Shown piece after piece: positions 1 to 64,000 of a stretch of 64,000 nucleotides of DNA. The notes beneath the pieces were generated by a model. The model saw only the letters and a program-made list of their open reading frames with translations, did no database searches and was not told the DNA's origin. The DNA is from Candidatus Dietzia intestinigallinarum (GTDB lineage Bacteria; Actinomycetota; Actinomycetes; Mycobacteriales; Mycobacteriaceae), in contig DWWG01000242.1 in NCBI GenBank assembly GCA_019119875.1, positions 117,878 through 181,877 of the forward strand, written 5' to 3'. The translations under genes and the position numbers were made by a program. The first letter of the stretch is position 1, and every line of letters begins with the position of its first letter.

Positions 1-668
1 AGAAGCGCAGGGCGGCCCGTCAGTTGGCCAGGGAGAACTCGAAGAAGGCCCCCGCGGACGCGGCGTCAGCCTCGACGTCCTCGACGACGGCGCCGGCCCC
101 CGCGAAGAAGGCACCCGCGAAGAAGGCCCCTGCGAAGAAGGCGGCTCCCGCCAAGTCGGCCGCGGCGAAGAAGGCTGCTCCCGCTAAGCCGGCCGCGGCG
201 AAGAAGGCAGCTCCTGCCAAGCCGGCCGCGGCGAAGAAGGCGGCTCCTGCCAAGCCGGCCGCGGCGAAGAAGACGGCTCCGGCCAAGCCGGCCGCGGCGA
301 AGAAGGCGGCTCCCGCTAAGCCGGCCGCGGCGAAGAAGAGCCCCGCGAAGAAGTCTTCCGCGCAGAAGCCGACCGCGGCACCACCTGTGGTGAAGCCCGC
401 AGCGGCCCAGAACGCACCGTCCGCGGCCCCGGACACCGCCTCCGCGGCAGCGACGTCTGCGACCTCCGAGTCCACCACGTCAAAGCCCACCGCGTCGAAG
501 CCCACCGGATCGAGGCCCACCGGGTCGAAGCCGAGCGGTGGCGCTCCCGGCGGGCCGTCTCCGACAGCCGGCACCACCTCGTCGCCGTCGGCGACGGCCT
601 CCCCGGCGCCGGCGCAGCCCGAGACGAGAGGTGAGGCCGGCCCATCCACCGACGCCGGTCAGGCGTGA
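1..668 (+). CDS. Lys/Ala/Pro-rich (histone H1-like) C-terminal tail; frame is open to the left window edge, so probably the end of a longer protein
   Basis: ORF 24-668 with tandem AAPAKPAAAKK units; codons upstream of the listed start stay open (KRRAARQLARENSKK...). Confidence 0.6.
   Translation, partial: KRRAARQLARENSKKAPADAASASTSSTTAPAPAKKAPAKKAPAKKAAPAKSAAAKKAAPAKPAAAKKAAPAKPAAAKKAAPAKPAAAKKTAPAKPAAAKKAAPAKPAAAKKSPAKKSSAQKPTAAPPVVKPAAAQNAPSAAPDTASAAATSATSESTTSKPTASKPTGSRPTGSKPSGGAPGGPSPTAGTTSSPSATASPAPAQPETRGEAGPSTDAGQA
136..350 (+). repeat. 33-bp tandem repeat (about six units) encoding (A/T)APAK(P/S)AAAKK
   Basis: gcggctcc(c/t)gccaag(c/t)cggccgcggcgaagaag reiterated; same period in the protein. 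Confidence 0.85.
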
Positions 669-1882
669 CCGCCGGCGTAGAGGATCCGGCACGACTCGCT
701 CTCACCCCACCGGAGCGCGATCCCGCGACGCCGTTCGGCATCTACCTCCACGTCCCGTTCTGCTCGACGCGGTGCGGCTACTGTGACTTCAACACCTACA
801 CCGCCGGCGAACTGGGTTCGGCCACGTCACCTGTCGACTGGGAGCGGGCGGCCGCGATCGAGATCGACAGGGCGGCCGAGGCGCTCGCGCGTACGGGCAC
901 ACCACCGGAGGTCGACACCGTGTTCGTGGGCGGCGGTACACCGTCGCTCGTCGGCGCGGACGTCCTGGTCGGCATGCTCGACCGTATCGACTCGGCGTTC
1001 GGGCTGGCACCCGGCGCCGAGGTCACCACGGAGAGCAACCCCGAATCCACCTCGCCGGAGTTCTTCGCCAGGCTCCGGGAGGGGGGCTACACGCGGATCT
1101 CTCTGGGGATGCAGTCCACGTCGGCACGCGTGCTCAGGGTCCTCGACCGCGCGCACACCCCTGGACGGCCGCAGGAGGCGGCCGCCGAGGCGGTGCGGGC
1201 GGGGTTCGAGCACGTGAATCTCGACGTCATCTACGGGACACCGGGGGAGCGCGAGGAAGACCTGGCACACACCCTCGATGCCGTGGTGGCGGCCGGCGTG
1301 GACCACGTCTCGGCGTACTCGCTCATCGTGGAGGACGGCACGGCGCTCGCCCGGCGCATCCGGCGCGGTGAACTCCCCGGCACGGTCGACGATGTCCTGG
1401 CCGACCGGTACGGGCAGGTGAGTGAACGCCTGACCCGCGCCGGGTTCCACTGGTACGAGGTCTCCAACTTCGCCACCGAGGAGTCCGGGTACTGCCGTCA
1501 CAACCTGGGGTACTGGCGCGGCGGTGACTGGTGGGGCGTCGGGCCGGGGGCCCATTCCCACGTGGCCGGTGCTCGTTGGTGGAACCACAAGCACCCTGCC
1601 CGGTACGCGGCGGCCTGCGATGCGGGCGAGCTTCCCGTGGACGGCGGCGAGCAGCTCACCGACACCGATCGGCACATCGAACGGATCATGACCGGTCTCC
1701 GTCTGGCCGAGGGGCTCGCCGATTCGGTGTTCACCACCGACGAGCTCGCCCGCGCCGACGAGCAGGTCGAGGCCGGGTTGCTGTATCGGCGGGACGCCGG
1801 GCATCCGGAGGGGCCGGGGTACGCGTTGACGGACAGGGGCCGACTGCTGGCCGACGGGGTGGTCCGCGACATCCTCGTCTGA
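665..1882 (+). CDS. hemW: Radical SAM HemW-like (coproporphyrinogen III oxidase-like) protein
   Basis: CSTRCGYCDFNTY (CxxxCxxC); followed by hrcA-dnaJ. Confidence 0.92.
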   Translation: MTAGVEDPARLALTPPERDPATPFGIYLHVPFCSTRCGYCDFNTYTAGELGSATSPVDWERAAAIEIDRAAEALARTGTPPEVDTVFVGGGTPSLVGADVLVGMLDRIDSAFGLAPGAEVTTESNPESTSPEFFARLREGGYTRISLGMQSTSARVLRVLDRAHTPGRPQEAAAEAVRAGFEHVNLDVIYGTPGEREEDLAHTLDAVVAAGVDHVSAYSLIVEDGTALARRIRRGELPGTVDDVLADRYGQVSERLTRAGFHWYEVSNFATEESGYCRHNLGYWRGGDWWGVGPGAHSHVAGARWWNHKHPARYAAACDAGELPVDGGEQLTDTDRHIERIMTGLRLAEGLADSVFTTDELARADEQVEAGLLYRRDAGHPEGPGYALTDRGRLLADGVVRDILV

Positions 1883-2025
1883 CAGATAGGGGCCGGGCCT
1901 GGCCTGACTGCAGAGCACCGGAACTGACCTAGACTCGGACTGAGGCCGTCGGCCGACCCCGCCGGTAGTGCAGGAGACACCGACGTGTCGCGGGCCCACG
2001 AGTACCCGGTGAGGAGGAGCAGATC

Positions 2026-3066
2026 ATGGCGAGCGCATCGGATCGGAGGACGGATGTCCTGCGTGCGATCGTCTCCGACTACATCGCCTCCCACGAGCCG
2101 GTGGGCTCGAAGGCGTTGGTCGACAGGCACTCCCTGGGGGTGTCGAGTGCGACCATCCGCAACGACATGGCGGTGCTCGAGGCGGAGGGCTTCATCGTCC
2201 AGCCGCACACGAGCTCCGGCCGGGTCCCCACGGAGAAGGGGTACCGGCACTTCGTCGACTCGATCGAGAAGATCACCCCGCTCTCGCGGGCCGAGCGGCG
2301 GGCGATCCGGGTGTTCCTCGAGGGCGCGGTGGATCTGGACGACGTACTCCGGCGGGCGGTGCGCCTGCTCTCGCAGCTCACCCGCCAGGTGGCCGTGGTG
2401 CAGTACCCGGTCCTGGACCGTTCGACGGTGCGCCACCTCGAGGTGGTCAGTCTCACCCCCACCCGACTGCTGCTGGTGCTCATCACCGACACCGGGCGCG
2501 TCGACCAGCGGACGGTCGAACTCGCGGCCCCGCTGACCGACGAGCACCAGGCAGAACTGCGGTCCCTGCTGTCGGAGGCGGTGGCCGACAAGCGGCTCGC
2601 CGACGCCTCCGAGGCGCTGTCGGCCACCGGGGAGCAGGCACGTCCGGAGTACCGGGATGCGGTCGAGCGCTGCGTCACCGTCCTGGTGGACACCCTCGTG
2701 GAGCATCCGGACGACCGGATCGTCCTGGGAGGCACCGCCAATCTCACGCGGAGTGCCGCCGATTTCGACGGGTCACTCCGGTCGGTGCTGGAGGCGTTGG
2801 AGGAGCAGGTCGTGATCCTGCGCCTGCTCTCCTCCGCCCAGAAGGTCGGGAGCGGAGGGCCGGGCGGGGTCACCGTGCAGATCGGCGCGGAGACCCGGTC
2901 CGCGGAGATCCGCGGCGCCTCGGTCGTGTCCTCGCAGTACGGGGCGGAGGGCCACGAGTTCGGCGGGATGGGGGTGCTCGGGCCCACCCGGATGGACTAT
3001 CCGGGAACAATCGCGTCGGTCGCCGCTGTTGCCCACTACGTGGGCGAGATCCTCGGCGGTCGCTGA
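2026..3066 (+). CDS. hrcA: Heat-inducible transcription repressor HrcA
   Basis: [25 protein letters not shown]...[13 protein letters not shown]; next to dnaJ. Confidence 0.95.
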
Positions 3067-3150
3067 CCCCCGTACTCTCTTACCGGAACCGGGGCCACGA
3101 GGCCGGCGGTGCCATGAGCAGGACGACTCAGCTAAAAAGAAAGGCCAGAC

Positions 3151-4293
3151 GTGTCACGCGACTACTACGGGACCCTCGGGGTTGATAGGGGCGCCTCGGA
3201 GGCCGAGATCAAGCGCGCCTACCGCAAGCTCGCCCGCGAGCTCCATCCCGACGTCAACCCGTCGGACGAGGCGCGTGAGCGGTTCAGCGAGATCACCGCG
3301 ATCTACGAAGTCCTCACCGACCCGGAGAAGCGCCGCATCGTCGACATGGGCGGCGACCCCCTCGAGACCGGGGGCGGCGGCGGCTTCGGCGGAGGGTTCG
3401 GGAGCGGCGGCCTGGGCGATGTGTTCGAGGCCTTCTTCGGCGGTGGCGGTGGCGGCGGACGTGGCCCGCGCAGCCGCGTCCAGCCCGGCTCGGACGCGCT
3501 CATCCGCGTGAACCTGACCCTGGACGAATGCGCCACCGGCGTCACCAAGGAGATCACCGTCGACACGGCGGTGCTGTGCGAGACCTGTCACGGCAAGGGG
3601 TCGGCCTCCGACGCCCCGCCGGCCACCTGTGGCATGTGCCAGGGTCAGGGCGAGATCCAGTCCGTCCAGCGTTCGCTGCTGGGCAACATCATGACCAGCC
3701 GCCCGTGCCCGACCTGTGCGGGCACCGGCGAGATTATCACCGACCCGTGCGGCGAGTGCACCGGTCAGGGGCGCGTCCGCAAGCGTCGCACCGTCTCGGC
3801 CAAGATCCCGGCCGGCGTGGGCGGCGGCATGCGCATCCGTCTGTCCGGCCAGGGCGAGGTCGGCCCCGGCGGCGGTCCGGCCGGCGACCTGTACATCGAG
3901 GTCAACGAGCGCACCCACCCGGTGTTCGTCCGCGACGGCGAGGACCTGCACTGCACCGTGCGGGTGCCGGTGGTGGACGCGATGCTCGGCGGCACCGTCG
4001 GACTGGAGACCGTGACGGGGGATCCGCTCGAGATCGAGATCCCGGCCGGCACCCAGCCGGGCCACACCGTCACGTTGACCGGCCGCGGAATGCCGCGGGT
4101 GCGTGGCGGCGGTTCGGGCGACCTGACCGTGCACATGGAGGTCGTGGTCCCGGAGAAGCTCGACCGCAAGCGCCGTGACCTGGTGGAGCAGCTGCGCCGG
4201 CTGGACAGCGACTCGGCCGAGGTCGTCAGTGAGGACACCGCCCACCGTGGCGGCCTGTTCTCCCGGTTGCGCGACGCCGTCGCCGGTCACTGA
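3151..4293 (+). CDS. dnaJ: Chaperone DnaJ (DnaJ2 type)
   Basis: [32 protein letters not shown] domain, G-rich region, CxxCxGxG zinc fingers. Confidence 0.95.
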
Positions 4294-4299
4294 CCCCCC

Positions 4300-5175
4300 G
4301 TGACCCCGTCGCTGTTCCGGGTGGAGTCCGTCCCGGCCGTGGGTGAGACCGTCGTGCTCGACGGCGCCGAGGGGCGCCACGCCGGCAACGCGCTCCGGGT
4401 CCGCCCGGGGGAACCGATCCGCGTGGGGGACGGCCGCGGGGCCGTGGCCGACTGTGTGGTGACGACGACGAGCCCGGGCGTCGTGCGTGCCGAGGTCCTC
4501 GCCCGGACTGACGTCCCACGCCCGGTTCCCGAGGTCACGGTTGTCCAGGCGCTGCCCAAGTCGGACCGGTCCGAACTGGCGGTGGAGTTGGCCACCGAAG
4601 CCGGAGCGGACCGTATCCTGCCGTGGCAGGCCGAGCGGTGCGTGAGCCGGTGGACGGGGCCGAAGATCGACAAGGGCCGCGCGAAGTGGACCAACGCGGC
4701 CCGGGCCGCGGCCAAACAGTCGCGGCGGCCCCACGAGCCCGAGATCGGTGAGCTCCTGGACTCGGCGGCGCTGACCCGGCTCGTGGCCGACGAGGTCGAC
4801 CAGGGCGCGCTGGTGCTGGTCCTCCACGAGGAGGGGGCCGTCCCCTTCGCCGACGCGGTGGCCTGCCCGTCACCCGGGCCGGACGCACGGATTCCCGGGA
4901 CGGCCGCTCAGGGGCGCGGGTCGACCGCCCACACCCCCGGGGCGGACGGGTGGCCGGTGGGCGTTGTCGTCGTCGTCGGACCCGAGGGCGGCGTCTCCGA
5001 CGCCGAGATCGCCGCACTCACCGGCGCCGGTGCCCGCGCCGTCGTCCTGGGCCCGGAGGTCCTGCGCACCTCCACCGCGGCGGCCGTCGCACTGGGGGCT
5101 CTCGGCGTTCTCACCCCGAGATGGGCCCGGGCGGGGACTACACTTGGGGCGACCGCACCACACCACGGGAAGTGA
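4300..5175 (+). CDS. rsmE: 16S rRNA (uracil(1498)-N(3))-methyltransferase RsmE
   Basis: VVVVGPEGGVSDAEIAALTGAGARAVVLGPEVLRTSTA signature; downstream of dnaJ. Confidence 0.92.
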   Translation: MTPSLFRVESVPAVGETVVLDGAEGRHAGNALRVRPGEPIRVGDGRGAVADCVVTTTSPGVVRAEVLARTDVPRPVPEVTVVQALPKSDRSELAVELATEAGADRILPWQAERCVSRWTGPKIDKGRAKWTNAARAAAKQSRRPHEPEIGELLDSAALTRLVADEVDQGALVLVLHEEGAVPFADAVACPSPGPDARIPGTAAQGRGSTAHTPGADGWPVGVVVVVGPEGGVSDAEIAALTGAGARAVVLGPEVLRTSTAAAVALGALGVLTPRWARAGTTLGATAPHHGK

Positions 5176-6206
5176 TCCACGTAAGCACCCCAGACACCGA
5201 CACCGTCCGCACGGCGGTCCAACTCGATCCCGATCTGGCGATGGCGGTGCTCGGCACGGCCGACGCCAACCTGCGCGCCCTCGAGGAGCTGCTCGCAGCC
5301 GACCTGCACGTACGCGGCGGCACCATGACCGTCTCGGGTGACCCCATGGCCGTCGACACCGCCTCCCGTGTCGTCGCGGACCTGCTGCGGCAGGCACGCA
5401 AGGGCGTGGAGATCACCCCCGCCTCGGTGCGCCGATCGGTCGAGATCCTGGACGGCTCCGGACCGCTCACCGCGGAAGAGGTGCTGGGCACCGACGTCCT
5501 CTCGCGCCGCGGCGGCATGATCCGGCCCAAGACACTCGGGCAGAAGCGGTACGTCGACGCGATCGACGAACACACCATCTCGTTCGGCCTGGGCCCCGCC
5601 GGCACCGGCAAGACCTACCTCGCCATGGCCAAGGCCGTCGCCGCGCTGCGCGCCAAGGAGGTCAGCCGCATCATCCTCACGCGACCCGCCGTGGAGGCGG
5701 GGGAACGGCTCGGCTACCTACCCGGCTCCCTGCACGAGAAGATCGACCCGTACCTGCGGCCGCTGTTCGACTCGCTGCACGACATGATGGACCCCGAGAC
5801 CATCCCCAAGCTCATGGCGGCCGGGGTGATCGAGGTGGCTCCGCTGGCGTACATGCGCGGGCGCACACTCAACGACTCGTTCATCGTGCTGGATGAGGCC
5901 CAGAACACCACGCCCGAGCAGATGAAGATGTTCCTCACGCGACTGGGCTTCGGCTCCAAGATCGTCGTGACCGGCGACATCACCCAGATCGACCTGCCCG
6001 GCGGGCAGCGCTCCGGCCTGAAGGTGGTGCGGGAGATCCTCTCCGGTGTCGAGGGCATCCACTTCTCGGAGCTCACCTCGGAGGACGTCGTGCGGCACGC
6101 GCTGGTCGGCCGGATCGTGGACGCCTACGCCAGACACGAGGCCCGACTGGAGAAGGCCGGCAGGAAAACCGGATCACACAAGAACAAGGAGCAGCGCCGA
6201 CGATGA
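5172..6206 (+). CDS. PhoH-like P-loop ATPase
   Basis: [47 protein letters not shown] start at 5172 overlaps the rsmE stop. Confidence 0.93.
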
Positions 6207-6685
6207 GCATCGAGGTCGCCAACGAGTCGGGCGTGGGGGTCGATGAGGCCGAACTAGTCGATGTGGCCGCATTCGTGATCGCACGCATGGACGTCCACCC
6301 CGCCGCCGAGTTGTCCATCACCCTCGTGGACAAGGACACCATGGCCGATCTCCACGTGACGTGGATGAACCTGCCCGGACCGACCGACGTCATGAGCTTC
6401 CCGATGGACGAACTCGCCCCCGGCGGCAGGCCCGACCTGCCCGAGCCGGGGCCGGCCATGCTCGGCGACATCGTCCTGTGCCCGGCCTTCGCCGCCGACC
6501 AGGCGGCCAGCTCCGGCCACCCGCTCGCGCACGAGCTGGCGCTGCTGACCGTGCACGGCTGCCTGCACCTGCTGGGCTACGACCACGCGGAGCCCGCCGA
6601 GGAGCGGGAGATGTTCGGCCTGCAGAACGAGCTGCTGGCCGAGTGGTACGACCACCGGGATGAACGACCGGCGGGGGATGCCTGA
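6203..6685 (+). CDS. ybeY: Endoribonuclease YbeY
   Basis: [19 protein letters not shown] metal-binding motif; 4-bp overlap with phoH-like gene. Confidence 0.95.
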
Positions 6686-6688
6686 GTC

Positions 6689-8008
6689 GTGGACGAGACG
6701 ATCCTCGCGGCGATCGGCGCCGTGCTGCTCATCCTCACCGCCGGACTGTTCTCCGCCGTCGACGCCGCCCTGAGCACCGTGTCGGTGGCGCGGGTCGAGG
6801 AGATGGCCAAGGAGGGCCGGTACGGGGCGGCGCGGCTGTCCACGATGCTGACGCGGCGCCCCCGCTACATCAACGTGTCGGTACTGCTGCACCTGGTGAG
6901 CCTTGTGGCCACCGCGGTGCTGTTCACGGTCGTGTTCAACGACCTCATCGACTCCGCGGCGTGGGCGCTGGTGACCGCCGCCGCCGTCACCACGGTCGCC
7001 GCGTACGTGGTGGCCGGGGTCGGCCCGCGCACGCTGGGCCGCCAGCACGCCTATTCGATCGCGCTGGGTTCGGCCGCTCCCATGACCGTGGTGGGGGCGG
7101 TGCTGGGCCCGGTCGCGCGCCTGCTCGTGGGCGTCGGAAACGCGGTCATCCCCGGCGGTGGTTTCCGCAACGGGCCCTTCGCCTCGGAGATCGAACTGCT
7201 GGAGATCGTGGACATGGCGCGGGAGCACGGGGTCGTGGCGGACGACGAGTCCCGCATGATCCAGTCCGTCTTCGAACTCGGCGACACCACGGCGCGTGAG
7301 GTCATGACACCGCGCACCGAGATGGTGTGGATCGAGTCGGACAAGACGGTCGGGCAGGCCGCGCGGCTGACGGTCAAGTCCGGGTATTCACGGATCCCCG
7401 TCGTGGACACCGGGGACTCCGACGACGTGGTGGGCGTGGTGTACCTCCGCGACATCGTGGCGCGACTGGACGATCCCGACGGACGAGCGGCCCCGGTGGC
7501 CGAGGTCATGCGCCCGGCGGCCTTCGTCCCCGACGCCAAGCGGATCGACGACCTGCTGGCGGAGATGCAGCGCGACCACAACCACCTGGCGATCCTCGTC
7601 GACGAGTACGGCGGGACCGCCGGCCTGGTGTCGATCGAGGACATCCTCGAGGAGATCGTGGGTGAGATCGTCGACGAGTACGACACCACCGAGGTCCCGC
7701 CGGTTGAGGACCTCGGCGACGGCCGGTACCGGCTGTCGGCCAGGCTCGGGCTGGACGAGGTGGCGGAGCTGTTCGACCTGGACTTCGCGGAGGAGGTCAC
7801 CGAGGAGGTCGAGACCCTCGGTGGCCTGCTCGCCCTGGAACTGGGCCGCGTCCCGCTGCCGGGTGCGCACGTGGTGTCCACGGGGCTGGACCTGCGTGCC
7901 GAGGGCGGACACGACCGTCGGGGACGTGTGAAGGTGGTGACGGTGGTCGCCGAGCGTACCGCCGTGGACGGTTCCGGTGACGGCGACGACGGCGAGGAGA
8001 ACAGATGA
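6689..8008 (+). CDS. Hemolysin-family CNNM/CorC transporter-associated protein (DUF21 + CBS + CorC_HlyC)
   Basis: TM N-terminus, VMTPRTEMVWI...DEYGGTAGLVSIEDILEEIVGEI. Confidence 0.92.
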   Translation: MDETILAAIGAVLLILTAGLFSAVDAALSTVSVARVEEMAKEGRYGAARLSTMLTRRPRYINVSVLLHLVSLVATAVLFTVVFNDLIDSAAWALVTAAAVTTVAAYVVAGVGPRTLGRQHAYSIALGSAAPMTVVGAVLGPVARLLVGVGNAVIPGGGFRNGPFASEIELLEIVDMAREHGVVADDESRMIQSVFELGDTTAREVMTPRTEMVWIESDKTVGQAARLTVKSGYSRIPVVDTGDSDDVVGVVYLRDIVARLDDPDGRAAPVAEVMRPAAFVPDAKRIDDLLAEMQRDHNHLAILVDEYGGTAGLVSIEDILEEIVGEIVDEYDTTEVPPVEDLGDGRYRLSARLGLDEVAELFDLDFAEEVTEEVETLGGLLALELGRVPLPGAHVVSTGLDLRAEGGHDRRGRVKVVTVVAERTAVDGSGDGDDGEENR

Positions 8009-8913
8009 GTACACCCGAGGGGTTCCGCAGTGGATTCGTCAGTTTCGTCGGTCGCCCCAACACGGGAAAATCGACGCTGACCAACGCGCTGGTGGGGGAG
8101 AAGATCGCGATCACCTCCTCGCGCCCGCAGACCACCAGGCACGCCATCCGGGGGATCGTGCACCGCGAGGACGCCCAGATCATCCTCGTGGACACCCCCG
8201 GCCTGCACCGACCCCGGACCCTGCTGGGCGAGCGGCTCAACGCGCTGGTGGAGGACACCTTCTCCGACGTGGACCTGATCGGGATGTGCTTTCCCGCCGG
8301 CGAGAAGATCGGCCCCGGCGACAAGTGGATCCTCGAGCAGGTCCGCACGTTGTGTCCCACGACACCGGTGCTGGGCCTGGTGACCAAGATCGACGCGGTC
8401 TCCAGGCAGAAGGTCCTGGAGCAGCTCGTGGCCGTGTCGGAGTTCCTGGGGCCCGACGCCGAGGTGGTTCCCGTCTCGGCAGTCTCGGGGGAGCAGGTCG
8501 ACGTGGTGGCCGAGGTCATCGCCTCCCTGTTGCCGGAGGGGCCGCAGTTCTACCCCGAGGACATCATCACCGAGGAGTCGGACGAGTCCAGGATGGCCGA
8601 GCTCATCCGCGAGGCCGCCCTCGAGGGCGTGCGGGATGAGCTGCCGCACTCGATCGCGGTGACGATCGAGGAGGTCCTGCCGCACGAGGGCCGCGACGAC
8701 ATGGTGGACGTCCACGCCACCGTGTACGTCGAGCGGCAGAGCCAGAAGGCGATAGTGCTGGGGCCGAAGGGCGCCCGGATGCGCGAGGTGGGCACCCGGG
8801 CGCGTGCGGGCATCGAGGAGCTGCTGGGCACCAGGGTGTATCTGGACCTGCATGTCAAGGTGCTCAAGGAGTGGCAGCGCGACCCCAAGATGCTGGGACG
8901 TCTCGGATTCTGA
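8005..8913 (+). CDS. era: GTPase Era
   Basis: GRPNTGKSTLTNALVG, DTPGLHRP, TKID; KH domain end. Confidence 0.96.
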   Translation: MSTPEGFRSGFVSFVGRPNTGKSTLTNALVGEKIAITSSRPQTTRHAIRGIVHREDAQIILVDTPGLHRPRTLLGERLNALVEDTFSDVDLIGMCFPAGEKIGPGDKWILEQVRTLCPTTPVLGLVTKIDAVSRQKVLEQLVAVSEFLGPDAEVVPVSAVSGEQVDVVAEVIASLLPEGPQFYPEDIITEESDESRMAELIREAALEGVRDELPHSIAVTIEEVLPHEGRDDMVDVHATVYVERQSQKAIVLGPKGARMREVGTRARAGIEELLGTRVYLDLHVKVLKEWQRDPKMLGRLGF

Positions 8914-9074
8914 CGCGGGGCCTCCCGCGGCGGGCCCCGCACCCTCCGGGATGACCGGAAGGCTCCGGCGCGGGCGGACCCGCCGCGCGCACATCTCGCG
9001 GCGCGGCTCCGCCGGTGGGATGATGAACCTTCGCACCTGACACCGATCCGCGCACACACCGACAGGAGGCCGGG

Positions 9075-9896
9075 ATGCACCCTTTCACCACCACCGGTCT
9101 GGTCGTGCGCACCTATGACCTGGGTGAGGCGGACCGGATCGTCACGCTGCTGACCCGGGAGCACGGACTCGTCCGGGCCGTCGCCCGCGCCGTGCGCCGC
9201 ACCCGCTCACGCATGGGCGCGAGCCTCGAGCCGTTCGCCGTGGTGGAGGTACAGATCGCCCCCGGTCGTGGCCGCAGCGGGCTCGGGACCATCCGGCAGG
9301 CCTCCAGCCGGGAATCGCTGGCCCGGCCACTCGTCGCGGACTATCCCTCGTACACCTCCGGGTGTGTGGTCCTGGAGACCGCGGAGCGACTCGCGGGCGA
9401 GGAGGGGGCCCCGACACCGCGACTGTTCGTCCTCGCCGTCGGTGCCCTGCGCTCCCTCTCACAGCAGCGCCGGCCCCCCGGGCTCGTGGCGGACGCGTTC
9501 CTCCTGCGCTCCATGTCCGCCTCCGGCTGGGAGCCGGTGCTGGACTGCTGCGTCCGCTGCGGCGCGGTGGGCCCGCACCGGGCGTTCCACGTCGCGTCCG
9601 GCGGCACCGTCTGCGTGCACTGCCGACCGCAGGGTTGCGCGATGCTCTCGCCCGGCGTCGCAGAGCATCTCGCCGCGCTGCTCGCCGGGCGGTGGGAGGA
9701 CGTCGCGCTGTCCTCGCCCGCGGTGGTCCGGCAGGCCTCCGGGATCGCCGCGGCGCACCTGCAGTGGCACCTGGAACGCGACCTGCGCAGCCTGCCCCTC
9801 GTCGACCGTGACGGGGCGCATCCCGCGCCACACGGCACGACCCACGTCACCGATCACAGGGAGGAGTCCCGTGCCCGGACTGCCCAGATTTCGTAA
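9075..9896 (+). CDS. recO: DNA repair protein RecO
   Basis: [27 protein letters not shown]; between era and uppS. Confidence 0.93.
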
Positions 9897-10728
9897 GCGC
9901 TCCACCCCGACGGGCAGGACCACCCCGGTCGCCCCGAGCACACCGTCCCCGGGGGAGCGGGGGACGGTGCGTCCGCCGACACCGCACCCGTCGGGCGCCA
10001 CGGCCCCGGCGATCCCCGCGGAGTTCGTACCCAGGCACGTCGCACTGGTCATGGACGGCAACGGTCGGTGGGCGCAGATGCGCGGGCTGCCCCGCACCGA
10101 GGGCCACAAGCGTGGTGAGGCCGTGCTCATGGACGTGGTCCAGGGGTGCATCGAGATGGGCATCCCGTACCTGTCGGCATACGCCTTCTCCACCGAGAAC
10201 TGGAAGCGCAGTCACGAGGAGGTGCGCTTCCTCATGGGGTTCAACCGTGACGTGCTGCGTCGACGTCGCGACGAGATGAACGCGCTCGGGGTGCGGGTGC
10301 GGTGGGCCGGTCAGCGGCCCCGCCTGTGGAAATCGGTCATCAGCGAGCTCGAGGAGGCCGAGCAGCTCACCCGGGACAACACGGTCATGACGCTCGCGAT
10401 GTGCGTCAACTACGGCGGGCGCGCCGAGATCGTCGACGCCGCGCGGGCCTTCGCCCGCCGGGTGGCCGCCGGCGAGGTCTCGCCCGACGACATCACCGAA
10501 GCGGACTTCGCCACCTACCTCGACGAGCCCGACATGCCCGACGTGGACCTGTTCCTGCGCCCCTCCGGGGAGCTGCGGACCTCGAATTTCCTGCTGTGGC
10601 AGAGCGCGTACGCCGAGTTCGTCTTCCAGAACACCCTGTTCCCGGACTTCGACCGCCGGGACCTGTGGGCGGCATGCCTGGAGTACGCCGAGCGCGACCG
10701 GCGCTTCGGTGGCGTCACCTCGCCCTGA
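9871..10728 (+). CDS. uppS: Isoprenyl (polyprenyl) diphosphate synthase, UppS family
   Basis: [50 protein letters not shown] start at 9871 after GGGAGG; 26-bp overlap with recO. Confidence 0.93.
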
Positions 10729-10798
10729 CCCGCGATCCGCACCGGGAAGCGCGCGGACCGGGCCGGACCGGATGCGGCCCGCGTCCGGGCCCCGGGGG

Positions 10799-11212
10799 TC
10801 AGGCCGGCCGGGCGGCGCACTCTGCGCACAGCCCGAACAACTCCACCGAGTGGGTGACCTCGGTGAAGCCGTGTGCCCGTCCGGCCTCGCGCGCCCACTC
10901 CTCGACCTTGGGCTCCTCGACCTCCACGGTGAAGCCACACACCCGACACACGAGATGGTGGTGGTGCGAATCCGAGCACTTGCGGAAGATGAGTTCGCCG
11001 GAATCGGTCCTCAGCACGTCCACGGCGCCGGCGTCGGACATCGACTGCAGGGTCCGGTACACGGTGGTCAGGCCGATCGCGGCGCCCTTGTCACGCAGCT
11101 CCGCGTGCAGGTCCTGGGCGGAGCGGAAGCCCTTGGACTCGTCGAGCAGCGCCGAGATCGCGCTGCGCTGGCGGGTGGAGCGCACACCGATGGGCTTGTC
11201 CGGCGTCGTCAT
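10799..11212 (-). CDS. zur: Fur-family regulator, probably Zur
   Basis: RQRSAISALLDESKGFRSAQDLHAEL...HHHHLVCRVCG; beside ArsR regulator and glyS as in mycobacteria. Confidence 0.88.
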   Translation of the reverse strand: MTTPDKPIGVRSTRQRSAISALLDESKGFRSAQDLHAELRDKGAAIGLTTVYRTLQSMSDAGAVDVLRTDSGELIFRKCSDSHHHHLVCRVCGFTVEVEEPKVEEWAREAGRAHGFTEVTHSVELFGLCAECAARPA

Positions 11213-11589
11213 GAACTCACTCCCTCCGCGGCGTGATCGACCGCGGACTCGACGATACTCAGCAGGTGCTCGTCGAGCAGTTCGTAGCGCATCTCGCGCC
11301 CCTGCCGGTGTGACGAGACCAGCCCGCCGGATTTGAGCACCCTCAGGTGCTGGCTCACGAGGGGCTGGGTGACACCCAGGGCGTCGACGAGCTCGTGCAC
11401 GCACCGGGGGCCGTCCTTCAGCTGCAGCACGATCGCGATACGCAGCGGGGCCGAGAGCGCCCGCAGCAGATCGCCCGCCGCCGTCATGACCGGGGCCGGC
11501 GGCAGCGGTACCGGGGTGGCGTGCACGCTGGAGTCGTGAATGTCCGTGACCGGCAGCTGGCCGGCCGTCGGCTGTGATCCGGGGGCCAT
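11209..11589 (-). CDS. ArsR/SmtB-family metal-responsive regulator
   Basis: LLRALSAPLRIAIVLQLKDGPRCVHELVDALGVTQPLVSQHLRVLKSGGLV winged helix; 4-bp overlap with zur. Confidence 0.88.
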   Translation of the reverse strand: MAPGSQPTAGQLPVTDIHDSSVHATPVPLPPAPVMTAAGDLLRALSAPLRIAIVLQLKDGPRCVHELVDALGVTQPLVSQHLRVLKSGGLVSSHRQGREMRYELLDEHLLSIVESAVDHAAEGVSS

Positions 11590-11776
11590 CGTCTCCACCT
11601 TCCGGCACCCGCGACGTGCATGTCGCGGCCGGTGTCGTATCGGGTAGGGGACCCCAGTATCCCAGACCCGGAGCCCGTACCGGATACCCTGGGGACAAGC
11701 GCCCGGGCGCAGGCCCGCGCCGAGATGGTCCATCGGACCCCTCCGCCAACCGACTCACCAAGGGAGAACCCCCGAC

Positions 11777-13171
11777 GTGGCAGCCTCAGCTTCCGTCATC
11801 GACACCGTCGTCAACCTCTGCAAGCGCCGGGGACTGGTGTACCAGAGCGGCGAGATCTACGGCGGTACCCGCTCAGCCTGGGATTACGGCCCGCTGGGAG
11901 CGGAGCTCAAGGAGAACATCAAGCGTCAGTGGTGGCGGACCTTCGTGACCGCCCGCGAGGACGTGGTGGGCCTGGACTCGTCCATCATCCTGCCGCGCAA
12001 GGTGTGGGAGGCCTCCGGCCACGTCGAGACGTTCACCGACCCGCTGGTCGAGTGCATGTCCTGCCACACCCGCCTGCGTCACGACCACCTGCAGGAGGCG
12101 TACGCGGCCAAGAAGAAGCTCGACGACCCGGCGGACGCGCCGATGTCCGAGATCGCGTGCCCCAACTGCGGCACCAAGGGCAAGTGGACCGAGCCGCAGC
12201 TGTTCTCCGGCCTGGTCAAGACCTACCTCGGCCCCGTGGACAACGAGGAGGGCCTGCACTACCTCCGCCCGGAGACCGCGCAGGGCATCTTCGTCAACTA
12301 CAAGAACGTCATGACCACGGCGCGCCGCAGGCCACCGTTCGGCATCGGGCAGATCGGCAAGGCGTTCCGTAACGAGATCACGCCCGGAAACTTCATCTTC
12401 CGGACCCGCGAGTTCGAGCAGATGGAGATCGAGTTCTTCACCAGGCCCGACGAGGCCGAGCAGTGGTTCGATCGCTGGGTCGAGGCCTGCTGGGACTGGT
12501 TCGTGGACCTGGGTATCGACCCGGACAATCTGCGTCGCTTCGACGTGCCCGACGACGAACGAGCCCACTACTCGGCCCGCACCATCGACTTCGAGTACCG
12601 CTTCGGCTTCGCCGGCAGCGAGTGGGGCGAGCTCATGGGCATCGCCAACCGCACGGACTACGACCTGGCACAGCACCAGAAGCACTCCGGCGAGGACCTG
12701 CAGTACTTCGACCAGGCCTCGGGCGAGAAGTACATCCCGTACGTCATCGAGCCCAGCTTCGGCCTGACCCGCTCGCTCATGGCGTTCCTGGTGGACGCCT
12801 ACACCGAGGACGAGGCCCCCAACGCCAAGGGCGGCGTCGACACCCGCACGGTCCTCAGGCTCGACCGCCGCCTGGCCCCCTTCAAGGCCGCGGTGCTGCC
12901 GCTGTCGCGCAACGCGGAGCTGTCCCCCAAGGCGCGGGACCTGGCCGCACAGCTGCGCAAGAACTGGAACGTGGACTTCGACGACGCGCAGGCCATCGGT
13001 CGTCGTTACCGTCGCCACGACGAGATCGGCACCCCGTTCTGCATCACCGTGGACTTCGACACTCTCACCGACCAGGCCGTGACGATCCGGGAGCGCGACA
13101 CGATGGCGCAGGAGCGCGTCGCGATCGACCGGGTCGAGGGCTATCTCGCCCAGCGTCTGCTCGGGTGCTGA
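11777..13171 (+). CDS. glyS: Glycyl-tRNA synthetase (single chain)
   Basis: [47 protein letters not shown]. Confidence 0.96.
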
Positions 13172-13196
13172 TACGGGTTCCTGGCACACTGGTCGG

Positions 13197-13844
13197 GTGA
13201 GTAGAACCCGGTCCCCACGTCGCGCGGTGACCAGAACCCTCGGATGGATTCTGGTCACCGCGCTGCTGGTGTGTCTGATCGTCCCCGGATTCATCGCGTT
13301 CCGCGTCTGGCACGTCGCCCGCGTCGATGACAGGTCACCGGCCGACGCGATCGTCGTGCTGGGGGCGGCCCAGTACAACGGCATCCCGACCCCCGTGTTC
13401 CAGGCGCGGCTCGAGCACGCCGCCACGCTGTACGAGGAGGGGGTCGCGCCCCAGATCATCACAGTGGGCGGCAACCAGCCGGGGGACCTCTACACCGAGG
13501 CCGGGTCCGGGCGCGCGTATCTGACCCGCCTGGGGGTCCCGCCGGAGGCGATCCTCGCGGTGGAGACCGGCACCAACACCGTCGGCAGTCTCGAGGCCGT
13601 GGCCCAGACCGTGCGCGACCAGGGCGGCGACTCGGTGGTGCTGGTCAGCGACCCCACGCACTCGTACCGCTCCCGGATGATGGCGCACGATGTGGGCCTT
13701 CAGGCCTGGACCTCGCCGACCAGACACGGGCCCGCGGTGTGGACCCGGGAGAACCAGATCATGAGCATCATCCGGGAGACCGGGGCGGTGCTCTGGTACC
13801 AGTACCAGCGTCTCGTCGGTACCGATGTGGACTTCCCGGACTAG
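13197..13844 (+). CDS. YdcF-family (DUF218) membrane-anchored protein
   Basis: N-terminal TM then [43 protein letters not shown]. Confidence 0.85.
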
Positions 13845-13854
13845 GAGCAACAGG

Positions 13855-15117
13855 ATGACGGGATACGCCTACAGCGAGTCGGACGCGCAGCGCCGGGTCG
13901 ACGAGAAGTCCGGTCGGCCGCGGGCCTCGGCCAGCGAGCGCAGCCCCTTCGAACGGGACCGCGCCCGGGTCTTGCACTCGGCGGCGCTGCGACGGCTGGC
14001 CGACAAGACCCAGGTGGTCGGTCCCGGAGACGGGGACACGCCGCGCACCCGCCTCACCCACTCGCTGGAGGTCGCGCAGATCGCGCGCAGCATCGCGGCG
14101 GGTCTGGGCTGCGACCCGGACCTGGCAGACCTGGCGGGGCTGAGCCACGACATCGGCCACCCGCCGTACGGCCACAACGGTGAGCGGGCCCTGGACGAGG
14201 TGGCGCGCGGCTGTGGCGGCTACGAGGGAAACGCGCAGACCGTGCGCATCCTGTCGCGGCTCGAGCCGAAGGTCGTGGACGCGGACGGCCGGGGGGTGGG
14301 GCTCAACCTCACCCGCGCGGCCCTGGATGCGGCCACCAAGTACCCGTGGTTGCCGAGGGAGGGGACGAGCAAGTTCGGGGCGTACGCCGAGGACGCGGAG
14401 ATCCTGGCGTGGATCCGCGAGGGCGCCCCCGGGGAGACCCGCTGCCTGGAGGCGCAGATCATGGACTTCTCGGACGACGTGGCGTACTCGGTCCACGACG
14501 TGGAGGACGCGATCGTGGCGGGTCGTCTCGACCTGCGCTCGCTCTCGGACGCCTCGGAGGTCGCCGCTCTCGCCGAGCTGGGCGCCCGCGAGTTCCGGGG
14601 TCCCGACGCCGATCAGTTGGTTCAGGCGGCCGGACGACTCGGCTCGCTCGAGGTGGTCAGGGCGGTGCAACCGTTCGACGAGAGCTTCCGGGGGATGGTC
14701 GCGCTCAAGTCGCTGACCAGTGAGCTGGTGGGGCGCTTCGTCATGCCTGCCATCCACACCACCCGCGAGGTGCACGGTGCGGTGCCGCACGGCCGGTACA
14801 GCGCCGATCTGGAGGTGCCGGAGGAGGTGGAGGCCGAGGTGGTGATGCTCAAGACGATGGCCGTGCGTTATGTCATCAGCGACCCGGGCCACCGGGTCCG
14901 GCAGGAACGGCAACGCGACCGCATCCACCGCGTCGCCGAGTACCTCGCGCATTCCGGTCGCGCCGGGCTGGACCCGCAGCTGCGGCCGCTGTGGGACGCG
15001 GCACCGGACGATCCCGCCCGCATGCGGGTGATCGTGGACCAGATCGCGCTGTACACCGAGAGTCGCCTCGAGCGGATCGACAGGGCCAGTGCCGGCATCC
15101 AGGCGGCGTGGGGCTGA
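13855..15117 (+). CDS. dgt: Deoxyguanosinetriphosphate triphosphohydrolase-like (HD domain)
   Basis: [18 protein letters not shown]...[19 protein letters not shown]. Confidence 0.95.
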
Positions 15118-15137
15118 CCGCCCACCGCAGTCGTCGC

Positions 15138-17432
15138 CTACAGCACGTGGATGCGGGCGCGGGCGTCCCGTCGGTCCTCGGAGGGCTCGAGGACCTCGGC
15201 GAGTCGGTGCATCACCCAGGTGAGACGGGCGAGTGCGATCAACGCGGCCCGCACGGTGGGATCCCCGACGTCGGGGGAGGGTTCGACCGCCGGCGGGGTG
15301 GAGGATGTCGTCGTTGTCGTCGTTGTCGTCGTTGTCGGAGTGGAGTCCGGGCCGGCGGCGGTCGGATGATCGATCTGCCGTCGCGCCAGCGCTGCGGCCT
15401 CCCGGGCACCGGACACCGCGTCCCGGATGAGGTCCTGATGCCGCACCAGCCCCGCCGCCTCCGCGGGGTCGGTGGCCGCGCTCATGAGGACCTGCGCGAA
15501 CCGCACCGACGAGCGTGACGAGTAGACCATGAGACTGCGCGCGGAGTCCACGCGTTCGTGGCCGATGATGAGGAACGCCGTGGACATCGCCGAGATGGTC
15601 TGGTCGATCTCCGCCTGGGAGGCCTCCACCGCGTGCACCCTGCCCAGCAGCACGCCGCTCTCGCCCGGAGACGCGGCGACGTCGGCACCGTCCCGCAACA
15701 GCGCGTCCACCGCGTCGACGTATGCGTCGACCGTGGCCACCAGCTCCGGCCGTGACGTCGTGGACAGCAACAGGTAGGCGCACAGCACTCCGCAGACACA
15801 GCCCGCGACGGTCTCCTCCAGGCGCACCTCGAGCAGGTGTCCGTGCAGCACACCGAGGACGTCGTACAGGGCCACGAGCGTGGTCGTGATGAAGAACGCG
15901 GCGTACGCGTAGTTGAGGGGAGTGAAGTAGATCATCCCCATGATGCTCACCAGGCAGATCGCCAACAGCACGCCGTCGACGCCGTGGGCGAGGTATGTCA
16001 GCACGACCCCGGCGAGCAGGCCGAGCACGGTACCCATCAGACGTCGGTAGGCGCGGGTGAGGATGCCGCTGCGCGTGGTGGTGCTCAGGAACACCACGAA
16101 CGCGGTCAGGACCGCCCAGTACCAGCGGGTGGCGGAGATGGCCTCGCCCACGACGGAGGCGATCGAGGTGGCGGTCATCGCCTGGATCGCGAGGCGGCTG
16201 GTGGGGGTCCACTCGCGCCACGGTGTCCACCGCGGGCGCGTGAGATGCCGTGGGGTGCGGGGCGTGGTGCCCGGGGACGACGACGAGCCCTCCACCGGGG
16301 TGCCCGCGGACGTGGGGGAGGCGTCCGGGCCGGACTTCCCACGGCCTCGGTGCCGCGATCGCAGCTCCATCTCCTTCAGCCGCGCGTGCGCGAGGACACA
16401 TTCGGCGAGCCGGAAGTCGAGCAGGTCGCCCGGCTCGGTGGACGATCCGTCCTGCGCCTCCACCTCGTGGATCACAGACCGCGCCCAGCGGCGGGCCCGG
16501 TCGAGGCCCGGGCCCGAGGTGCGCTCGTCGAGGGTGGCCAGCACGTGGCCGAGCGCCTCCGCGTGGTGCCCCGTACCGGCGCCGTGAGCCGACCGCAGGT
16601 CCCGCTGGGGGTCGTCGGGCCCGAAGGGGTCGTGCCCGTCGCCGTGGCGCAGCGCCAACTGCCGGCAGGCCTCCTCGGTGTGGACGCAGGCGTCCATGAC
16701 GCACAGTGCGAGGGTGTCGGCGTCCCAGTTCGTGAACGTCTCCGTGCGGAATTTCCTCTGCCAGCCGGTGATGGCCCGCCACATGGTGTCGACCCGTTCG
16801 AGGCGGTGGGCCAGGGCGCGCTCGTGGGCCGGGGAGGACGCCGAGTCCATGGCGGCGGCGGTGGCCACGCGCAGTTCGCGGAGCAGGACCCCGAGTTCGC
16901 GTTCGGGGTGCCGACCGAGCCACATGAGCAGCTTCATGAGGAACTGCGTCCCGGCGGCGCCGGCCGCGATCAGGCAGAACGCGGGCAGCTCCTTCGGCGT
17001 GGGATGCATGAACAGGGTGAAGAAGTACGCGAAGAACGTCAGCGTTCCCACCGCGGTGGCGCGTGCCCCGAAGCGGCGGGCCCACACCGCTGTCCCGGAG
17101 ATGATGACGAACACGGCCAGCAGGAGGTAGCGCTGCGAGTGCAGGGCCGTGGCCAACAGCGGCACCAGGACGAGCGTGGGGATCAGGAGCCCGGTGGTCA
17201 GGATGCGGGCCGGGGCGGTGGAGTCCTTGACGAAGAGTCCCGACATCAGGGACAGGAACATCGACATGGCCAGCAGGCCGCTGTCGGCGTGCAGCACGTG
17301 GATCACACCGTGGCCCCACAGCACGCTCAGCAGGATGCCCGTGGTGACCGCGAGCATCGTGCGCAGGCGTTCGCGGGCGGGGTCGCGCGCCCCGAGGGCG
17401 TGCAGGGTCCGGGAGATCACACCGTACTTCAC
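15138..17432 (-). CDS. FUSC-family membrane protein with polythreonine linker near C-terminus
   Basis: Two multi-TM blocks, RWYWAVLTAFVVFLSTTTRSGILTRAYRRLMGTVLGLLAG; GTG start KYGVISRTLHALG. Confidence 0.82.
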   Translation of the reverse strand: MKYGVISRTLHALGARDPARERLRTMLAVTTGILLSVLWGHGVIHVLHADSGLLAMSMFLSLMSGLFVKDSTAPARILTTGLLIPTLVLVPLLATALHSQRYLLLAVFVIISGTAVWARRFGARATAVGTLTFFAYFFTLFMHPTPKELPAFCLIAAGAAGTQFLMKLLMWLGRHPERELGVLLRELRVATAAAMDSASSPAHERALAHRLERVDTMWRAITGWQRKFRTETFTNWDADTLALCVMDACVHTEEACRQLALRHGDGHDPFGPDDPQRDLRSAHGAGTGHHAEALGHVLATLDERTSGPGLDRARRWARSVIHEVEAQDGSSTEPGDLLDFRLAECVLAHARLKEMELRSRHRGRGKSGPDASPTSAGTPVEGSSSSPGTTPRTPRHLTRPRWTPWREWTPTSRLAIQAMTATSIASVVGEAISATRWYWAVLTAFVVFLSTTTRSGILTRAYRRLMGTVLGLLAGVVLTYLAHGVDGVLLAICLVSIMGMIYFTPLNYAYAAFFITTTLVALYDVLGVLHGHLLEVRLEETVAGCVCGVLCAYLLLSTTSRPELVATVDAYVDAVDALLRDGADVAASPGESGVLLGRVHAVEASQAEIDQTISAMSTAFLIIGHERVDSARSLMVYSSRSSVRFAQVLMSAATDPAEAAGLVRHQDLIRDAVSGAREAAALARRQIDHPTAAGPDSTPTTTTTTTTTTSSTPPAVEPSPDVGDPTVRAALIALARLTWVMHRLAEVLEPSEDRRDARARIHVL

Positions 17433-17434
17433 CG

Positions 17435-18772
17435 TTATCCGACCGCTCTGGCGAGATCGCCGACAAGACGGTCCACTCCGAGTCCGCTCACGGTGGCGCC
17501 GGGGCTGAACCCGGTGCGCACCACCACGAGGTCTGCGGAGGGGACCACCACGATGTACTGCCCGTCGTGCCCGGAGGCCCAGAAGGCGTCCTCGGGCATG
17601 TCCGGCAGAAGGGGTGCGCCGTCGCCGGCGGTGTTGGTCCACCACTGGGCGCCGTAGGGTTCCGGCTCGCCTCCGGCCGGGACGACGGTCGTGGAGTAGT
17701 CCATCCAGCCCTCGGGCAGGAGAGGGGTCCCGTTGACCACACCGTCGTCGAGCGCGAACTGGCCGAATCGCGCGAAGTCCCTGGGGGTGGCCCACAGGTA
17801 GGAGCTGCAGACGGACCGGCCGGAGGCGTCGGCCTCGAGGACGGCGCTGCGCATGCCCAGCGGCCGGAACAGGAGTTCGTCGGCCAGCTCGGGCCCGAGC
17901 CCGGTGCGTTCGTGTAGGAGGTCGCAGATGAGGTTGGTGGTGCCGGAGGAGTACTGGCGGTACGTACCGGGCTCGTGGACCAGTGGCCGGGATGCGGCGA
18001 AGGCCGCCATGTCCGGCTCGTCGAAGAGCATCCGGGTGATGGGTGTGCCGAGGTCGTATTCCTCGTCCCAGTCCAGGCCGGAGGTCATGCGCATCAGGTC
18101 GTCGAGCGAGATCTGCGCGCGGTCATCGGTCCATTCGGGGCGCAGCCCGGTGCCGGCGGGATCGAGGTCGGCGTCCGGGAATTCGACGATGGCGCGGCCG
18201 ACGAGGGCGGAGGCTGCGCTCTTGCCCGTCGACCAGCCGAGCTGGCGGGTGTCGGGGTCGAATCCGTCGCCGTACCGCTCGCCGATGATCTGACCGCGGT
18301 GGAGGGCCACCAGGCCGCGGGTGCCGTCCCGGTCCGCGGCGACGTCGAGGGCGGCCTCCACCGCGGGCCGGCTGCCCTCGGCCTCGGGGAGGTCGATGCC
18401 CTCGGGTCCGCCCTCGAGCAGCGCCGGGGGAGGTGTGCTCTGCTGCGCTCCCGCGGCGCGGTCGCCGAGTGCGCAGCCGTGCTCGGAGACGTATGCGGTC
18501 TGCCGGAATCCCACGCCCAGGACGGAGGCGGTGACCGTGCCGGCCTCCTCGTCGATCGAGGTGCGCAGGTACGGGACCAGCGGGTTGGGGGGCAGGTCGG
18601 TCCGCGGGTCGGGGCGAGCTGTGAGGAAGTGCACGGCGCAGGCGTTGTGCGCGGCGTACCCGGTGCCGGTGCGCAGCATCGGTCGGTAGATGAATCCGAC
18701 GACGACGAGGGCTGCCACGATCAGGACGACCACGACCAGTGACGACAGCAGGATGATACGGCCACGCGTCAT
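17435..18772 (-). CDS. Membrane-anchored serine beta-lactamase-like hydrolase
   Basis: N-terminal TM; GWSTGKSAASAL (SxxK); QYSSGTTNLICDLL. Confidence 0.85.
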   Translation of the reverse strand: MTRGRIILLSSLVVVVLIVAALVVVGFIYRPMLRTGTGYAAHNACAVHFLTARPDPRTDLPPNPLVPYLRTSIDEEAGTVTASVLGVGFRQTAYVSEHGCALGDRAAGAQQSTPPPALLEGGPEGIDLPEAEGSRPAVEAALDVAADRDGTRGLVALHRGQIIGERYGDGFDPDTRQLGWSTGKSAASALVGRAIVEFPDADLDPAGTGLRPEWTDDRAQISLDDLMRMTSGLDWDEEYDLGTPITRMLFDEPDMAAFAASRPLVHEPGTYRQYSSGTTNLICDLLHERTGLGPELADELLFRPLGMRSAVLEADASGRSVCSSYLWATPRDFARFGQFALDDGVVNGTPLLPEGWMDYSTTVVPAGGEPEPYGAQWWTNTAGDGAPLLPDMPEDAFWASGHDGQYIVVVPSADLVVVRTGFSPGATVSGLGVDRLVGDLARAVG

Positions 18773-18776
18773 CGGG

Positions 18777-20846
18777 TCAGAACCGTCCGCCCGCGCCACC
18801 GAAGCCACCACCGCCGCCTCCGAACCCTCCGCCGCGACCGCCGAAGCCGCCGCCTCCGAAGCCCCCGCCTCCGAACCCGCCGCGGCTGCGGCCGAAGCCC
18901 GACCCGCCGCCCCGGGCCATGCCCTGGATCAGGGCGCCGGCGATCATCCCGCCGACCATCGCCCCGGTGCTGGATCCGCCACGACCCCCGCGGCCACCAC
19001 GGCCGTACGGCCGGCCGCTGTACTGGGGACGTGAGGCGTCGGACTGGGCCAGCCGCAGTGCCTCCCGGGCCAGTGACAGTGCGCGGTCGGCGGCGGGGAA
19101 CGCGGCCGGCCCGGCGGTCGCCTCGGCGGTGGCGAGGGCGTCCTTGGCGCCGGCCAGCCGGGTCCGTGCGGCCTGTCCGATCACGGCCAGGCGACTGCCG
19201 ATGAAGTCGTCCGCCTCGCGGACGGCGCCCCGGGCGCGCGTGAGCGCGGCCTGGCGGGCGGCGCGGGCGCGGCTGGCGGCCTCGGCCTCGTGGCCGGCCG
19301 ACGCCAGGGCCTCGTCGAGGTCCCGGTCCACGTCGATGAGGCGGGAGAAGTTGCCCAGTGGATCCGACTGCCCCTCGGCGCGCGCCCGCTCGACGGCGGA
19401 CCGTGCGGCGGTCGCGGCCCCGGAGAGTGTGCGGCTGGTGGCGTCGCTGATGTCGGTTGAGGCCAGCAGCCGACCGGCGATCTCCAGCTCCTCGTCGATC
19501 TCGGCGATCAGCGCGGGCAGGTCCCGACGGGCGGTGACGATGTCGTCGGCGGCGTGGTCCACACCGTCGATCAGCTTCTCGGCGTGTGCGAGCTCGCCCT
19601 CGGCTGTGGTGATGGCGTCCACGGCCTCGGCCTGCTGCCCGACCGGTCGGGCCAGTGCCTCCCGGGCGCGGGCGGTGTCGGCTTCGGCCGCGTCGAGCAT
19701 CTCCTCGGCCAGCGAGATGTTGTCGGTGATCGAGGACAGGACCGCCTGCGGGAACTGCTCCCGCAGGCTCTCCATCGATTTCTCGGCATCGGGGATCCTG
19801 GCTCGCAGGCTGATCGCGCGTCGGGTGAGGGCGTCCACCGAGGCGGCTCCGTTGATGAGCAGGTCGCGCATCTCGGAGAACGCCTCGGCCTGCCCCTCGA
19901 GTCCGCGCTCGGCCCGTTCGGCGCGGGCGGCCACCTCGAGCAGCATGCTCCGGCGCTGGTCGGGGGTCTCGGGGATGTCGTCGTCGAGGCGCTGGATCAG
20001 CGCGTGCGCCGCGTTGACCTCGGCATCGGCGGTGTCCAGGGCGGACCGGAAGGGCCGGGTGCGCAGCTCGCCGAACTCGCCGGCGGCGGTGCGCAGTGCG
20101 CTGGCGGAGGCCTCCACGGCCTGGTCGGCATCGACCAGGCCCGCGCGGGCTCGGGCGTCGAGCACCTCCACGGGCAGGGCGGACAGCCGGGCGGCGTCAT
20201 CGCCGGGGATCGCGCGGGCGTCCTCGATCTGCTTGCGGGTCTTCGCGGCCCGGCGACGGCGGCTGAACAGCAGCAGTGCCACCACGAGAACGATGATCAC
20301 GGCGATCCCGATCAGCATCGACACGGGGGAGACCCCGGACCCGGATCCCTGCCGCTCTAGACCGTCGGCGGCACCGATCGCCGCGCCGGCCCAGTCGAAC
20401 TCGGCCAGGTGCGGTTCGATGTCCTGGGAGGCGATCCGGTCGGTGGTCCGGCTGTCGGCGGCGCCGTACTCGAACCAGTAGGCGCGTTCATCGACAGCCA
20501 CGACGAGCATCGCGTCACGTGTGCCGAACTGGGAGAGCTGGTAGGTCCGCTCGGCCCACGTCTGCGGCTGCATGCCGTCGAAGGTGTCGACATAGGCCAC
20601 CCAGAGTTTGATGGAGTCGGTCGACTGCAGCTCGGCGATCCTCGCCTCGACTTCCCCTGTGCGCGCGCCCAACACGCCTGCGGAGTCAGTGACCCGCTGC
20701 TGTAGCCGCAACGGCTGGTCGGCCTGCGCCGCCGGGGCCGCCCAGAGCATCATGGCGGCGAGAAACGAGACGATCAGCGCCAGCGCCGCAGCCGGCCGGG
20801 CCCGACGACCTCCGTTGACGTCCTCAAGGGTGGGGGTGACGATCAT
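18777..20846 (-). CDS. TPM-domain membrane protein with Gly-rich C-terminus
   Basis: Signal peptide, RVTDSAGVLGARTGEVEARIAELQ...; second TM; GGFGGGGFGG tail. Confidence 0.82.
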   Translation of the reverse strand: MIVTPTLEDVNGGRRARPAAALALIVSFLAAMMLWAAPAAQADQPLRLQQRVTDSAGVLGARTGEVEARIAELQSTDSIKLWVAYVDTFDGMQPQTWAERTYQLSQFGTRDAMLVVAVDERAYWFEYGAADSRTTDRIASQDIEPHLAEFDWAGAAIGAADGLERQGSGSGVSPVSMLIGIAVIIVLVVALLLFSRRRRAAKTRKQIEDARAIPGDDAARLSALPVEVLDARARAGLVDADQAVEASASALRTAAGEFGELRTRPFRSALDTADAEVNAAHALIQRLDDDIPETPDQRRSMLLEVAARAERAERGLEGQAEAFSEMRDLLINGAASVDALTRRAISLRARIPDAEKSMESLREQFPQAVLSSITDNISLAEEMLDAAEADTARAREALARPVGQQAEAVDAITTAEGELAHAEKLIDGVDHAADDIVTARRDLPALIAEIDEELEIAGRLLASTDISDATSRTLSGAATAARSAVERARAEGQSDPLGNFSRLIDVDRDLDEALASAGHEAEAASRARAARQAALTRARGAVREADDFIGSRLAVIGQAARTRLAGAKDALATAEATAGPAAFPAADRALSLAREALRLAQSDASRPQYSGRPYGRGGRGGRGGSSTGAMVGGMIAGALIQGMARGGGSGFGRSRGGFGGGGFGGGGFGGRGGGFGGGGGGFGGAGGRF

Positions 20847-20912
20847 GCGCCCAGCGTATCGGCCGCGAACCACGGACGGCACAGACTCCCGCGGGCCGCT
20901 ACTCTGGGCGTC

Positions 20913-22910
20913 ATGGCAGGGCGGATTCCGGAGCAGGACATCGCCGCGATCCGCGAGCGCACCCGCATCGAGGAGGTCGTCGGCGAGTACGTCGCACTCA
21001 AACCAGGCGGCGTGGACTCGCTGAAGGGACTCTCCCCGTTCAAGGACGAGAAGACCCCGTCGTTCCATGTGCGCCCGCAGCACGGGTACTTCCACTGCTT
21101 CTCCACGGGGGAGGGCGGCGACGTCTTCGCGTTCCTCATGAAGATGGAGCACATCGGGTTCGTCGAGGCCGTCGAGCAGCTGGCTGATCGCATCGGGTAC
21201 CGCATCTCGTACGAGGGCGGCGGACAGGTGATCCAGCGCGACCGGGGTACGCGGTCCCGGCTCGCCCGGGCCAACGCGGCGGCCCAGGAGTTCTACGCCG
21301 AGCGCCTGCGGGCGGACCCGGAGGCGCAGACCGCACGGGACTTCCTCACCGAGCGCGGCTTCGACATGGCCCAGGCCGAACACTTCGGCTGTGGATTCGC
21401 CCCCGCCGGCTGGGACACCATGAGCAAGCACCTCATGCGGCAGGGCTTCGAGGCCTCCGAGCTCGAGGCGGCGGGACTGTCCAAGACGAGCTCGCGCGGC
21501 TCGCTGATCGACCGCTTCCACCGCCGGCTGCTGTGGCCCATCCGCAATCTGGCGGGTGAGGTGATCGGCTTCGGTGCCCGGAAGCTGTTCGAGGACGACA
21601 AACTGGGCAAGTACATGAACACGCCCGAGACGATGCTGTACAAGAAGTCCCAGGTGTTGTTCGGGCTGGACCTGGCCAAGAGGGACATCGCGTCGCAGCG
21701 CCGCGCTGTGGTGGTCGAGGGCTATACGGATGTCATGGCGATGCACGCCGCCGGCGTCACCACGGCGGTGGCCGCGTGCGGCACCGCGTTCGGTGAGGAC
21801 CACCTGTCGACGCTGCGGCGATTGATGTTGGACGACAATTATTTCCGCGGCGAGATCATCTACACCTTCGACGGTGACGAGGCGGGCAAGAAGGCGGCGT
21901 TGCGGGCATTCGCCGGTGATCAGCAGTTCTCGGGTCGGACGTTCGTCGCCGTGGCTCCGCCCGGCCAGGACCCGTGTGACCTGCGCCAGAACCGGGGAGA
22001 CGCCGCGGTGCGCGATCTGGTGTCGGCGCGGGTGCCGATGTTCGAGTTCGCGATCCGGTCGATGCTCACCGAACACGACCTGGAGCACGCCGAGGGGCGG
22101 GTCGAGGCGCTGCGTCGGACGGTGCCGGTGGTGGCGGACATCCGCGATTCGACGCTGCGGGACGAGTACGCCCGTCAGCTGGCCGGTTGGGTCGGCTGGG
22201 ACGATCCGGCGACCGTGGTCAGGCGAGTTCGAGAGGAGTCGCGCAGGAGGGGCCGTTCCCGATCGTCGGGTCGCGGACCGCGGCGTGGGGCCACGGGCGG
22301 ACCGGGGGGCGGTTCCCGGCCGGGGTGGAACCGTGCCGGGCGTGCGGACCGGGGATACGACGACGAGGCCAACGGTCCGCAGTCGGCTCCCGGGCCCCGA
22401 CCCGGTATCCCGCTTCCGGCGCCGAATGATCCCCGGCTGTGGCCGCAGCGGGAGGCGATCAAGGCGGCACTGCAGTACCCGGGTCTGGCCGGTCCGCTCT
22501 TCGATTCGTTGCCCCCGGAGTGCTACACCCATCCGGCGTACGGGGCGATCGCGGACGCGCTGGCCACGGCCGGGGGGTGCGCGGCCGGCAAGAGCGGCGC
22601 GAACTGGGTCAGCGAGGTCTCGTCCGGGCTGCGGGACGAGGGGCTCCGTCAACTGGTCGGCGCGCTCGCCGTGGAGACTCTGCGGGTGTCGGAGGAGGCG
22701 ATGCCGCGCTACATCTCCGGTGTGCTCGCGCGACTGCAGGAGGTGTGGGTCTCCGGGCAGATCGCGGACCTCAAGTCACGTGTGCAGAGGATGAGCCCGG
22801 CGGAGGACCCCGACGGCTACTCGGCGTTGTTCGGTGATCTGGTGGCGCTCGAGGAGTACCGGCGCGGTCTGCTGGAGCAGGCCGTGGGCGCGACCCCCGA
22901 CATCGCCTGA
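20913..22910 (+). CDS. dnaG: DNA primase
   Basis: MAGRIPEQDIAAIRERTRIEEVVGEYVALKPGG; VVEGYTDVMAMHAAG; TFDGDEAGKKAALRAF. Confidence 0.96.
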   Translation: MAGRIPEQDIAAIRERTRIEEVVGEYVALKPGGVDSLKGLSPFKDEKTPSFHVRPQHGYFHCFSTGEGGDVFAFLMKMEHIGFVEAVEQLADRIGYRISYEGGGQVIQRDRGTRSRLARANAAAQEFYAERLRADPEAQTARDFLTERGFDMAQAEHFGCGFAPAGWDTMSKHLMRQGFEASELEAAGLSKTSSRGSLIDRFHRRLLWPIRNLAGEVIGFGARKLFEDDKLGKYMNTPETMLYKKSQVLFGLDLAKRDIASQRRAVVVEGYTDVMAMHAAGVTTAVAACGTAFGEDHLSTLRRLMLDDNYFRGEIIYTFDGDEAGKKAALRAFAGDQQFSGRTFVAVAPPGQDPCDLRQNRGDAAVRDLVSARVPMFEFAIRSMLTEHDLEHAEGRVEALRRTVPVVADIRDSTLRDEYARQLAGWVGWDDPATVVRRVREESRRRGRSRSSGRGPRRGATGGPGGGSRPGWNRAGRADRGYDDEANGPQSAPGPRPGIPLPAPNDPRLWPQREAIKAALQYPGLAGPLFDSLPPECYTHPAYGAIADALATAGGCAAGKSGANWVSEVSSGLRDEGLRQLVGALAVETLRVSEEAMPRYISGVLARLQEVWVSGQIADLKSRVQRMSPAEDPDGYSALFGDLVALEEYRRGLLEQAVGATPDIA

Positions 22911-23020
22911 CGTCACCCGCCACGGGCCAGAATGGTCCGTGACCTGGTGATTTGGCCCGGAGCGACGGGACACACTAAAGTAGGTTCTCGGTATCCGGCC
23001 CGGCCGGGAACCGCCCGCAA

Positions 23021-23092
23021 TCCCCCATAGCTCAATGGCAGAGCATTCGACTGTTAATCGAAGGGTTATTGGTTCGAATCCAATTGGGGGAG
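23021..23092 (+). tRNA. tRNA-Asn (GTT); CCA encoded at 23093-23095
   Basis: TCCCCCA/TGGGGGA acceptor, CTGTTAA anticodon loop, GGTTCGAATCC T-arm. Confidence 0.95.
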
Positions 23093-23098
23093 CCACAG

Positions 23099-23145
23099 AA
23101 ACACCCTTCCACCTGCACGTTGTCCGCAGGGGGAGGGTGTTTTTC
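23099..23145 (+). terminator. Rho-independent terminator after tRNA-Asn
   Basis: AAACACCCTTCC ... GGGAGGGTGTTTTT. Confidence 0.8.
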
Positions 23146-23285
23146 TCTGCGCGGTTTTCCACCATGTGTCGGGCTGATCGCCTCTGCTCGGAGCCTGATG
23201 GCCGGGGCCCCCTGCTGTGTCGGGGACGCGCCGTGCGTTTCGATACGCTGATCGGCGGCCCGAACTACGTCAGGAGAATCAGCGG

Positions 23286-24272
23286 ATGACCACGAAGATC
23301 CGGATCGGCATCGCCGGCTACGGCAACCTCGGCCGCGGTGTGGAGGCCGCGCTCGCACAGAATCCCGACATGACGCTCGTGGGTGTGTACACGCGGCGCG
23401 CGCCGGAGGACGTGGCGACGCTGAACCCGGACACGCCCGTGTTCGCGTATGACGAGCTCGCCACGAACGACGGACAGATCGACGTGCTCATCCTGTGCGG
23501 CGGATCCAAAGAGGATCTCCCGGTGCAGTCGCCGGAGCTCGCGGCCCGCTTCAACATCGTGGACAGCTTCGACACCCACGCGCGGGTCCCGGAGCACTTC
23601 GCGGCGGTCGATGCGCCCGCCAGGGCGGCCGGCACCACGGCACTGATCTCCGCCGGCTGGGATCCCGGCATGTACTCGATCAACCGTGTCGTGGGAGAGG
23701 CGCTTCTGCCCGAGGGGGACACGTACACCTTCTGGGGCCGTGGCCTGAGCCAGGGACACTCGGATGCCGTCCGCCGGGTGCCCGGGGTGGCCGCCGGGGT
23801 GCAGTACACGGTGCCGAGCGAGAGCGCTATCGCCTCGGTGCGTGCCGGTGAGCGGCCGGCGCTGACCACTCGCCAGAAGCACGTCCGCGAATGCTTCGTC
23901 GTGCTGGAGGAGGGAGCCGATCCCGACACCGTGCGTGAGGCCATCGTGACGATGCCTGACTACTTCGAGCCCTTCGACACCACGGTCACCTTCATCACGG
24001 CGGAGGAACTGGCCCGCGACCATCGCGCGATGCCGCACGGCGGGTTCGTCATCCGTTCCGGCGAGACCGGCGAGGGCAACTCGCAGGTGGTCGAGTACAG
24101 CCTCACCCTCGGCAGCAACCCCGAGTTCACCGCGGGAGTCCTGGTGGCCTATGCGCGCGCCGTGCACCGGCTCCACGCGAGCGGTCGGGTGGGCGCGCAC
24201 ACGGTCTTCGACGTGCCCCCCGGGCTGCTCTCACCCAAGACCCCCGAGCAGCTGCGCAAGGACGACCTGTAG
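23286..24272 (+). CDS. ddh: meso-Diaminopimelate D-dehydrogenase
   Basis: KIRIGIAGYGNLGRGVEAALAQNPDMTLVGVYTRR; SAGWDPGMYSINRV; WGRGLSQGHSDAVRRVPGV. Confidence 0.93.
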   Translation: MTTKIRIGIAGYGNLGRGVEAALAQNPDMTLVGVYTRRAPEDVATLNPDTPVFAYDELATNDGQIDVLILCGGSKEDLPVQSPELAARFNIVDSFDTHARVPEHFAAVDAPARAAGTTALISAGWDPGMYSINRVVGEALLPEGDTYTFWGRGLSQGHSDAVRRVPGVAAGVQYTVPSESAIASVRAGERPALTTRQKHVRECFVVLEEGADPDTVREAIVTMPDYFEPFDTTVTFITAEELARDHRAMPHGGFVIRSGETGEGNSQVVEYSLTLGSNPEFTAGVLVAYARAVHRLHASGRVGAHTVFDVPPGLLSPKTPEQLRKDDL

Positions 24273-24329
24273 CCGGTCGGCGCCGGCTCGCACGGGAGGT
24301 CCGGGCACGGTCCTGACTACGCTGTCCCC

Positions 24330-25718
24330 ATGACCGATGTCGAGATCGCGCTGTCCACGGGGCGGGTCCGCGGGAGTGCCCGGGACGGGGTGGTCAGGTT
24401 CCTCGGAATCCCGTACGCCGAGGATCCTGTGGGTGAGCTGAGGTTCGCCGCGCCGGTCCCACGTGCACCCTGGCGGGGTGTCCGCGACGCCACCCGTCCG
24501 GCGGCCACGGGTCAGCGGCTGAGGTTCGATCCGGACCCCGCCATCCCCGAGCCGATCGTCGCGGGCACCGACGTGCTGCACGTGGACGTGTGGGCGCCCG
24601 CCTCGGCGGACCGGAGCCCGGTGCTGGTGTGGATTCACGGCGGGGGCTGGGAGTCCGGTTCCTCGCACCAGCCGTGGTTCGACGGGGCCTCTTTCGCCCG
24701 TCGGGGAATCGTGGTGGTGTCGGTCGGCTACCGGCTCGGCGTCGAGGGGTTCACGCCGTTCCCGGACGCACCAGACAACCGGGGCATGCGCGACTGGATA
24801 GCGGCGCTCGATTGGGTCCGTCGTGAGATCTCCGCGTTCGGCGGTGACCCGGGCAGGGTCACGGTCGCCGGCCAGTCCGCCGGCGGGGGTGCGGTGCTGT
24901 TCCTGATGGGTTCGCCGTCCGCTGACGGCCTGTTCCACCGGGCGATCGCCAGCTCCCCGGCGATTCTGCGGGCCCCGGCCACTCACCCCCCGAAGGGGAT
25001 CACGGCCGCATCCCTGGCCGCCGGGGGCAGAGGGGCCGTGGACGAGTTCCACCGCAGGTTGCGCAAGGACAATCAGTTCACCCTTCCCTTCCGCCCGGTG
25101 GTGGGCGACGACGTGGTGCCGGGGCCACCGCTGGAGGCGGTCGCGGGCGGCCGGGCGGGCCGGATCCCGCTGATGATCGGCTCCACGGCCACCGAGTTCG
25201 AGGCCGTCACCGACAAGCTCCCCGGGCCGGCTCTGATCCCGGGCGCCGCGCTCATCGCGCTGTCCCAGAAGCTGCCGCGAGAAGGCCTCAAGGCCCTGGC
25301 GCGGCAGTCCAACGGGCGATCGTTGCGACGCAGCGTGGGCGCGGTGATCGATGCCGCCGCGATCCAGTCCACCGTCGCCCGCACCGCCGAGTCACGCCTG
25401 GCGGCCGGCGATCCGACCTGGGTCTACGACTTCTGTTGGGACGGCGGCAACGGGCCGCGGCACTGCGCGGATCTCCCGTTCTTCTGGGGGGCTCCGGACG
25501 CGGAGAACGTGGAGCGTTACCTGGGTGCGCCGGCCCCGGCGGCCCTGGTGGAGGCGATGCACGACTCGTGGGTCGACTTCGTCACCACCGGCGACCCCGG
25601 TTTCCCCGCCTACGAGGCGGCCGACCGGATGGTGCGCGCGTGGAGCGACCCGCCGGCCGTGGTCGAGGACGGGCTCGGCCCCGTGCGGCAGGTCTGGTGG
25701 CCGGAGGGTGCGCGCTGA
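24330..25718 (+). CDS. Type B carboxylesterase
   Basis: WIHGGGWESGS; GRVTVAGQSAGGGAVLFL. Confidence 0.9.
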   Translation: MTDVEIALSTGRVRGSARDGVVRFLGIPYAEDPVGELRFAAPVPRAPWRGVRDATRPAATGQRLRFDPDPAIPEPIVAGTDVLHVDVWAPASADRSPVLVWIHGGGWESGSSHQPWFDGASFARRGIVVVSVGYRLGVEGFTPFPDAPDNRGMRDWIAALDWVRREISAFGGDPGRVTVAGQSAGGGAVLFLMGSPSADGLFHRAIASSPAILRAPATHPPKGITAASLAAGGRGAVDEFHRRLRKDNQFTLPFRPVVGDDVVPGPPLEAVAGGRAGRIPLMIGSTATEFEAVTDKLPGPALIPGAALIALSQKLPREGLKALARQSNGRSLRRSVGAVIDAAAIQSTVARTAESRLAAGDPTWVYDFCWDGGNGPRHCADLPFFWGAPDAENVERYLGAPAPAALVEAMHDSWVDFVTTGDPGFPAYEAADRMVRAWSDPPAVVEDGLGPVRQVWWPEGAR

Positions 25719-25773
25719 CGCCTTGCTAGGATTGCGCGGCACACGATCGGCCCGATGCACGGTGTGCATTTCG

Positions 25774-25847
25774 GGGGCCATAGCTCAGTTGGTTAGAGCC
25801 GCGGACTCATAATCCGCTGGTCGCGGGTTCAAGCCCCGCTGGCCCCA
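25774..25847 (+). tRNA. tRNA with CAT anticodon (elongator Met, or Ile2 if lysidinylated); CCA encoded
   Basis: GGGGCCA/TGGCCCC acceptor, CTCATAA loop, GGGTTCAAGCCC T-arm. Confidence 0.92.
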
Positions 25848-25852
25848 CCACG

Positions 25853-25880
25853 AAACCCCCTGCCGGCAGGGGGTTTCGCA
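25853..25880 (+). terminator. Terminator hairpin after tRNA(CAT)
   Basis: Perfect AAACCCCCTGCC|GGCAGGGGGTTT. Confidence 0.75.
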
Positions 25881-25965
25881 GTTTAGTGGGGTGCCGGAAC
25901 CGTAGGGTGTGCTGCCGTGGTCGCGGCGCCATCGCGCCCGCGTGGTGGGCGGGCCGCGGCGTCGG

Positions 25966-27060
25966 TCAGTATCCGAGCCCCATCCGCAGTGCGCCGACGG
26001 CCTCGTACAGTGCCGCCCGGGCCGCCGGACTGGTGCCGACGGCGTTGACGAACGGGTGCACCAACGAGGAATGCCGCCGCAGTGACACTGTGACCCCGGC
26101 CTCGGACATCTTGCGGGCGTAGGCCTCGCCCTCATCCCGCAGTGGGTCGAATCCGCCGGTGGCCACGTGGGCCGGTGGCAGCCCGGAGAAGTCCTCGGCC
26201 AGCAGCGGGGAGGCCCGCGGGTCGGTGCGGTCGTCGTCGGACCGGATGTAGGTCTCCTCGTACCAGTCCATGTTTGACCTGGTGAGGAAGAAGCCCTCGC
26301 CGAAGGTCTCGTACGACCGTGTCCGGGCGGACATGTCGGTGGCGGGGACGAACAGCAGCTGGAAGGCGGGCATTGTCTCGGCGGCGTCGCGGGTCAGGTG
26401 GCAGACGACCGTCGCGAGGTTGCCTCCGGCGCTGTCGCCGCCCACGGCAATCCGGGTGGCGTCCACGCCGAGCTCGACGGCGTTGTCCCGGACGTAGCGG
26501 AACGAAGCGAGGCAGTCTTCTACAGGCGTCGGGAACGTGAACTCGGGCGCGAGGCGATAGTCCACACTGAGGACCTTGAGACCGCCCTCGCGGGCGATGA
26601 AGCGGCACGTGGAGTCGTGCGAGTCGATGCTCCCGAGCGTCCAGCCGCCGCCGTGGAAGTAGATGAGAAGCGGCAGCACCTCGTCGGTGCCGACGGGCGA
26701 GTAGAGGCGGGCGGAAAGGTCCGCGCGCGCGGGATCGTCACCGGCCAGCGGGAGGACGATGTCCTCGACGACGGCGAGGTCGATCCTGTCGCCGGAGGCG
26801 GTGAACGCCGACCGCTCGAGCGTCTCCCGCGCCTGCTTCAGGGGGAGGTCCTCGTACTCACCTCCGGTCATCAGTGAGATCACCCGCAGCCCGGCCTGGA
26901 AATGCGGGTCAAGGGTCAGTCCGTCGAGCCGACGCGGTGAGCCCGCGATCGGTCGGAGCATTCCCCCGGGCAGTCGCCCCGCAGCGGTCATGGCTGCCCT
27001 GACGAGCCGGTCTGCCGTGGTCGGAGTGTAGGCCCGGTGACCGGACATCGGAGAACTCAT
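25966..27060 (-). CDS. HSL-family alpha/beta hydrolase (esterase)
   Basis: YFHGGGWTLGSIDSHD; VGGDSAGGNLATV. Confidence 0.88.
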   Translation of the reverse strand: MSSPMSGHRAYTPTTADRLVRAAMTAAGRLPGGMLRPIAGSPRRLDGLTLDPHFQAGLRVISLMTGGEYEDLPLKQARETLERSAFTASGDRIDLAVVEDIVLPLAGDDPARADLSARLYSPVGTDEVLPLLIYFHGGGWTLGSIDSHDSTCRFIAREGGLKVLSVDYRLAPEFTFPTPVEDCLASFRYVRDNAVELGVDATRIAVGGDSAGGNLATVVCHLTRDAAETMPAFQLLFVPATDMSARTRSYETFGEGFFLTRSNMDWYEETYIRSDDDRTDPRASPLLAEDFSGLPPAHVATGGFDPLRDEGEAYARKMSEAGVTVSLRRHSSLVHPFVNAVGTSPAARAALYEAVGALRMGLGY

Positions 27061-27185
27061 GGCCACATTGTGTCGCGTATCCCGCGGATCGCGGTGGGTA
27101 TCCGGTGACCGACCGCACCGGGACGTGCCTGCAGACCTGACAGACTGGCGGACAGGCACACCGCTCAAGCTCCAGGGAGGAACCG

Positions 27186-28049
27186 ATGTCGCACGACCTG
27201 CTCGAGAAGGCGATCGCCACCGTGAGGGACTGGCCGGTGGACAACGTCTCCGCGGCGGTCGTCGGCCCGGAGGGGGCCGTGGCCGTCCACGGCGACGAGT
27301 CCCGCGTCTACCGGCTCGCCTCCGTCACCAAGCCGATCGTCGCCCTGGCCGCCCTCCTGGCCGTCGAGGAGGAGGCCATCACGCTCGAGGACAGGTCCGG
27401 TCCCGAGGGGTCGACCGTCCGTCACCTGCTCGCCCACGCCTCGGGCCTCGATTTCGCCGACCGGGACAAGGTCCGGGCGGCACCGGGGCGGCGGCGCATC
27501 TACTCCTCGGCCGGGTTCGAGGTGCTCGCCGACCACATCGCCTCCGCCACCGGCATCGACTTTCCCGATTACCTCGACGAAGGCGTCTGCGAGCCGCTCG
27601 GAATGACCTCGACCACGCTCACCGGATCCGCCGGACACGGTGCCTCGGGCAGCCTCGCCGACCTGGTGAACTTCGCCCGAGAGCTGGTGGCGCCCCGGAT
27701 ACTCGCGCCGGAAACCCTCGAGGAGGCGATCACCGAGCAGTTCCCCGGGCTCGACGGACTCGTCCCCGGGTACGGGATGCACAAGCCCTGCCCGTGGGGG
27801 CTGGGCTTCGAACTCCGCGGGGCCAAGCATCCCCACTGGACCGGGCAGCACAACTCGCCCGCGACGTTCGGGCACTTCGGGCAGTCCGGGACGCTGCTGT
27901 GGGTCGAACCGGAGATCGAGACCGCGCTGGTCGTGCTCACCGACCGGGACTTCGGGGACTGGGCCAAACCCCTGTGGCCCGCGCTGTCCGACAGGGTGGT
28001 CGACGCCGCCACGCGCCGCTCCTCTCAGGACGACGCGCTCGGCGGCTGA
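27186..28049 (+). CDS. Beta-lactamase-family serine hydrolase
   Basis: RLASVTKPIVALAAL (SxxK); IYSSAGFEVLADHI. Confidence 0.87.
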   Translation: MSHDLLEKAIATVRDWPVDNVSAAVVGPEGAVAVHGDESRVYRLASVTKPIVALAALLAVEEEAITLEDRSGPEGSTVRHLLAHASGLDFADRDKVRAAPGRRRIYSSAGFEVLADHIASATGIDFPDYLDEGVCEPLGMTSTTLTGSAGHGASGSLADLVNFARELVAPRILAPETLEEAITEQFPGLDGLVPGYGMHKPCPWGLGFELRGAKHPHWTGQHNSPATFGHFGQSGTLLWVEPEIETALVVLTDRDFGDWAKPLWPALSDRVVDAATRRSSQDDALGG

Positions 28050-28292
28050 CCACGCCCGGGCTCACACCCGCCCCACACCGACGAGTCCCCGGAGACGAGT
28101 GGCGACACGCCGTGATGGGGTCGACCGTGCGGAATCACGGTGCTGTAACTTTGCTGAGAATCCAGAAGTGTCACTGGTGTAGTTTCATCACTTGAGGCAC
28201 AGTGGTCATCAACAACAACATAAGCAACATCATTCACACGATTTCGTGAGGTCGTTGGGGAAGACGTCCCTCAGTGAGTCGGGAGTGAAGTG

Positions 28293-28802
28293 ATGTCTGA
28301 CCTTAACCATTTCGCGGATACGACGACCGGCGTGGTGTTCATCCACGCCGCGCCCACCGCGTTGTGTCCTCACGTCGAGTGGGCTCTGGCGAGCGTGCTC
28401 GACGCGACATCGGCCATGCGCTGGGAAGACCAGCCGGCCCAGCCCGGTGCCCGAAAGGCCGTCGTGGACTGGATCGGCCCGGTCGGCACGGGCGCACGGC
28501 TGGCCGACGCGTTGGCGAAGTGGTCCATGCTGGCCTTCGAGGTCACCGAGGACCCGAGCGACCTCGTCGACGGCGAACGCTTCTCGCACACGCCCGAACT
28601 GGGCATGTGGCGGGGACAGACCGGGGCGAGTGGCGATGTCGTGATCGGCGAGAACCGCCTGCGGCACCTCATGGCCGCCGGACCTGTCGCATTCCATTCC
28701 GCCGTCGAGGACGAGCTCGGCACCGCCTGGGACAGCGCACTCGAGCCACTCCGCGGTCACCCGGCCGCCGCCGAGGTCACCTGGCTCTCGCGGGTCGGCT
28801 GA
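28293..28802 (+). CDS. DUF3145-family protein
   Basis: TGVVFIHAAPTALCPHVEWALASVLD, an actinobacterial conserved family as recalled. Confidence 0.8.
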   Translation: MSDLNHFADTTTGVVFIHAAPTALCPHVEWALASVLDATSAMRWEDQPAQPGARKAVVDWIGPVGTGARLADALAKWSMLAFEVTEDPSDLVDGERFSHTPELGMWRGQTGASGDVVIGENRLRHLMAAGPVAFHSAVEDELGTAWDSALEPLRGHPAAAEVTWLSRVG

Positions 28803-28831
28803 CACCGGACCCACTCCCGCACCCACGCACG

Positions 28832-28878
28832 AAAGAGCGCCCGCCCGCCGCACGCCGCGGCCGACGGGCGCTCTTTCC
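28832..28878. terminator. Bidirectional terminator between convergent genes
   Basis: 13-bp perfect stem GAAAGAGCGCCCG/CGGGCGCTCTTTC. Confidence 0.85.
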
Positions 28879-28899
28879 GTTCCCGCGGAGCGCCTCAGA

Positions 28900-30336
28900 T
28901 CACAGCGGGATGTTCTTGTGCTGGCCGCGGGTGTGCGAAGCGGCATCCAGCGCCTCTGCGAGCCGACGGCGGGTGTCGGTGGGCTCGATGACCTCGTCCA
29001 CCACACCGATCGACATGGCCCGGCCCACCCCGCCGGCGATCGCCGCGTGCTCTTCCGCCAAACGCTCGTGGAGCTCTTCGCGCTCGTCCTCCGGCGCGGC
29101 GGCGAGCGTCCGCTTGTGCAGGATGCCCACGGCAGCCTTGGCGCCCATCACGGCGACCTCCGCGTCGGGCCAGGCGAACACGGCCGAGGCGCCGAGTGCG
29201 CGGGAGTTCATGGCGATGTAGGCGCCGCCGTAGATCTTGCGGGTGACCAGGGTGACCCGGGCGACCGACGCCTCGGCGAAGGCGTGGAGGAGTTTGGCGC
29301 CACGCCGGACCACACCCTCCCACTCCTGGGAGACACCGGGCAGATAGCCGGGTACGTCCACGATCACGACAAGCGGCACACCGAAGGCGTTGCAGAGCCG
29401 GACGAAGCGCGAGGCCTTCTCCGCCGACTCGGAGTTCAGGCAGCCTCCCAGGCGCAACGGATTGTTGGCGATCACGCCGACCGAGCGCCCGGCGATCCGG
29501 CCGAAGCCCACGACGATGCTGGGCGCCCACTTGGCCTGTAGTTCCTCGAACGTCGTGCTGCCGTCGAGCTCGGAGGAGTCGAGGATGCCGTGGACGAGCG
29601 GTCGCACGTCGTAGGCCCGCTTGGGGGACTCCGGGAGCAGGCCTGCGAGATCCGTGTGATCGTTGGAGAGGATGCGTGGATCGAACTCGCCCTGATCTGA
29701 CATCAGGCTCACGAGACGGCGGGCCCGGTGCAGGGCGTCACGCTCGTCGTCCGCGGCGATGTGGCACACGCCCGACTTGCGGTGGTGTACGTCCTGACCG
29801 CCGAGGCCCTCCATGTCGACCTGCTCGCCCGTGACATCGCGAACCACGGCGGGGCCGGTCACGAAGACCTTGCCCTCCGGCGCCATGATCACGACGTCGG
29901 TCAGTGCCGGGCCATAGGCGGCGCCACCGGCGGCGGGGCCGAGTACGACCGAGATCTGCGGGACGCGGCCCGAGGCACGGACCATGGCCTCGAACACGGT
30001 GCCCACGGCGTGGAGGGCCTCGACGCCCTCGGCGAGGCGAGCACCCCCGGAGTGCCACACGCCCACGACCGGCTTCTCCTCGTCGATGGCGGTCTCGATC
30101 GCCCGGACGATGTGAGAGCACCCGTCGAGACCCATTGCGCCGCCCATGACGGTGGCGTCGGTGGCGTAGGCGATGGTGGGTACACCATCGATCAGCCCGC
30201 GTGCGGCGAGTGCGCCCGAGGCGTCGGGTTCGGTGATGAACTCAAGGGAGGCGGGATCGAAGAGCTTCTCGAGCCGGACGACGGGGTCGCGCGGGTCGAT
30301 CTGGGCGTTCTGGTCCACAGTGCTGGTGATGGTCAT
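28900..30336 (-). CDS. accD6: Acyl-CoA carboxylase beta subunit (AccD6-like carboxyltransferase)
   Basis: SGGARLAEGVEALHAVG; GGAAYGPALTDVVIM; in FAS-II locus. Confidence 0.88.
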   Translation of the reverse strand: MTITSTVDQNAQIDPRDPVVRLEKLFDPASLEFITEPDASGALAARGLIDGVPTIAYATDATVMGGAMGLDGCSHIVRAIETAIDEEKPVVGVWHSGGARLAEGVEALHAVGTVFEAMVRASGRVPQISVVLGPAAGGAAYGPALTDVVIMAPEGKVFVTGPAVVRDVTGEQVDMEGLGGQDVHHRKSGVCHIAADDERDALHRARRLVSLMSDQGEFDPRILSNDHTDLAGLLPESPKRAYDVRPLVHGILDSSELDGSTTFEELQAKWAPSIVVGFGRIAGRSVGVIANNPLRLGGCLNSESAEKASRFVRLCNAFGVPLVVIVDVPGYLPGVSQEWEGVVRRGAKLLHAFAEASVARVTLVTRKIYGGAYIAMNSRALGASAVFAWPDAEVAVMGAKAAVGILHKRTLAAAPEDEREELHERLAEEHAAIAGGVGRAMSIGVVDEVIEPTDTRRRLAEALDAASHTRGQHKNIPL

Positions 30337-30598
30337 GTGTGCAGTCCTTTCCATGGCGCACATCCCGGTGAGGGAGAGCGCGCCGTCTACGGACCCCCGG
30401 ACTGGCTGGTGGGTCGTTGCCGGGAGCGGGACCCCCGTCCCGCACCCGGTCCTTCGACCCGGTGTCCCGCACGAGGCGGGATGAGTGGTGATGTGGAGTG
30501 CCCTACACCGGCGGGAGGGGACGCGGGCTCGACGTGGTGCACCGACCGCACCTTCGGCCCTGTGAGATCGCGTCCCCACCCGTGTGCGGGGCTGGAAG

Positions 30599-30850
30599 TC
30601 AGTTCTGGTCGATCTTCTTGATGTAGTCGACCGCATCCTGCACGGTACGCAGCTTGGCGAGGTCCTCGTCGGGGATCTCCACGCCGTAGCGGTCCTCGGT
30701 CTGGACGGCGATCTCCACCATGGAGAGCGAATCGATGTCGAGATCGTCGACGAAGGACTTCTCCGCGGTCACCTCGGAGGGTTCGATGCCGGTGACCTCT
30801 TCGACGATCTCCGCCAGTCCTGCGATGATCTCGGCCTCGGTGCGTGCCAT
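30599..30850 (-). CDS. acpM: Meromycolate-type acyl carrier protein
   Basis: FVDDLDIDSLSMVEIAVQTEDRYGVEIPDEDLAKLRT (DSL phosphopantetheine site). Confidence 0.94.
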   Translation of the reverse strand: MARTEAEIIAGLAEIVEEVTGIEPSEVTAEKSFVDDLDIDSLSMVEIAVQTEDRYGVEIPDEDLAKLRTVQDAVDYIKKIDQN

Positions 30851-30953
30851 GTGGTGTCCTTTCTGATGGGTGGCGTCGCGCCCGGCGGGCGCGACGAACA
30901 GCAGTGGGCGATCGTCGGCCGGTGCCGACGTCCGCGGGGATGGGGTGAGTGGA

Positions 30954-31880
30954 CTAGGTGCCGCTGAGGGCGGGAACGGATTCTAACGTCTGGTCGAGGT
31001 CTTCCGGAGTGGTCAACCCGTAGCGCGGCACGCCGCGCATCAACCGCTTGGCCAGTCCGACCAGGGCTCCGGAGGGCGGGAGTTCGACGAACGTGTCGAC
31101 TCCACGTTTGAGCATCGTCTGCGTGCACAGGTCCCACCGAACCGGACTGGTGATCTGGGCGATCACCTGGTCGAGTGCCTGCCGGCCGGAGGTGACGGCC
31201 ATTCCGTCCGCGTTCGACAGCAGGGTCAGCTCGGGGTCCCGGACCTCGATGGTGCCGGCCAGCGCGCGGACGTCCTCCACCGCGGACGCCATGTACTCGG
31301 TGTGGAACGCACCTGCGACCTCGAGCCGGCGCAGGCGGGCGCGGCTCGGTGGATTCTGCTCCAGCGCGTCACATGCCTCGAGGGGGCCGGCGGCGACGAT
31401 CTGGCCCGCACCGTTGCGGTTGGCGGGCGTGAGGCCCGCATTCTCGAGGGCCAGCAGCACATCGGCTTCCACTCCGCCGAGTACGGCGATCATCCCGGTG
31501 GGCCGATCGGCACACGCCCGCGACATCGCTGCGCCTCGTACGGAGGCCAGGCGGAGGGCGTCGGACTCGGAGATCACGCCGGCGATCGCGAGGGCGGAGA
31601 CCTCGCCGATCGAGTGCCCCGCGACGACGGTGTCAGCGGGAAGGTGGCCCCGGCGACGCAGTTCGGCGGCGCCGAGCAGCGCGGAGGCCACGACGAGAGG
31701 CTGGGTCACCGCGGTGTCGGTGATGTCCTGAAGGGTCGCAGTGGTACCCAGGCGCTCGAGGTCGAGTCCGCTGGAAACGGACCATGCATCGAGACGGCTC
31801 TGGGCGCCGGGTAGCTCGAGCCAGGGCGCGAGCATTCCGGCCTTCTGTGACCCTTGTCCGGGAGCGGTAAGGCAAAGCAC
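30954..31880 (-). CDS. fabD: Malonyl-CoA:ACP transacylase
   Basis: LTAPGQGSQKAGM; VVAGHSIGEVSALAIAG. Confidence 0.94.
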   Translation of the reverse strand: MLCLTAPGQGSQKAGMLAPWLELPGAQSRLDAWSVSSGLDLERLGTTATLQDITDTAVTQPLVVASALLGAAELRRRGHLPADTVVAGHSIGEVSALAIAGVISESDALRLASVRGAAMSRACADRPTGMIAVLGGVEADVLLALENAGLTPANRNGAGQIVAAGPLEACDALEQNPPSRARLRRLEVAGAFHTEYMASAVEDVRALAGTIEVRDPELTLLSNADGMAVTSGRQALDQVIAQITSPVRWDLCTQTMLKRGVDTFVELPPSGALVGLAKRLMRGVPRYGLTTPEDLDQTLESVPALSGT

Positions 31881-31946
31881 GGGTATCAGACAACACCTAG
31901 GGGGGCGGTTCGGATGATGTTCTCCAAGCCAGAAACGGAATCGAGT

Positions 31947-31967
31947 TTTTGTGGAGATCCCACAAAA
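31947..31967. promoter_or_regulatory. Candidate MabR operator TTTTGT-N9-ACAAAA upstream of fabD
   Basis: tttTTTTGTGGAGATCCCACAAAAg; spacing exactly 9; between mabR and fabD. Confidence 0.72.
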
Positions 31968-32035
31968 GCCGCGCTGGCCGATGGCCCATCTGTCGTCGGG
32001 GCCATTTCGTTACATGATGTGACGGATGTGGTTAT

Positions 32036-33289
32036 TTAGCTCTCCTGAGGATTGCGTTCGTCGAACTTGCCGAGAACCAGGGCGATTCGGAGGACAAATG
32101 CGTCCCTGGCGTTGAGCGGATCGAAGTCAGTGATCTGGCTCACTCTTTTCAAGCGGTAGCGAACGGTATTGGGATGGACGTACAACTGCCGAGCGCACGC
32201 TTCGACGTGTCCGCCGGAGTCTAGATAGGCTCGGAGAGTGGTCTCGACAGAGGGGTCCGCCCCTCGCAGTGGCGTGACGACACGCTCGACGAGAGTCGCC
32301 GCCGCACCCCTGTCTCCGCCGAGTACCCGCTCGGGCAGGAGGTCGACCGCGGCGACGGGTCGGGGTGCGCCGGGCCAACCGCAGACGGCCGCAGCGCCCG
32401 AGAGCGCCTCGGCGGCGCTGTCAGGCGCCTCCACCAGTGAGCCGACGGTGTGTCCGTGGACGACGGGTGCGTCGGGGGAGAAGGCGTCGAGGACCGCCGT
32501 GGGGATGGGCACGGTGGACTCGAGTTCCCCTGACAGGATGACGACGAGGCGTGCGCCCTGTAGGACCGCGAGCGCATGTCTTCCCGACGCGACGGCGGCC
32601 CTGTGGACCGCTGTCACCGCGTCGAGGCCGAGGTCCTCGCGGGGGGAGCCGATGATCACGGTGGCGGCTGTCGTCGGGTCCCAGTTCAGGGCCGAGGCGC
32701 CCGAGGTGAGATCGGCGTGTCGGTCCCCACGGACCACCGCGTCGACGATCATCGCCTCCATGCGGGTGTCCCAGGCGCCGCGGTTCTCGGCGGCGGCCGC
32801 GTACACGGACGCCGCGGTGAAGCCGAGCTCGCGACCGAACTTCAGGACGGCGGCGATCATCAGGCCCCGCTGCCGCTCGTTGTGTGTGATGCGGGGCATG
32901 ACCAGTTCGAAGTACTCGAGTGTGGACCGGACGAGCTGAACGGTCTGCTGCAGGGTCAGGCCCTGCCCGAGTCCCTTGGGCAGGAGCTTGAACCCCGCGA
33001 TCGTGTCGGAGTGCTGGGCCTCCGGGTTACGCATCCAGGTGACGAAGTCGCGAACCGCGCTCTGGATGATGAGCTGGATCTCCGCCCGCTGGTCCGCGGA
33101 CAGTTCGCCGAAGAACGGCAGCTCGACTTCCAGTGCACGGACGGCTTCGGTGGACAGGGTCCCCGAGTACCGGGTGATCCGCTTGAGGAGCGCATCGGAG
33201 ACAGGCCGTTGATCCGGCGGGGTCGCCGACCGCCGCCGGATCGTCTGGTCTGCCTGTGCCCCGGTCTCGGGGTCTGTCGTGTCGCTCAC
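32036..33289 (-). CDS. mabR: PucR-type HTH regulator, MabR homologue
   Basis: C-terminal HTH_30 ([35 protein letters not shown]); between aceE and fabD as in M. tuberculosis. Confidence 0.88.
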
Positions 33290-36081
33290 GCCACTCCGGG
33301 GTCCGTCGTGGGCTCGGGAGCGGCCATCACGTCGTCGATCTGGTAGAGGCGGGCGGCTTCGAGCAGCGTCCGCTTCTCGATGGTGCCCTCGCGGACCAGG
33401 CCCGCGAGGACGGCCATGATGATCGATTCGGTGTCGGTGTTGAAGAACCGCCGTGCGGCAGGTCGGGTGTCGGAGAACCCGAATCCGTCGCAGCCGAGCA
33501 CCGTGAAATCGCCGGGCACCCACGCGCGGATCTGGTCAGGCACGGCCTTCTGGAAGTCGCTCACCGCGACCTTCGGCCCGGGCGAGTCGGCCAGCGTGGC
33601 GGTGACGAACGGGACACGAGGTTGCTGATCGGGGTGACGCAGCTCGTGCCGCTCGCACTCGAAACCGTCGCGGGCGAGCTCGGTCCAGGAGGTGGCCGAC
33701 CACAGATCCGCCGCCACATCCCACTTCTCGGCGAGGACCTTCTGCGCTTCGACGGCCGCGTACATGGCCACGCCGGAGGCGAGAATCGAGGCCTTGTGCG
33801 TTCCGCCCGCTGCCTTGCGGAAGCGGTAGAGTCCGCGCAGCAGTGCGTCGGCATCCAGGTCTTCCGGCTCGGCGGGCTGTGGGACGGGCTCGTTGTACAG
33901 CGTGATGTAGTACGAGACGTTGCGGTCGATGCCGTCGGTCTCCGTCTCGTGGGCTGCACCCGGGCCGTACATGCGCTCGATGCCGGCACGGATGATGTGC
34001 GCGATCTCGTAACCCCAGGCGGGGTCGTACGAGATGATTCCCGGGTTGGTGGCCGCCAGTAGCGGGGAGTGGCCGTCCATGTGCTGGAGCCCCTCTCCGG
34101 TCAGCGTCGTGCGGCCTGCGGTGGCGCCGAGGAGGAAGCCGCGGGCCAGCTGGTCGGACGCAGCCCAGATCCCGTCACCGGTGCGCTGGAACCCGAACAT
34201 GGAATAGAAGATGTACAGCGGGATCATGGGTTCGCCATGCGTGGCGTACGCGGTGCCGGCAGCGGTGAACTCGGCGATGGAGCCGGCCTCGCTGATCCCC
34301 TCATGCATGATCTGACCGTCCTTGGCCTCCTTGTAACTCAGCATGAGGTCGTGGTCCACCGATGTGTAGTTCTGCCCGTGCGGGTTGTAGATCTTCAGGG
34401 TGGGGAACCAGGAATCCATCCCGAAGGTCCGGGCCTCGTCGGGGATGATCGGCACGAATCGGTTCTTGAGGGACTCGTCACGCATGAGCTCCTTGACGGT
34501 CCGCACCAGGGCCATGGTCGTGGCGACCGACTGCTTGCCCGATCCCTTACGCAGCGAGGACAGGGAGTCGATGTCCGGCACCCGGAGCGGAGAGAAGGTC
34601 TGGCGACGCTCCGGTACGTGGCCACCGAGCTCTGAACGACGCTCGAGCATGTAGCGGATCTCGGGGGAGTTCGGGCCCGGGTTGTAGTACGGCGGCTGCG
34701 CCGGGTCCGCCTCGAGCTCCTCATCGGTGATGGGGATCTGCTGCGTGTCCCGGAACTGCTTGAGATCGTCCAGGGTCAGCTTCTTCATCTGATGGGTCGC
34801 GTTGCGTCCCTCGAAATTCTGGCCGAGGCCGAAGCCCTTGATGGTGTGGGCGAGGATCACGGTCGGGCGGCCGGTGTGCTCCATCGCAGCCTTGTAGGCG
34901 GCGTGGATCTTGCGGTAGTCGTGGCCGCCTCGACGCAGGGCCCAGATCTCCTCGTCGGTCATGTCCTCGACGAGCTTCGCGGTGCGGGGATCCCGCCCGA
35001 AGAAGTGCTCCCGGATCCATGCCCCGTCGTTGGCGCGGAAGGTCTGGTAGTCACCGTCGGAGACGGAGTTCATGAGGGAGACCAGTGCGCCCTCGGTGTC
35101 CTTCTCGAACAGCGCGTCCCACTCGCGGCCCCAGACGACCTTGATGACGTTCCATCCGGCGCCGCTGAAGTACGACTCCAGCTCCTGGACGATCTGGCCG
35201 TTGCCGCGAACCGGGCCGTCGAGGCGCTGGAGGTTGCAGTTGATGACGAACGTGAGGTTGTCCAGTGCATCGTTGGCGGCGATCTGGAGGGCGCCCCGCG
35301 ACTCGACCTCGTCCATCTCGCCGTCCCCGAGAAACGCCCACACGTGTTGCTGCGAGGTGTCCTTGATCCCGCGGTTGTGCAGGTACCGGTTGAACCGTGC
35401 CTGGTAGATGGCGTTGAGCGGTCCCAGCCCCATCGAAACGGTGGGGAATTCCCAGAACTCCGGGAGACAGCGGGGATGCGGGTAGGAGGGCAACGACCGG
35501 CCGGGGTGGCTCTTCTCCTGACGGAAACCGTCGAGATCGTGCTCCCGCAGCCGTCCCTCTAGATACGCGCGTGCGTACATGCCGGGGGAGGCGTGCCCCT
35601 GGAAGAAGATGTGGTCGCCGCCGCCGGGGTGGTCCTTACCGCGGAAGAAGTGGTTGTAGCCCACCTCGTACAGCGGTGCGGCGCCCGCGTAGGTCGAGAT
35701 GTGCCCACCGACTCCGATTCCGGGTCGTTGCGCGCGGTGAACCATGATGGCCGCGTTCCACCGGATCCAGCGGCGGTAGGTACGCTCCACGGCCTCGTCG
35801 CCGGGGAACTCTGGCTCGAGGCTGGTGGGGATCGTGTTGACGTAATCGGTGGAGGTGAGCGCGGGGAGGGGTACCCGCTGCTTCGACGCACGCTCGAGGA
35901 GACGGAGCATCAGGTAGCGGGCGCGCTCGGGGCCGGCCTCGGCGAGCAGTCCGTCCAGGGAGTCCATCCACTCCTGGGTCTCTTCGGGATCCGAATCGGC
36001 GAGATAGGAGGCGACCCCCTCTCGGAGGATCGGCACATTGGTGGGTGCCGATCCGTCCCTTGTGCCTGCTTTACGGGTCAT
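33286..36081 (-). CDS. aceE: Pyruvate dehydrogenase E1 component, homodimeric
   Basis: [65 protein letters not shown]. Confidence 0.96.
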
Positions 36082-36390
36082 TGCGTCTCGTCCTCACTTC
36101 TACGATTCACACCGTGGCGGCCCGGTGGGGCCCTCGATGTTCGTCGTGGCGCAGAGCCCGGGCCTCCGCGCGCCCCCGAGGTGTGGGGCGGAACGCCGAC
36201 GGGCCCGGTGCGGGCCGCTCGTCGACCCGCATTTCCGATTGTGCCCCAATCCGTGACCGGCGACACGTGTGCAGCGGAAGGCCCACAGAAAAAGGCGGTA
36301 GTCGTTTCGCCTGCGACCGTGCGCGGGTAGTGTTCCTGGTCAGCGAAGAACCCGAGAACAAATACCCGGATAAGAGGGAGGAACACCACG

Positions 36391-36825
36391 GTGGTCGCCG
36401 CGGCGAACCAGCAGGACAGAGAAGGCCAGGTTTCGGGCCAGCTCGAACTGACGGAGGGCATGCTCGTTCAGGAGGTCGGATGGGATTCCGACTGTGACGA
36501 GTCGATCAGCGAGGCTGTCGAGGACGCCATCGGATCAGAGCTGCTGGAAGTGGATACCGACGAGGTGGTCGACGCGGTGCTGCTCTGGTGGCGCGACGGC
36601 GACGGAGATCTCGTCGATCGGCTGATGGATGCGGTCATGCCTCTGACGGACGGCGGTTCCGTGTGGGTTCTGACCCCTAAGACAGGGTTGGACGGTCACG
36701 TCGAGCCGGCGACCATCGCGGAGTCGGCGCAGACCGCGGGAATGCTTCAGACCCGCACCGCCGCCCTCGGGGACTGGGCCGGTAGCCGGCTCACGCTCAG
36801 GAAGAACAGCGCCCCTCGTAAGTGA
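36391..36825 (+). CDS. DUF3052-family protein
   Basis: EVGWDSDCDESISEAVEDAIGSELLEVDTDEVVDAVLLWWRDGDGDLVDRLMDA; divergent from aceE. Confidence 0.82.
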   Translation: MVAAANQQDREGQVSGQLELTEGMLVQEVGWDSDCDESISEAVEDAIGSELLEVDTDEVVDAVLLWWRDGDGDLVDRLMDAVMPLTDGGSVWVLTPKTGLDGHVEPATIAESAQTAGMLQTRTAALGDWAGSRLTLRKNSAPRK

Positions 36826-36965
36826 TCCCCTCGGGGGAGCCCGGCTGACGCGTCCGGACCGGGTGTCTGGCCCCGTGACGCACGATCTCGGGCAGGCCAC
36901 CATTCGTCCGCGGTCGTGGGTGCGCTAATCTCACCAGCACCGGCGTGCTCGACGCGTCGGGACAC

Positions 36966-37038
36966 GCGCGCGTAGCTCAGCGGTTAGAGCTCTGGTTTTA
37001 CACACCAGCGGTCGGGGGTTCGATTCCCTCCGCGCGCA
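36966..37038 (+). tRNA. tRNA-Val (TAC)
   Basis: GCGCGCG/CGCGCGC acceptor, TTTACAC anticodon loop, GGTTCGATTCC T-arm. Confidence 0.92.
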
Positions 37039-37083
37039 CGCACCGTCGTTCAGCACGGCGCGCGCCGAGACCTTGCCCCGGGA

Positions 37084-37965
37084 GTGGTGCCAGTGAACAG
37101 TGAACGGCGTCGGCTCGGCCCGAATGTCGAGCAGATCGTCGGGCCCCAGGGCGGCCGCTATCCGGACGGTAATCCGCTGGAGATCCGAGCCGGAGAGAGC
37201 GTGGTGCTCCTCGACTCGGCCATCCACCTGGACCCCACGGCGGCCGACCTGTTACTGCTGAGCCATTTCCACGAGGACCATGTCGTAGGTGCGGGGCGTC
37301 GCCCGGGTCCCACGGCGATCCACCACAATGACGCCGAACCGATGAGGGACTGGGAGTCGTTCGTCCTCGAGATGGGCTTCGCCAGGGGCGACTGGGAAAC
37401 CGGACTCCGGGAGGCGTTCGACTGGAGCCCGGTCTCGAACCTGGAGACCTTCGCCGACGATGCCGTCTTCGACCTCGGTGCAGGCGTGACGGCCACCGTG
37501 GTCCCGATGCCCGGGCACACCGCGGGACACTGCGGTTTTCTCATCGAACCGGACGGGGTGCTCTTCCTCGCCGACGTCGACCTGTCCTCGTTCGGCCCCC
37601 TCTACAGCGATCGCAACGCGAGCCTGGCCGATATGCGACGCACGGTGGAGACGTGTGCGCAGATCGAGGCCAACACCTACGCCACGTTCCATCACAAGGG
37701 GACCATCTTCGATCGCGAGGAGTTCCTGGACGCGCTCACTCACTACGGTTCGATGATGGATGCCCGCGAATCCCGGGTCCTCGACCTGCTCGGCGCGGGC
37801 GTCACCGAGGTCGACGAGCTGGTGGGGTCGGGGGTTCTCTACCGGCCGGGTACGCGACCGATGTTCGCCGACGACATGGAGCGAGCGGTGTGCGTCAAGC
37901 ATCTCGACGACCTGGTGCAGCGCGGTCTCGTGGTGGCCGACGAGGCAGGCTTCCGGCTGTCCTGA
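37084..37965 (+). CDS. MBL-fold metallo-hydrolase
   Basis: LLLSHFHEDHVVGA (HxHxDH), MPGHTAGHCGFLI. Confidence 0.88.
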   Translation: MVPVNSERRRLGPNVEQIVGPQGGRYPDGNPLEIRAGESVVLLDSAIHLDPTAADLLLLSHFHEDHVVGAGRRPGPTAIHHNDAEPMRDWESFVLEMGFARGDWETGLREAFDWSPVSNLETFADDAVFDLGAGVTATVVPMPGHTAGHCGFLIEPDGVLFLADVDLSSFGPLYSDRNASLADMRRTVETCAQIEANTYATFHHKGTIFDREEFLDALTHYGSMMDARESRVLDLLGAGVTEVDELVGSGVLYRPGTRPMFADDMERAVCVKHLDDLVQRGLVVADEAGFRLS

Positions 37966-37975
37966 CACCCGCTCG

Positions 37976-39148
37976 TCACGAGCGCGGGCCCAACAGGACC
38001 ACATTCCCCGAGACCTCCTGCGCCGGCCCCGGAAGGGCGATGACCCGGGGGAGCAGGTCCGGTGTCTCATACGGTGCCACCCGGCGGTTCGTACCCCACG
38101 CCCACAGCGCGCCCTCGTGATCGACCGCATAGGACGCGGAGTCGGAGGCGAACACCCGCTGCGCCGGGGGGATGCCGGGGACCTGCCGGGGCGTGGCCAC
38201 CGCAGAGTTCTCGGTGGTGCCGTCGCCGAGTGTCCCTGACACCGTGCGGCCCCACACCCACACTCGCCCGGCCGAGTCGAGGGCGAGTGCGTGGTCGTTT
38301 CCACCGGCGACATCGGTGACGCCCTCAAGGTCCCCCACCCGCACCGGTCGGGGGGTCTGGCCTCCTCGGGGCTCGACACCGAGGAGACCGTTCGAGTTGT
38401 TCCCCCATGCGCACACCTCGCCGGCTCCGGTGGCCACCACCGCCGCGCCGCCGGGGTTGGCGACGGACACCGAGCCGGGGGCGTCCGAGATCTCCCGCAC
38501 CCGTGTCCCGTCCTCGTCCCCGAGGATCTGGGTGAGGTTGATGCCCCATCCCGTCACCCCGCCGTCCGAACGCAGCGCGAGTACGTTGAGCGCTCCGTCC
38601 GCCACCGCGACCACGTCCTCGACGCCCTCCACCTCTGCGGGGGCCCGACTGCGCCGGTCATCACCGCGGCGGCCGCCCCCGGCGAGCAGGTCATCGCCCC
38701 ACGCGGTGACCGTGCCGTCGGAGTGGGTGACGAGGAATGCCGAGCCCGCTGCGGACACGGCGACCGCGTCCGTGAGCCCGGGAACGGGGCGGGGCACGAG
38801 TATCTCCGAGGCGCCCCCGCCGGCGCCGGCCAGCGAACCGTCGTGGTCCACCCCGACGACCGACACCGTGCCGTCGGGGTGGACGGCGGCCAGGGAGGTG
38901 CGGCCGTCGGCGACGGAGACCACCTGCTCCCACCCGGCGACGGGGCCGACGGGCAGGGAGCTGCGCGTCGCGGGTGCCATGAGCACCGCCTGGCCGGGAC
39001 GGTGCCGGATGACGGAGGGGGATGCTTCGGCGTCCAAGCAGCTCGGTGCGCCGAAAACCGCCCGGTCGGCGGCCGTGCACGAGGTCAGCCCGCCCAGGGC
39101 GATTGTGACGGCAACGGCGGCGCCCAGGGCACGCCCGCGCATTCTCAT
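37976..39148 (-). CDS. RCC1-repeat (beta-propeller) lipoprotein
   Basis: Lipobox GGLTSC; repeats VCAWGNNSNGLLG, GGNDHALALDSAGRVWVWGRT, YAVDHEGALWAWGTN. Confidence 0.82.
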   Translation of the reverse strand: MRMRGRALGAAVAVTIALGGLTSCTAADRAVFGAPSCLDAEASPSVIRHRPGQAVLMAPATRSSLPVGPVAGWEQVVSVADGRTSLAAVHPDGTVSVVGVDHDGSLAGAGGGASEILVPRPVPGLTDAVAVSAAGSAFLVTHSDGTVTAWGDDLLAGGGRRGDDRRSRAPAEVEGVEDVVAVADGALNVLALRSDGGVTGWGINLTQILGDEDGTRVREISDAPGSVSVANPGGAAVVATGAGEVCAWGNNSNGLLGVEPRGGQTPRPVRVGDLEGVTDVAGGNDHALALDSAGRVWVWGRTVSGTLGDGTTENSAVATPRQVPGIPPAQRVFASDSASYAVDHEGALWAWGTNRRVAPYETPDLLPRVIALPGPAQEVSGNVVLLGPRS

Positions 39149-39291
39149 ACACGGATTCTCGCCGGACGACCGCCCGTCGGGGCGGAGTTCGGCAGATCAC
39201 GGCAGCAGGCGGCCCGATCGCGGCATGAACGGGCACCGGGCATCGGATACCGGGTGCGGCGGTCCCCTTAGGCACCCCGTGGCCGCGGGGT

Positions 39292-40281
39292 TCAGCTGCG
39301 GAGACGGTCCGCGCGTCGGTGTGCGCGGCGCTTCTCGGCATCGTCGCGGTCACCGTAGCGGGCCCGCATCGCGCGCTCCCGGGCGGATATCTCGTCCGAT
39401 TCATCGGACACCGAAACGCCACCGGTCGTTGTCGGGCTGTCAGCAGAACTGGTGGGGGCCGAGACCTGGTGGCCGTTCGCGACGGCGTCGTCGTCACCGC
39501 CTCCGTCGGCAGCACCGGCCGGTGTGGTCCCGGCGGCAGCCTCGGCGGCGTCGCGGCGCCGGGCCCGGATCTCCGCCCAGGCGAAGTATCCGAGTGCCAC
39601 GGGCGCGAGCACGCCGAACGCGATCCACTGCAGTCCGTAGGACAGGTAGGGGCCCGTCTCGATACCGGGGACCGGGGCGGGGGTGAGGGAGCCGGGCTGA
39701 TCGCCGGCGAGCTGGAGGTAGCCGGCGGTTTCGACCGGCTGGCCGAGGGTGTCGCCCAGGACGACCGGGTCGACGACCCTGACCGCGGGCAGTCCGCTGA
39801 CAGGGACGGGCTCGGCCTGCCCGGCCTCGGGAGCCCGCAGCCGGGCGAGGATCTCCACCTCGCCGGTGGGGGCGGCGTGGTAGTCCGGAACGGTGTTGTT
39901 CTCTCCGACCGGGACGTACCCGCGGTTGACCAGGAACTCCTCGCCTTCATCGGAGACGAAGACGGTGAGCACCTGATAGACGGGCTCACCGTCGACCGAG
40001 CGCAGCCGCAGTATCGCCTCGGCGTCCGGCTGCCACCGGCCGGTCAGGGTGACCAGCCGCCATTCCCGGTCGGTGAAGTCCCGGGGGTCGCCGACCACCT
40101 CGACCAGCGGCGAGGGTGCGGCCTCCACGGATTCGGTGAGACGGGCGTTCCGGGCATCCAGGTCGTCGCTCTTGCCCAGCTGCCACGGAGCGAGCAGCGC
40201 GAAACACGCCCAGGCGAACAGGATCACGGCCAACACACCCATGACCCAGCCCGGGGTGAGGAAACGCCGCAGATTCCGCAT
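39292..40281 (-). CDS. SURF1-family cytochrome oxidase biogenesis protein
   Basis: Two TMs; GEEFLVNRGYVPV; GLQWIAFGVLAPVALGYFAWAEIRARR. Confidence 0.88.
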   Translation of the reverse strand: MRNLRRFLTPGWVMGVLAVILFAWACFALLAPWQLGKSDDLDARNARLTESVEAAPSPLVEVVGDPRDFTDREWRLVTLTGRWQPDAEAILRLRSVDGEPVYQVLTVFVSDEGEEFLVNRGYVPVGENNTVPDYHAAPTGEVEILARLRAPEAGQAEPVPVSGLPAVRVVDPVVLGDTLGQPVETAGYLQLAGDQPGSLTPAPVPGIETGPYLSYGLQWIAFGVLAPVALGYFAWAEIRARRRDAAEAAAGTTPAGAADGGGDDDAVANGHQVSAPTSSADSPTTTGGVSVSDESDEISARERAMRARYGDRDDAEKRRAHRRADRLRS

Positions 40282-40311
40282 GACTCCAGGGTATCCGCCG
40301 TGCCGCCGTTG

Positions 40312-40788
40312 CTACCGGAGCAGGTCGCGTACCTCAGCCAGGAGACCGGGCAGCGCGGCGGCGATCTGGATCCGGGTTCGAGTGAAGCCGCTGTCATCCC
40401 CGTAGTAGGGATCAGCCACGTCGGCCCCGTCCGCGTCGGAATCATAGGCGCGCAGCATCCGCACGCGCTCGTCGTCGACTCCTGCGGCGATCAGGTGGGA
40501 GCGGTGGCCGCTGTCGAGCGCCACCACCAGGTCGGCACCGTGGTCCGGCTCGGAGAGTCGGGCCGCGATGTGCGCGGTGTCGAAGCCGTGGGCCTCAAGT
40601 TCGGACGCCGCGCGTGGGTCCATGCCGTTGCCGGCGTGCCACCCCTGGGTGCCCGCACTGGAGACGGTCACCTGCTCGCCGAGCCCGGCGTCGTCCAGTG
40701 CCCGCCGCGCCATGGACTCGGCCATGGGGGAGCGGCAGATGTTGCCCGTGCACACGAACACCACGCGAACATGCTTGTCACCAGTCAC
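40312..40788 (-). CDS. ptpA: Low-molecular-weight protein tyrosine phosphatase (PtpA-like)
   Basis: VVFVCTGNICRSPMAE; VADPYYGDDSGF. Confidence 0.92.
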   Translation of the reverse strand: MTGDKHVRVVFVCTGNICRSPMAESMARRALDDAGLGEQVTVSSAGTQGWHAGNGMDPRAASELEAHGFDTAHIAARLSEPDHGADLVVALDSGHRSHLIAAGVDDERVRMLRAYDSDADGADVADPYYGDDSGFTRTRIQIAAALPGLLAEVRDLLR

Positions 40789-41446
40789 GGATGATCCCCT
40801 CCAGCTGGTTCGTGTCGACCACGGACCACCGGGCGTCGTCCCATTCCTCCGGTCGTCCGTAGCCCCACCGCACCAGGGCGGTGTCGATGCCGAAGCGGGC
40901 GGCGCCGTGCACGTCGTGTTGGCGGTCGCCGATCATCATGACCTGCGGTGTGCCTCCCTCGTCAGCGGGTACGGCACGGCGGCCGAGGGCCTCGAGGGAG
41001 TGTGCCACCACGTCGGCCTTCGCCAGGCGCCCCACCGACAGATCCGCACCGCCGATGAACTCGAACGGCGCGGTGAGGTCAAAATGCGCGAGGATTCTCC
41101 GGGCGGCGTCCTGGTCCTTACTGGTGGCCACCGCCATCCGGTATCCGTCGGTGGCCAGGCGGTCGAGCAGCGAGTCCATCCCTGTGAACACGGAGTTCTC
41201 CTTCCAGCCCACCTCGTCATAGCGTTCCCGGTAGGCGGCCAGTGCCCGGTCCAGATCGGCGCCGGCGAGGCCCAACGAGGCGAGGGTCTCGGTCATGGGT
41301 GGTCCGGCGATCGAGCGGATGTCGCGCGAGGTGTCCCAACGCCCGCCCACGGCGTCGAGGGCGTGGTGGAGGGAGCGGGAGATGCCGTCGAGGGAATCGG
41401 TGATCGTGCCGTCGAGATCGACGAGCAGAAGAGGTCGGTCGGACAT
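40778..41446 (-). CDS. HAD-family hydrolase, possible PtkA homologue by position
   Basis: LLVDLDGTITDSLDGI; MIGDRQHDVHGA; overlaps ptpA. Confidence 0.87.
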   Translation of the reverse strand: MSDRPLLLVDLDGTITDSLDGISRSLHHALDAVGGRWDTSRDIRSIAGPPMTETLASLGLAGADLDRALAAYRERYDEVGWKENSVFTGMDSLLDRLATDGYRMAVATSKDQDAARRILAHFDLTAPFEFIGGADLSVGRLAKADVVAHSLEALGRRAVPADEGGTPQVMMIGDRQHDVHGAARFGIDTALVRWGYGRPEEWDDARWSVVDTNQLEGIIRDW

Positions 41447-41665
41447 GCAGCCATCCTCCCAGAATCCGGATGACTGACGTCGTGGCCGAGGTCACCGTCG
41501 CGTCCGCCACCGTCTCCGGGGGCGGCCGACAGTAGTCTCATGCCGGATTCTCATGCTGTCCGTCCTCGCTGCGGACGGCCTCTCCTGCGGTTCGCGGCGC
41601 GGCCGGGCACCATGGTTGACGAGTTCGTCCGCGCGTGGCGGGCGCAGGCGGAAAGGGGATCGACA

Positions 41666-42826
41666 GTGACCACCGGAACCACCACTCTCGGCGAGATCAT
41701 CGAGCTGCTCGAGGAGGCCTACCCGCCGCGGCTGGCCGAGTCTTGGGACCGTGTCGGGCTGGTGGCGGGGGACCGCGCCGCGCCGGTGCGGCGGGTGGTG
41801 GTCGCCGTCGACGCCACGGACGCAGTTGTCGACCACGCGCTCGCCGAGGGCGCCGACCTTCTCGTGGTCCACCACCCGCCGCTCATGAAGGGCGTGCACT
41901 CGATCGCCACCGACACCCCCAAGGGGCGACTGCTGCACCGTCTCGTCGTCGGCGGCTGTGCACTGTTCGCGGCACACACCAACGCCGACGCCGCACGCCC
42001 CGGCGTCAACGACGCCCTGGCCGAGGCACTGGGGCTGACCCCGGGGAGGCCGCTCGTCGCCAGTGGTGACGGCACCGTGGACAGGTGGGTGGTGACGGTG
42101 CCCGAGGACGGCGTCGACCCCCTGCTGCAAGCGGTGTTCGCCGCCGGCGCAGGTCGGATGAGCGGCTACACCGAGTGTTCGTTCTCCGTGGCCGGCACCG
42201 GCCGGTTCCGGCCCGGCGACGGCACCGATCCCGCCATCGGCACGGTCGGCGAGGCGGAGGAGGTCGCCGAGCTCCGCGTGGAGTTCGTGGCCCCGCCCGA
42301 ACTGCGGTCGACGGTGCGACGCGCCGTGATCGACGGTCACCCCTACGAGGTGCCCGCCATGGACGTCCTGGTCAACCACGCCGGGCCGGGACCCGGCCCG
42401 GAGGACACCGGTCTCGGGCGCGTGTGCGAGCTCGACGAGCCCATGACACTCGCGGGGTTCACCCGACTGGTCGCCGATCGTCTGCCCGCCACGACGTGGG
42501 GAGTGCGTGCAGCCGGTGACCCGGAGACCGAGATCCGCCGAGTGGCACTGTGCGGCGGTTCCGGGGACTCCCTGCTGGGCGCGGCGAGATCGGTGGGGGC
42601 GGACGTCTACCTCACCGGAGACCTGAGACACCACGTGGCCGACGAGCACCTGCGCGAGGGAGGACCGGTGCTCGTCGACGCCGCGCACTGGGCGCTCGAG
42701 TTCCCGTGGTGTGCCCAGGCAGCGGCACTGCTCGAGCGCCGAGCCGGTGTCACCGCCACGGTGTCCGAACACCGCACCGACCCGTGGACCGTCTCCGCGG
42801 GGGGAGACGCCGGGCCCCGCCGGTAG
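41666..42826 (+). CDS. Nif3-like dinuclear metal-centre protein
   Basis: LVVHHPPLMKGV; AAHTNADAARPGVND; VYLTGDLRHHVADE. Confidence 0.92.
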   Translation: MTTGTTTLGEIIELLEEAYPPRLAESWDRVGLVAGDRAAPVRRVVVAVDATDAVVDHALAEGADLLVVHHPPLMKGVHSIATDTPKGRLLHRLVVGGCALFAAHTNADAARPGVNDALAEALGLTPGRPLVASGDGTVDRWVVTVPEDGVDPLLQAVFAAGAGRMSGYTECSFSVAGTGRFRPGDGTDPAIGTVGEAEEVAELRVEFVAPPELRSTVRRAVIDGHPYEVPAMDVLVNHAGPGPGPEDTGLGRVCELDEPMTLAGFTRLVADRLPATTWGVRAAGDPETEIRRVALCGGSGDSLLGAARSVGADVYLTGDLRHHVADEHLREGGPVLVDAAHWALEFPWCAQAAALLERRAGVTATVSEHRTDPWTVSAGGDAGPRR

Positions 42827-42837
42827 TCTTGGTTCCC

Positions 42838-43569
42838 ATGAAGGCCGATCCCCACGACCAGCGTCGACTCGTCGACCTCGCCGACCTCGACCTGCGCCTG
42901 GCCGGGCTCACGCACAGGCGGCGGGAGCTGCCGGAGCAGACGGCGCTCGATGAGCTGCAGGCGGAGCGGAGGGCGGCCGCCGAGTCCGCGGCCCGCGCCC
43001 GGATCCACATCGAGGACCTCGAGCGTGCCATCGCCAAGCTGCGGTCGGATCTCGACGCCGTGCGCAGGCGTCACGCCAACGACTCGGATCTTCTCGCCGC
43101 CGGTGGCGTCGCCGAGCGGCAGCGCACCGAGCTGGAGTACGAACTGCGCTCGCTCGCCCGACGGCAGGAGACCCTCGAGGGGGAGCTGGCCGAGCTCACC
43201 GAGCGGCACGAGGCCGTGGTGGCCGACGTGCGGCACTCCGGCGCGGTGGTGACCGACCTGGAGGCACAGATCGAGAGGGCGACGGCGGTTCGCGACCGTG
43301 CGCTGGCCGAGCTCGAGGACGCGGTCACCGAGACGATCGCCGAACGGGCGCGGGAGGCCGAGGAAGTGCCCGCCGACCTACTGCAGTACTACATGCGTAG
43401 CGCCGAAGCGGCTGGAGTCGGCGCGGCCGTCCTCAACGGTGCCCGCTGCTCCGCCTGTGCCATGGACCTGGACCGGAGCACGGTCTCGGCATTCCGCTCC
43501 GCGCCGGCCGACGACGTGCTCAACTGCCCCGAGTGCGGAGTGATCGTGGTCCGCACCGCCAACTCGTGA
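42838..43569 (+). CDS. Coiled-coil zinc-ribbon protein (C4-type)
   Basis: Long coiled coil; CSACAMDLD...LNCPECGVIVVR. Confidence 0.88.
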   Translation: MKADPHDQRRLVDLADLDLRLAGLTHRRRELPEQTALDELQAERRAAAESAARARIHIEDLERAIAKLRSDLDAVRRRHANDSDLLAAGGVAERQRTELEYELRSLARRQETLEGELAELTERHEAVVADVRHSGAVVTDLEAQIERATAVRDRALAELEDAVTETIAERAREAEEVPADLLQYYMRSAEAAGVGAAVLNGARCSACAMDLDRSTVSAFRSAPADDVLNCPECGVIVVRTANS

Positions 43570-44213
43570 CCGGCGGGCCGGGCTGGACCGGCGCCACCGG
43601 CCGGCCGACCCGATTCCTGCTGGCCCGCCACGGTCAGACCCCGCTGTCGGTGGACCGACGCTACTCCGGTCAGGGCGACCCCCGTCTCACCGACCTCGGC
43701 CTGCTCCAGGCCGAGCGCACCGCCGCCAGGCTGGCCGCGCACCCGCACCTGGCCGCGGTGGTCTCCTCGCCGCTGAGCAGGGCCCTCGGCACCGCGGAGC
43801 GCACGGCGAAGGCGGCAGGCGTGCCGCTTGTGGTCGACGACGACCTCATCGAGACCGACTTCGGCTCCTGGGAGGGGCTGACCTTCCGGGAGGCCTCCGA
43901 GCAGGATCCCGAGCTGCATTCGCGGTGGCTCGGTGACACCACAGTCTCGCCCCCGGGCGGGGAGAGCTTTGACGAGGTGCGCGAGCGCGTCGAGCGGGGA
44001 CTGCGACGGATCGTCTCCGAACGCCCCGGCGGGGTGGTCGCGGTGGTCAGTCACGTCACCCCCATCAAGCTCGCGATCCGGGCAGGCCTCAATGCCGGAG
44101 ACGACCTGCTGTTCCGACTCCACCTGGACCTGGGTTCGGTGTCTGACGTGCGCTTCTACCCGGACGGGCCGACATCTGTGCACCTGGTCAACGACACCTC
44201 GCATCTCGACTGA
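43566..44213 (+). CDS. Histidine phosphatase-family protein
   Basis: FLLARHGQTPLSVDRRYSGQGDPRLTDLGLLQAERTA; VSHVTPIKLAIR; start overlaps upstream stop. Confidence 0.88.
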   Translation: MTGGPGWTGATGRPTRFLLARHGQTPLSVDRRYSGQGDPRLTDLGLLQAERTAARLAAHPHLAAVVSSPLSRALGTAERTAKAAGVPLVVDDDLIETDFGSWEGLTFREASEQDPELHSRWLGDTTVSPPGGESFDEVRERVERGLRRIVSERPGGVVAVVSHVTPIKLAIRAGLNAGDDLLFRLHLDLGSVSDVRFYPDGPTSVHLVNDTSHLD

Positions 44214-44245
44214 GGTCGAAGGGGTCCGACGGACTAGACTGGCGG

Positions 44246-44681
<436 letters not shown>

Positions 44682-44777
44682 AAACTCCCTGAACCCCCTC
44701 CGAACTGCACGTCTATACAGGTCGGAGTAACGGGCAGAGTGGATAGATTCGTCAAGTTCTGACGGCTCGGGGGCCCG

Positions 44778-44796
44778 TGCGGGACCAGTGCGGGAC
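44778..44796 (+). repeat. Paired arm-type-like motifs TGCGGGACcagTGCGGGAC (11-bp phase)
   Basis: Matches CGCGGGACtgcTGCGGGAC at 50811-50829 near the other end. Confidence 0.5.
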
Positions 44797-45076
44797 AGGC
44801 CCGCCTAACACTGCGACACCCTCGAGAATGAACCAGGGCCTTCGAGGGCCGGGAGCGCGGCACCGTCATGCGTTGGACCCCGACATTCAGCTAGAAGTGA
44901 AATCGTCTGGTTAGCTCCGATCGTTGTCGTACGCCCGGTGATATAAGTGAGTTCACATCAATATGGAGGCTCTAATATGACTGCTAACGGACCTTGGGCC
45001 CCGGCCAGCAACAGCCGCACCCAAGAAATGCTCAGCCTGGCCAGCCCTAGGAGTAGCGTAAAAAGAAGAGCGGCAC

Positions 45077-45190
45077 ATGAAGTTGATCCTGATCGCCGTA
45101 GGGGTGCTCGTTGTCCTGTTCGTGATCGCCGGTATCGCAGGCAACGGTGGTGACGACGAAGTTGCGGCCGCGGGAGATGCGGTTGAGTGA
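45077..45190 (+). CDS. 37-aa membrane peptide, possibly remnant of a DUF4352-like exported protein
   Basis: MKLILIAVGVLVVLFVIAGIAGNGGDDEVAAAGDAVE; below ORF-track cutoff. Confidence 0.45.
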   Translation: MKLILIAVGVLVVLFVIAGIAGNGGDDEVAAAGDAVE

Positions 45191-45326
45191 ACACTGCCAC
45201 CTCCCACTCGCCGGCGTAGTCAACCTAGATTCGCGCAGGGTGCTGACTACGTTTATTGCGGATGGTTGCGCCAGACTGCGTGCGACTGCTGGCCCAAGCA
45301 ATTCGTGATCGAGGAGAGTTCAGGCC

Positions 45327-45917
45327 GTGAACGCACCCCGCACCCTTCGTGAGCTACTCGAGGAGGCCTCCGGTCACGGAGAGCTCTCCACGCGGCGGCT
45401 TGAGATGAAGGTGGACGCTACGAGGGAGAAGGGCCGCCTCAGTTCGAAGCTGAACAGGGCGACGATCGCGCAGATTGTCAACGGCAGTAACCGCAAGCGC
45501 CCGACGGACGACACGATCCGCGCCATCGCCTTCCTCGCCGGTGTCGACGACGAGGTCGCGTTTACAACAGCAGGACGACGCGCCCCGGGCCGGCCCTTCG
45601 CCGAAGACCTGCCCGACGGCGTCGACGACCTGACGCCCAAGGAACGCGAGGCCGCCGTGTACATGCTGCGCGTCCTGGTCCAACAACGACGGGGCCTCAA
45701 CCACCATGAAGACCAGGGCACGCAGGACCCGCCGAGCGATCCGCCGGCTGATGGAGAAGCTCGGACTGGCGGAACCCGCATGAACCCGCCTGAATGGAAC
45801 GGGAAGTCCGCAGACGAGATGTCGGACGAGGACTTCCAGGAGGCCGCTGGCACCGACGAAGTGTGGGCTGCCTACGTGCGGACCAGACGACCCGAGCTCG
45901 CAGACTGGGACTACTAG
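45327..45917 (+). CDS. HTH (XRE-like) DNA-binding protein, first gene of putative cassette
   Basis: N-terminal LNRATIAQIVNGSNRKRPTDDTIRAIAFLAGVDDEVAF; acidic C-terminus. Confidence 0.62.
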   Translation: MNAPRTLRELLEEASGHGELSTRRLEMKVDATREKGRLSSKLNRATIAQIVNGSNRKRPTDDTIRAIAFLAGVDDEVAFTTAGRRAPGRPFAEDLPDGVDDLTPKEREAAVYMLRVLVQQRRGLNHHEDQGTQDPPSDPPADGEARTGGTRMNPPEWNGKSADEMSDEDFQEAAGTDEVWAAYVRTRRPELADWDY

Positions 45918-45925
45918 GAGACGCT

Positions 45926-46495
45926 TTGCCCCTGCCTGATCTCGTGGGTGACCCCCTCGCCCTGCCACCCCGTGCAGACCCGTACTCCAGCACGTTCGCG
46001 GAAATAGCGAAGATCTTCGTCGATCGGGCACCGGCAGACCATCGCGAGTTTCGTGCACGACGCCTAGATGCGCTCGAGGCTCACGCCCGGGTCGTGGCGG
46101 GAGTGTGGGGCGACCACGTAGTGCGCGTCTGGATCAACGGCGGTTTCCTGACGCACAAGACCTGGGCGAAACCCAAAGACATCGACGCGGTCTACTTCGT
46201 ACCTCCGGACCACCTGGGGCGTGCCCACCACGGCAGGGTCGCTTCGCTTTGGACCTTGTCGGAGGTGAGTGCAACGATCGGACGGTCCGCCTCCGAGGGC
46301 GGAGGCCCCGGCGGGCATAAACTGAAGGTCGACGTGTTGAGCCCGCTCGCCGGCCTCGTCGACGCCTACGTAGCAGCAGACACCGCGATCGAGCGGCGAA
46401 TGTGGAAGCGCCAGTGGTCGACGGTAAATGGACCGGACAACAAGCCGCTGGCCGGCGTCGAGAAGGGATTCGTGGAGGTGCTCCTCAATGCCTGA
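45926..46495 (+). CDS. Nucleotidyltransferase-like protein (DUF6932-like)
   Basis: VVRVWINGGFLTHKTWAKPKDIDAVYFV (GG...DxD); TTG start with AGGAG at 45916. Confidence 0.55.
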   Translation: MPLPDLVGDPLALPPRADPYSSTFAEIAKIFVDRAPADHREFRARRLDALEAHARVVAGVWGDHVVRVWINGGFLTHKTWAKPKDIDAVYFVPPDHLGRAHHGRVASLWTLSEVSATIGRSASEGGGPGGHKLKVDVLSPLAGLVDAYVAADTAIERRMWKRQWSTVNGPDNKPLAGVEKGFVEVLLNA

Positions 46496-47492
46496 ACATG
46501 ACTACTCTGACGCCGAGCTCGATGCCATGTCCGACGCGGAGCTGCTCAAACTCGCAATCGCCGACGCCCGGACTCGCCCCACGTACGAGTTTGAGCTGAG
46601 CCAGATCTGGGGCGGCACAGTGCGCGGGTGCCCCGAGTTGGAGGAGATCTTCGTCTCGGAGACCGCACCTTCCAACGTGCGAGCGTCATTCCATCTGACC
46701 GGTGAAGGTGTCCACGGGCACAGCACTGACGCCGCCATGCTCGCAGAAGTGATTGGGGGCTTGGCGGAGTCCTCTCGCGCGCAGGCGGAGCACATGGCCA
46801 AGCGGCGCCGTCAATCTCGGCAGAAGGCCGGGGAGGTCCCAAAGGACTACGTGGCTCGTCCTCTCTTGGCCACCGGGCTGGGCGAGGGGTCTGTGACCTT
46901 TGCGCTCGAGACGACCGCAGACGACAGGCATCCCGGCGATGAGGGACTCAGCCTCTCGCCGGATTCCGACAGCCTCGACGACCAAGCGTTTCGCGCGGTG
47001 CTTGAGGTCGTAGCGTCTGACGGGCACAGTGACCGTCTGGAGGCGCTGAACGACGCGGCCCGTCGTGCGCTCCTGCCCGCAACTGACGCACTCGGCAGAG
47101 CCGACGTGGACATCGACATCACTGTCATCCAGCGAAGTCGACGTACTCAGCGGCTCCAGGTGACAACGCCGCGCGTGCGGATGCTCACCGAGGTCCTCAA
47201 GCAGCCGAGCACCGTCGAGGAGTCGGTCAAGTTCATCGCCGAGATCGACGGGTTCAAAGCTTCCGAGAGCAAGGTTTTCCTGCGCGAGGACGGAAACTCC
47301 CGGGCCTGGCACGTCAGCGAAGGCGTAATGCGTAGGGTCCGGCAACTCGCAGATCAGGAAGCTGCGCTATTCGAGTGCTCGGGCAACGTCGAGACGACGA
47401 CCACGCCTGGCAAGAAGTCTGAGACCAATAGAACGCTTTCGTCCATCGACCCGGTCAAGGGGCGACCCGAGCAACAAATGCTCAGTGAGTAG
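46488..47492 (+). CDS. Protein of unknown function, overlaps the nucleotidyltransferase-like gene
   Basis: ATG at 46488 overlaps upstream TGA; 334 aa (MPEHDYSDAELDAMSDAELLKLAIADART...); no family recognised. Confidence 0.6.
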   Translation: MPEHDYSDAELDAMSDAELLKLAIADARTRPTYEFELSQIWGGTVRGCPELEEIFVSETAPSNVRASFHLTGEGVHGHSTDAAMLAEVIGGLAESSRAQAEHMAKRRRQSRQKAGEVPKDYVARPLLATGLGEGSVTFALETTADDRHPGDEGLSLSPDSDSLDDQAFRAVLEVVASDGHSDRLEALNDAARRALLPATDALGRADVDIDITVIQRSRRTQRLQVTTPRVRMLTEVLKQPSTVEESVKFIAEIDGFKASESKVFLREDGNSRAWHVSEGVMRRVRQLADQEAALFECSGNVETTTTPGKKSETNRTLSSIDPVKGRPEQQMLSE

Positions 47493-47567
47493 CAGGATGA
47501 GAAGGGTGCTGATCGCCCCGGCGCCGCAGGCGTCCGCTTCGACAGATGCTGGGCACGGTTCAGCTGG

Positions 47568-48059
47568 ATGGCGAGGTCTTTGTTGAGCGACCCACTTGCT
47601 GACCGTGTGTTCGGCCCAAACTGCTGCTGGTATTGGCATGACGACTGCTTGGCTGAGTTGGGGTCGCTCGCCAGCATTGATGACTGGGGGCACGGCCGGT
47701 TGATGTCGATGATCGCTCGGTCAGAGTCGGGCAAGGGGCTCGTACTGGAAGGGGAGCGCGAAACGATCCACGCGCCACTTCCGCGAGCTCCGCGGGGGGT
47801 CACGAAGCCGCCGTGGGTCGGAGAGCTAAGACTGCGGGGGGATCAAGTGTATCGCAAACGCGCCTATCCGTACTGGGAGCACCGGGTCTTTTACGGTGTG
47901 CCGACCAATGACCCATGGGCGATCGTCGGGCTAGGTGCTTGGTCGAAGAGGAGCGACGACTTGAAGGCCTACGGGAAGCAGGAGGACCAGATCCGACGTG
48001 CCATGCACCGTCTCAAGTGGTTTTTTGGTCAGCAGGGCTACACGTGGAACGATCTGTGA
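47568..48059 (+). CDS. Putative RelE/HigB-superfamily-like toxin of a TAC operon
   Basis: ELRLRGDQVYRKRAYPYWEHRVFYGVP...IVGLGAWSKRSDD...KQEDQIRRAMHRLKWF; immediately upstream of antitoxin-like HTH. Confidence 0.5.
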   Translation: MARSLLSDPLADRVFGPNCCWYWHDDCLAELGSLASIDDWGHGRLMSMIARSESGKGLVLEGERETIHAPLPRAPRGVTKPPWVGELRLRGDQVYRKRAYPYWEHRVFYGVPTNDPWAIVGLGAWSKRSDDLKAYGKQEDQIRRAMHRLKWFFGQQGYTWNDL

Positions 48060-48108
48060 CACAGTTGCGTTATATGCAACAGTGGGAACCGGCTAGCTGC
48101 CGAGGAAG

Positions 48109-48507
48109 GTGATTGCAGTGCCACTACCGCACATGAGTGACGAACAACGACACACCGTCGAGCTGGCAGACGCGGAGCGTTCCCTCATTGAGGGGCTGGT
48201 CAGCCTGCGACGGGAGAGCGGAGTGACAGCGAGCGACGTCGCACGCATGATTAATCGTGACAAGTCCACGGTCTCACGCTTCGAAGCGTTGGACGGCGAC
48301 CCCCGGCTTTCCACAGTCTTCCGGTACGCCCGGGCCGTCGGTGCAGCTGTCTCGATCTCTGTGGCGCGCCGTGAAACCCCGCGCGAGCTTCACCGTGACT
48401 ACGTTGGCGTGTGGACTGGGGAGGGCATGTCGACGCAAGCGGCCAAACCCACCAAAATGTGCTCTGAGCAGAAGCCGATTTCGTTTCGGCTCTCGATCCC
48501 ACACTGA
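48109..48507 (+). CDS. HTH antitoxin (HigA-like) with possible C-terminal chaperone-addiction tail
   Basis: LVSLRRESGVTASDVARMINRDKSTVSRFEALDGDPRLSTVFRYARAVGAAVSISV plus extra ~45 aa tail. Confidence 0.72.
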   Translation: MIAVPLPHMSDEQRHTVELADAERSLIEGLVSLRRESGVTASDVARMINRDKSTVSRFEALDGDPRLSTVFRYARAVGAAVSISVARRETPRELHRDYVGVWTGEGMSTQAAKPTKMCSEQKPISFRLSIPH

Positions 48508-49004
48508 TGACGGACAAGGATCGGCAAGTCGCGCCCGCCGATGCTGGCGAACTTGCGGCGGGCATCACCGACGCAGTCACACAGTGGTTCCGTCGGGATG
48601 CTTCCACCACAGAGGCCCAGATAAACGACCTAGGATCCGGGTCTCGAAACGAGCCCACGGTCGAGTTGACGCCCAGTTGCCTGGGACAAGAGCGCGTTAT
48701 CGTCGCCCGCGTCCGCATCGCCATCGAGCATCCTGAGATTTCATTGGACTACGCCTTGGGTGCTCAGTTTCAACACGGGTATTCCGGGCCCCTACCTGAT
48801 GCGATTCTCGCTGAGTTCATGCGCGCCACCGCGGCGCCCATGCTCATCGGGATGATCCGCGGCGCCATCGCGACCGAATCTGCAATCTTTGGGGTCACCA
48901 AGATTCTCCTGCCGTACTTCATCGAAGCGCAGATTCGTACGCTCCCTGATGAGGCTTTCATCTCTGCTGCGTCTAACGCCGATGAGTCTGGTCGTACCGA
49001 CTGA
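48507..49004 (+). CDS. SecB-like chaperone (Rv1957-like) of a TAC operon
   Basis: VIVARVRIAIEHPEISLDYALGAQFQHGYSGPLPDAILAEFMRATAAPMLIGMIRGAIATESAIFGVTKILLPYFIEAQIR; ATG overlaps antitoxin TGA. Confidence 0.6.
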   Translation: MTDKDRQVAPADAGELAAGITDAVTQWFRRDASTTEAQINDLGSGSRNEPTVELTPSCLGQERVIVARVRIAIEHPEISLDYALGAQFQHGYSGPLPDAILAEFMRATAAPMLIGMIRGAIATESAIFGVTKILLPYFIEAQIRTLPDEAFISAASNADESGRTD

Positions 49005-49643
49005 ACGGCATCTGCCGCCCCTATTTGCCACTTTAGGAGACCGCCGGGACCGTACAGCGCCGAGAACGGTCCGGGAAGGTCCGCTGGATTGCCCCCTACC
49101 GGGATGCCAGCGGGCGTGAACACTCCAAGACCTTCGACCGCGAGAAAGACGCCAAGGACTGGGTGGGCGACCGGGAGAAAGAAGTCCGTGACGGTACGTG
49201 GGTGCCGCCGGACATCGCTGCAATGACGATCGCGCAGTGGTGTGAAATCTGGTACTCGGGACGCACGGGCATTGCGCCGGCCACGCTCGAGCAGTATCGC
49301 ACGATCATCGATACCGACATTATCCCGGAACTCGGGTCGATCCCTGTGCGGACGCTCAAGACCTCCCGCTGTCGGAAGTGGGTCCGCGACCTCACAGAGA
49401 CGCGGTCGTGGAGAGAGCCGATCGTAGAGAACATAGACGGCAAGAAGGTGGCGAGGCCCGACGTGCTCGCCGAGTCCACCGCCTCGACCCGCGCGCACGT
49501 GTTCGCGTCCATCCTCAAGGAAGCTGTTCAGGCGAGGGTGATCGTGCGCAAACCGATGGTCGGGATCCGGCCGCCGAAGCGCGCGGTCGAGTTGTCCACG
49601 GCCGTCGACCCTGTGGCCTTGCCGACTGGCGCGGAGCTGTGGG

Positions 49644-50252
49644 TGTATGGGACGTGTTTTCGGTAGCGATGTTCTGATGATCTGGTAGCGCGCGTACGAG
49701 CATCCGGTAGCGGGCCGCGGGGATTCGCTCGGCTCGCGCGCATTCGACCGGTGCCCGCCGTTCCAAGGCGGACGTACGGGCTGCGCGAGACACTGGGTCC
49801 GGGTTGGTGTCCGCTAGTAACCGAACGGGCAGGTGCACCGCTCTGAGTGAGTCACATGCCATCTCCGTGGGGTTCGAGGACGTGCTGCTCGTCCTCTGCG
49901 ACCTGGACGGCCACCCGGAGATTGGGGAGCGCCCTAAAGGCCCAGTTCATAACTGGTTGCCACTGGCGTAGCGAGCAGCGCATTTGGGGAGGTCAGGTTC
50001 GCGTATCCTCCGCCAACTGGGCGGGGGGCTTGGTCCATTGCTCAGCGTCAGTATTCGAAGAAGCGACACCGGCTCGGCGTGCCCGACGCGATCAAATCTA
50101 CATCCGCGCTTTCACCGCCCCTGCCCAGGCGAGCAGGGGGCGAACGGGGCGCCAGGCAAGTGCCACCTGATGCCATCGAGGCGCGCTATCCGATAGCCGT
50201 CCAAACGCTATCCGGTCGTCAGAACCGCGCTATCCGAAGCACGTCCCAAACA
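49644..50252. mobile_element. Non-autonomous (MITE-like) element with iteron-bearing terminal inverted repeats
   Basis: Ends TGTATGGGACGTG...CACGTCCCAAACA; three GGTAGCG (49662, 49684, 49706) vs three CGCTATCC (50184, 50206, 50228), all 22-bp phased; no convincing ORF. Confidence 0.78.
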
Positions 50253-50810
50253 CTGGCTCTGCGGGACGCGGCGCCTGATCTGATCGCGGAGGCGATCATC
50301 GTCGCTGCTGGGATCGGGTCGCGCCAGGGCGAGCTGCTGGGGCTGCGGCGGCGCAGCGTCGACTTCCTGCGCAAGGACATTGTCGTCGTCGAACAGGCCG
50401 TAACTCTGTCCCGCGGCGGGGCGGAGTTCCGGCCACCGAACACCCGGCAGGCGCTGCGACGCATCCCGGTCGGAGACGTGGTGATCGACGCGATCGCACG
50501 CCACCTCGAGAAGTACCCCTGCGAGCCGGACGAGGCGATCTTCCGCAAGCGGATGGGCCGGCTACACCGCCGGTCTGCGTTCGGGGTCTTGTGGCGCAAG
50601 GCCCGGCAGGAGGCCGGCGCCCGGGACACCCTGCGCTGGCACGAGCTGCGTCACTTCTACGCCTCCACGCTGATCGCCGGCGGAGCCTCGGTGCGAGAGG
50701 TCATGGAGCGGATGGGACACACGAGCGCCAAGGAAACCATCGCCAGGTACTCCCGCCTGTGGCCGGACCGGACCGAGTCCACGCGGGCCCTGGTTGACTC
50801 CGCACTCTCC

Positions 50811-50829
50811 CGCGGGACTGCTGCGGGAC
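50811..50829 (+). repeat. Paired arm-type-like motifs CGCGGGACtgcTGCGGGAC (11-bp phase) inside integrase 3' end
   Basis: Same motif and phase as 44778-44796. Confidence 0.5.
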
Positions 50830-50871
50830 CACAGCCGCTCACAGGCCGCTGACCTGCACCTGCTACCTGTC

Positions 50872-50895
50872 TCCGGCTTACAGGCCGGCTCGTTC
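50872..50895 (+). repeat. Right att-site direct repeat (displaced rnpB 3' end)
   Basis: TCCGGCTTACAGGCCGGCTCGTTC identical to 44656-44679. Confidence 0.88.
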
Positions 50896-50960
50896 ACCGA
50901 TCATCGCCGCCCGGCCGGGTGGCCGCTCGAGCGTGTGCAGGCCCGGTGGGAGTCGAGAAA

Positions 50961-51006
50961 TGCACGTCATGGGCGGGGCCGGGAGTGGATCCGCCCATGA
51001 CGTGCA
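50961..51006 (-). terminator. Strong hairpin, likely terminator of the minus-strand secreted-protein gene
   Basis: 16-bp perfect inverted repeat TGCACGTCATGGGCGG/CCGCCCATGACGTGCA, TTTCT on minus-strand exit. Confidence 0.65.
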
Positions 51007-51022
51007 CCCGACATCGTGCGGT

Positions 51023-51820
51023 TTACGAGGGGAGGATCCCCTCGATGCTTCCGAGCACGTCGTCGAGGCTGCCCGAGGCTCCGCCCTCGAGTTCGAAGTC
51101 GGTCGTCTCGCAGCCGAGCGTGAAGTTGTCGACCGCGACGTTCTCCGCCGTGTTGTCGCGAGTCTTCTGGACGCCGTACTCGGTGACCACCGCGTCAGGG
51201 TTGAGGTCGATGATCTCGTCGAGGGTCATCCGCGTGTTGCTCGGGATCGGCTCGCCGTCCTCGCCTTCGAGTGTGCGGGTGACCCAGAACTGGTCGTCGT
51301 CGCCGGGGTCGGCTGTCGACCAGCCATCTGCGGCGGGCGGGCTCCACACGATGGTGGCGAATCCGATGTCGCTGCCGGCGCGGTCCTCGTCGTCATGCAG
51401 GTTCGCGTTGTTGAGCCGGATCTGCAGCGCCGGTGCCTGGCCCTCAGAGGTGTACTCGAAGCTCAGCGGGGCCAGGCCGTCCCCGTCGCGAAGGAGGTCG
51501 GCCAGCGGCGCCTCGTCGGCATCCTTGTACAGCGATGACCCCTGCTCCGGGCTCGTGGGCAGTGTGAGCGCCGCGGCCCCCACAGTTTCCGGGGCTCCGT
51601 CGACCTCGGCGATCTCCGCCGCGGTCTCGTCGTCGGGTGTGAACCATCCGGAACCGGCCAGGGTCTCCGGGGTCACCACCTGGGTGCCGCAGTCATCCGG
51701 ACCCGCCAGGCTGCCCGGAAGAGATGACTGCGCTCCTGCGATGGGGGCCGATAGTGCTGCGCCGGCGCCGAACGCGGCGGCCACCGAGGCCACTGCGGCT
51801 GATCGGACGAGGTTGTTCAT
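51023..51820 (-). CDS. Secreted protein of unknown function
   Basis: MNNLVRSAAVASVAAAFGAGAALSAPIAGAQ signal peptide; acidic mature protein with two Cys. Confidence 0.75.
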   Translation of the reverse strand: MNNLVRSAAVASVAAAFGAGAALSAPIAGAQSSLPGSLAGPDDCGTQVVTPETLAGSGWFTPDDETAAEIAEVDGAPETVGAAALTLPTSPEQGSSLYKDADEAPLADLLRDGDGLAPLSFEYTSEGQAPALQIRLNNANLHDDEDRAGSDIGFATIVWSPPAADGWSTADPGDDDQFWVTRTLEGEDGEPIPSNTRMTLDEIIDLNPDAVVTEYGVQKTRDNTAENVAVDNFTLGCETTDFELEGGASGSLDDVLGSIEGILPS

Positions 51821-52146
51821 GTGTTCCCCTTCTGCTCTTCGCGACCGTCGCCCTGACGGGTGCGAGATGGTGGTGCTGCTCACAATCGGCAGCTGCGCGC
51901 CACACAACCTCAGGGGCGTCGGGGGCTCAACCGGTCCGGGCCGAAGTCGGGTCGTGAATCACAGTGCACCGCACCGGAATTCGCAGCTCGCAGCGGGTCC
52001 GCGAACGTCAGGTGAGAGAAAAGTGCTCTATCTCGAAGTGGGGGGATCGGTGTCGGTGGTGGTGGTCTGAACGATGCGGGCCACCGCCGATCGTGCCACG
52101 GTACGCTCCGTGTGGGGCCCAGCATTCCGACCGGAGGAGACCTGCC

Positions 52147-52320
52147 ATGGCCGACGACAAGTGGTATTACGACCTCGCCACGGGCGAAGCCGTGCAGGGC
52201 AAGGTCAGCGGCTGGGAGAACCGGATGGGCCCGTATGACAGTCGCGGGGAGGCCGAGGCCGCACTGGCCAGGGCCAGGGCCCGCAACGAGGCGTGGGACG
52301 CCCAGGATGAGGACGACTGA
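52147..52320 (+). CDS. Small conserved-looking protein (57 aa)
   Basis: GGAGG upstream; MADDKWYYDLATGEAVQGKVSGWENRMGPYDSRGEAEAALARARARNEAWDAQDEDD. Confidence 0.72.
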   Translation: MADDKWYYDLATGEAVQGKVSGWENRMGPYDSRGEAEAALARARARNEAWDAQDEDD

Positions 52321-52336
52321 CCTCCCACCCGCAGGG

Positions 52337-53962
52337 TCAGTCTCGCCTGCGGGATTTCTTCCCGCTCTTGTGCTTCTTGCGGCGCGTCGCGCGGCGCGAT
52401 TCCGCGAGCTCGCGATACGCGGCGGTCACCGTGGCCGCGTCCGACTCGAAGCCGGCCAGGGTGAGTTCGGAGAACCCGCGCTCGTGCTCGTAGAGCACGC
52501 CGAACCCGAACGTCGACTCGCCGGCCGATTCCGCCCGTCGGGCGATGCGCCGGATCCACTGGCGGGCGGTCACACTGTCCTGGACCTCGCCCAGCACGGT
52601 GTGCAGTCGCTGGCACGCGGTCCGCAGCGGAGCCACGGTGAGCCCGCTCCGGTCCGGTAGCGAACCGACGTTGCGGCGCAGCGCCTTGGCGCGCTTGCGT
52701 ACCACGTGGGTGAGTTCCTCGCGCTGGGCCAGCGTGAGATCCAGTGATTCCAGGTCGCGTTCGGTGCGTGTCCGGGTCTTGGTGAACCTGGCGAACTGCC
52801 GGTCGACTCCGCGCAGGATCGTCTCCTCGGCCTCGCGTCGCCGCTTCTTGCCGGTGGCGGGTATCTCGTCCACCTCGCGGCCGGCGTCCGGCTCGGTCCC
52901 GGCCACGCGGACGAGCTCGTGCAGTCCGTCGAGCAGATCGAGGTAGCGGTCGGAGACCAGGGCCGCGGTGACGCGCTCGCCGGCGCGCTTCTCCTCCGCG
53001 TCGAATTCGGTGCGTAGCCGCTCGCGTGTCCGGGGGCTCACCACGTCCTCGGGATATTCCGCGGCGATCGACCCGAGTCGCTCGTCGACCACCTGGATGT
53101 CACGCAGCTTGCCCAGTACCGCGGCGAGCAGCTTGAGTTCGTCCAGTATCCGGGCCGGGTCGACGTCGGTGCCCGCGGTCTCGGCGCCCAGTTCGGTGGC
53201 GTAGGTGCTGATGGTGCTGCGCAGTCCACGTACGGCGACGCGCATCTGGTGCACGCCGGTCATGGTGACGCGCCGCGCCGCCGCGTCGTGGTCGAGTAGC
53301 TGCAGGAGATCGTCTCCCAGCGCGTCGCGGACGGGGGAGACGTCGCGGTCCCACGCGTCGGGGACGGGACCCACCGCGCGGGCGAGTTTCGACGACGACG
53401 ACGAGGACGTCGCCCCGGCGGCGATGCAGACCGCTGAGACCGCGGCCAGTGCCTCGTCGCCGTGGGGCAGGTCCGGGTCGACGAGTTCGGCCTCCCACTC
53501 CCGCCAGTGCGATGCGGACCCGCCGGGGATGAACGAGTCGGTGGAGACCCTGTCGTCGCAGAATTCCACGACCGCGGTCCCGTCTGGGTCTCTGAGCAGG
53601 ACGACCTGCCGTCGGTTGTCGATCCGGGCGATCGGTGCGAGTTCCCGGCGGCGGACCAGGCCGGCTATGGCGGTGACGAGTGAGTCGGGGATGTCGTCTC
53701 CGAGGGGGGCCTGCAGCTCGAGTCGGCCGGCGCGGTCGGGGAGCTTGAGATGCCAGCCCTCGTCGCTGCCGCCGGTGCGGCGGCGCAGGGTCACCTTGTG
53801 GCGGGTGAGCGTCAGGTCCGGGGTGTCGTAGTAGGCCGCGGACAGTTCGTGTTCGACGGGTGCGTCCGCGACGAGCGGCGCGAAATCGTCCGCGGCCGGG
53901 GTCGGGACATCCGCCGTGACCTCGAATTTGCTCTCTACCTCGAGGGCCTCACTGATCGCCAT
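52337..53962 (-). CDS. CYTH + CHAD domain protein
   Basis: EVESKFEV (ExExK CYTH), C-terminal CHAD helices (VHQMRVAVRGLRSTI...RRNVGSLPDRS). Confidence 0.88.
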   Translation of the reverse strand: MAISEALEVESKFEVTADVPTPAADDFAPLVADAPVEHELSAAYYDTPDLTLTRHKVTLRRRTGGSDEGWHLKLPDRAGRLELQAPLGDDIPDSLVTAIAGLVRRRELAPIARIDNRRQVVLLRDPDGTAVVEFCDDRVSTDSFIPGGSASHWREWEAELVDPDLPHGDEALAAVSAVCIAAGATSSSSSSKLARAVGPVPDAWDRDVSPVRDALGDDLLQLLDHDAAARRVTMTGVHQMRVAVRGLRSTISTYATELGAETAGTDVDPARILDELKLLAAVLGKLRDIQVVDERLGSIAAEYPEDVVSPRTRERLRTEFDAEEKRAGERVTAALVSDRYLDLLDGLHELVRVAGTEPDAGREVDEIPATGKKRRREAEETILRGVDRQFARFTKTRTRTERDLESLDLTLAQREELTHVVRKRAKALRRNVGSLPDRSGLTVAPLRTACQRLHTVLGEVQDSVTARQWIRRIARRAESAGESTFGFGVLYEHERGFSELTLAGFESDAATVTAAYRELAESRRATRRKKHKSGKKSRRRD

Positions 53963-54163
53963 GGCTTGGTTGTACCAGGTCCGGGTGAACGCAGCCGGAC
54001 GCTTCACCCCTGGACCTCCTTACTAGCGGGTAAGGTCGAAGTGGTTCCGTTCACACCGCGCCGTCATGCGCCACGCGGGCTCGTCGACGCGCACGCGCGG
54101 TCGCCGGGCTCGCCGGACTGATCCGGGGCGGGCTCGAGCACCGACATCTCAGGGGGAGAAGCA

Positions 54164-55666
54164 GTGGAACAGATCAACACCGTCGACGTTCTGATCGTGG
54201 GGGCGGGCTTCTCCGGGCTGGGCGCGGCGATCCGGCTCGCGCAGGAGGGCTTCGAGGACCTCGTCGTCCTGGAACGCGGCTCCGATGTCGGGGGCACCTG
54301 GCGGGACAACAGCTACCCCGGTGCCGCGTGCGACGTCCCGTCGCACCTGTACTCGTACTCGTTCGCGCCCAACCCGGACTGGTCCCGGGCCTTCTCCCCG
54401 CAGGGGGAGATCTACGACTACATCCGCCGGGTGACCCGCGAGGCCGGGGTGCGCGAGAAGATCCGGTTCGGCGTGGAGGTCACCGCCGTCGACTTCGACG
54501 AACCCCGGGGCCGCTGGACCGTGCAGACCAGCGAGGGCACCTATGACGCCCGCGTCGTCGTGCTGGGTGTCGGCGCCCTGTGCGAGCCCAGGAACCCCGA
54601 TATCGACGGGATCGAGGACTTCGCCGGGCCGGTCTTTCACACCGCGCGCTGGGATCACTCGGTGATGCTGGCGGACAAGCGGGTCGCGGTGATCGGTACC
54701 GGCGCCTCGGCCATCCAGGTGGTGCCGTCCATCGCGCCGACGGTTGCTCACCTGGACGTGTACCAGCGCACCGCGCCCTGGGTCCTGCCGCGCATCGACC
54801 GGACCTACCCGGACCTGGAGCGGAAGGCGTACCGCCGGATACCCGGACTGCAGCGCGCGGTTCGGGCGCTGCAGTACGCGAGCCGCGAGTTCCAGGTGGT
54901 GGGCCTGACGCGCAGCCGCGCGGCGCTGGCGCCCATCAAGGCCCTCGGACGAGCGCACCTGGCGATGCAGGTACGCGACCGGAAGCTACGCGAGGCCCTC
55001 ACCCCGAGATTCGAGATCGGATGCAAACGCATCCTGCTGTCCAATACCTGGTATCCGGCTCTGTCCCGGGAGAACGTGGACCTGGTCACCTCTCCCATCA
55101 CGCGGGTGACCAGCGACGGCATCGTCACCGCCGACGGCGTCGAGCACCCCACGGATGTCCTGGTGGTCGCCACCGGTTTCCACGTCACGGACTCCCCGTT
55201 CTTCGAGCGGGTGCGCGGCACCGACGGCCGGACGCTGGCCGACAAGTGGGCCGGCGACGGGATGGAGGCATACAAGGGCACGACCGTCTCGGGCTATCCC
55301 AATCTCTTCGTTCTGGTCGGCCCCGCGACGGGGCTGGGGCACTCGTCGATGATCTACATGATCGAGTCCCAGCTGAACTACCTCGCCGACGCCATGCAGA
55401 CGATGCGGGCGCGGAACCTGCAGACCGTCGATGTCCGCGAGGTGGTCCAGGAGGCGTACAACGACGAGTTGCGCGCCAACACCGGCGACACCGTGTGGAC
55501 GACCGGCTGTAAGAGCTGGTACCTCGACGACAAGGGCAACGCCCCCGCCGTGTGGCCCGACTTCACCTTCGTGTTCCGCAGGGAGACACGGGAATTCGAC
55601 CTGAGCGCCTACCGCCGTACGCCGGTCGGTGCGACGGAGCCGTCGTCGTCGGGGGCCCGGGCATGA
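54164..55666 (+). CDS. Flavin-containing monooxygenase / Baeyer-Villiger-type oxygenase
   Basis: VLIVGAGFSGLGAAIRL; GGTWRDNSYPGAACDVPSHLYSYSF; VAVIGTGASAIQ. Confidence 0.92.
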   Translation: MEQINTVDVLIVGAGFSGLGAAIRLAQEGFEDLVVLERGSDVGGTWRDNSYPGAACDVPSHLYSYSFAPNPDWSRAFSPQGEIYDYIRRVTREAGVREKIRFGVEVTAVDFDEPRGRWTVQTSEGTYDARVVVLGVGALCEPRNPDIDGIEDFAGPVFHTARWDHSVMLADKRVAVIGTGASAIQVVPSIAPTVAHLDVYQRTAPWVLPRIDRTYPDLERKAYRRIPGLQRAVRALQYASREFQVVGLTRSRAALAPIKALGRAHLAMQVRDRKLREALTPRFEIGCKRILLSNTWYPALSRENVDLVTSPITRVTSDGIVTADGVEHPTDVLVVATGFHVTDSPFFERVRGTDGRTLADKWAGDGMEAYKGTTVSGYPNLFVLVGPATGLGHSSMIYMIESQLNYLADAMQTMRARNLQTVDVREVVQEAYNDELRANTGDTVWTTGCKSWYLDDKGNAPAVWPDFTFVFRRETREFDLSAYRRTPVGATEPSSSGARA

Positions 55667-56550
55667 GTGGACTGATCAGACACCTGAGCGACACGGTCGG
55701 CGGGCTGACGGGCCGCCGACCCCGCTGGCGGATGGACGGCAAGGTCGTCGTCGTCACCGGCGCCGGTTCCGGGATCGGCCGGGAACTGGCGCGTGAGGCC
55801 GCCCGCCGCGGGGCGCGGTTGGCGCTGACCGACATCGACGTCGACGGACTCGCGGAAACCGTCACCCTCGCCCGCGGCGACGGCGCCGACGAGGTGCACT
55901 CGCAGCGGCTCGACGTCACCGAACAGGCCGCGGTCGCCGAGTACGCCGGGCTGGTCGCCGAGCACTTCGGCGAGGTGAACCTGGTGATCAACAATGCCGG
56001 CATCGCGTTCACCGGACGGGTCGAGGAATCGGGATACAAGGACATCGCCCGCGTCATGGACGTGGACTACTGGGGCGTGGTGCACGGAACCAAGGAGTTC
56101 CTGCCGCACCTCATCGCCTCCGGCGACGGTCACCTGGCGAACGTCTCCAGCATCTTCTCGTTCCTGTCCGTTCCCACCCAGAACTCGTACAACGCGGCCA
56201 AGGCCGCTGTGCAGCAGTTCACCGAGTCCCTACGGATGGAGATGATCGCGGCCGGCCGTCCGGTCGACGTGAGTTGCGTCCACCCGGGCGGCATCAAGAC
56301 CGCCGTGGCGCGCAACGCCACCGCCGCCGAGGGGCTCGACAGCGCCGACTTCGCCGCGGTCTTCGACGAGAAGTTCGCCCGCACCGAGGCCTCGACGGCC
56401 GCGCGGGTCATCCTCGACGGGGTGGAGCGGCGGCGTGCCCGCATTCTCGTGGGACCGGATGCGTATGTCATCGACGCCCTGGTCCGGCTCTTCCCGTCCG
56501 CCTATCAGCGTGGAACGGTGCTCGTGTCCCGCAGGTTCGGCGTGATCTGA
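55663..56550 (+). CDS. Short-chain dehydrogenase/reductase
   Basis: VVVTGAGSGIGRELA; NNAGIAF; SYNAAKAAV. Confidence 0.92.
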   Translation: MSGLIRHLSDTVGGLTGRRPRWRMDGKVVVVTGAGSGIGRELAREAARRGARLALTDIDVDGLAETVTLARGDGADEVHSQRLDVTEQAAVAEYAGLVAEHFGEVNLVINNAGIAFTGRVEESGYKDIARVMDVDYWGVVHGTKEFLPHLIASGDGHLANVSSIFSFLSVPTQNSYNAAKAAVQQFTESLRMEMIAAGRPVDVSCVHPGGIKTAVARNATAAEGLDSADFAAVFDEKFARTEASTAARVILDGVERRRARILVGPDAYVIDALVRLFPSAYQRGTVLVSRRFGVI

Positions 56551-56595
56551 CGCCGGACCGGTGGACCGGGCGCCGCTCCCTGCTCCGCGCAGAGG

Positions 56596-57663
56596 TCAGG
56601 GACGGAAGCGGTCGGTGGCCTCGAGCAGGTGATGGGTGATCCCCGGCTCGGACATCGCGTGACCGGCGTCGGCCACGATGTGGAGCTCCGAGCCCGGCCA
56701 TGCCGCGTGCAGCTCCCAGGCGTTGGCCACCGGGCACACCACGTCGTAGCGGCCGTGCACGATGACCGCCGGCAGGTGCGAGATCCGGTCCATGCGGTCG
56801 AGGATCGGCGTGTCCGCCAGGAAGGCGTCGTGGGTGAAATAGTGGTTCTCGATCCGGGCGAACGCCAGGGCGAACCGGTCGCTGACCCCGTCCGGATCAG
56901 CCGTGCCCCCGGGTGCGGTCTGTCGGGGGAGCAGCATGGACGTCGAGGTCTCCCACGTTGTCCACGCACGGGCCGCCGCGATTTCCGTCTCCGGATCCCC
57001 GCAGTGCAGGAGGCGGTGGTACGCGGCAACGTGGTCGTAACCCGGCCGGTGGACGGCCTCGGGGCCGTCGGCGGCGAGCAACGGAGCCAGGTAGCCCTCC
57101 CAGACGTCCGGGAACAGGTGGGCCGCCCCGCCGCGGTAGAACCAGTCGATCTCCGACGGTCGGCACAGGAAGATCCCCCGCAACACCAGTCCCCGGACCC
57201 GATCGGGGTGCTCCTGCGCGTAGGCCAACGCCAACGTCGATCCCCATGACCCGCCGAAGACGAGCCACTGGTGGAGCCCCAGATGCGCGCGCAGTCGTTC
57301 GAGATCGGCCACCAGATGCCACGTGGTGTTGACGGACAGGTCGGCGCCGTCCGCGACATGCGGGACGCTGCGACCGCAGCCACGCTGGTCGACCAGGATG
57401 ATCCGGTAGACCGACGGGTCGAACATCCTCCGGTGGGCCGGGTTGGTGCCGCCTCCGGGGCCGCCGTGCACGAACACCACGGGCGTGCCGTCCGGGCGGC
57501 CGGAGCACTCCCAGTACAGCTGCTGGCCGTCGCCCACGTCGAGCATCCCCGACTCGTGCGGCTGGATCTCCGGATACGGCGCCCGCCGCCCGGTGCCCCC
57601 TTCGCGGCCCTCTTCGCGCGCGAGAAGGTCCTGCGGTCGGGCGTCGACCCGGTCGGAGGCCAT
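56596..57663 (-). CDS. pip: Proline iminopeptidase
   Basis: FVHGGPGGGTNPAHRRMFDPSVYRIILVDQRGCGRS; VFGGSWGSTLALAYAQ. Confidence 0.93.
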   Translation of the reverse strand: MASDRVDARPQDLLAREEGREGGTGRRAPYPEIQPHESGMLDVGDGQQLYWECSGRPDGTPVVFVHGGPGGGTNPAHRRMFDPSVYRIILVDQRGCGRSVPHVADGADLSVNTTWHLVADLERLRAHLGLHQWLVFGGSWGSTLALAYAQEHPDRVRGLVLRGIFLCRPSEIDWFYRGGAAHLFPDVWEGYLAPLLAADGPEAVHRPGYDHVAAYHRLLHCGDPETEIAAARAWTTWETSTSMLLPRQTAPGGTADPDGVSDRFALAFARIENHYFTHDAFLADTPILDRMDRISHLPAVIVHGRYDVVCPVANAWELHAAWPGSELHIVADAGHAMSEPGITHHLLEATDRFRP

Positions 57664-58526
57664 CAGAAGGAGTGCTCCGGGCCGGGGAAGGCGCGCGAGC
57701 GGACCTCATCTCCGTACTCGCGGGCGGCCTCACGCAGGGTGTCGGCCAGCCGGGCGTACTTCTTGACGAACTTCGCCGTGCGGCCGGTCCCGTGACCGGC
57801 CATGTCCTGCCACACGAGCACCTGGGCGTCGCAGCCGTTACCGGCGCCGATCCCGACGGTGGCGATCTCCAGTTCGGCGGAGATCTCCCTGGCCAGATCG
57901 GCGGGGACCATCTCCATGACCACGGAGAAGGCGCCGGCCTCCTGCACGGCGATGGCGTCCGCGCGGAGTTCGGCGGCGGCGTCGCCACGGCCCTGGACAC
58001 GGAAACCGCCGAGTCCGTTGACGGACTGCGGCGTGAAGCCGATGTGGGCCATCACGGGGATGCCGGCGTCGACGATCGCCCGGATGTGCGGGGCCATCCG
58101 CACGCCGCCCTCGAGCTTGACCGCCTGCGCACCTCCCTCCTTCATCATCCGGACGGCCGCCTCCACGGCCCGGGTGGGGGAGGGCTCGTAGCTGCCGAAC
58201 ACCAGGTCGGCCACGACCAGCGCCCTGGGCGCGCCACGGGTGACGGCCCGCACCAGCGGGATCATCTCGTCCTCGGTGACCGGGACCGTGGTGTCGTAGC
58301 CGTAGACCACGTTCGCCGCGGAGTCGCCCACCAGCAGGACGGGAATCCCGGCCTCCTGGAAGAGACGGGCCGAGACGAAGTCGTACGCGGTGAGCATCGG
58401 CCAGGGCTCGCCGGCGGCCTTGAGCTCGGCGAGGTGGTGGATGCGGGTGACCCGGGTCAGACCCTGCTGTTCGGTGTCCGACGCGGCGCCGGATCCGTAG
58501 ACGGGGGTGTCGGGGTTCTCGCTCAT
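57663..58526 (-). CDS. panB: 3-methyl-2-oxobutanoate hydroxymethyltransferase
   Basis: [60 protein letters not shown]. Confidence 0.95.
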
Positions 58527-58746
58527 TGCGGTGTGGCCTTCCTTCGGTGACCTCGAGGCCGGCCGTGCGCCGGTCCCCGGGCGGACAGGGGGCGGTGACG
58601 TGCACGGGGAATCCGTGCGCCGTCGCCGACGAGTCTGCCACGCGCATTCCGGACGGGTTCGGTGGGTGCCCGGGCGCGATGCCCCGGAAGGGCCCGCGGG
58701 CGGGATGTCACACGGTCGTGATGCGGCAGGCACTAGGTTGGACGGC

Positions 58747-60087
58747 ATGAACCGCCAGCAGGAGTACGTTCTCAGGACCCTAGAGGAACGCGACATCCGG
58801 TTCGTCCGGCTCTGGTTCACCGATGTGCTCGGGACGCTCAAATCCGTGGCCGTGGCACCGGCCGAGCTCGAGGGCGCCTTCGGGGAGGGCATCGGCTTCG
58901 ACGGGTCCGCCATCGAGGGCTTCTCGAGGGTCTCCGAGGCGGACACGGTCGCCAAGCCCGACCCGTCGACGTTCCAGGTGCTGCCGTGGGCCCACGCCGA
59001 CGGCGGCCAGCACTCGGCCCGCATCTTCTGCGACATCTTCAACCCGGACGGCAGCCCCAGCTGGGCCGACCCCCGGCACGTGCTGCGTCGTCAGCTCAAC
59101 AAGGCCGCTGACCTCGGATTCTCCTGCTATGTGCACCCGGAGATCGAGTTCTTTCTGTTCCACAGTCTCGACACGGACGGTGCCGAGCCGGTGCCCACGG
59201 ACAACGGCGGCTACTTCGACCAGGCGGTCCACGAAACGGCCCCGCATTTCCGACGCAACGCGATCGAGGCGCTCGAGGCCATGGGCATCTCCGTGGAGTT
59301 CTCGCATCACGAGGGCGCGCCGGGCCAGCAGGAGATCGACCTCCGCTACGCCGATGCGCTGAGCATGGCGGACAACATCATGACCTTCCGGTACATCGTC
59401 AAGGAGGTCGCGATGAACAACGGCGTGTGGGCCTCCTTCATGCCCAAGCCGCTGCGCGACCACCCGGGCTCGGCCATGCACACGCACATGAGCCTGTTCG
59501 AGGGAGACACCAACGCGTTCCACGATCCGGACGACGAGTACCAGCTGTCGGCCACCGCGAAGTCGTTCGTGGCCGGCATCCTCCGCCATTCCCCGGAGTT
59601 CTCGGCCGTCACCAACCAGTGGGTCAACTCCTACAAGCGGCTCATCGGTGGAGGGGAGGCCCCCACCGCGGCCACGTGGGGCCGGGCCAACCGGTCGGCG
59701 CTGGTGCGGGTGCCCATGTACACCCCCAACAAGGCGTCGTCGCGCCGGATCGAGGTCCGCAGCCCGGACTCCGCCTGCAACCCGTATCTGGCGTTCGCGG
59801 TGATGTTCGCCGCCGGCATCAAGGGGGTGCAGGAGGGGTACGAGCTGCCGCCGGAGTCAGAAGACGACGTGTGGACCATGAGTCGCCGTGAGCGACGGGC
59901 GATGGGCTACACCGATCTGCCCGGCAGCCTCGAGCAGGCGCTGGACGCGATGGAGGAGTCGGAGCTCGTCGCCGAGGCGCTCGGCGAGCACGTGTTCGAG
60001 TTCTTCCTGCGCAACAAGCGTCGGGAGTGGCGCGAGTACCGCTCCGACGTGACCCCGTACGAGCTGCGCAACTACCTCAACCTGTGA
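58747..60087 (+). CDS. glnA2: Glutamine synthetase (GlnA2-type)
   Basis: [41 protein letters not shown]; adjacent to glnE. Confidence 0.92.
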
Positions 60088-60100
60088 CCCGGGCGGCGGC

Positions 60101-63100
60101 GTGAGCAGAGACTCCTCCCGGCCCCGGATCCCCAGTCCCGGTCGCCTCGGACTGCTCGACGACCGCGCGGCGGACTGGCTGGAATACCTGGGATGGACCG
60201 ACGACGACGCGGTGCCCGTCCTGTGGGCGCTCTCGCGTGCGCCGGATCCCGACCTCGCGCTGGGGGCGCTCGTGCGCCTGCGCGAGTCGCTGGCGATCGA
60301 ATCCCATGCGCGCAGCGACGTCGGCACGGGCGTCGATGCTGGCGTGGCAGCGCTGGACTCGACGCTCCGGTCCGATCCGCGGGTGCGTGCGCGGCTGCTC
60401 GCCCTCCTCGGGTCGTCCAGCGCGTTGGGGGACCATCTGGTCGCCGAGCCGACCCGGTGGACACTGCTGCGGTCGTCGTTGCCCACCCGCCGCGACGTCC
60501 TGGCCCACATGCTCGGTGTCGTGGAGGCCGTCCCGGAGGCGCGCGCGGATGCCGGACCCGAGCCGACTCAGTCGGACGACCTGCGCAGCGTCGGCACCTA
60601 CCGGGCCGGGGTCACCGGCGGCGCCGCGGTGAACGTGTTGCGCACGGCGTACCGCGACCAGGTCGCGTTGCTGGCCGCCCACGACCTGGCCGCCACCGTC
60701 GAGGCCGACGAACCGACCCTGTCGTTCGACGAGGTCGGCCACAGGCTGTCCGATCTCGCCGACGCGGCGCTCACGGCCGCGCTGGCCGTGGCGGTCGCGA
60801 CCGTCTACCCGGATTCACCGATGCCGGCACGCCTCGCGGTGGTGGCGATGGGCAAGGGCGGGGCGCGCGAGCTCAACTACATCTCGGACGTCGACGTGAT
60901 CTGCGTGGCCGAGCCCGCCGACACCAAGACCACCCGGGTGGCGGGGGAGATGATGCGTATCGGGACGATGGCGTTCTTCGAGGTGGACGCCGCGCTGCGC
61001 CCCGAGGGCAACGCCGGTGAACTGGTCCGCACCCTCGAGTCCCACACCGCCTACTACAGACGTTGGGCCAAGACGTGGGAGTTCCAGGCGCTGCTCAAGG
61101 CCCGCCCCATGACCGGTGATCTCGCACTCGGGCAGAGCTACCGCGAGGCGGTTCACCCGATGGTGTGGACCGCAGCCGAACGCGAGGACTTCGTCCACGA
61201 CGTGCAGGCCATGCGCCGCCGCGTCGAGGAGAACGTGCCCGAGGCCCTGCGGGAGCGCGAACTCAAGCTCGGCCGGGGCGGTCTGCGCGACGTGGAGTTC
61301 GCGGTCCAGCTCCTGCAGATGGTGCACGGGCGCACCGACGAAGAACTGCGCGTCGCCAGTACCGTTGAGGCGCTGGGAGCGCTGCGCGCCGGCGGGTACA
61401 TCGCCAGGGAGGACGGCGCGGACCTGATCGTCGCGTACGAGTTCCTCCGGCTCCTGGAGCACCGACTGCAGCTGCAACGCTACAAGCGGACGCACCTGCT
61501 GCCGGAGGACGGTGACGAGGAGGCCTACCGCTGGCTGGCCCGCGCCTCGAACATCCGGCCCGAAGGCCCGCGTGACGCCGCGCAGGTGCTGCGACGCAAC
61601 CTGCGTGACATCCGACGACGGGTGCGGCGCCTGCACTCGAAGCTCTTCTACCGTCCCCTGCTGGACTCGATCGCGTCCTACGACGCCGAGGCCCTGTCGC
61701 TCAGCCCCCAGGCCATGGAGCGTCAGCTCGGTGCGCTCGGCTTCGCCGCCCCGCGTAACGCCCTCGGGCACCTGCGTGCCCTGGCGGGCCAGAACAACCG
61801 CCGTGGCCGCATCCAGGCGCTGTTGCTGCCGACCTTCATGGAGTGGCTGGCGGACACCCCCGACCCGGACGCGGGTCTGCTGGCCTACCGGCGGCTGTGC
61901 GAGGAGAACGAGGAGATCACGTGGTTCCTGCGCACCCTTCGTGACGACAGCATCGTGGCGCGGCGCCTCATCCGGGTCCTGGGAACATCCGCGTTCGTCG
62001 CCGAGCTGCTCATGCGGAACCCCGAGGTGATCCCCGACCTCACGGACGGTGCGGAAGGGCCGGTGCTGGTGGCGTCGCGGGTCTCCGACATCGCCTCCGC
62101 GCTCACCGCCGCCGCAGAGCGGCACCGCACGCCGGAGCGGGTGATCGCGGCGGCCAGGTCGCTGCGTCGCGCCGAGCTGGCGCGCATCGGTGCGGCGGAC
62201 GTGCTGCGCATGATCTCGGTGCCGGAGGTCGGCAGACGACTCACGTCCGTGTGGCGGGCGGTGCTTCAGGCGGCGTTGGCGTCGGTGGTCCGCGACATGA
62301 TGCCCCACGGCGGCACCCCGCCGGCCCGGCTGGCCTACATCGGTATGGGGCGACTCGGCGGCAACGAGCTGTCGTACGGCTCGGACGCGGACGTGATGAT
62401 CGTGTGCGACCCCGCCGAGGGCATCGCCGAGGAGGACGCTCTGAAATGGGCCACGCAGGTGGCCGAACGCGTGGGGGCGCTGCTGTCCTCGCCGTCGTCG
62501 GATCCACCCCTGGACCTCGACACCGACCTGCGGCCCGAGGGCCGCAACGGCCCCCTCGTACGCACCCTCGCCTCCTACCGGGCGTACTACTCCACCTGGG
62601 CCGAGACGTGGGAGCTCCAGGCCCTGCTCCGTGCCTCCTTCGCGGCGGGCGACCGGGCTCTGGGCCTGGACTTCCTCCACATGATCGACGAATTCCGCTA
62701 CCCGGAGAACGGCGTCCCCCACAAGGTGGTGCAGGAGATTCGGCGGATGAAGGCGCGGATCGATTCGGAGCGACTCCCGCGCGGGGCGGACCCGGCCACC
62801 CACACCAAGCTCGGTCGCGGCGGTCTGGCGGATGTCGAGTGGTGCGCCCAGCTGCTCACCATGCAGCACGCCGCGCGGGTACCCGGCCTGCACACGACGT
62901 CCACCCTCGAGACGCTCGACGCGGCGGCCTCCGCGGAACTGATCAGTGAGGGGGACCGTGACGCACTGGTCCAGTCGTGGCTCATGGCCGGGCACGCCCG
63001 GAACGCGCTGGTGCTGGCCCGGGGCAAGGCGGTCGACCAGCTCCCCGGCCAGGGCAAGATCCTCGCCGCGGTCGCTTCGATCTGTACCGGGTCGTCGGAC

Positions 63101-63184
63101 GGCGCCGAGTTCCTCAACGAATATCTGCGCGTGACCCGCATCGGGCGCAAGGCCGTCGACCACGTGTTCTGGGGCGAGGGCTGA
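60101..63184 (+). CDS. glnE: Bifunctional glutamine synthetase adenylyltransferase/deadenylase
   Basis: [20 protein letters not shown] and [20 protein letters not shown] duplicated nucleotidyltransferase motifs. Confidence 0.95.
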
Positions 63185-63262
63185 CACCGCCGCGGCAGGT
63201 CAGGGGAGATGCCAGGGTGTTCACCGATGCGCCGGGGGCGTGCACGGCGATAACCTGGGCAC

Positions 63263-63622
63263 ATGCCAGTCACCATGAACCTCACCCTCACCCTCGACGG
63301 GGTCACCTACGGCGACCTGTACGAGTTCGTCGACGCCGTCCGCGCCGCCGGCGTACCCGCCGACGAGCGAGTCCGCTGCCTCGGGTCCGACGAGAAGGGC
63401 GACCGGTTCGAGATCGAACTGGGCCCGGACCGTCGGCGTCCCGGGGCCGCGAGCGCCGCGTCGGGAGCCCTCGTGGGGCAGCCCGACGTGCAGGGCACGG
63501 CGCCGTCGTCCGCCCCGACCGTGGCCTCGGTCGCCGAGACCGTTCGGTCCATGGTCCGCAACGGTGACGACCTGGACCGTGTGATCGCCGCACTGGGGGA
63601 TCTGCGCAAGTTCCTGCGGTGA
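63263..63622 (+). CDS. Hypothetical protein (119 aa)
   Basis: MPVTMNLTLTLDGVTYGDLYEFVDAVRAAGVPADERVRC; coding-like composition. Confidence 0.6.
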   Translation: MPVTMNLTLTLDGVTYGDLYEFVDAVRAAGVPADERVRCLGSDEKGDRFEIELGPDRRRPGAASAASGALVGQPDVQGTAPSSAPTVASVAETVRSMVRNGDDLDRVIAALGDLRKFLR

Positions 63623-63726
63623 CCTCCCGGACCAGCACTGTGCGCGCGGACCACACCGACCATCCGGGAGTGCAGGCCACGGTGCGTCTACCCCCTCACC
63701 GTGCTCGGTGACCTACCATCTGCACC

Positions 63727-64000
63727 ATGAGTTCACGTTCGCGACTTCTCGCCTCCGGCTCGACCGCCGTCGCGTTGGCCGCCGTGCTCGCCGGATGTGG
63801 CGGAGCGACGGTGGACGGGGAGGCCCCGGAGATCACAGCGGACAGCCCGAGCTCCACCACCTCCTCCACACCGTTCATCGAGGAACGTCCGGAGAAGCCG
63901 ACCGGACCGGTCCCGCCGCCCCCTCCGCAGGACCCGGAGCCCGAGCCGATGCCCGGAGAGCCCGATCCGCCCGCCGCCCCCGAGCCCCCGGCACCCGCCC
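63727..64000 (+). CDS. Lipoprotein with Pro-rich linker, truncated by window end
   Basis: MSSRSRLLASGSTAVALAAVLAGCGG (lipobox LAGC); open to position 64000. Confidence 0.72.
   Translation, partial: MSSRSRLLASGSTAVALAAVLAGCGGATVDGEAPEITADSPSSTTSSTPFIEERPEKPTGPVPPPPPQDPEPEPMPGEPDPPAAPEPPAPA

What the first reader, a model, noticed from the sequence alone, without database searches (positions are those of the whole stretch)
44656..50895. Integrative element using the 3' end of the RNase P RNA gene as attachment site
Seen: the last part of rnpB (TCCGGCTTACAGGCCGGCTCGTTC, 44656-44679) recurs identically at 50872-50895, right after a tyrosine integrase C-terminus. The enclosed ~6.2 kb holds only accessory-type genes, while both sides are conserved core genes. 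Known: tyrosine integrases favour 3' ends of structured RNA genes (tRNA, ssrA) because the att copy restores the gene; rnpB is a less usual target. The left copy preserves a full 15-bp P1 helix (GCGAAC.../...GTTCGC); the right copy diverges just after GTTC. Inference: left is the functional rnpB end carried in by the element and right is the displaced original.
Basis: partly seen in the sequence, partly recalled or inferred. Interest (0 to 1): 0.85.

Follow-up and report, generated by a model that had tools for sequence, protein, structure and literature searches.

The report
Mobile island inserted in RNase P gene
A 6.2-kb foreign DNA island sits at the tail end of the bacterial gene for the RNase P RNA enzyme and replaces that tail with an identical copy; similar insertions by different phages and mobile elements turned up in many related bacteria, so this essential RNA gene appears to be an overlooked, repeatedly used docking site for mobile DNA.

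Summary
Confirmed. The 24-nt end of rnpB (44656-44679) recurs exactly at 50872-50895, 20 bp after a tyrosine-integrase gene. The closest relative held (G006, rnpB 98% identical) has the empty site: rnpB runs straight into the sequence that follows the right copy (91% over 3.2 kb). The 6.2 kb between is essentially absent from 22 genus-mates and lower in GC. It is a site-specific integrative element with rnpB as attB; left is the restored gene end, right the displaced native end.

(1) The element is a fossil: its integrase is split by a 0.6-kb deleted IS21-family insertion and lacks a start codon at the expected place. (2) rnpB is a recurrent target: of 124 Actinomycetes genomes matching an rnpB-end 20-mer, 14 others carry a second, rnpB-less copy, 12 with a tyrosine integrase within 1.5 kb, in three orientations. 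Examples include a TrwC-relaxase element and a 38.8-kb provirus. In 10 of 18 copy pairs identity starts within 1 nt of the CCGGC-TTACAG-GCCGG dyad, the presumed crossover core. I found no paper naming rnpB as an attachment site.

The parts
44251..44680 (+). rnpB, class A RNase P RNA gene (attB-bearing gene, restored)
   Evidence: Rfam RF00010 full model 1-367, 259.9 bits
44246..44260 (+). 5' strand of helix P1 of RNase P RNA, partner of the element-borne 3' strand
   Evidence: 15 pairs with 44667-44681 read in the sequence
44656..44679 (+). attL: left copy of the 24-nt rnpB end
   Evidence: exact repeat
44657..44672 (+). presumed integrase core site, dyad CCGGC-TTACAG-GCCGG
   Evidence: in 10 of 18 copy pairs in different genomes the identity starts 0-1 nt from CCGGC; that it is the crossover site is inference
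44997..45190 (+). decayed remnant resembling the Ltp-type lipoprotein gene that follows rnpB in G004
   Evidence: short DNA match to L061 just upstream of the gene; L061 gene hits PF07553 Lipoprotein_Ltp; the remnant itself has no Pfam hit, so this is inference from position and sequence
45327..45917 (+). 196-aa ORF, no family (regulator-like, unproven)
45926..46495 (+). DUF6932 protein (nucleotidyltransferase-like; PADLOC candidate PDC-M63A)
   Evidence: PF22014 E 2.6e-12; PDLC04744 E 7.6e-6
46488..47492 (+). 334-aa partner gene of the DUF6932 gene, unknown family
   Evidence: homologues beside DUF6932 homologues on Rhodococcus and Mycobacterium plasmids
47568..48059 (+). 163-aa ORF, unknown family
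48109..48507 (+). 132-aa XRE-type helix-turn-helix protein (antitoxin-like)
   Evidence: PF13560 and PF01381 above cut-off
48507..49004 (+). 165-aa ORF, unknown family
   Evidence: no Pfam, NCBIfam, PDB or phage match; model too poor to use
49046..49642 (+). integrase gene, N-terminal part, no start codon in frame at the expected place
   Evidence: PF14659 Phage_int_SAM_3 E 1.6e-9; first in-frame start is 49163
49643..50253 (.). internally deleted IS21-family insertion that splits the integrase (edges approximate by a few bases)
   Evidence: 77-nt imperfect inverted ends; same ends bound 2.66-kb IstA/IstB-type elements in relatives
50254..50852 (+). integrase gene, catalytic C-terminal part
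   Evidence: PF00589 E 4e-17
50872..50895 (+). attR: right copy of the rnpB end, the displaced native end
   Evidence: exact repeat; downstream contiguous with the empty site of G006

Best explanation
The stretch 44680-50871 is a small integrative element that entered the chromosome by tyrosine-integrase recombination between its attP and the 3' end of rnpB. The exchange probably takes place in the dyad CCGGC-TTACAG-GCCGG. The attP carries the rest of the rnpB end, including the 3' strand of helix P1, so the essential ribozyme is restored on insertion and the native end is displaced 6.2 kb downstream. Shown here: exact repeat, empty sites, integrase next to attR, island absent from relatives, P1 intact. 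Inferred: the crossover point, former mobility, order of events. Later an IS21-family derivative split the integrase, so the element is probably immobile unless helped in trans. The same rnpB end is used by other phages and mobilizable elements of Actinomycetes with several kinds of integrase.
For: Repeat beyond chance. Empty site in G006 contiguous across the junction over kilobases, and in G015. Only the window's genome of 23 in the genus has two copies, and only it has the island. GC drop. Phage_integrase domain 20 bp before attR. Independent cases: 14 other genomes with a second rnpB-less copy, 12 of them with an integrase within 1.5 kb, against 3 of 48 single-copy loci; provirus bounded by the rnpB end on both sides; TrwC-relaxase element.
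Against: No excision or integration was observed. The integrase is broken now, so its specificity for rnpB rests on position. Its nearest relatives in the tree, integrases of Rhodococcus phages Sleepyhead and ReT1v-1 (about 41% identity), show no rnpB-like site nearby. The G006 genome is only 64% complete, though the contig is contiguous across the site.
Confidence: 0.93

Rival explanations
1. The second copy of the rnpB end arose by local duplication or homologous recombination, and the accessory genes came in independently; no integrase acted at rnpB.
For: Copies of the rnpB end without an integrase nearby exist in G516 (1.2 kb apart) and G781 (four copies).
Against: In the window the copies sit exactly at the island's ends, with an integrase at the right end and an empty site in relatives. 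Identity is limited to 24 nt, too short and too precise for homologous recombination, and 10 of 18 pairs in different genomes share one left edge.
Confidence: 0.04
2. Ordinary vertical gene content that relatives have lost; the repeat is accidental.
For: G006 is an incomplete genome, so absence elsewhere in it is not proof.
Against: Shuffles give no second 24-mer; 22 genus-mates lack the island; the junction in G006 and G015 is seamless.
Confidence: 0.01
3. Transposon insertion: the IS21-family element, not the integrase, brought the island in.
For: An IS21-family derivative is present at 49643-50253.
Against: Its inverted ends lie inside the integrase gene, not at the island's ends; the island's ends are direct repeats of an RNA gene end.
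Confidence: 0.01
4. Assembly artefact joining two contigs at the rnpB end.
For: G000 is a 242-contig assembly.
Against: The site lies inside a 182-kb contig with core genes on both sides, and the same architecture occurs within single contigs of other genomes, such as G442 (5.5 Mb) and G071 (0.7 Mb).
Confidence: 0.01

Closest known systems
Genomic islands, prophages and mobilizable elements in tRNA and tmRNA genes (Islander/TIGER type; PMC4383910, PMC12424338)
   Same: Tyrosine integrase next to one end; the 3' end of a structured RNA gene as attB; the element carries a replacement end; a displaced fragment marks the other border.
   Different: The target is the RNase P RNA gene. The TIGER/Islander resource sorts sites as tRNA/tmRNA, coding or intergenic, so an rnpB site would presumably not be named.
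Other rnpB-borne elements found here (IMGVR_UViG_2867425335_000001; G442 14.6-kb element; G071 9.3-kb element)
   Same: rnpB end at both borders and a tyrosine integrase reading towards the right copy.
   Different: Larger (38.8-kb provirus; TrwC relaxase and P-type ATPase in G442), integrase reading frames uninterrupted, other integrase lineages.
Integrases of Rhodococcus phages Sleepyhead and ReT1v-1
   Same: Nearest integrases to the window's in the phage collection and in the tree (about 41% identity).
   Different: No rnpB-like site near their integrase genes; they belong to full phages.
IS21 family
   Same: The insert splitting the integrase has the ends of a 2.66-kb element coding for IstA/IstB-like proteins.
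   Different: 0.6 kb only, no transposase genes, so non-autonomous.

Membership tests
Site-specific integrative element in the 3' end of an RNA gene | Direct repeat of the RNA gene end at both borders | tested here: met
   24/24 nt
Site-specific integrative element in the 3' end of an RNA gene | Empty site in close relatives with exact rejoining | tested here: met
   G006 and G015
Site-specific integrative element in the 3' end of an RNA gene | Integrase gene next to an att site | tested here: met
   PF00589 part ends 20 bp before attR, but the gene is interrupted
Site-specific integrative element in the 3' end of an RNA gene | Target RNA gene restored | tested here: met
   full-length RNase P model match; P1 intact
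Site-specific integrative element in the 3' end of an RNA gene | Able to excise | not testable with these tools
   no reads or experiment; a split integrase makes it unlikely without help in trans
Prophage | Virion genes (capsid, portal, terminase) | tested here: not met
   none among the island's ORFs
Integrative mobilizable or conjugative element | Relaxase or conjugation genes | tested here: not met
   none in the window's island; present in the G442 rnpB element, TrwC E 9e-82
IS21 family (insert 49643-50253) | Terminal inverted repeats shared with IstA/IstB-coding elements | tested here: met
   (IstA/IstB identity read from the translated ORFs, no profile search made)
IS21 family (insert 49643-50253) | istA and istB genes | tested here: not met
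   611 bp without such genes: deleted derivative

The most novel reading that the evidence does not exclude
rnpB is a general, so far undescribed integration hotspot of Actinomycetes: several separate tyrosine-integrase lineages in phages, mobilizable elements and perhaps integrase-less islands recombine in the same conserved rnpB dyad, and each carries a replacement 3' strand of the essential P1 helix, so conservation of the ribozyme sets their host range.
Probability: 0.75. Interest if true: 0.72.

Novelty: new variant of a known kind. Interest (0 to 1): 0.62.

Why it matters
Attachment sites in tRNA and tmRNA genes are textbook; here a further essential structured RNA, RNase P RNA, appears to serve the same purpose repeatedly. 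If so, island finders that look only in tRNA and tmRNA genes miss a class of elements, rnpB 3' ends are a simple bait for new integrases whose target gene is nearly universal in bacteria, and evolution of the rnpB 3' end (helix P1) is partly driven by mobile DNA.

Tried and rejected
A genome-collection scan for close relatives of the integrase found only one remote hit; none in IMG/VR. Phages Sleepyhead, ReT1v-1 and TripleJ were checked for an rnpB-like site near their integrases: none convincing. G522 and G168 were dropped from the list of duplicates because both their copies sit in rnpB sequence, possibly mixed bins. Comparison of downstream flanks with single-copy relatives gave no clean second empty site outside the window's genus; in G071 both copies are followed by versions of the same DUF433 module, so that locus holds repeated or nested insertions. 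A structure model of the 165-aa cargo protein was too poor to use; the second model was not collected. The idea that this protein is SecB-like came from reading the sequence and stayed unsupported. Literature: searches on rnpB or RNase P with integrase, attB, attL, genomic island and integration site found no report (passages read). Two key papers on integration sites are not in the library, so absence of earlier reports is not proven.

Full report
OBSERVATION. The repeat is real: TCCGGCTTACAGGCCGGCTCGTTC lies at 44656-44679 and 50872-50895 without mismatch, no third place comes within three mismatches, and shuffles give none. rnpB is a full-length class A RNase P RNA, 44251-44680. The left copy forms helix P1 with 44246-44260. 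The right copy would lose the outermost pairs, but those are not needed, because the empty-site genes of G006 and G015 also end ...GTTCA.

EMPTY SITE. Of 23 genomes of the genus, 21 contain the rnpB-end 20-mer and only the window's own genome has it twice. G006, whose rnpB is 98% identical, runs from rnpB straight into the sequence that follows the right copy in the window: 92% over the first 1.13 kb and 91% over 3.16 kb. G015 shows the same junction with a more diverged flank. The bases just beyond the repeat (GTTC-AC) agree between the right copy and G006, so the right copy is the native end and the left copy is followed by the element's sequence.

THE ISLAND. Its GC is about 0.60-0.66 against 0.68-0.74 in the flanks. 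A DNA search of 44690-49040 in the 22 genus-mates found only scattered matches, the best being 83 bp in G009 and G015, a few kb from unrelated integrases there. In order it holds a decayed Ltp-lipoprotein-like gene next to attL, a 196-aa ORF, a DUF6932 gene plus a 334-aa gene (a pair also found side by side on Rhodococcus and Mycobacterium plasmids; the DUF6932 protein hits the PADLOC candidate PDC-M63A), a 163-aa ORF of unknown family, an XRE-type HTH gene, a 165-aa ORF of unknown family, and the integrase. No virion or relaxase genes were found, so how it moved between cells is unknown.

THE INTEGRASE IS BROKEN. Its SAM-like N-terminal domain (49046-49642) and catalytic domain (50254-50852) are separated by 0.6 kb with 77-nt imperfect inverted ends. 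The same ends bound elements of about 2.66 kb that code for IstA/IstB-like proteins in G005, and 13 genus-mates have matches to the insert, so it is best read as an internally deleted IS21-family element. In addition no start codon stands at the expected place after AGGAGA (49035-49040); the triplet is GGG and the first in-frame start is 49163 (that a start codon was lost is inference). The element is most likely a fossil.

RECURRENCE. I scanned 399 genomes of the order and 395 of the class for CCGGCTTACAGNNCGNCTCG; the reversed control pattern gave none. By my count from the two tables 124 different genomes match, and 17 of them (the window's included) have two or more copies. Two (G168, G522) were set aside because both copies are inside rnpB sequence. 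Of the remaining 14 besides the window, 12 have a tyrosine integrase or a remnant of one within 1.5 kb of a copy (G071, G095, G440, G442, G463, G496, G512, G523, G554, G583, G588, G653), against 3 of 48 single-copy loci, and those 3 look like elements as well. Most are drafts in which the two copies lie on different contigs; G071 and G442 hold both in one contig. Rfam finds a full RNase P RNA at the left copy and none at the right copy in the loci tested. G442 carries a 14.6-kb element with TrwC relaxase, P-type ATPase, HTH (excisionase-like), integrase and TA-type genes, followed by a 1.2-kb remnant of a similar element and a third, imperfect copy. G781 has four copies in 9.4 kb with ordinary-looking genes between them and no integrase found. 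In IMG/VR a 38,759-bp provirus begins and ends with the rnpB end and has an integrase next to one of them; a 5.6-kb phage contig has an integrase plus the rnpB end but no rnpB; and a 45-kb viral contig has the rnpB end outside rnpB.

MECHANISM. In 10 of 18 left/right pairs the sequences begin to agree 0 or 1 nt from CCGGC and then run on; in the others agreement starts 2-8 nt earlier. Exact runs to the right are 23-49 nt except in G071 and the third G442 copy, which have internal mismatches. This fixed left edge coincides with CCGGC-TTACAG-GCCGG, a dyad with the inverted arms and short spacer expected of a tyrosine recombinase core (knowledge of the family; the crossover itself is inferred; perfect 5+6+5 dyads are not rare as such, 139 of 63,984 positions in the window). 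An element that recombines there must supply everything downstream, that is the 3' strand of P1: in the in-gene copies 177 of 180 P1 positions pair. Integrases come in three arrangements: reading towards the right copy (window, G071, G442, G583, G095, provirus); starting at the right copy and reading away (G440, G463, G588, G523, L065); or reading towards rnpB from the left end (G512, G168, G496, remnants in G554, G522; in G653 a remnant lies beyond the second copy). A tree needs four changes of the rnpB label, two of them forced by well-supported branches; sampling is too thin to count origins.

NOVELTY. Use of tRNA and tmRNA 3' ends is well known. In the open-access library I found no paper that reports rnpB as an attachment site, and the TIGER/Islander resource sorts sites as tRNA/tmRNA, coding or intergenic. 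Subscription papers could not be searched. I therefore rate this a new variant of a known kind: ordinary machinery, unusual and apparently recurrent target.

Noticed in passing
L073 (G781:C7:8000-24000): Four copies of the rnpB end in 9.4 kb with ordinary-looking genes between them (aminotransferase-like, DinB-like and others) and no integrase found: tandem islands that may depend on an integrase in trans.
   Followed up: partly
L072 (G442:C1:5059500-5079000): 14.6-kb rnpB element with TrwC relaxase, P-type ATPase, integrase and TA-type genes, followed by a 1.2-kb remnant that repeats the toxin-like gene of its left end, then a third copy: tandem accretion at rnpB.
   Followed up: partly
L071 (G071:C1:57500-73000): 9.3-kb rnpB element with a flavoprotein of the mercuric-reductase/lipoamide-dehydrogenase type, TraI-like helicase pieces and integrase; the same DUF433 module follows both copies.
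   Followed up: partly
window 49643-50253; L111, L112: Family of IS21-type elements and deleted derivatives in the genus; in G017 a related sequence with the same ends holds a transposase-like gene of another type.
   Followed up: partly
L061:4425-5081 (G004): An intact Ltp lipoprotein gene (PF07553) sits between rnpB and the core flank without a second copy of the rnpB end; the window has a decayed counterpart just inside attL, so G004 may hold an older element remnant.
   Followed up: partly
window 45926-47492: DUF6932 gene plus 334-aa partner form a two-gene module also found on Rhodococcus and Mycobacterium plasmids; DUF6932 matches a PADLOC candidate defence family (PDC-M63A).
   Followed up: partly
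window 45702-45784: An 83-bp patch is 93% and 88% identical to places 2-3 kb from other integrases in G009 and G015: shared by otherwise different elements of the genus.
   Followed up: no
L074 (G516:C230): rnpB end duplicated only 1.16 kb downstream, without an integrase.
   Followed up: no
L140:732-752 (IMGVR_UViG_3300048912_000097): 45-kb viral contig with an rnpB end outside rnpB; its integrase was not looked for.
   Followed up: no
L075 and L076 (G554:C1, about 6.252 and 6.862 Mb): A second rnpB end lies 610 kb away in inverted orientation with 47 identical nt, and an integrase remnant lies beside rnpB: perhaps an old element whose ends were separated by an inversion.
   Followed up: no
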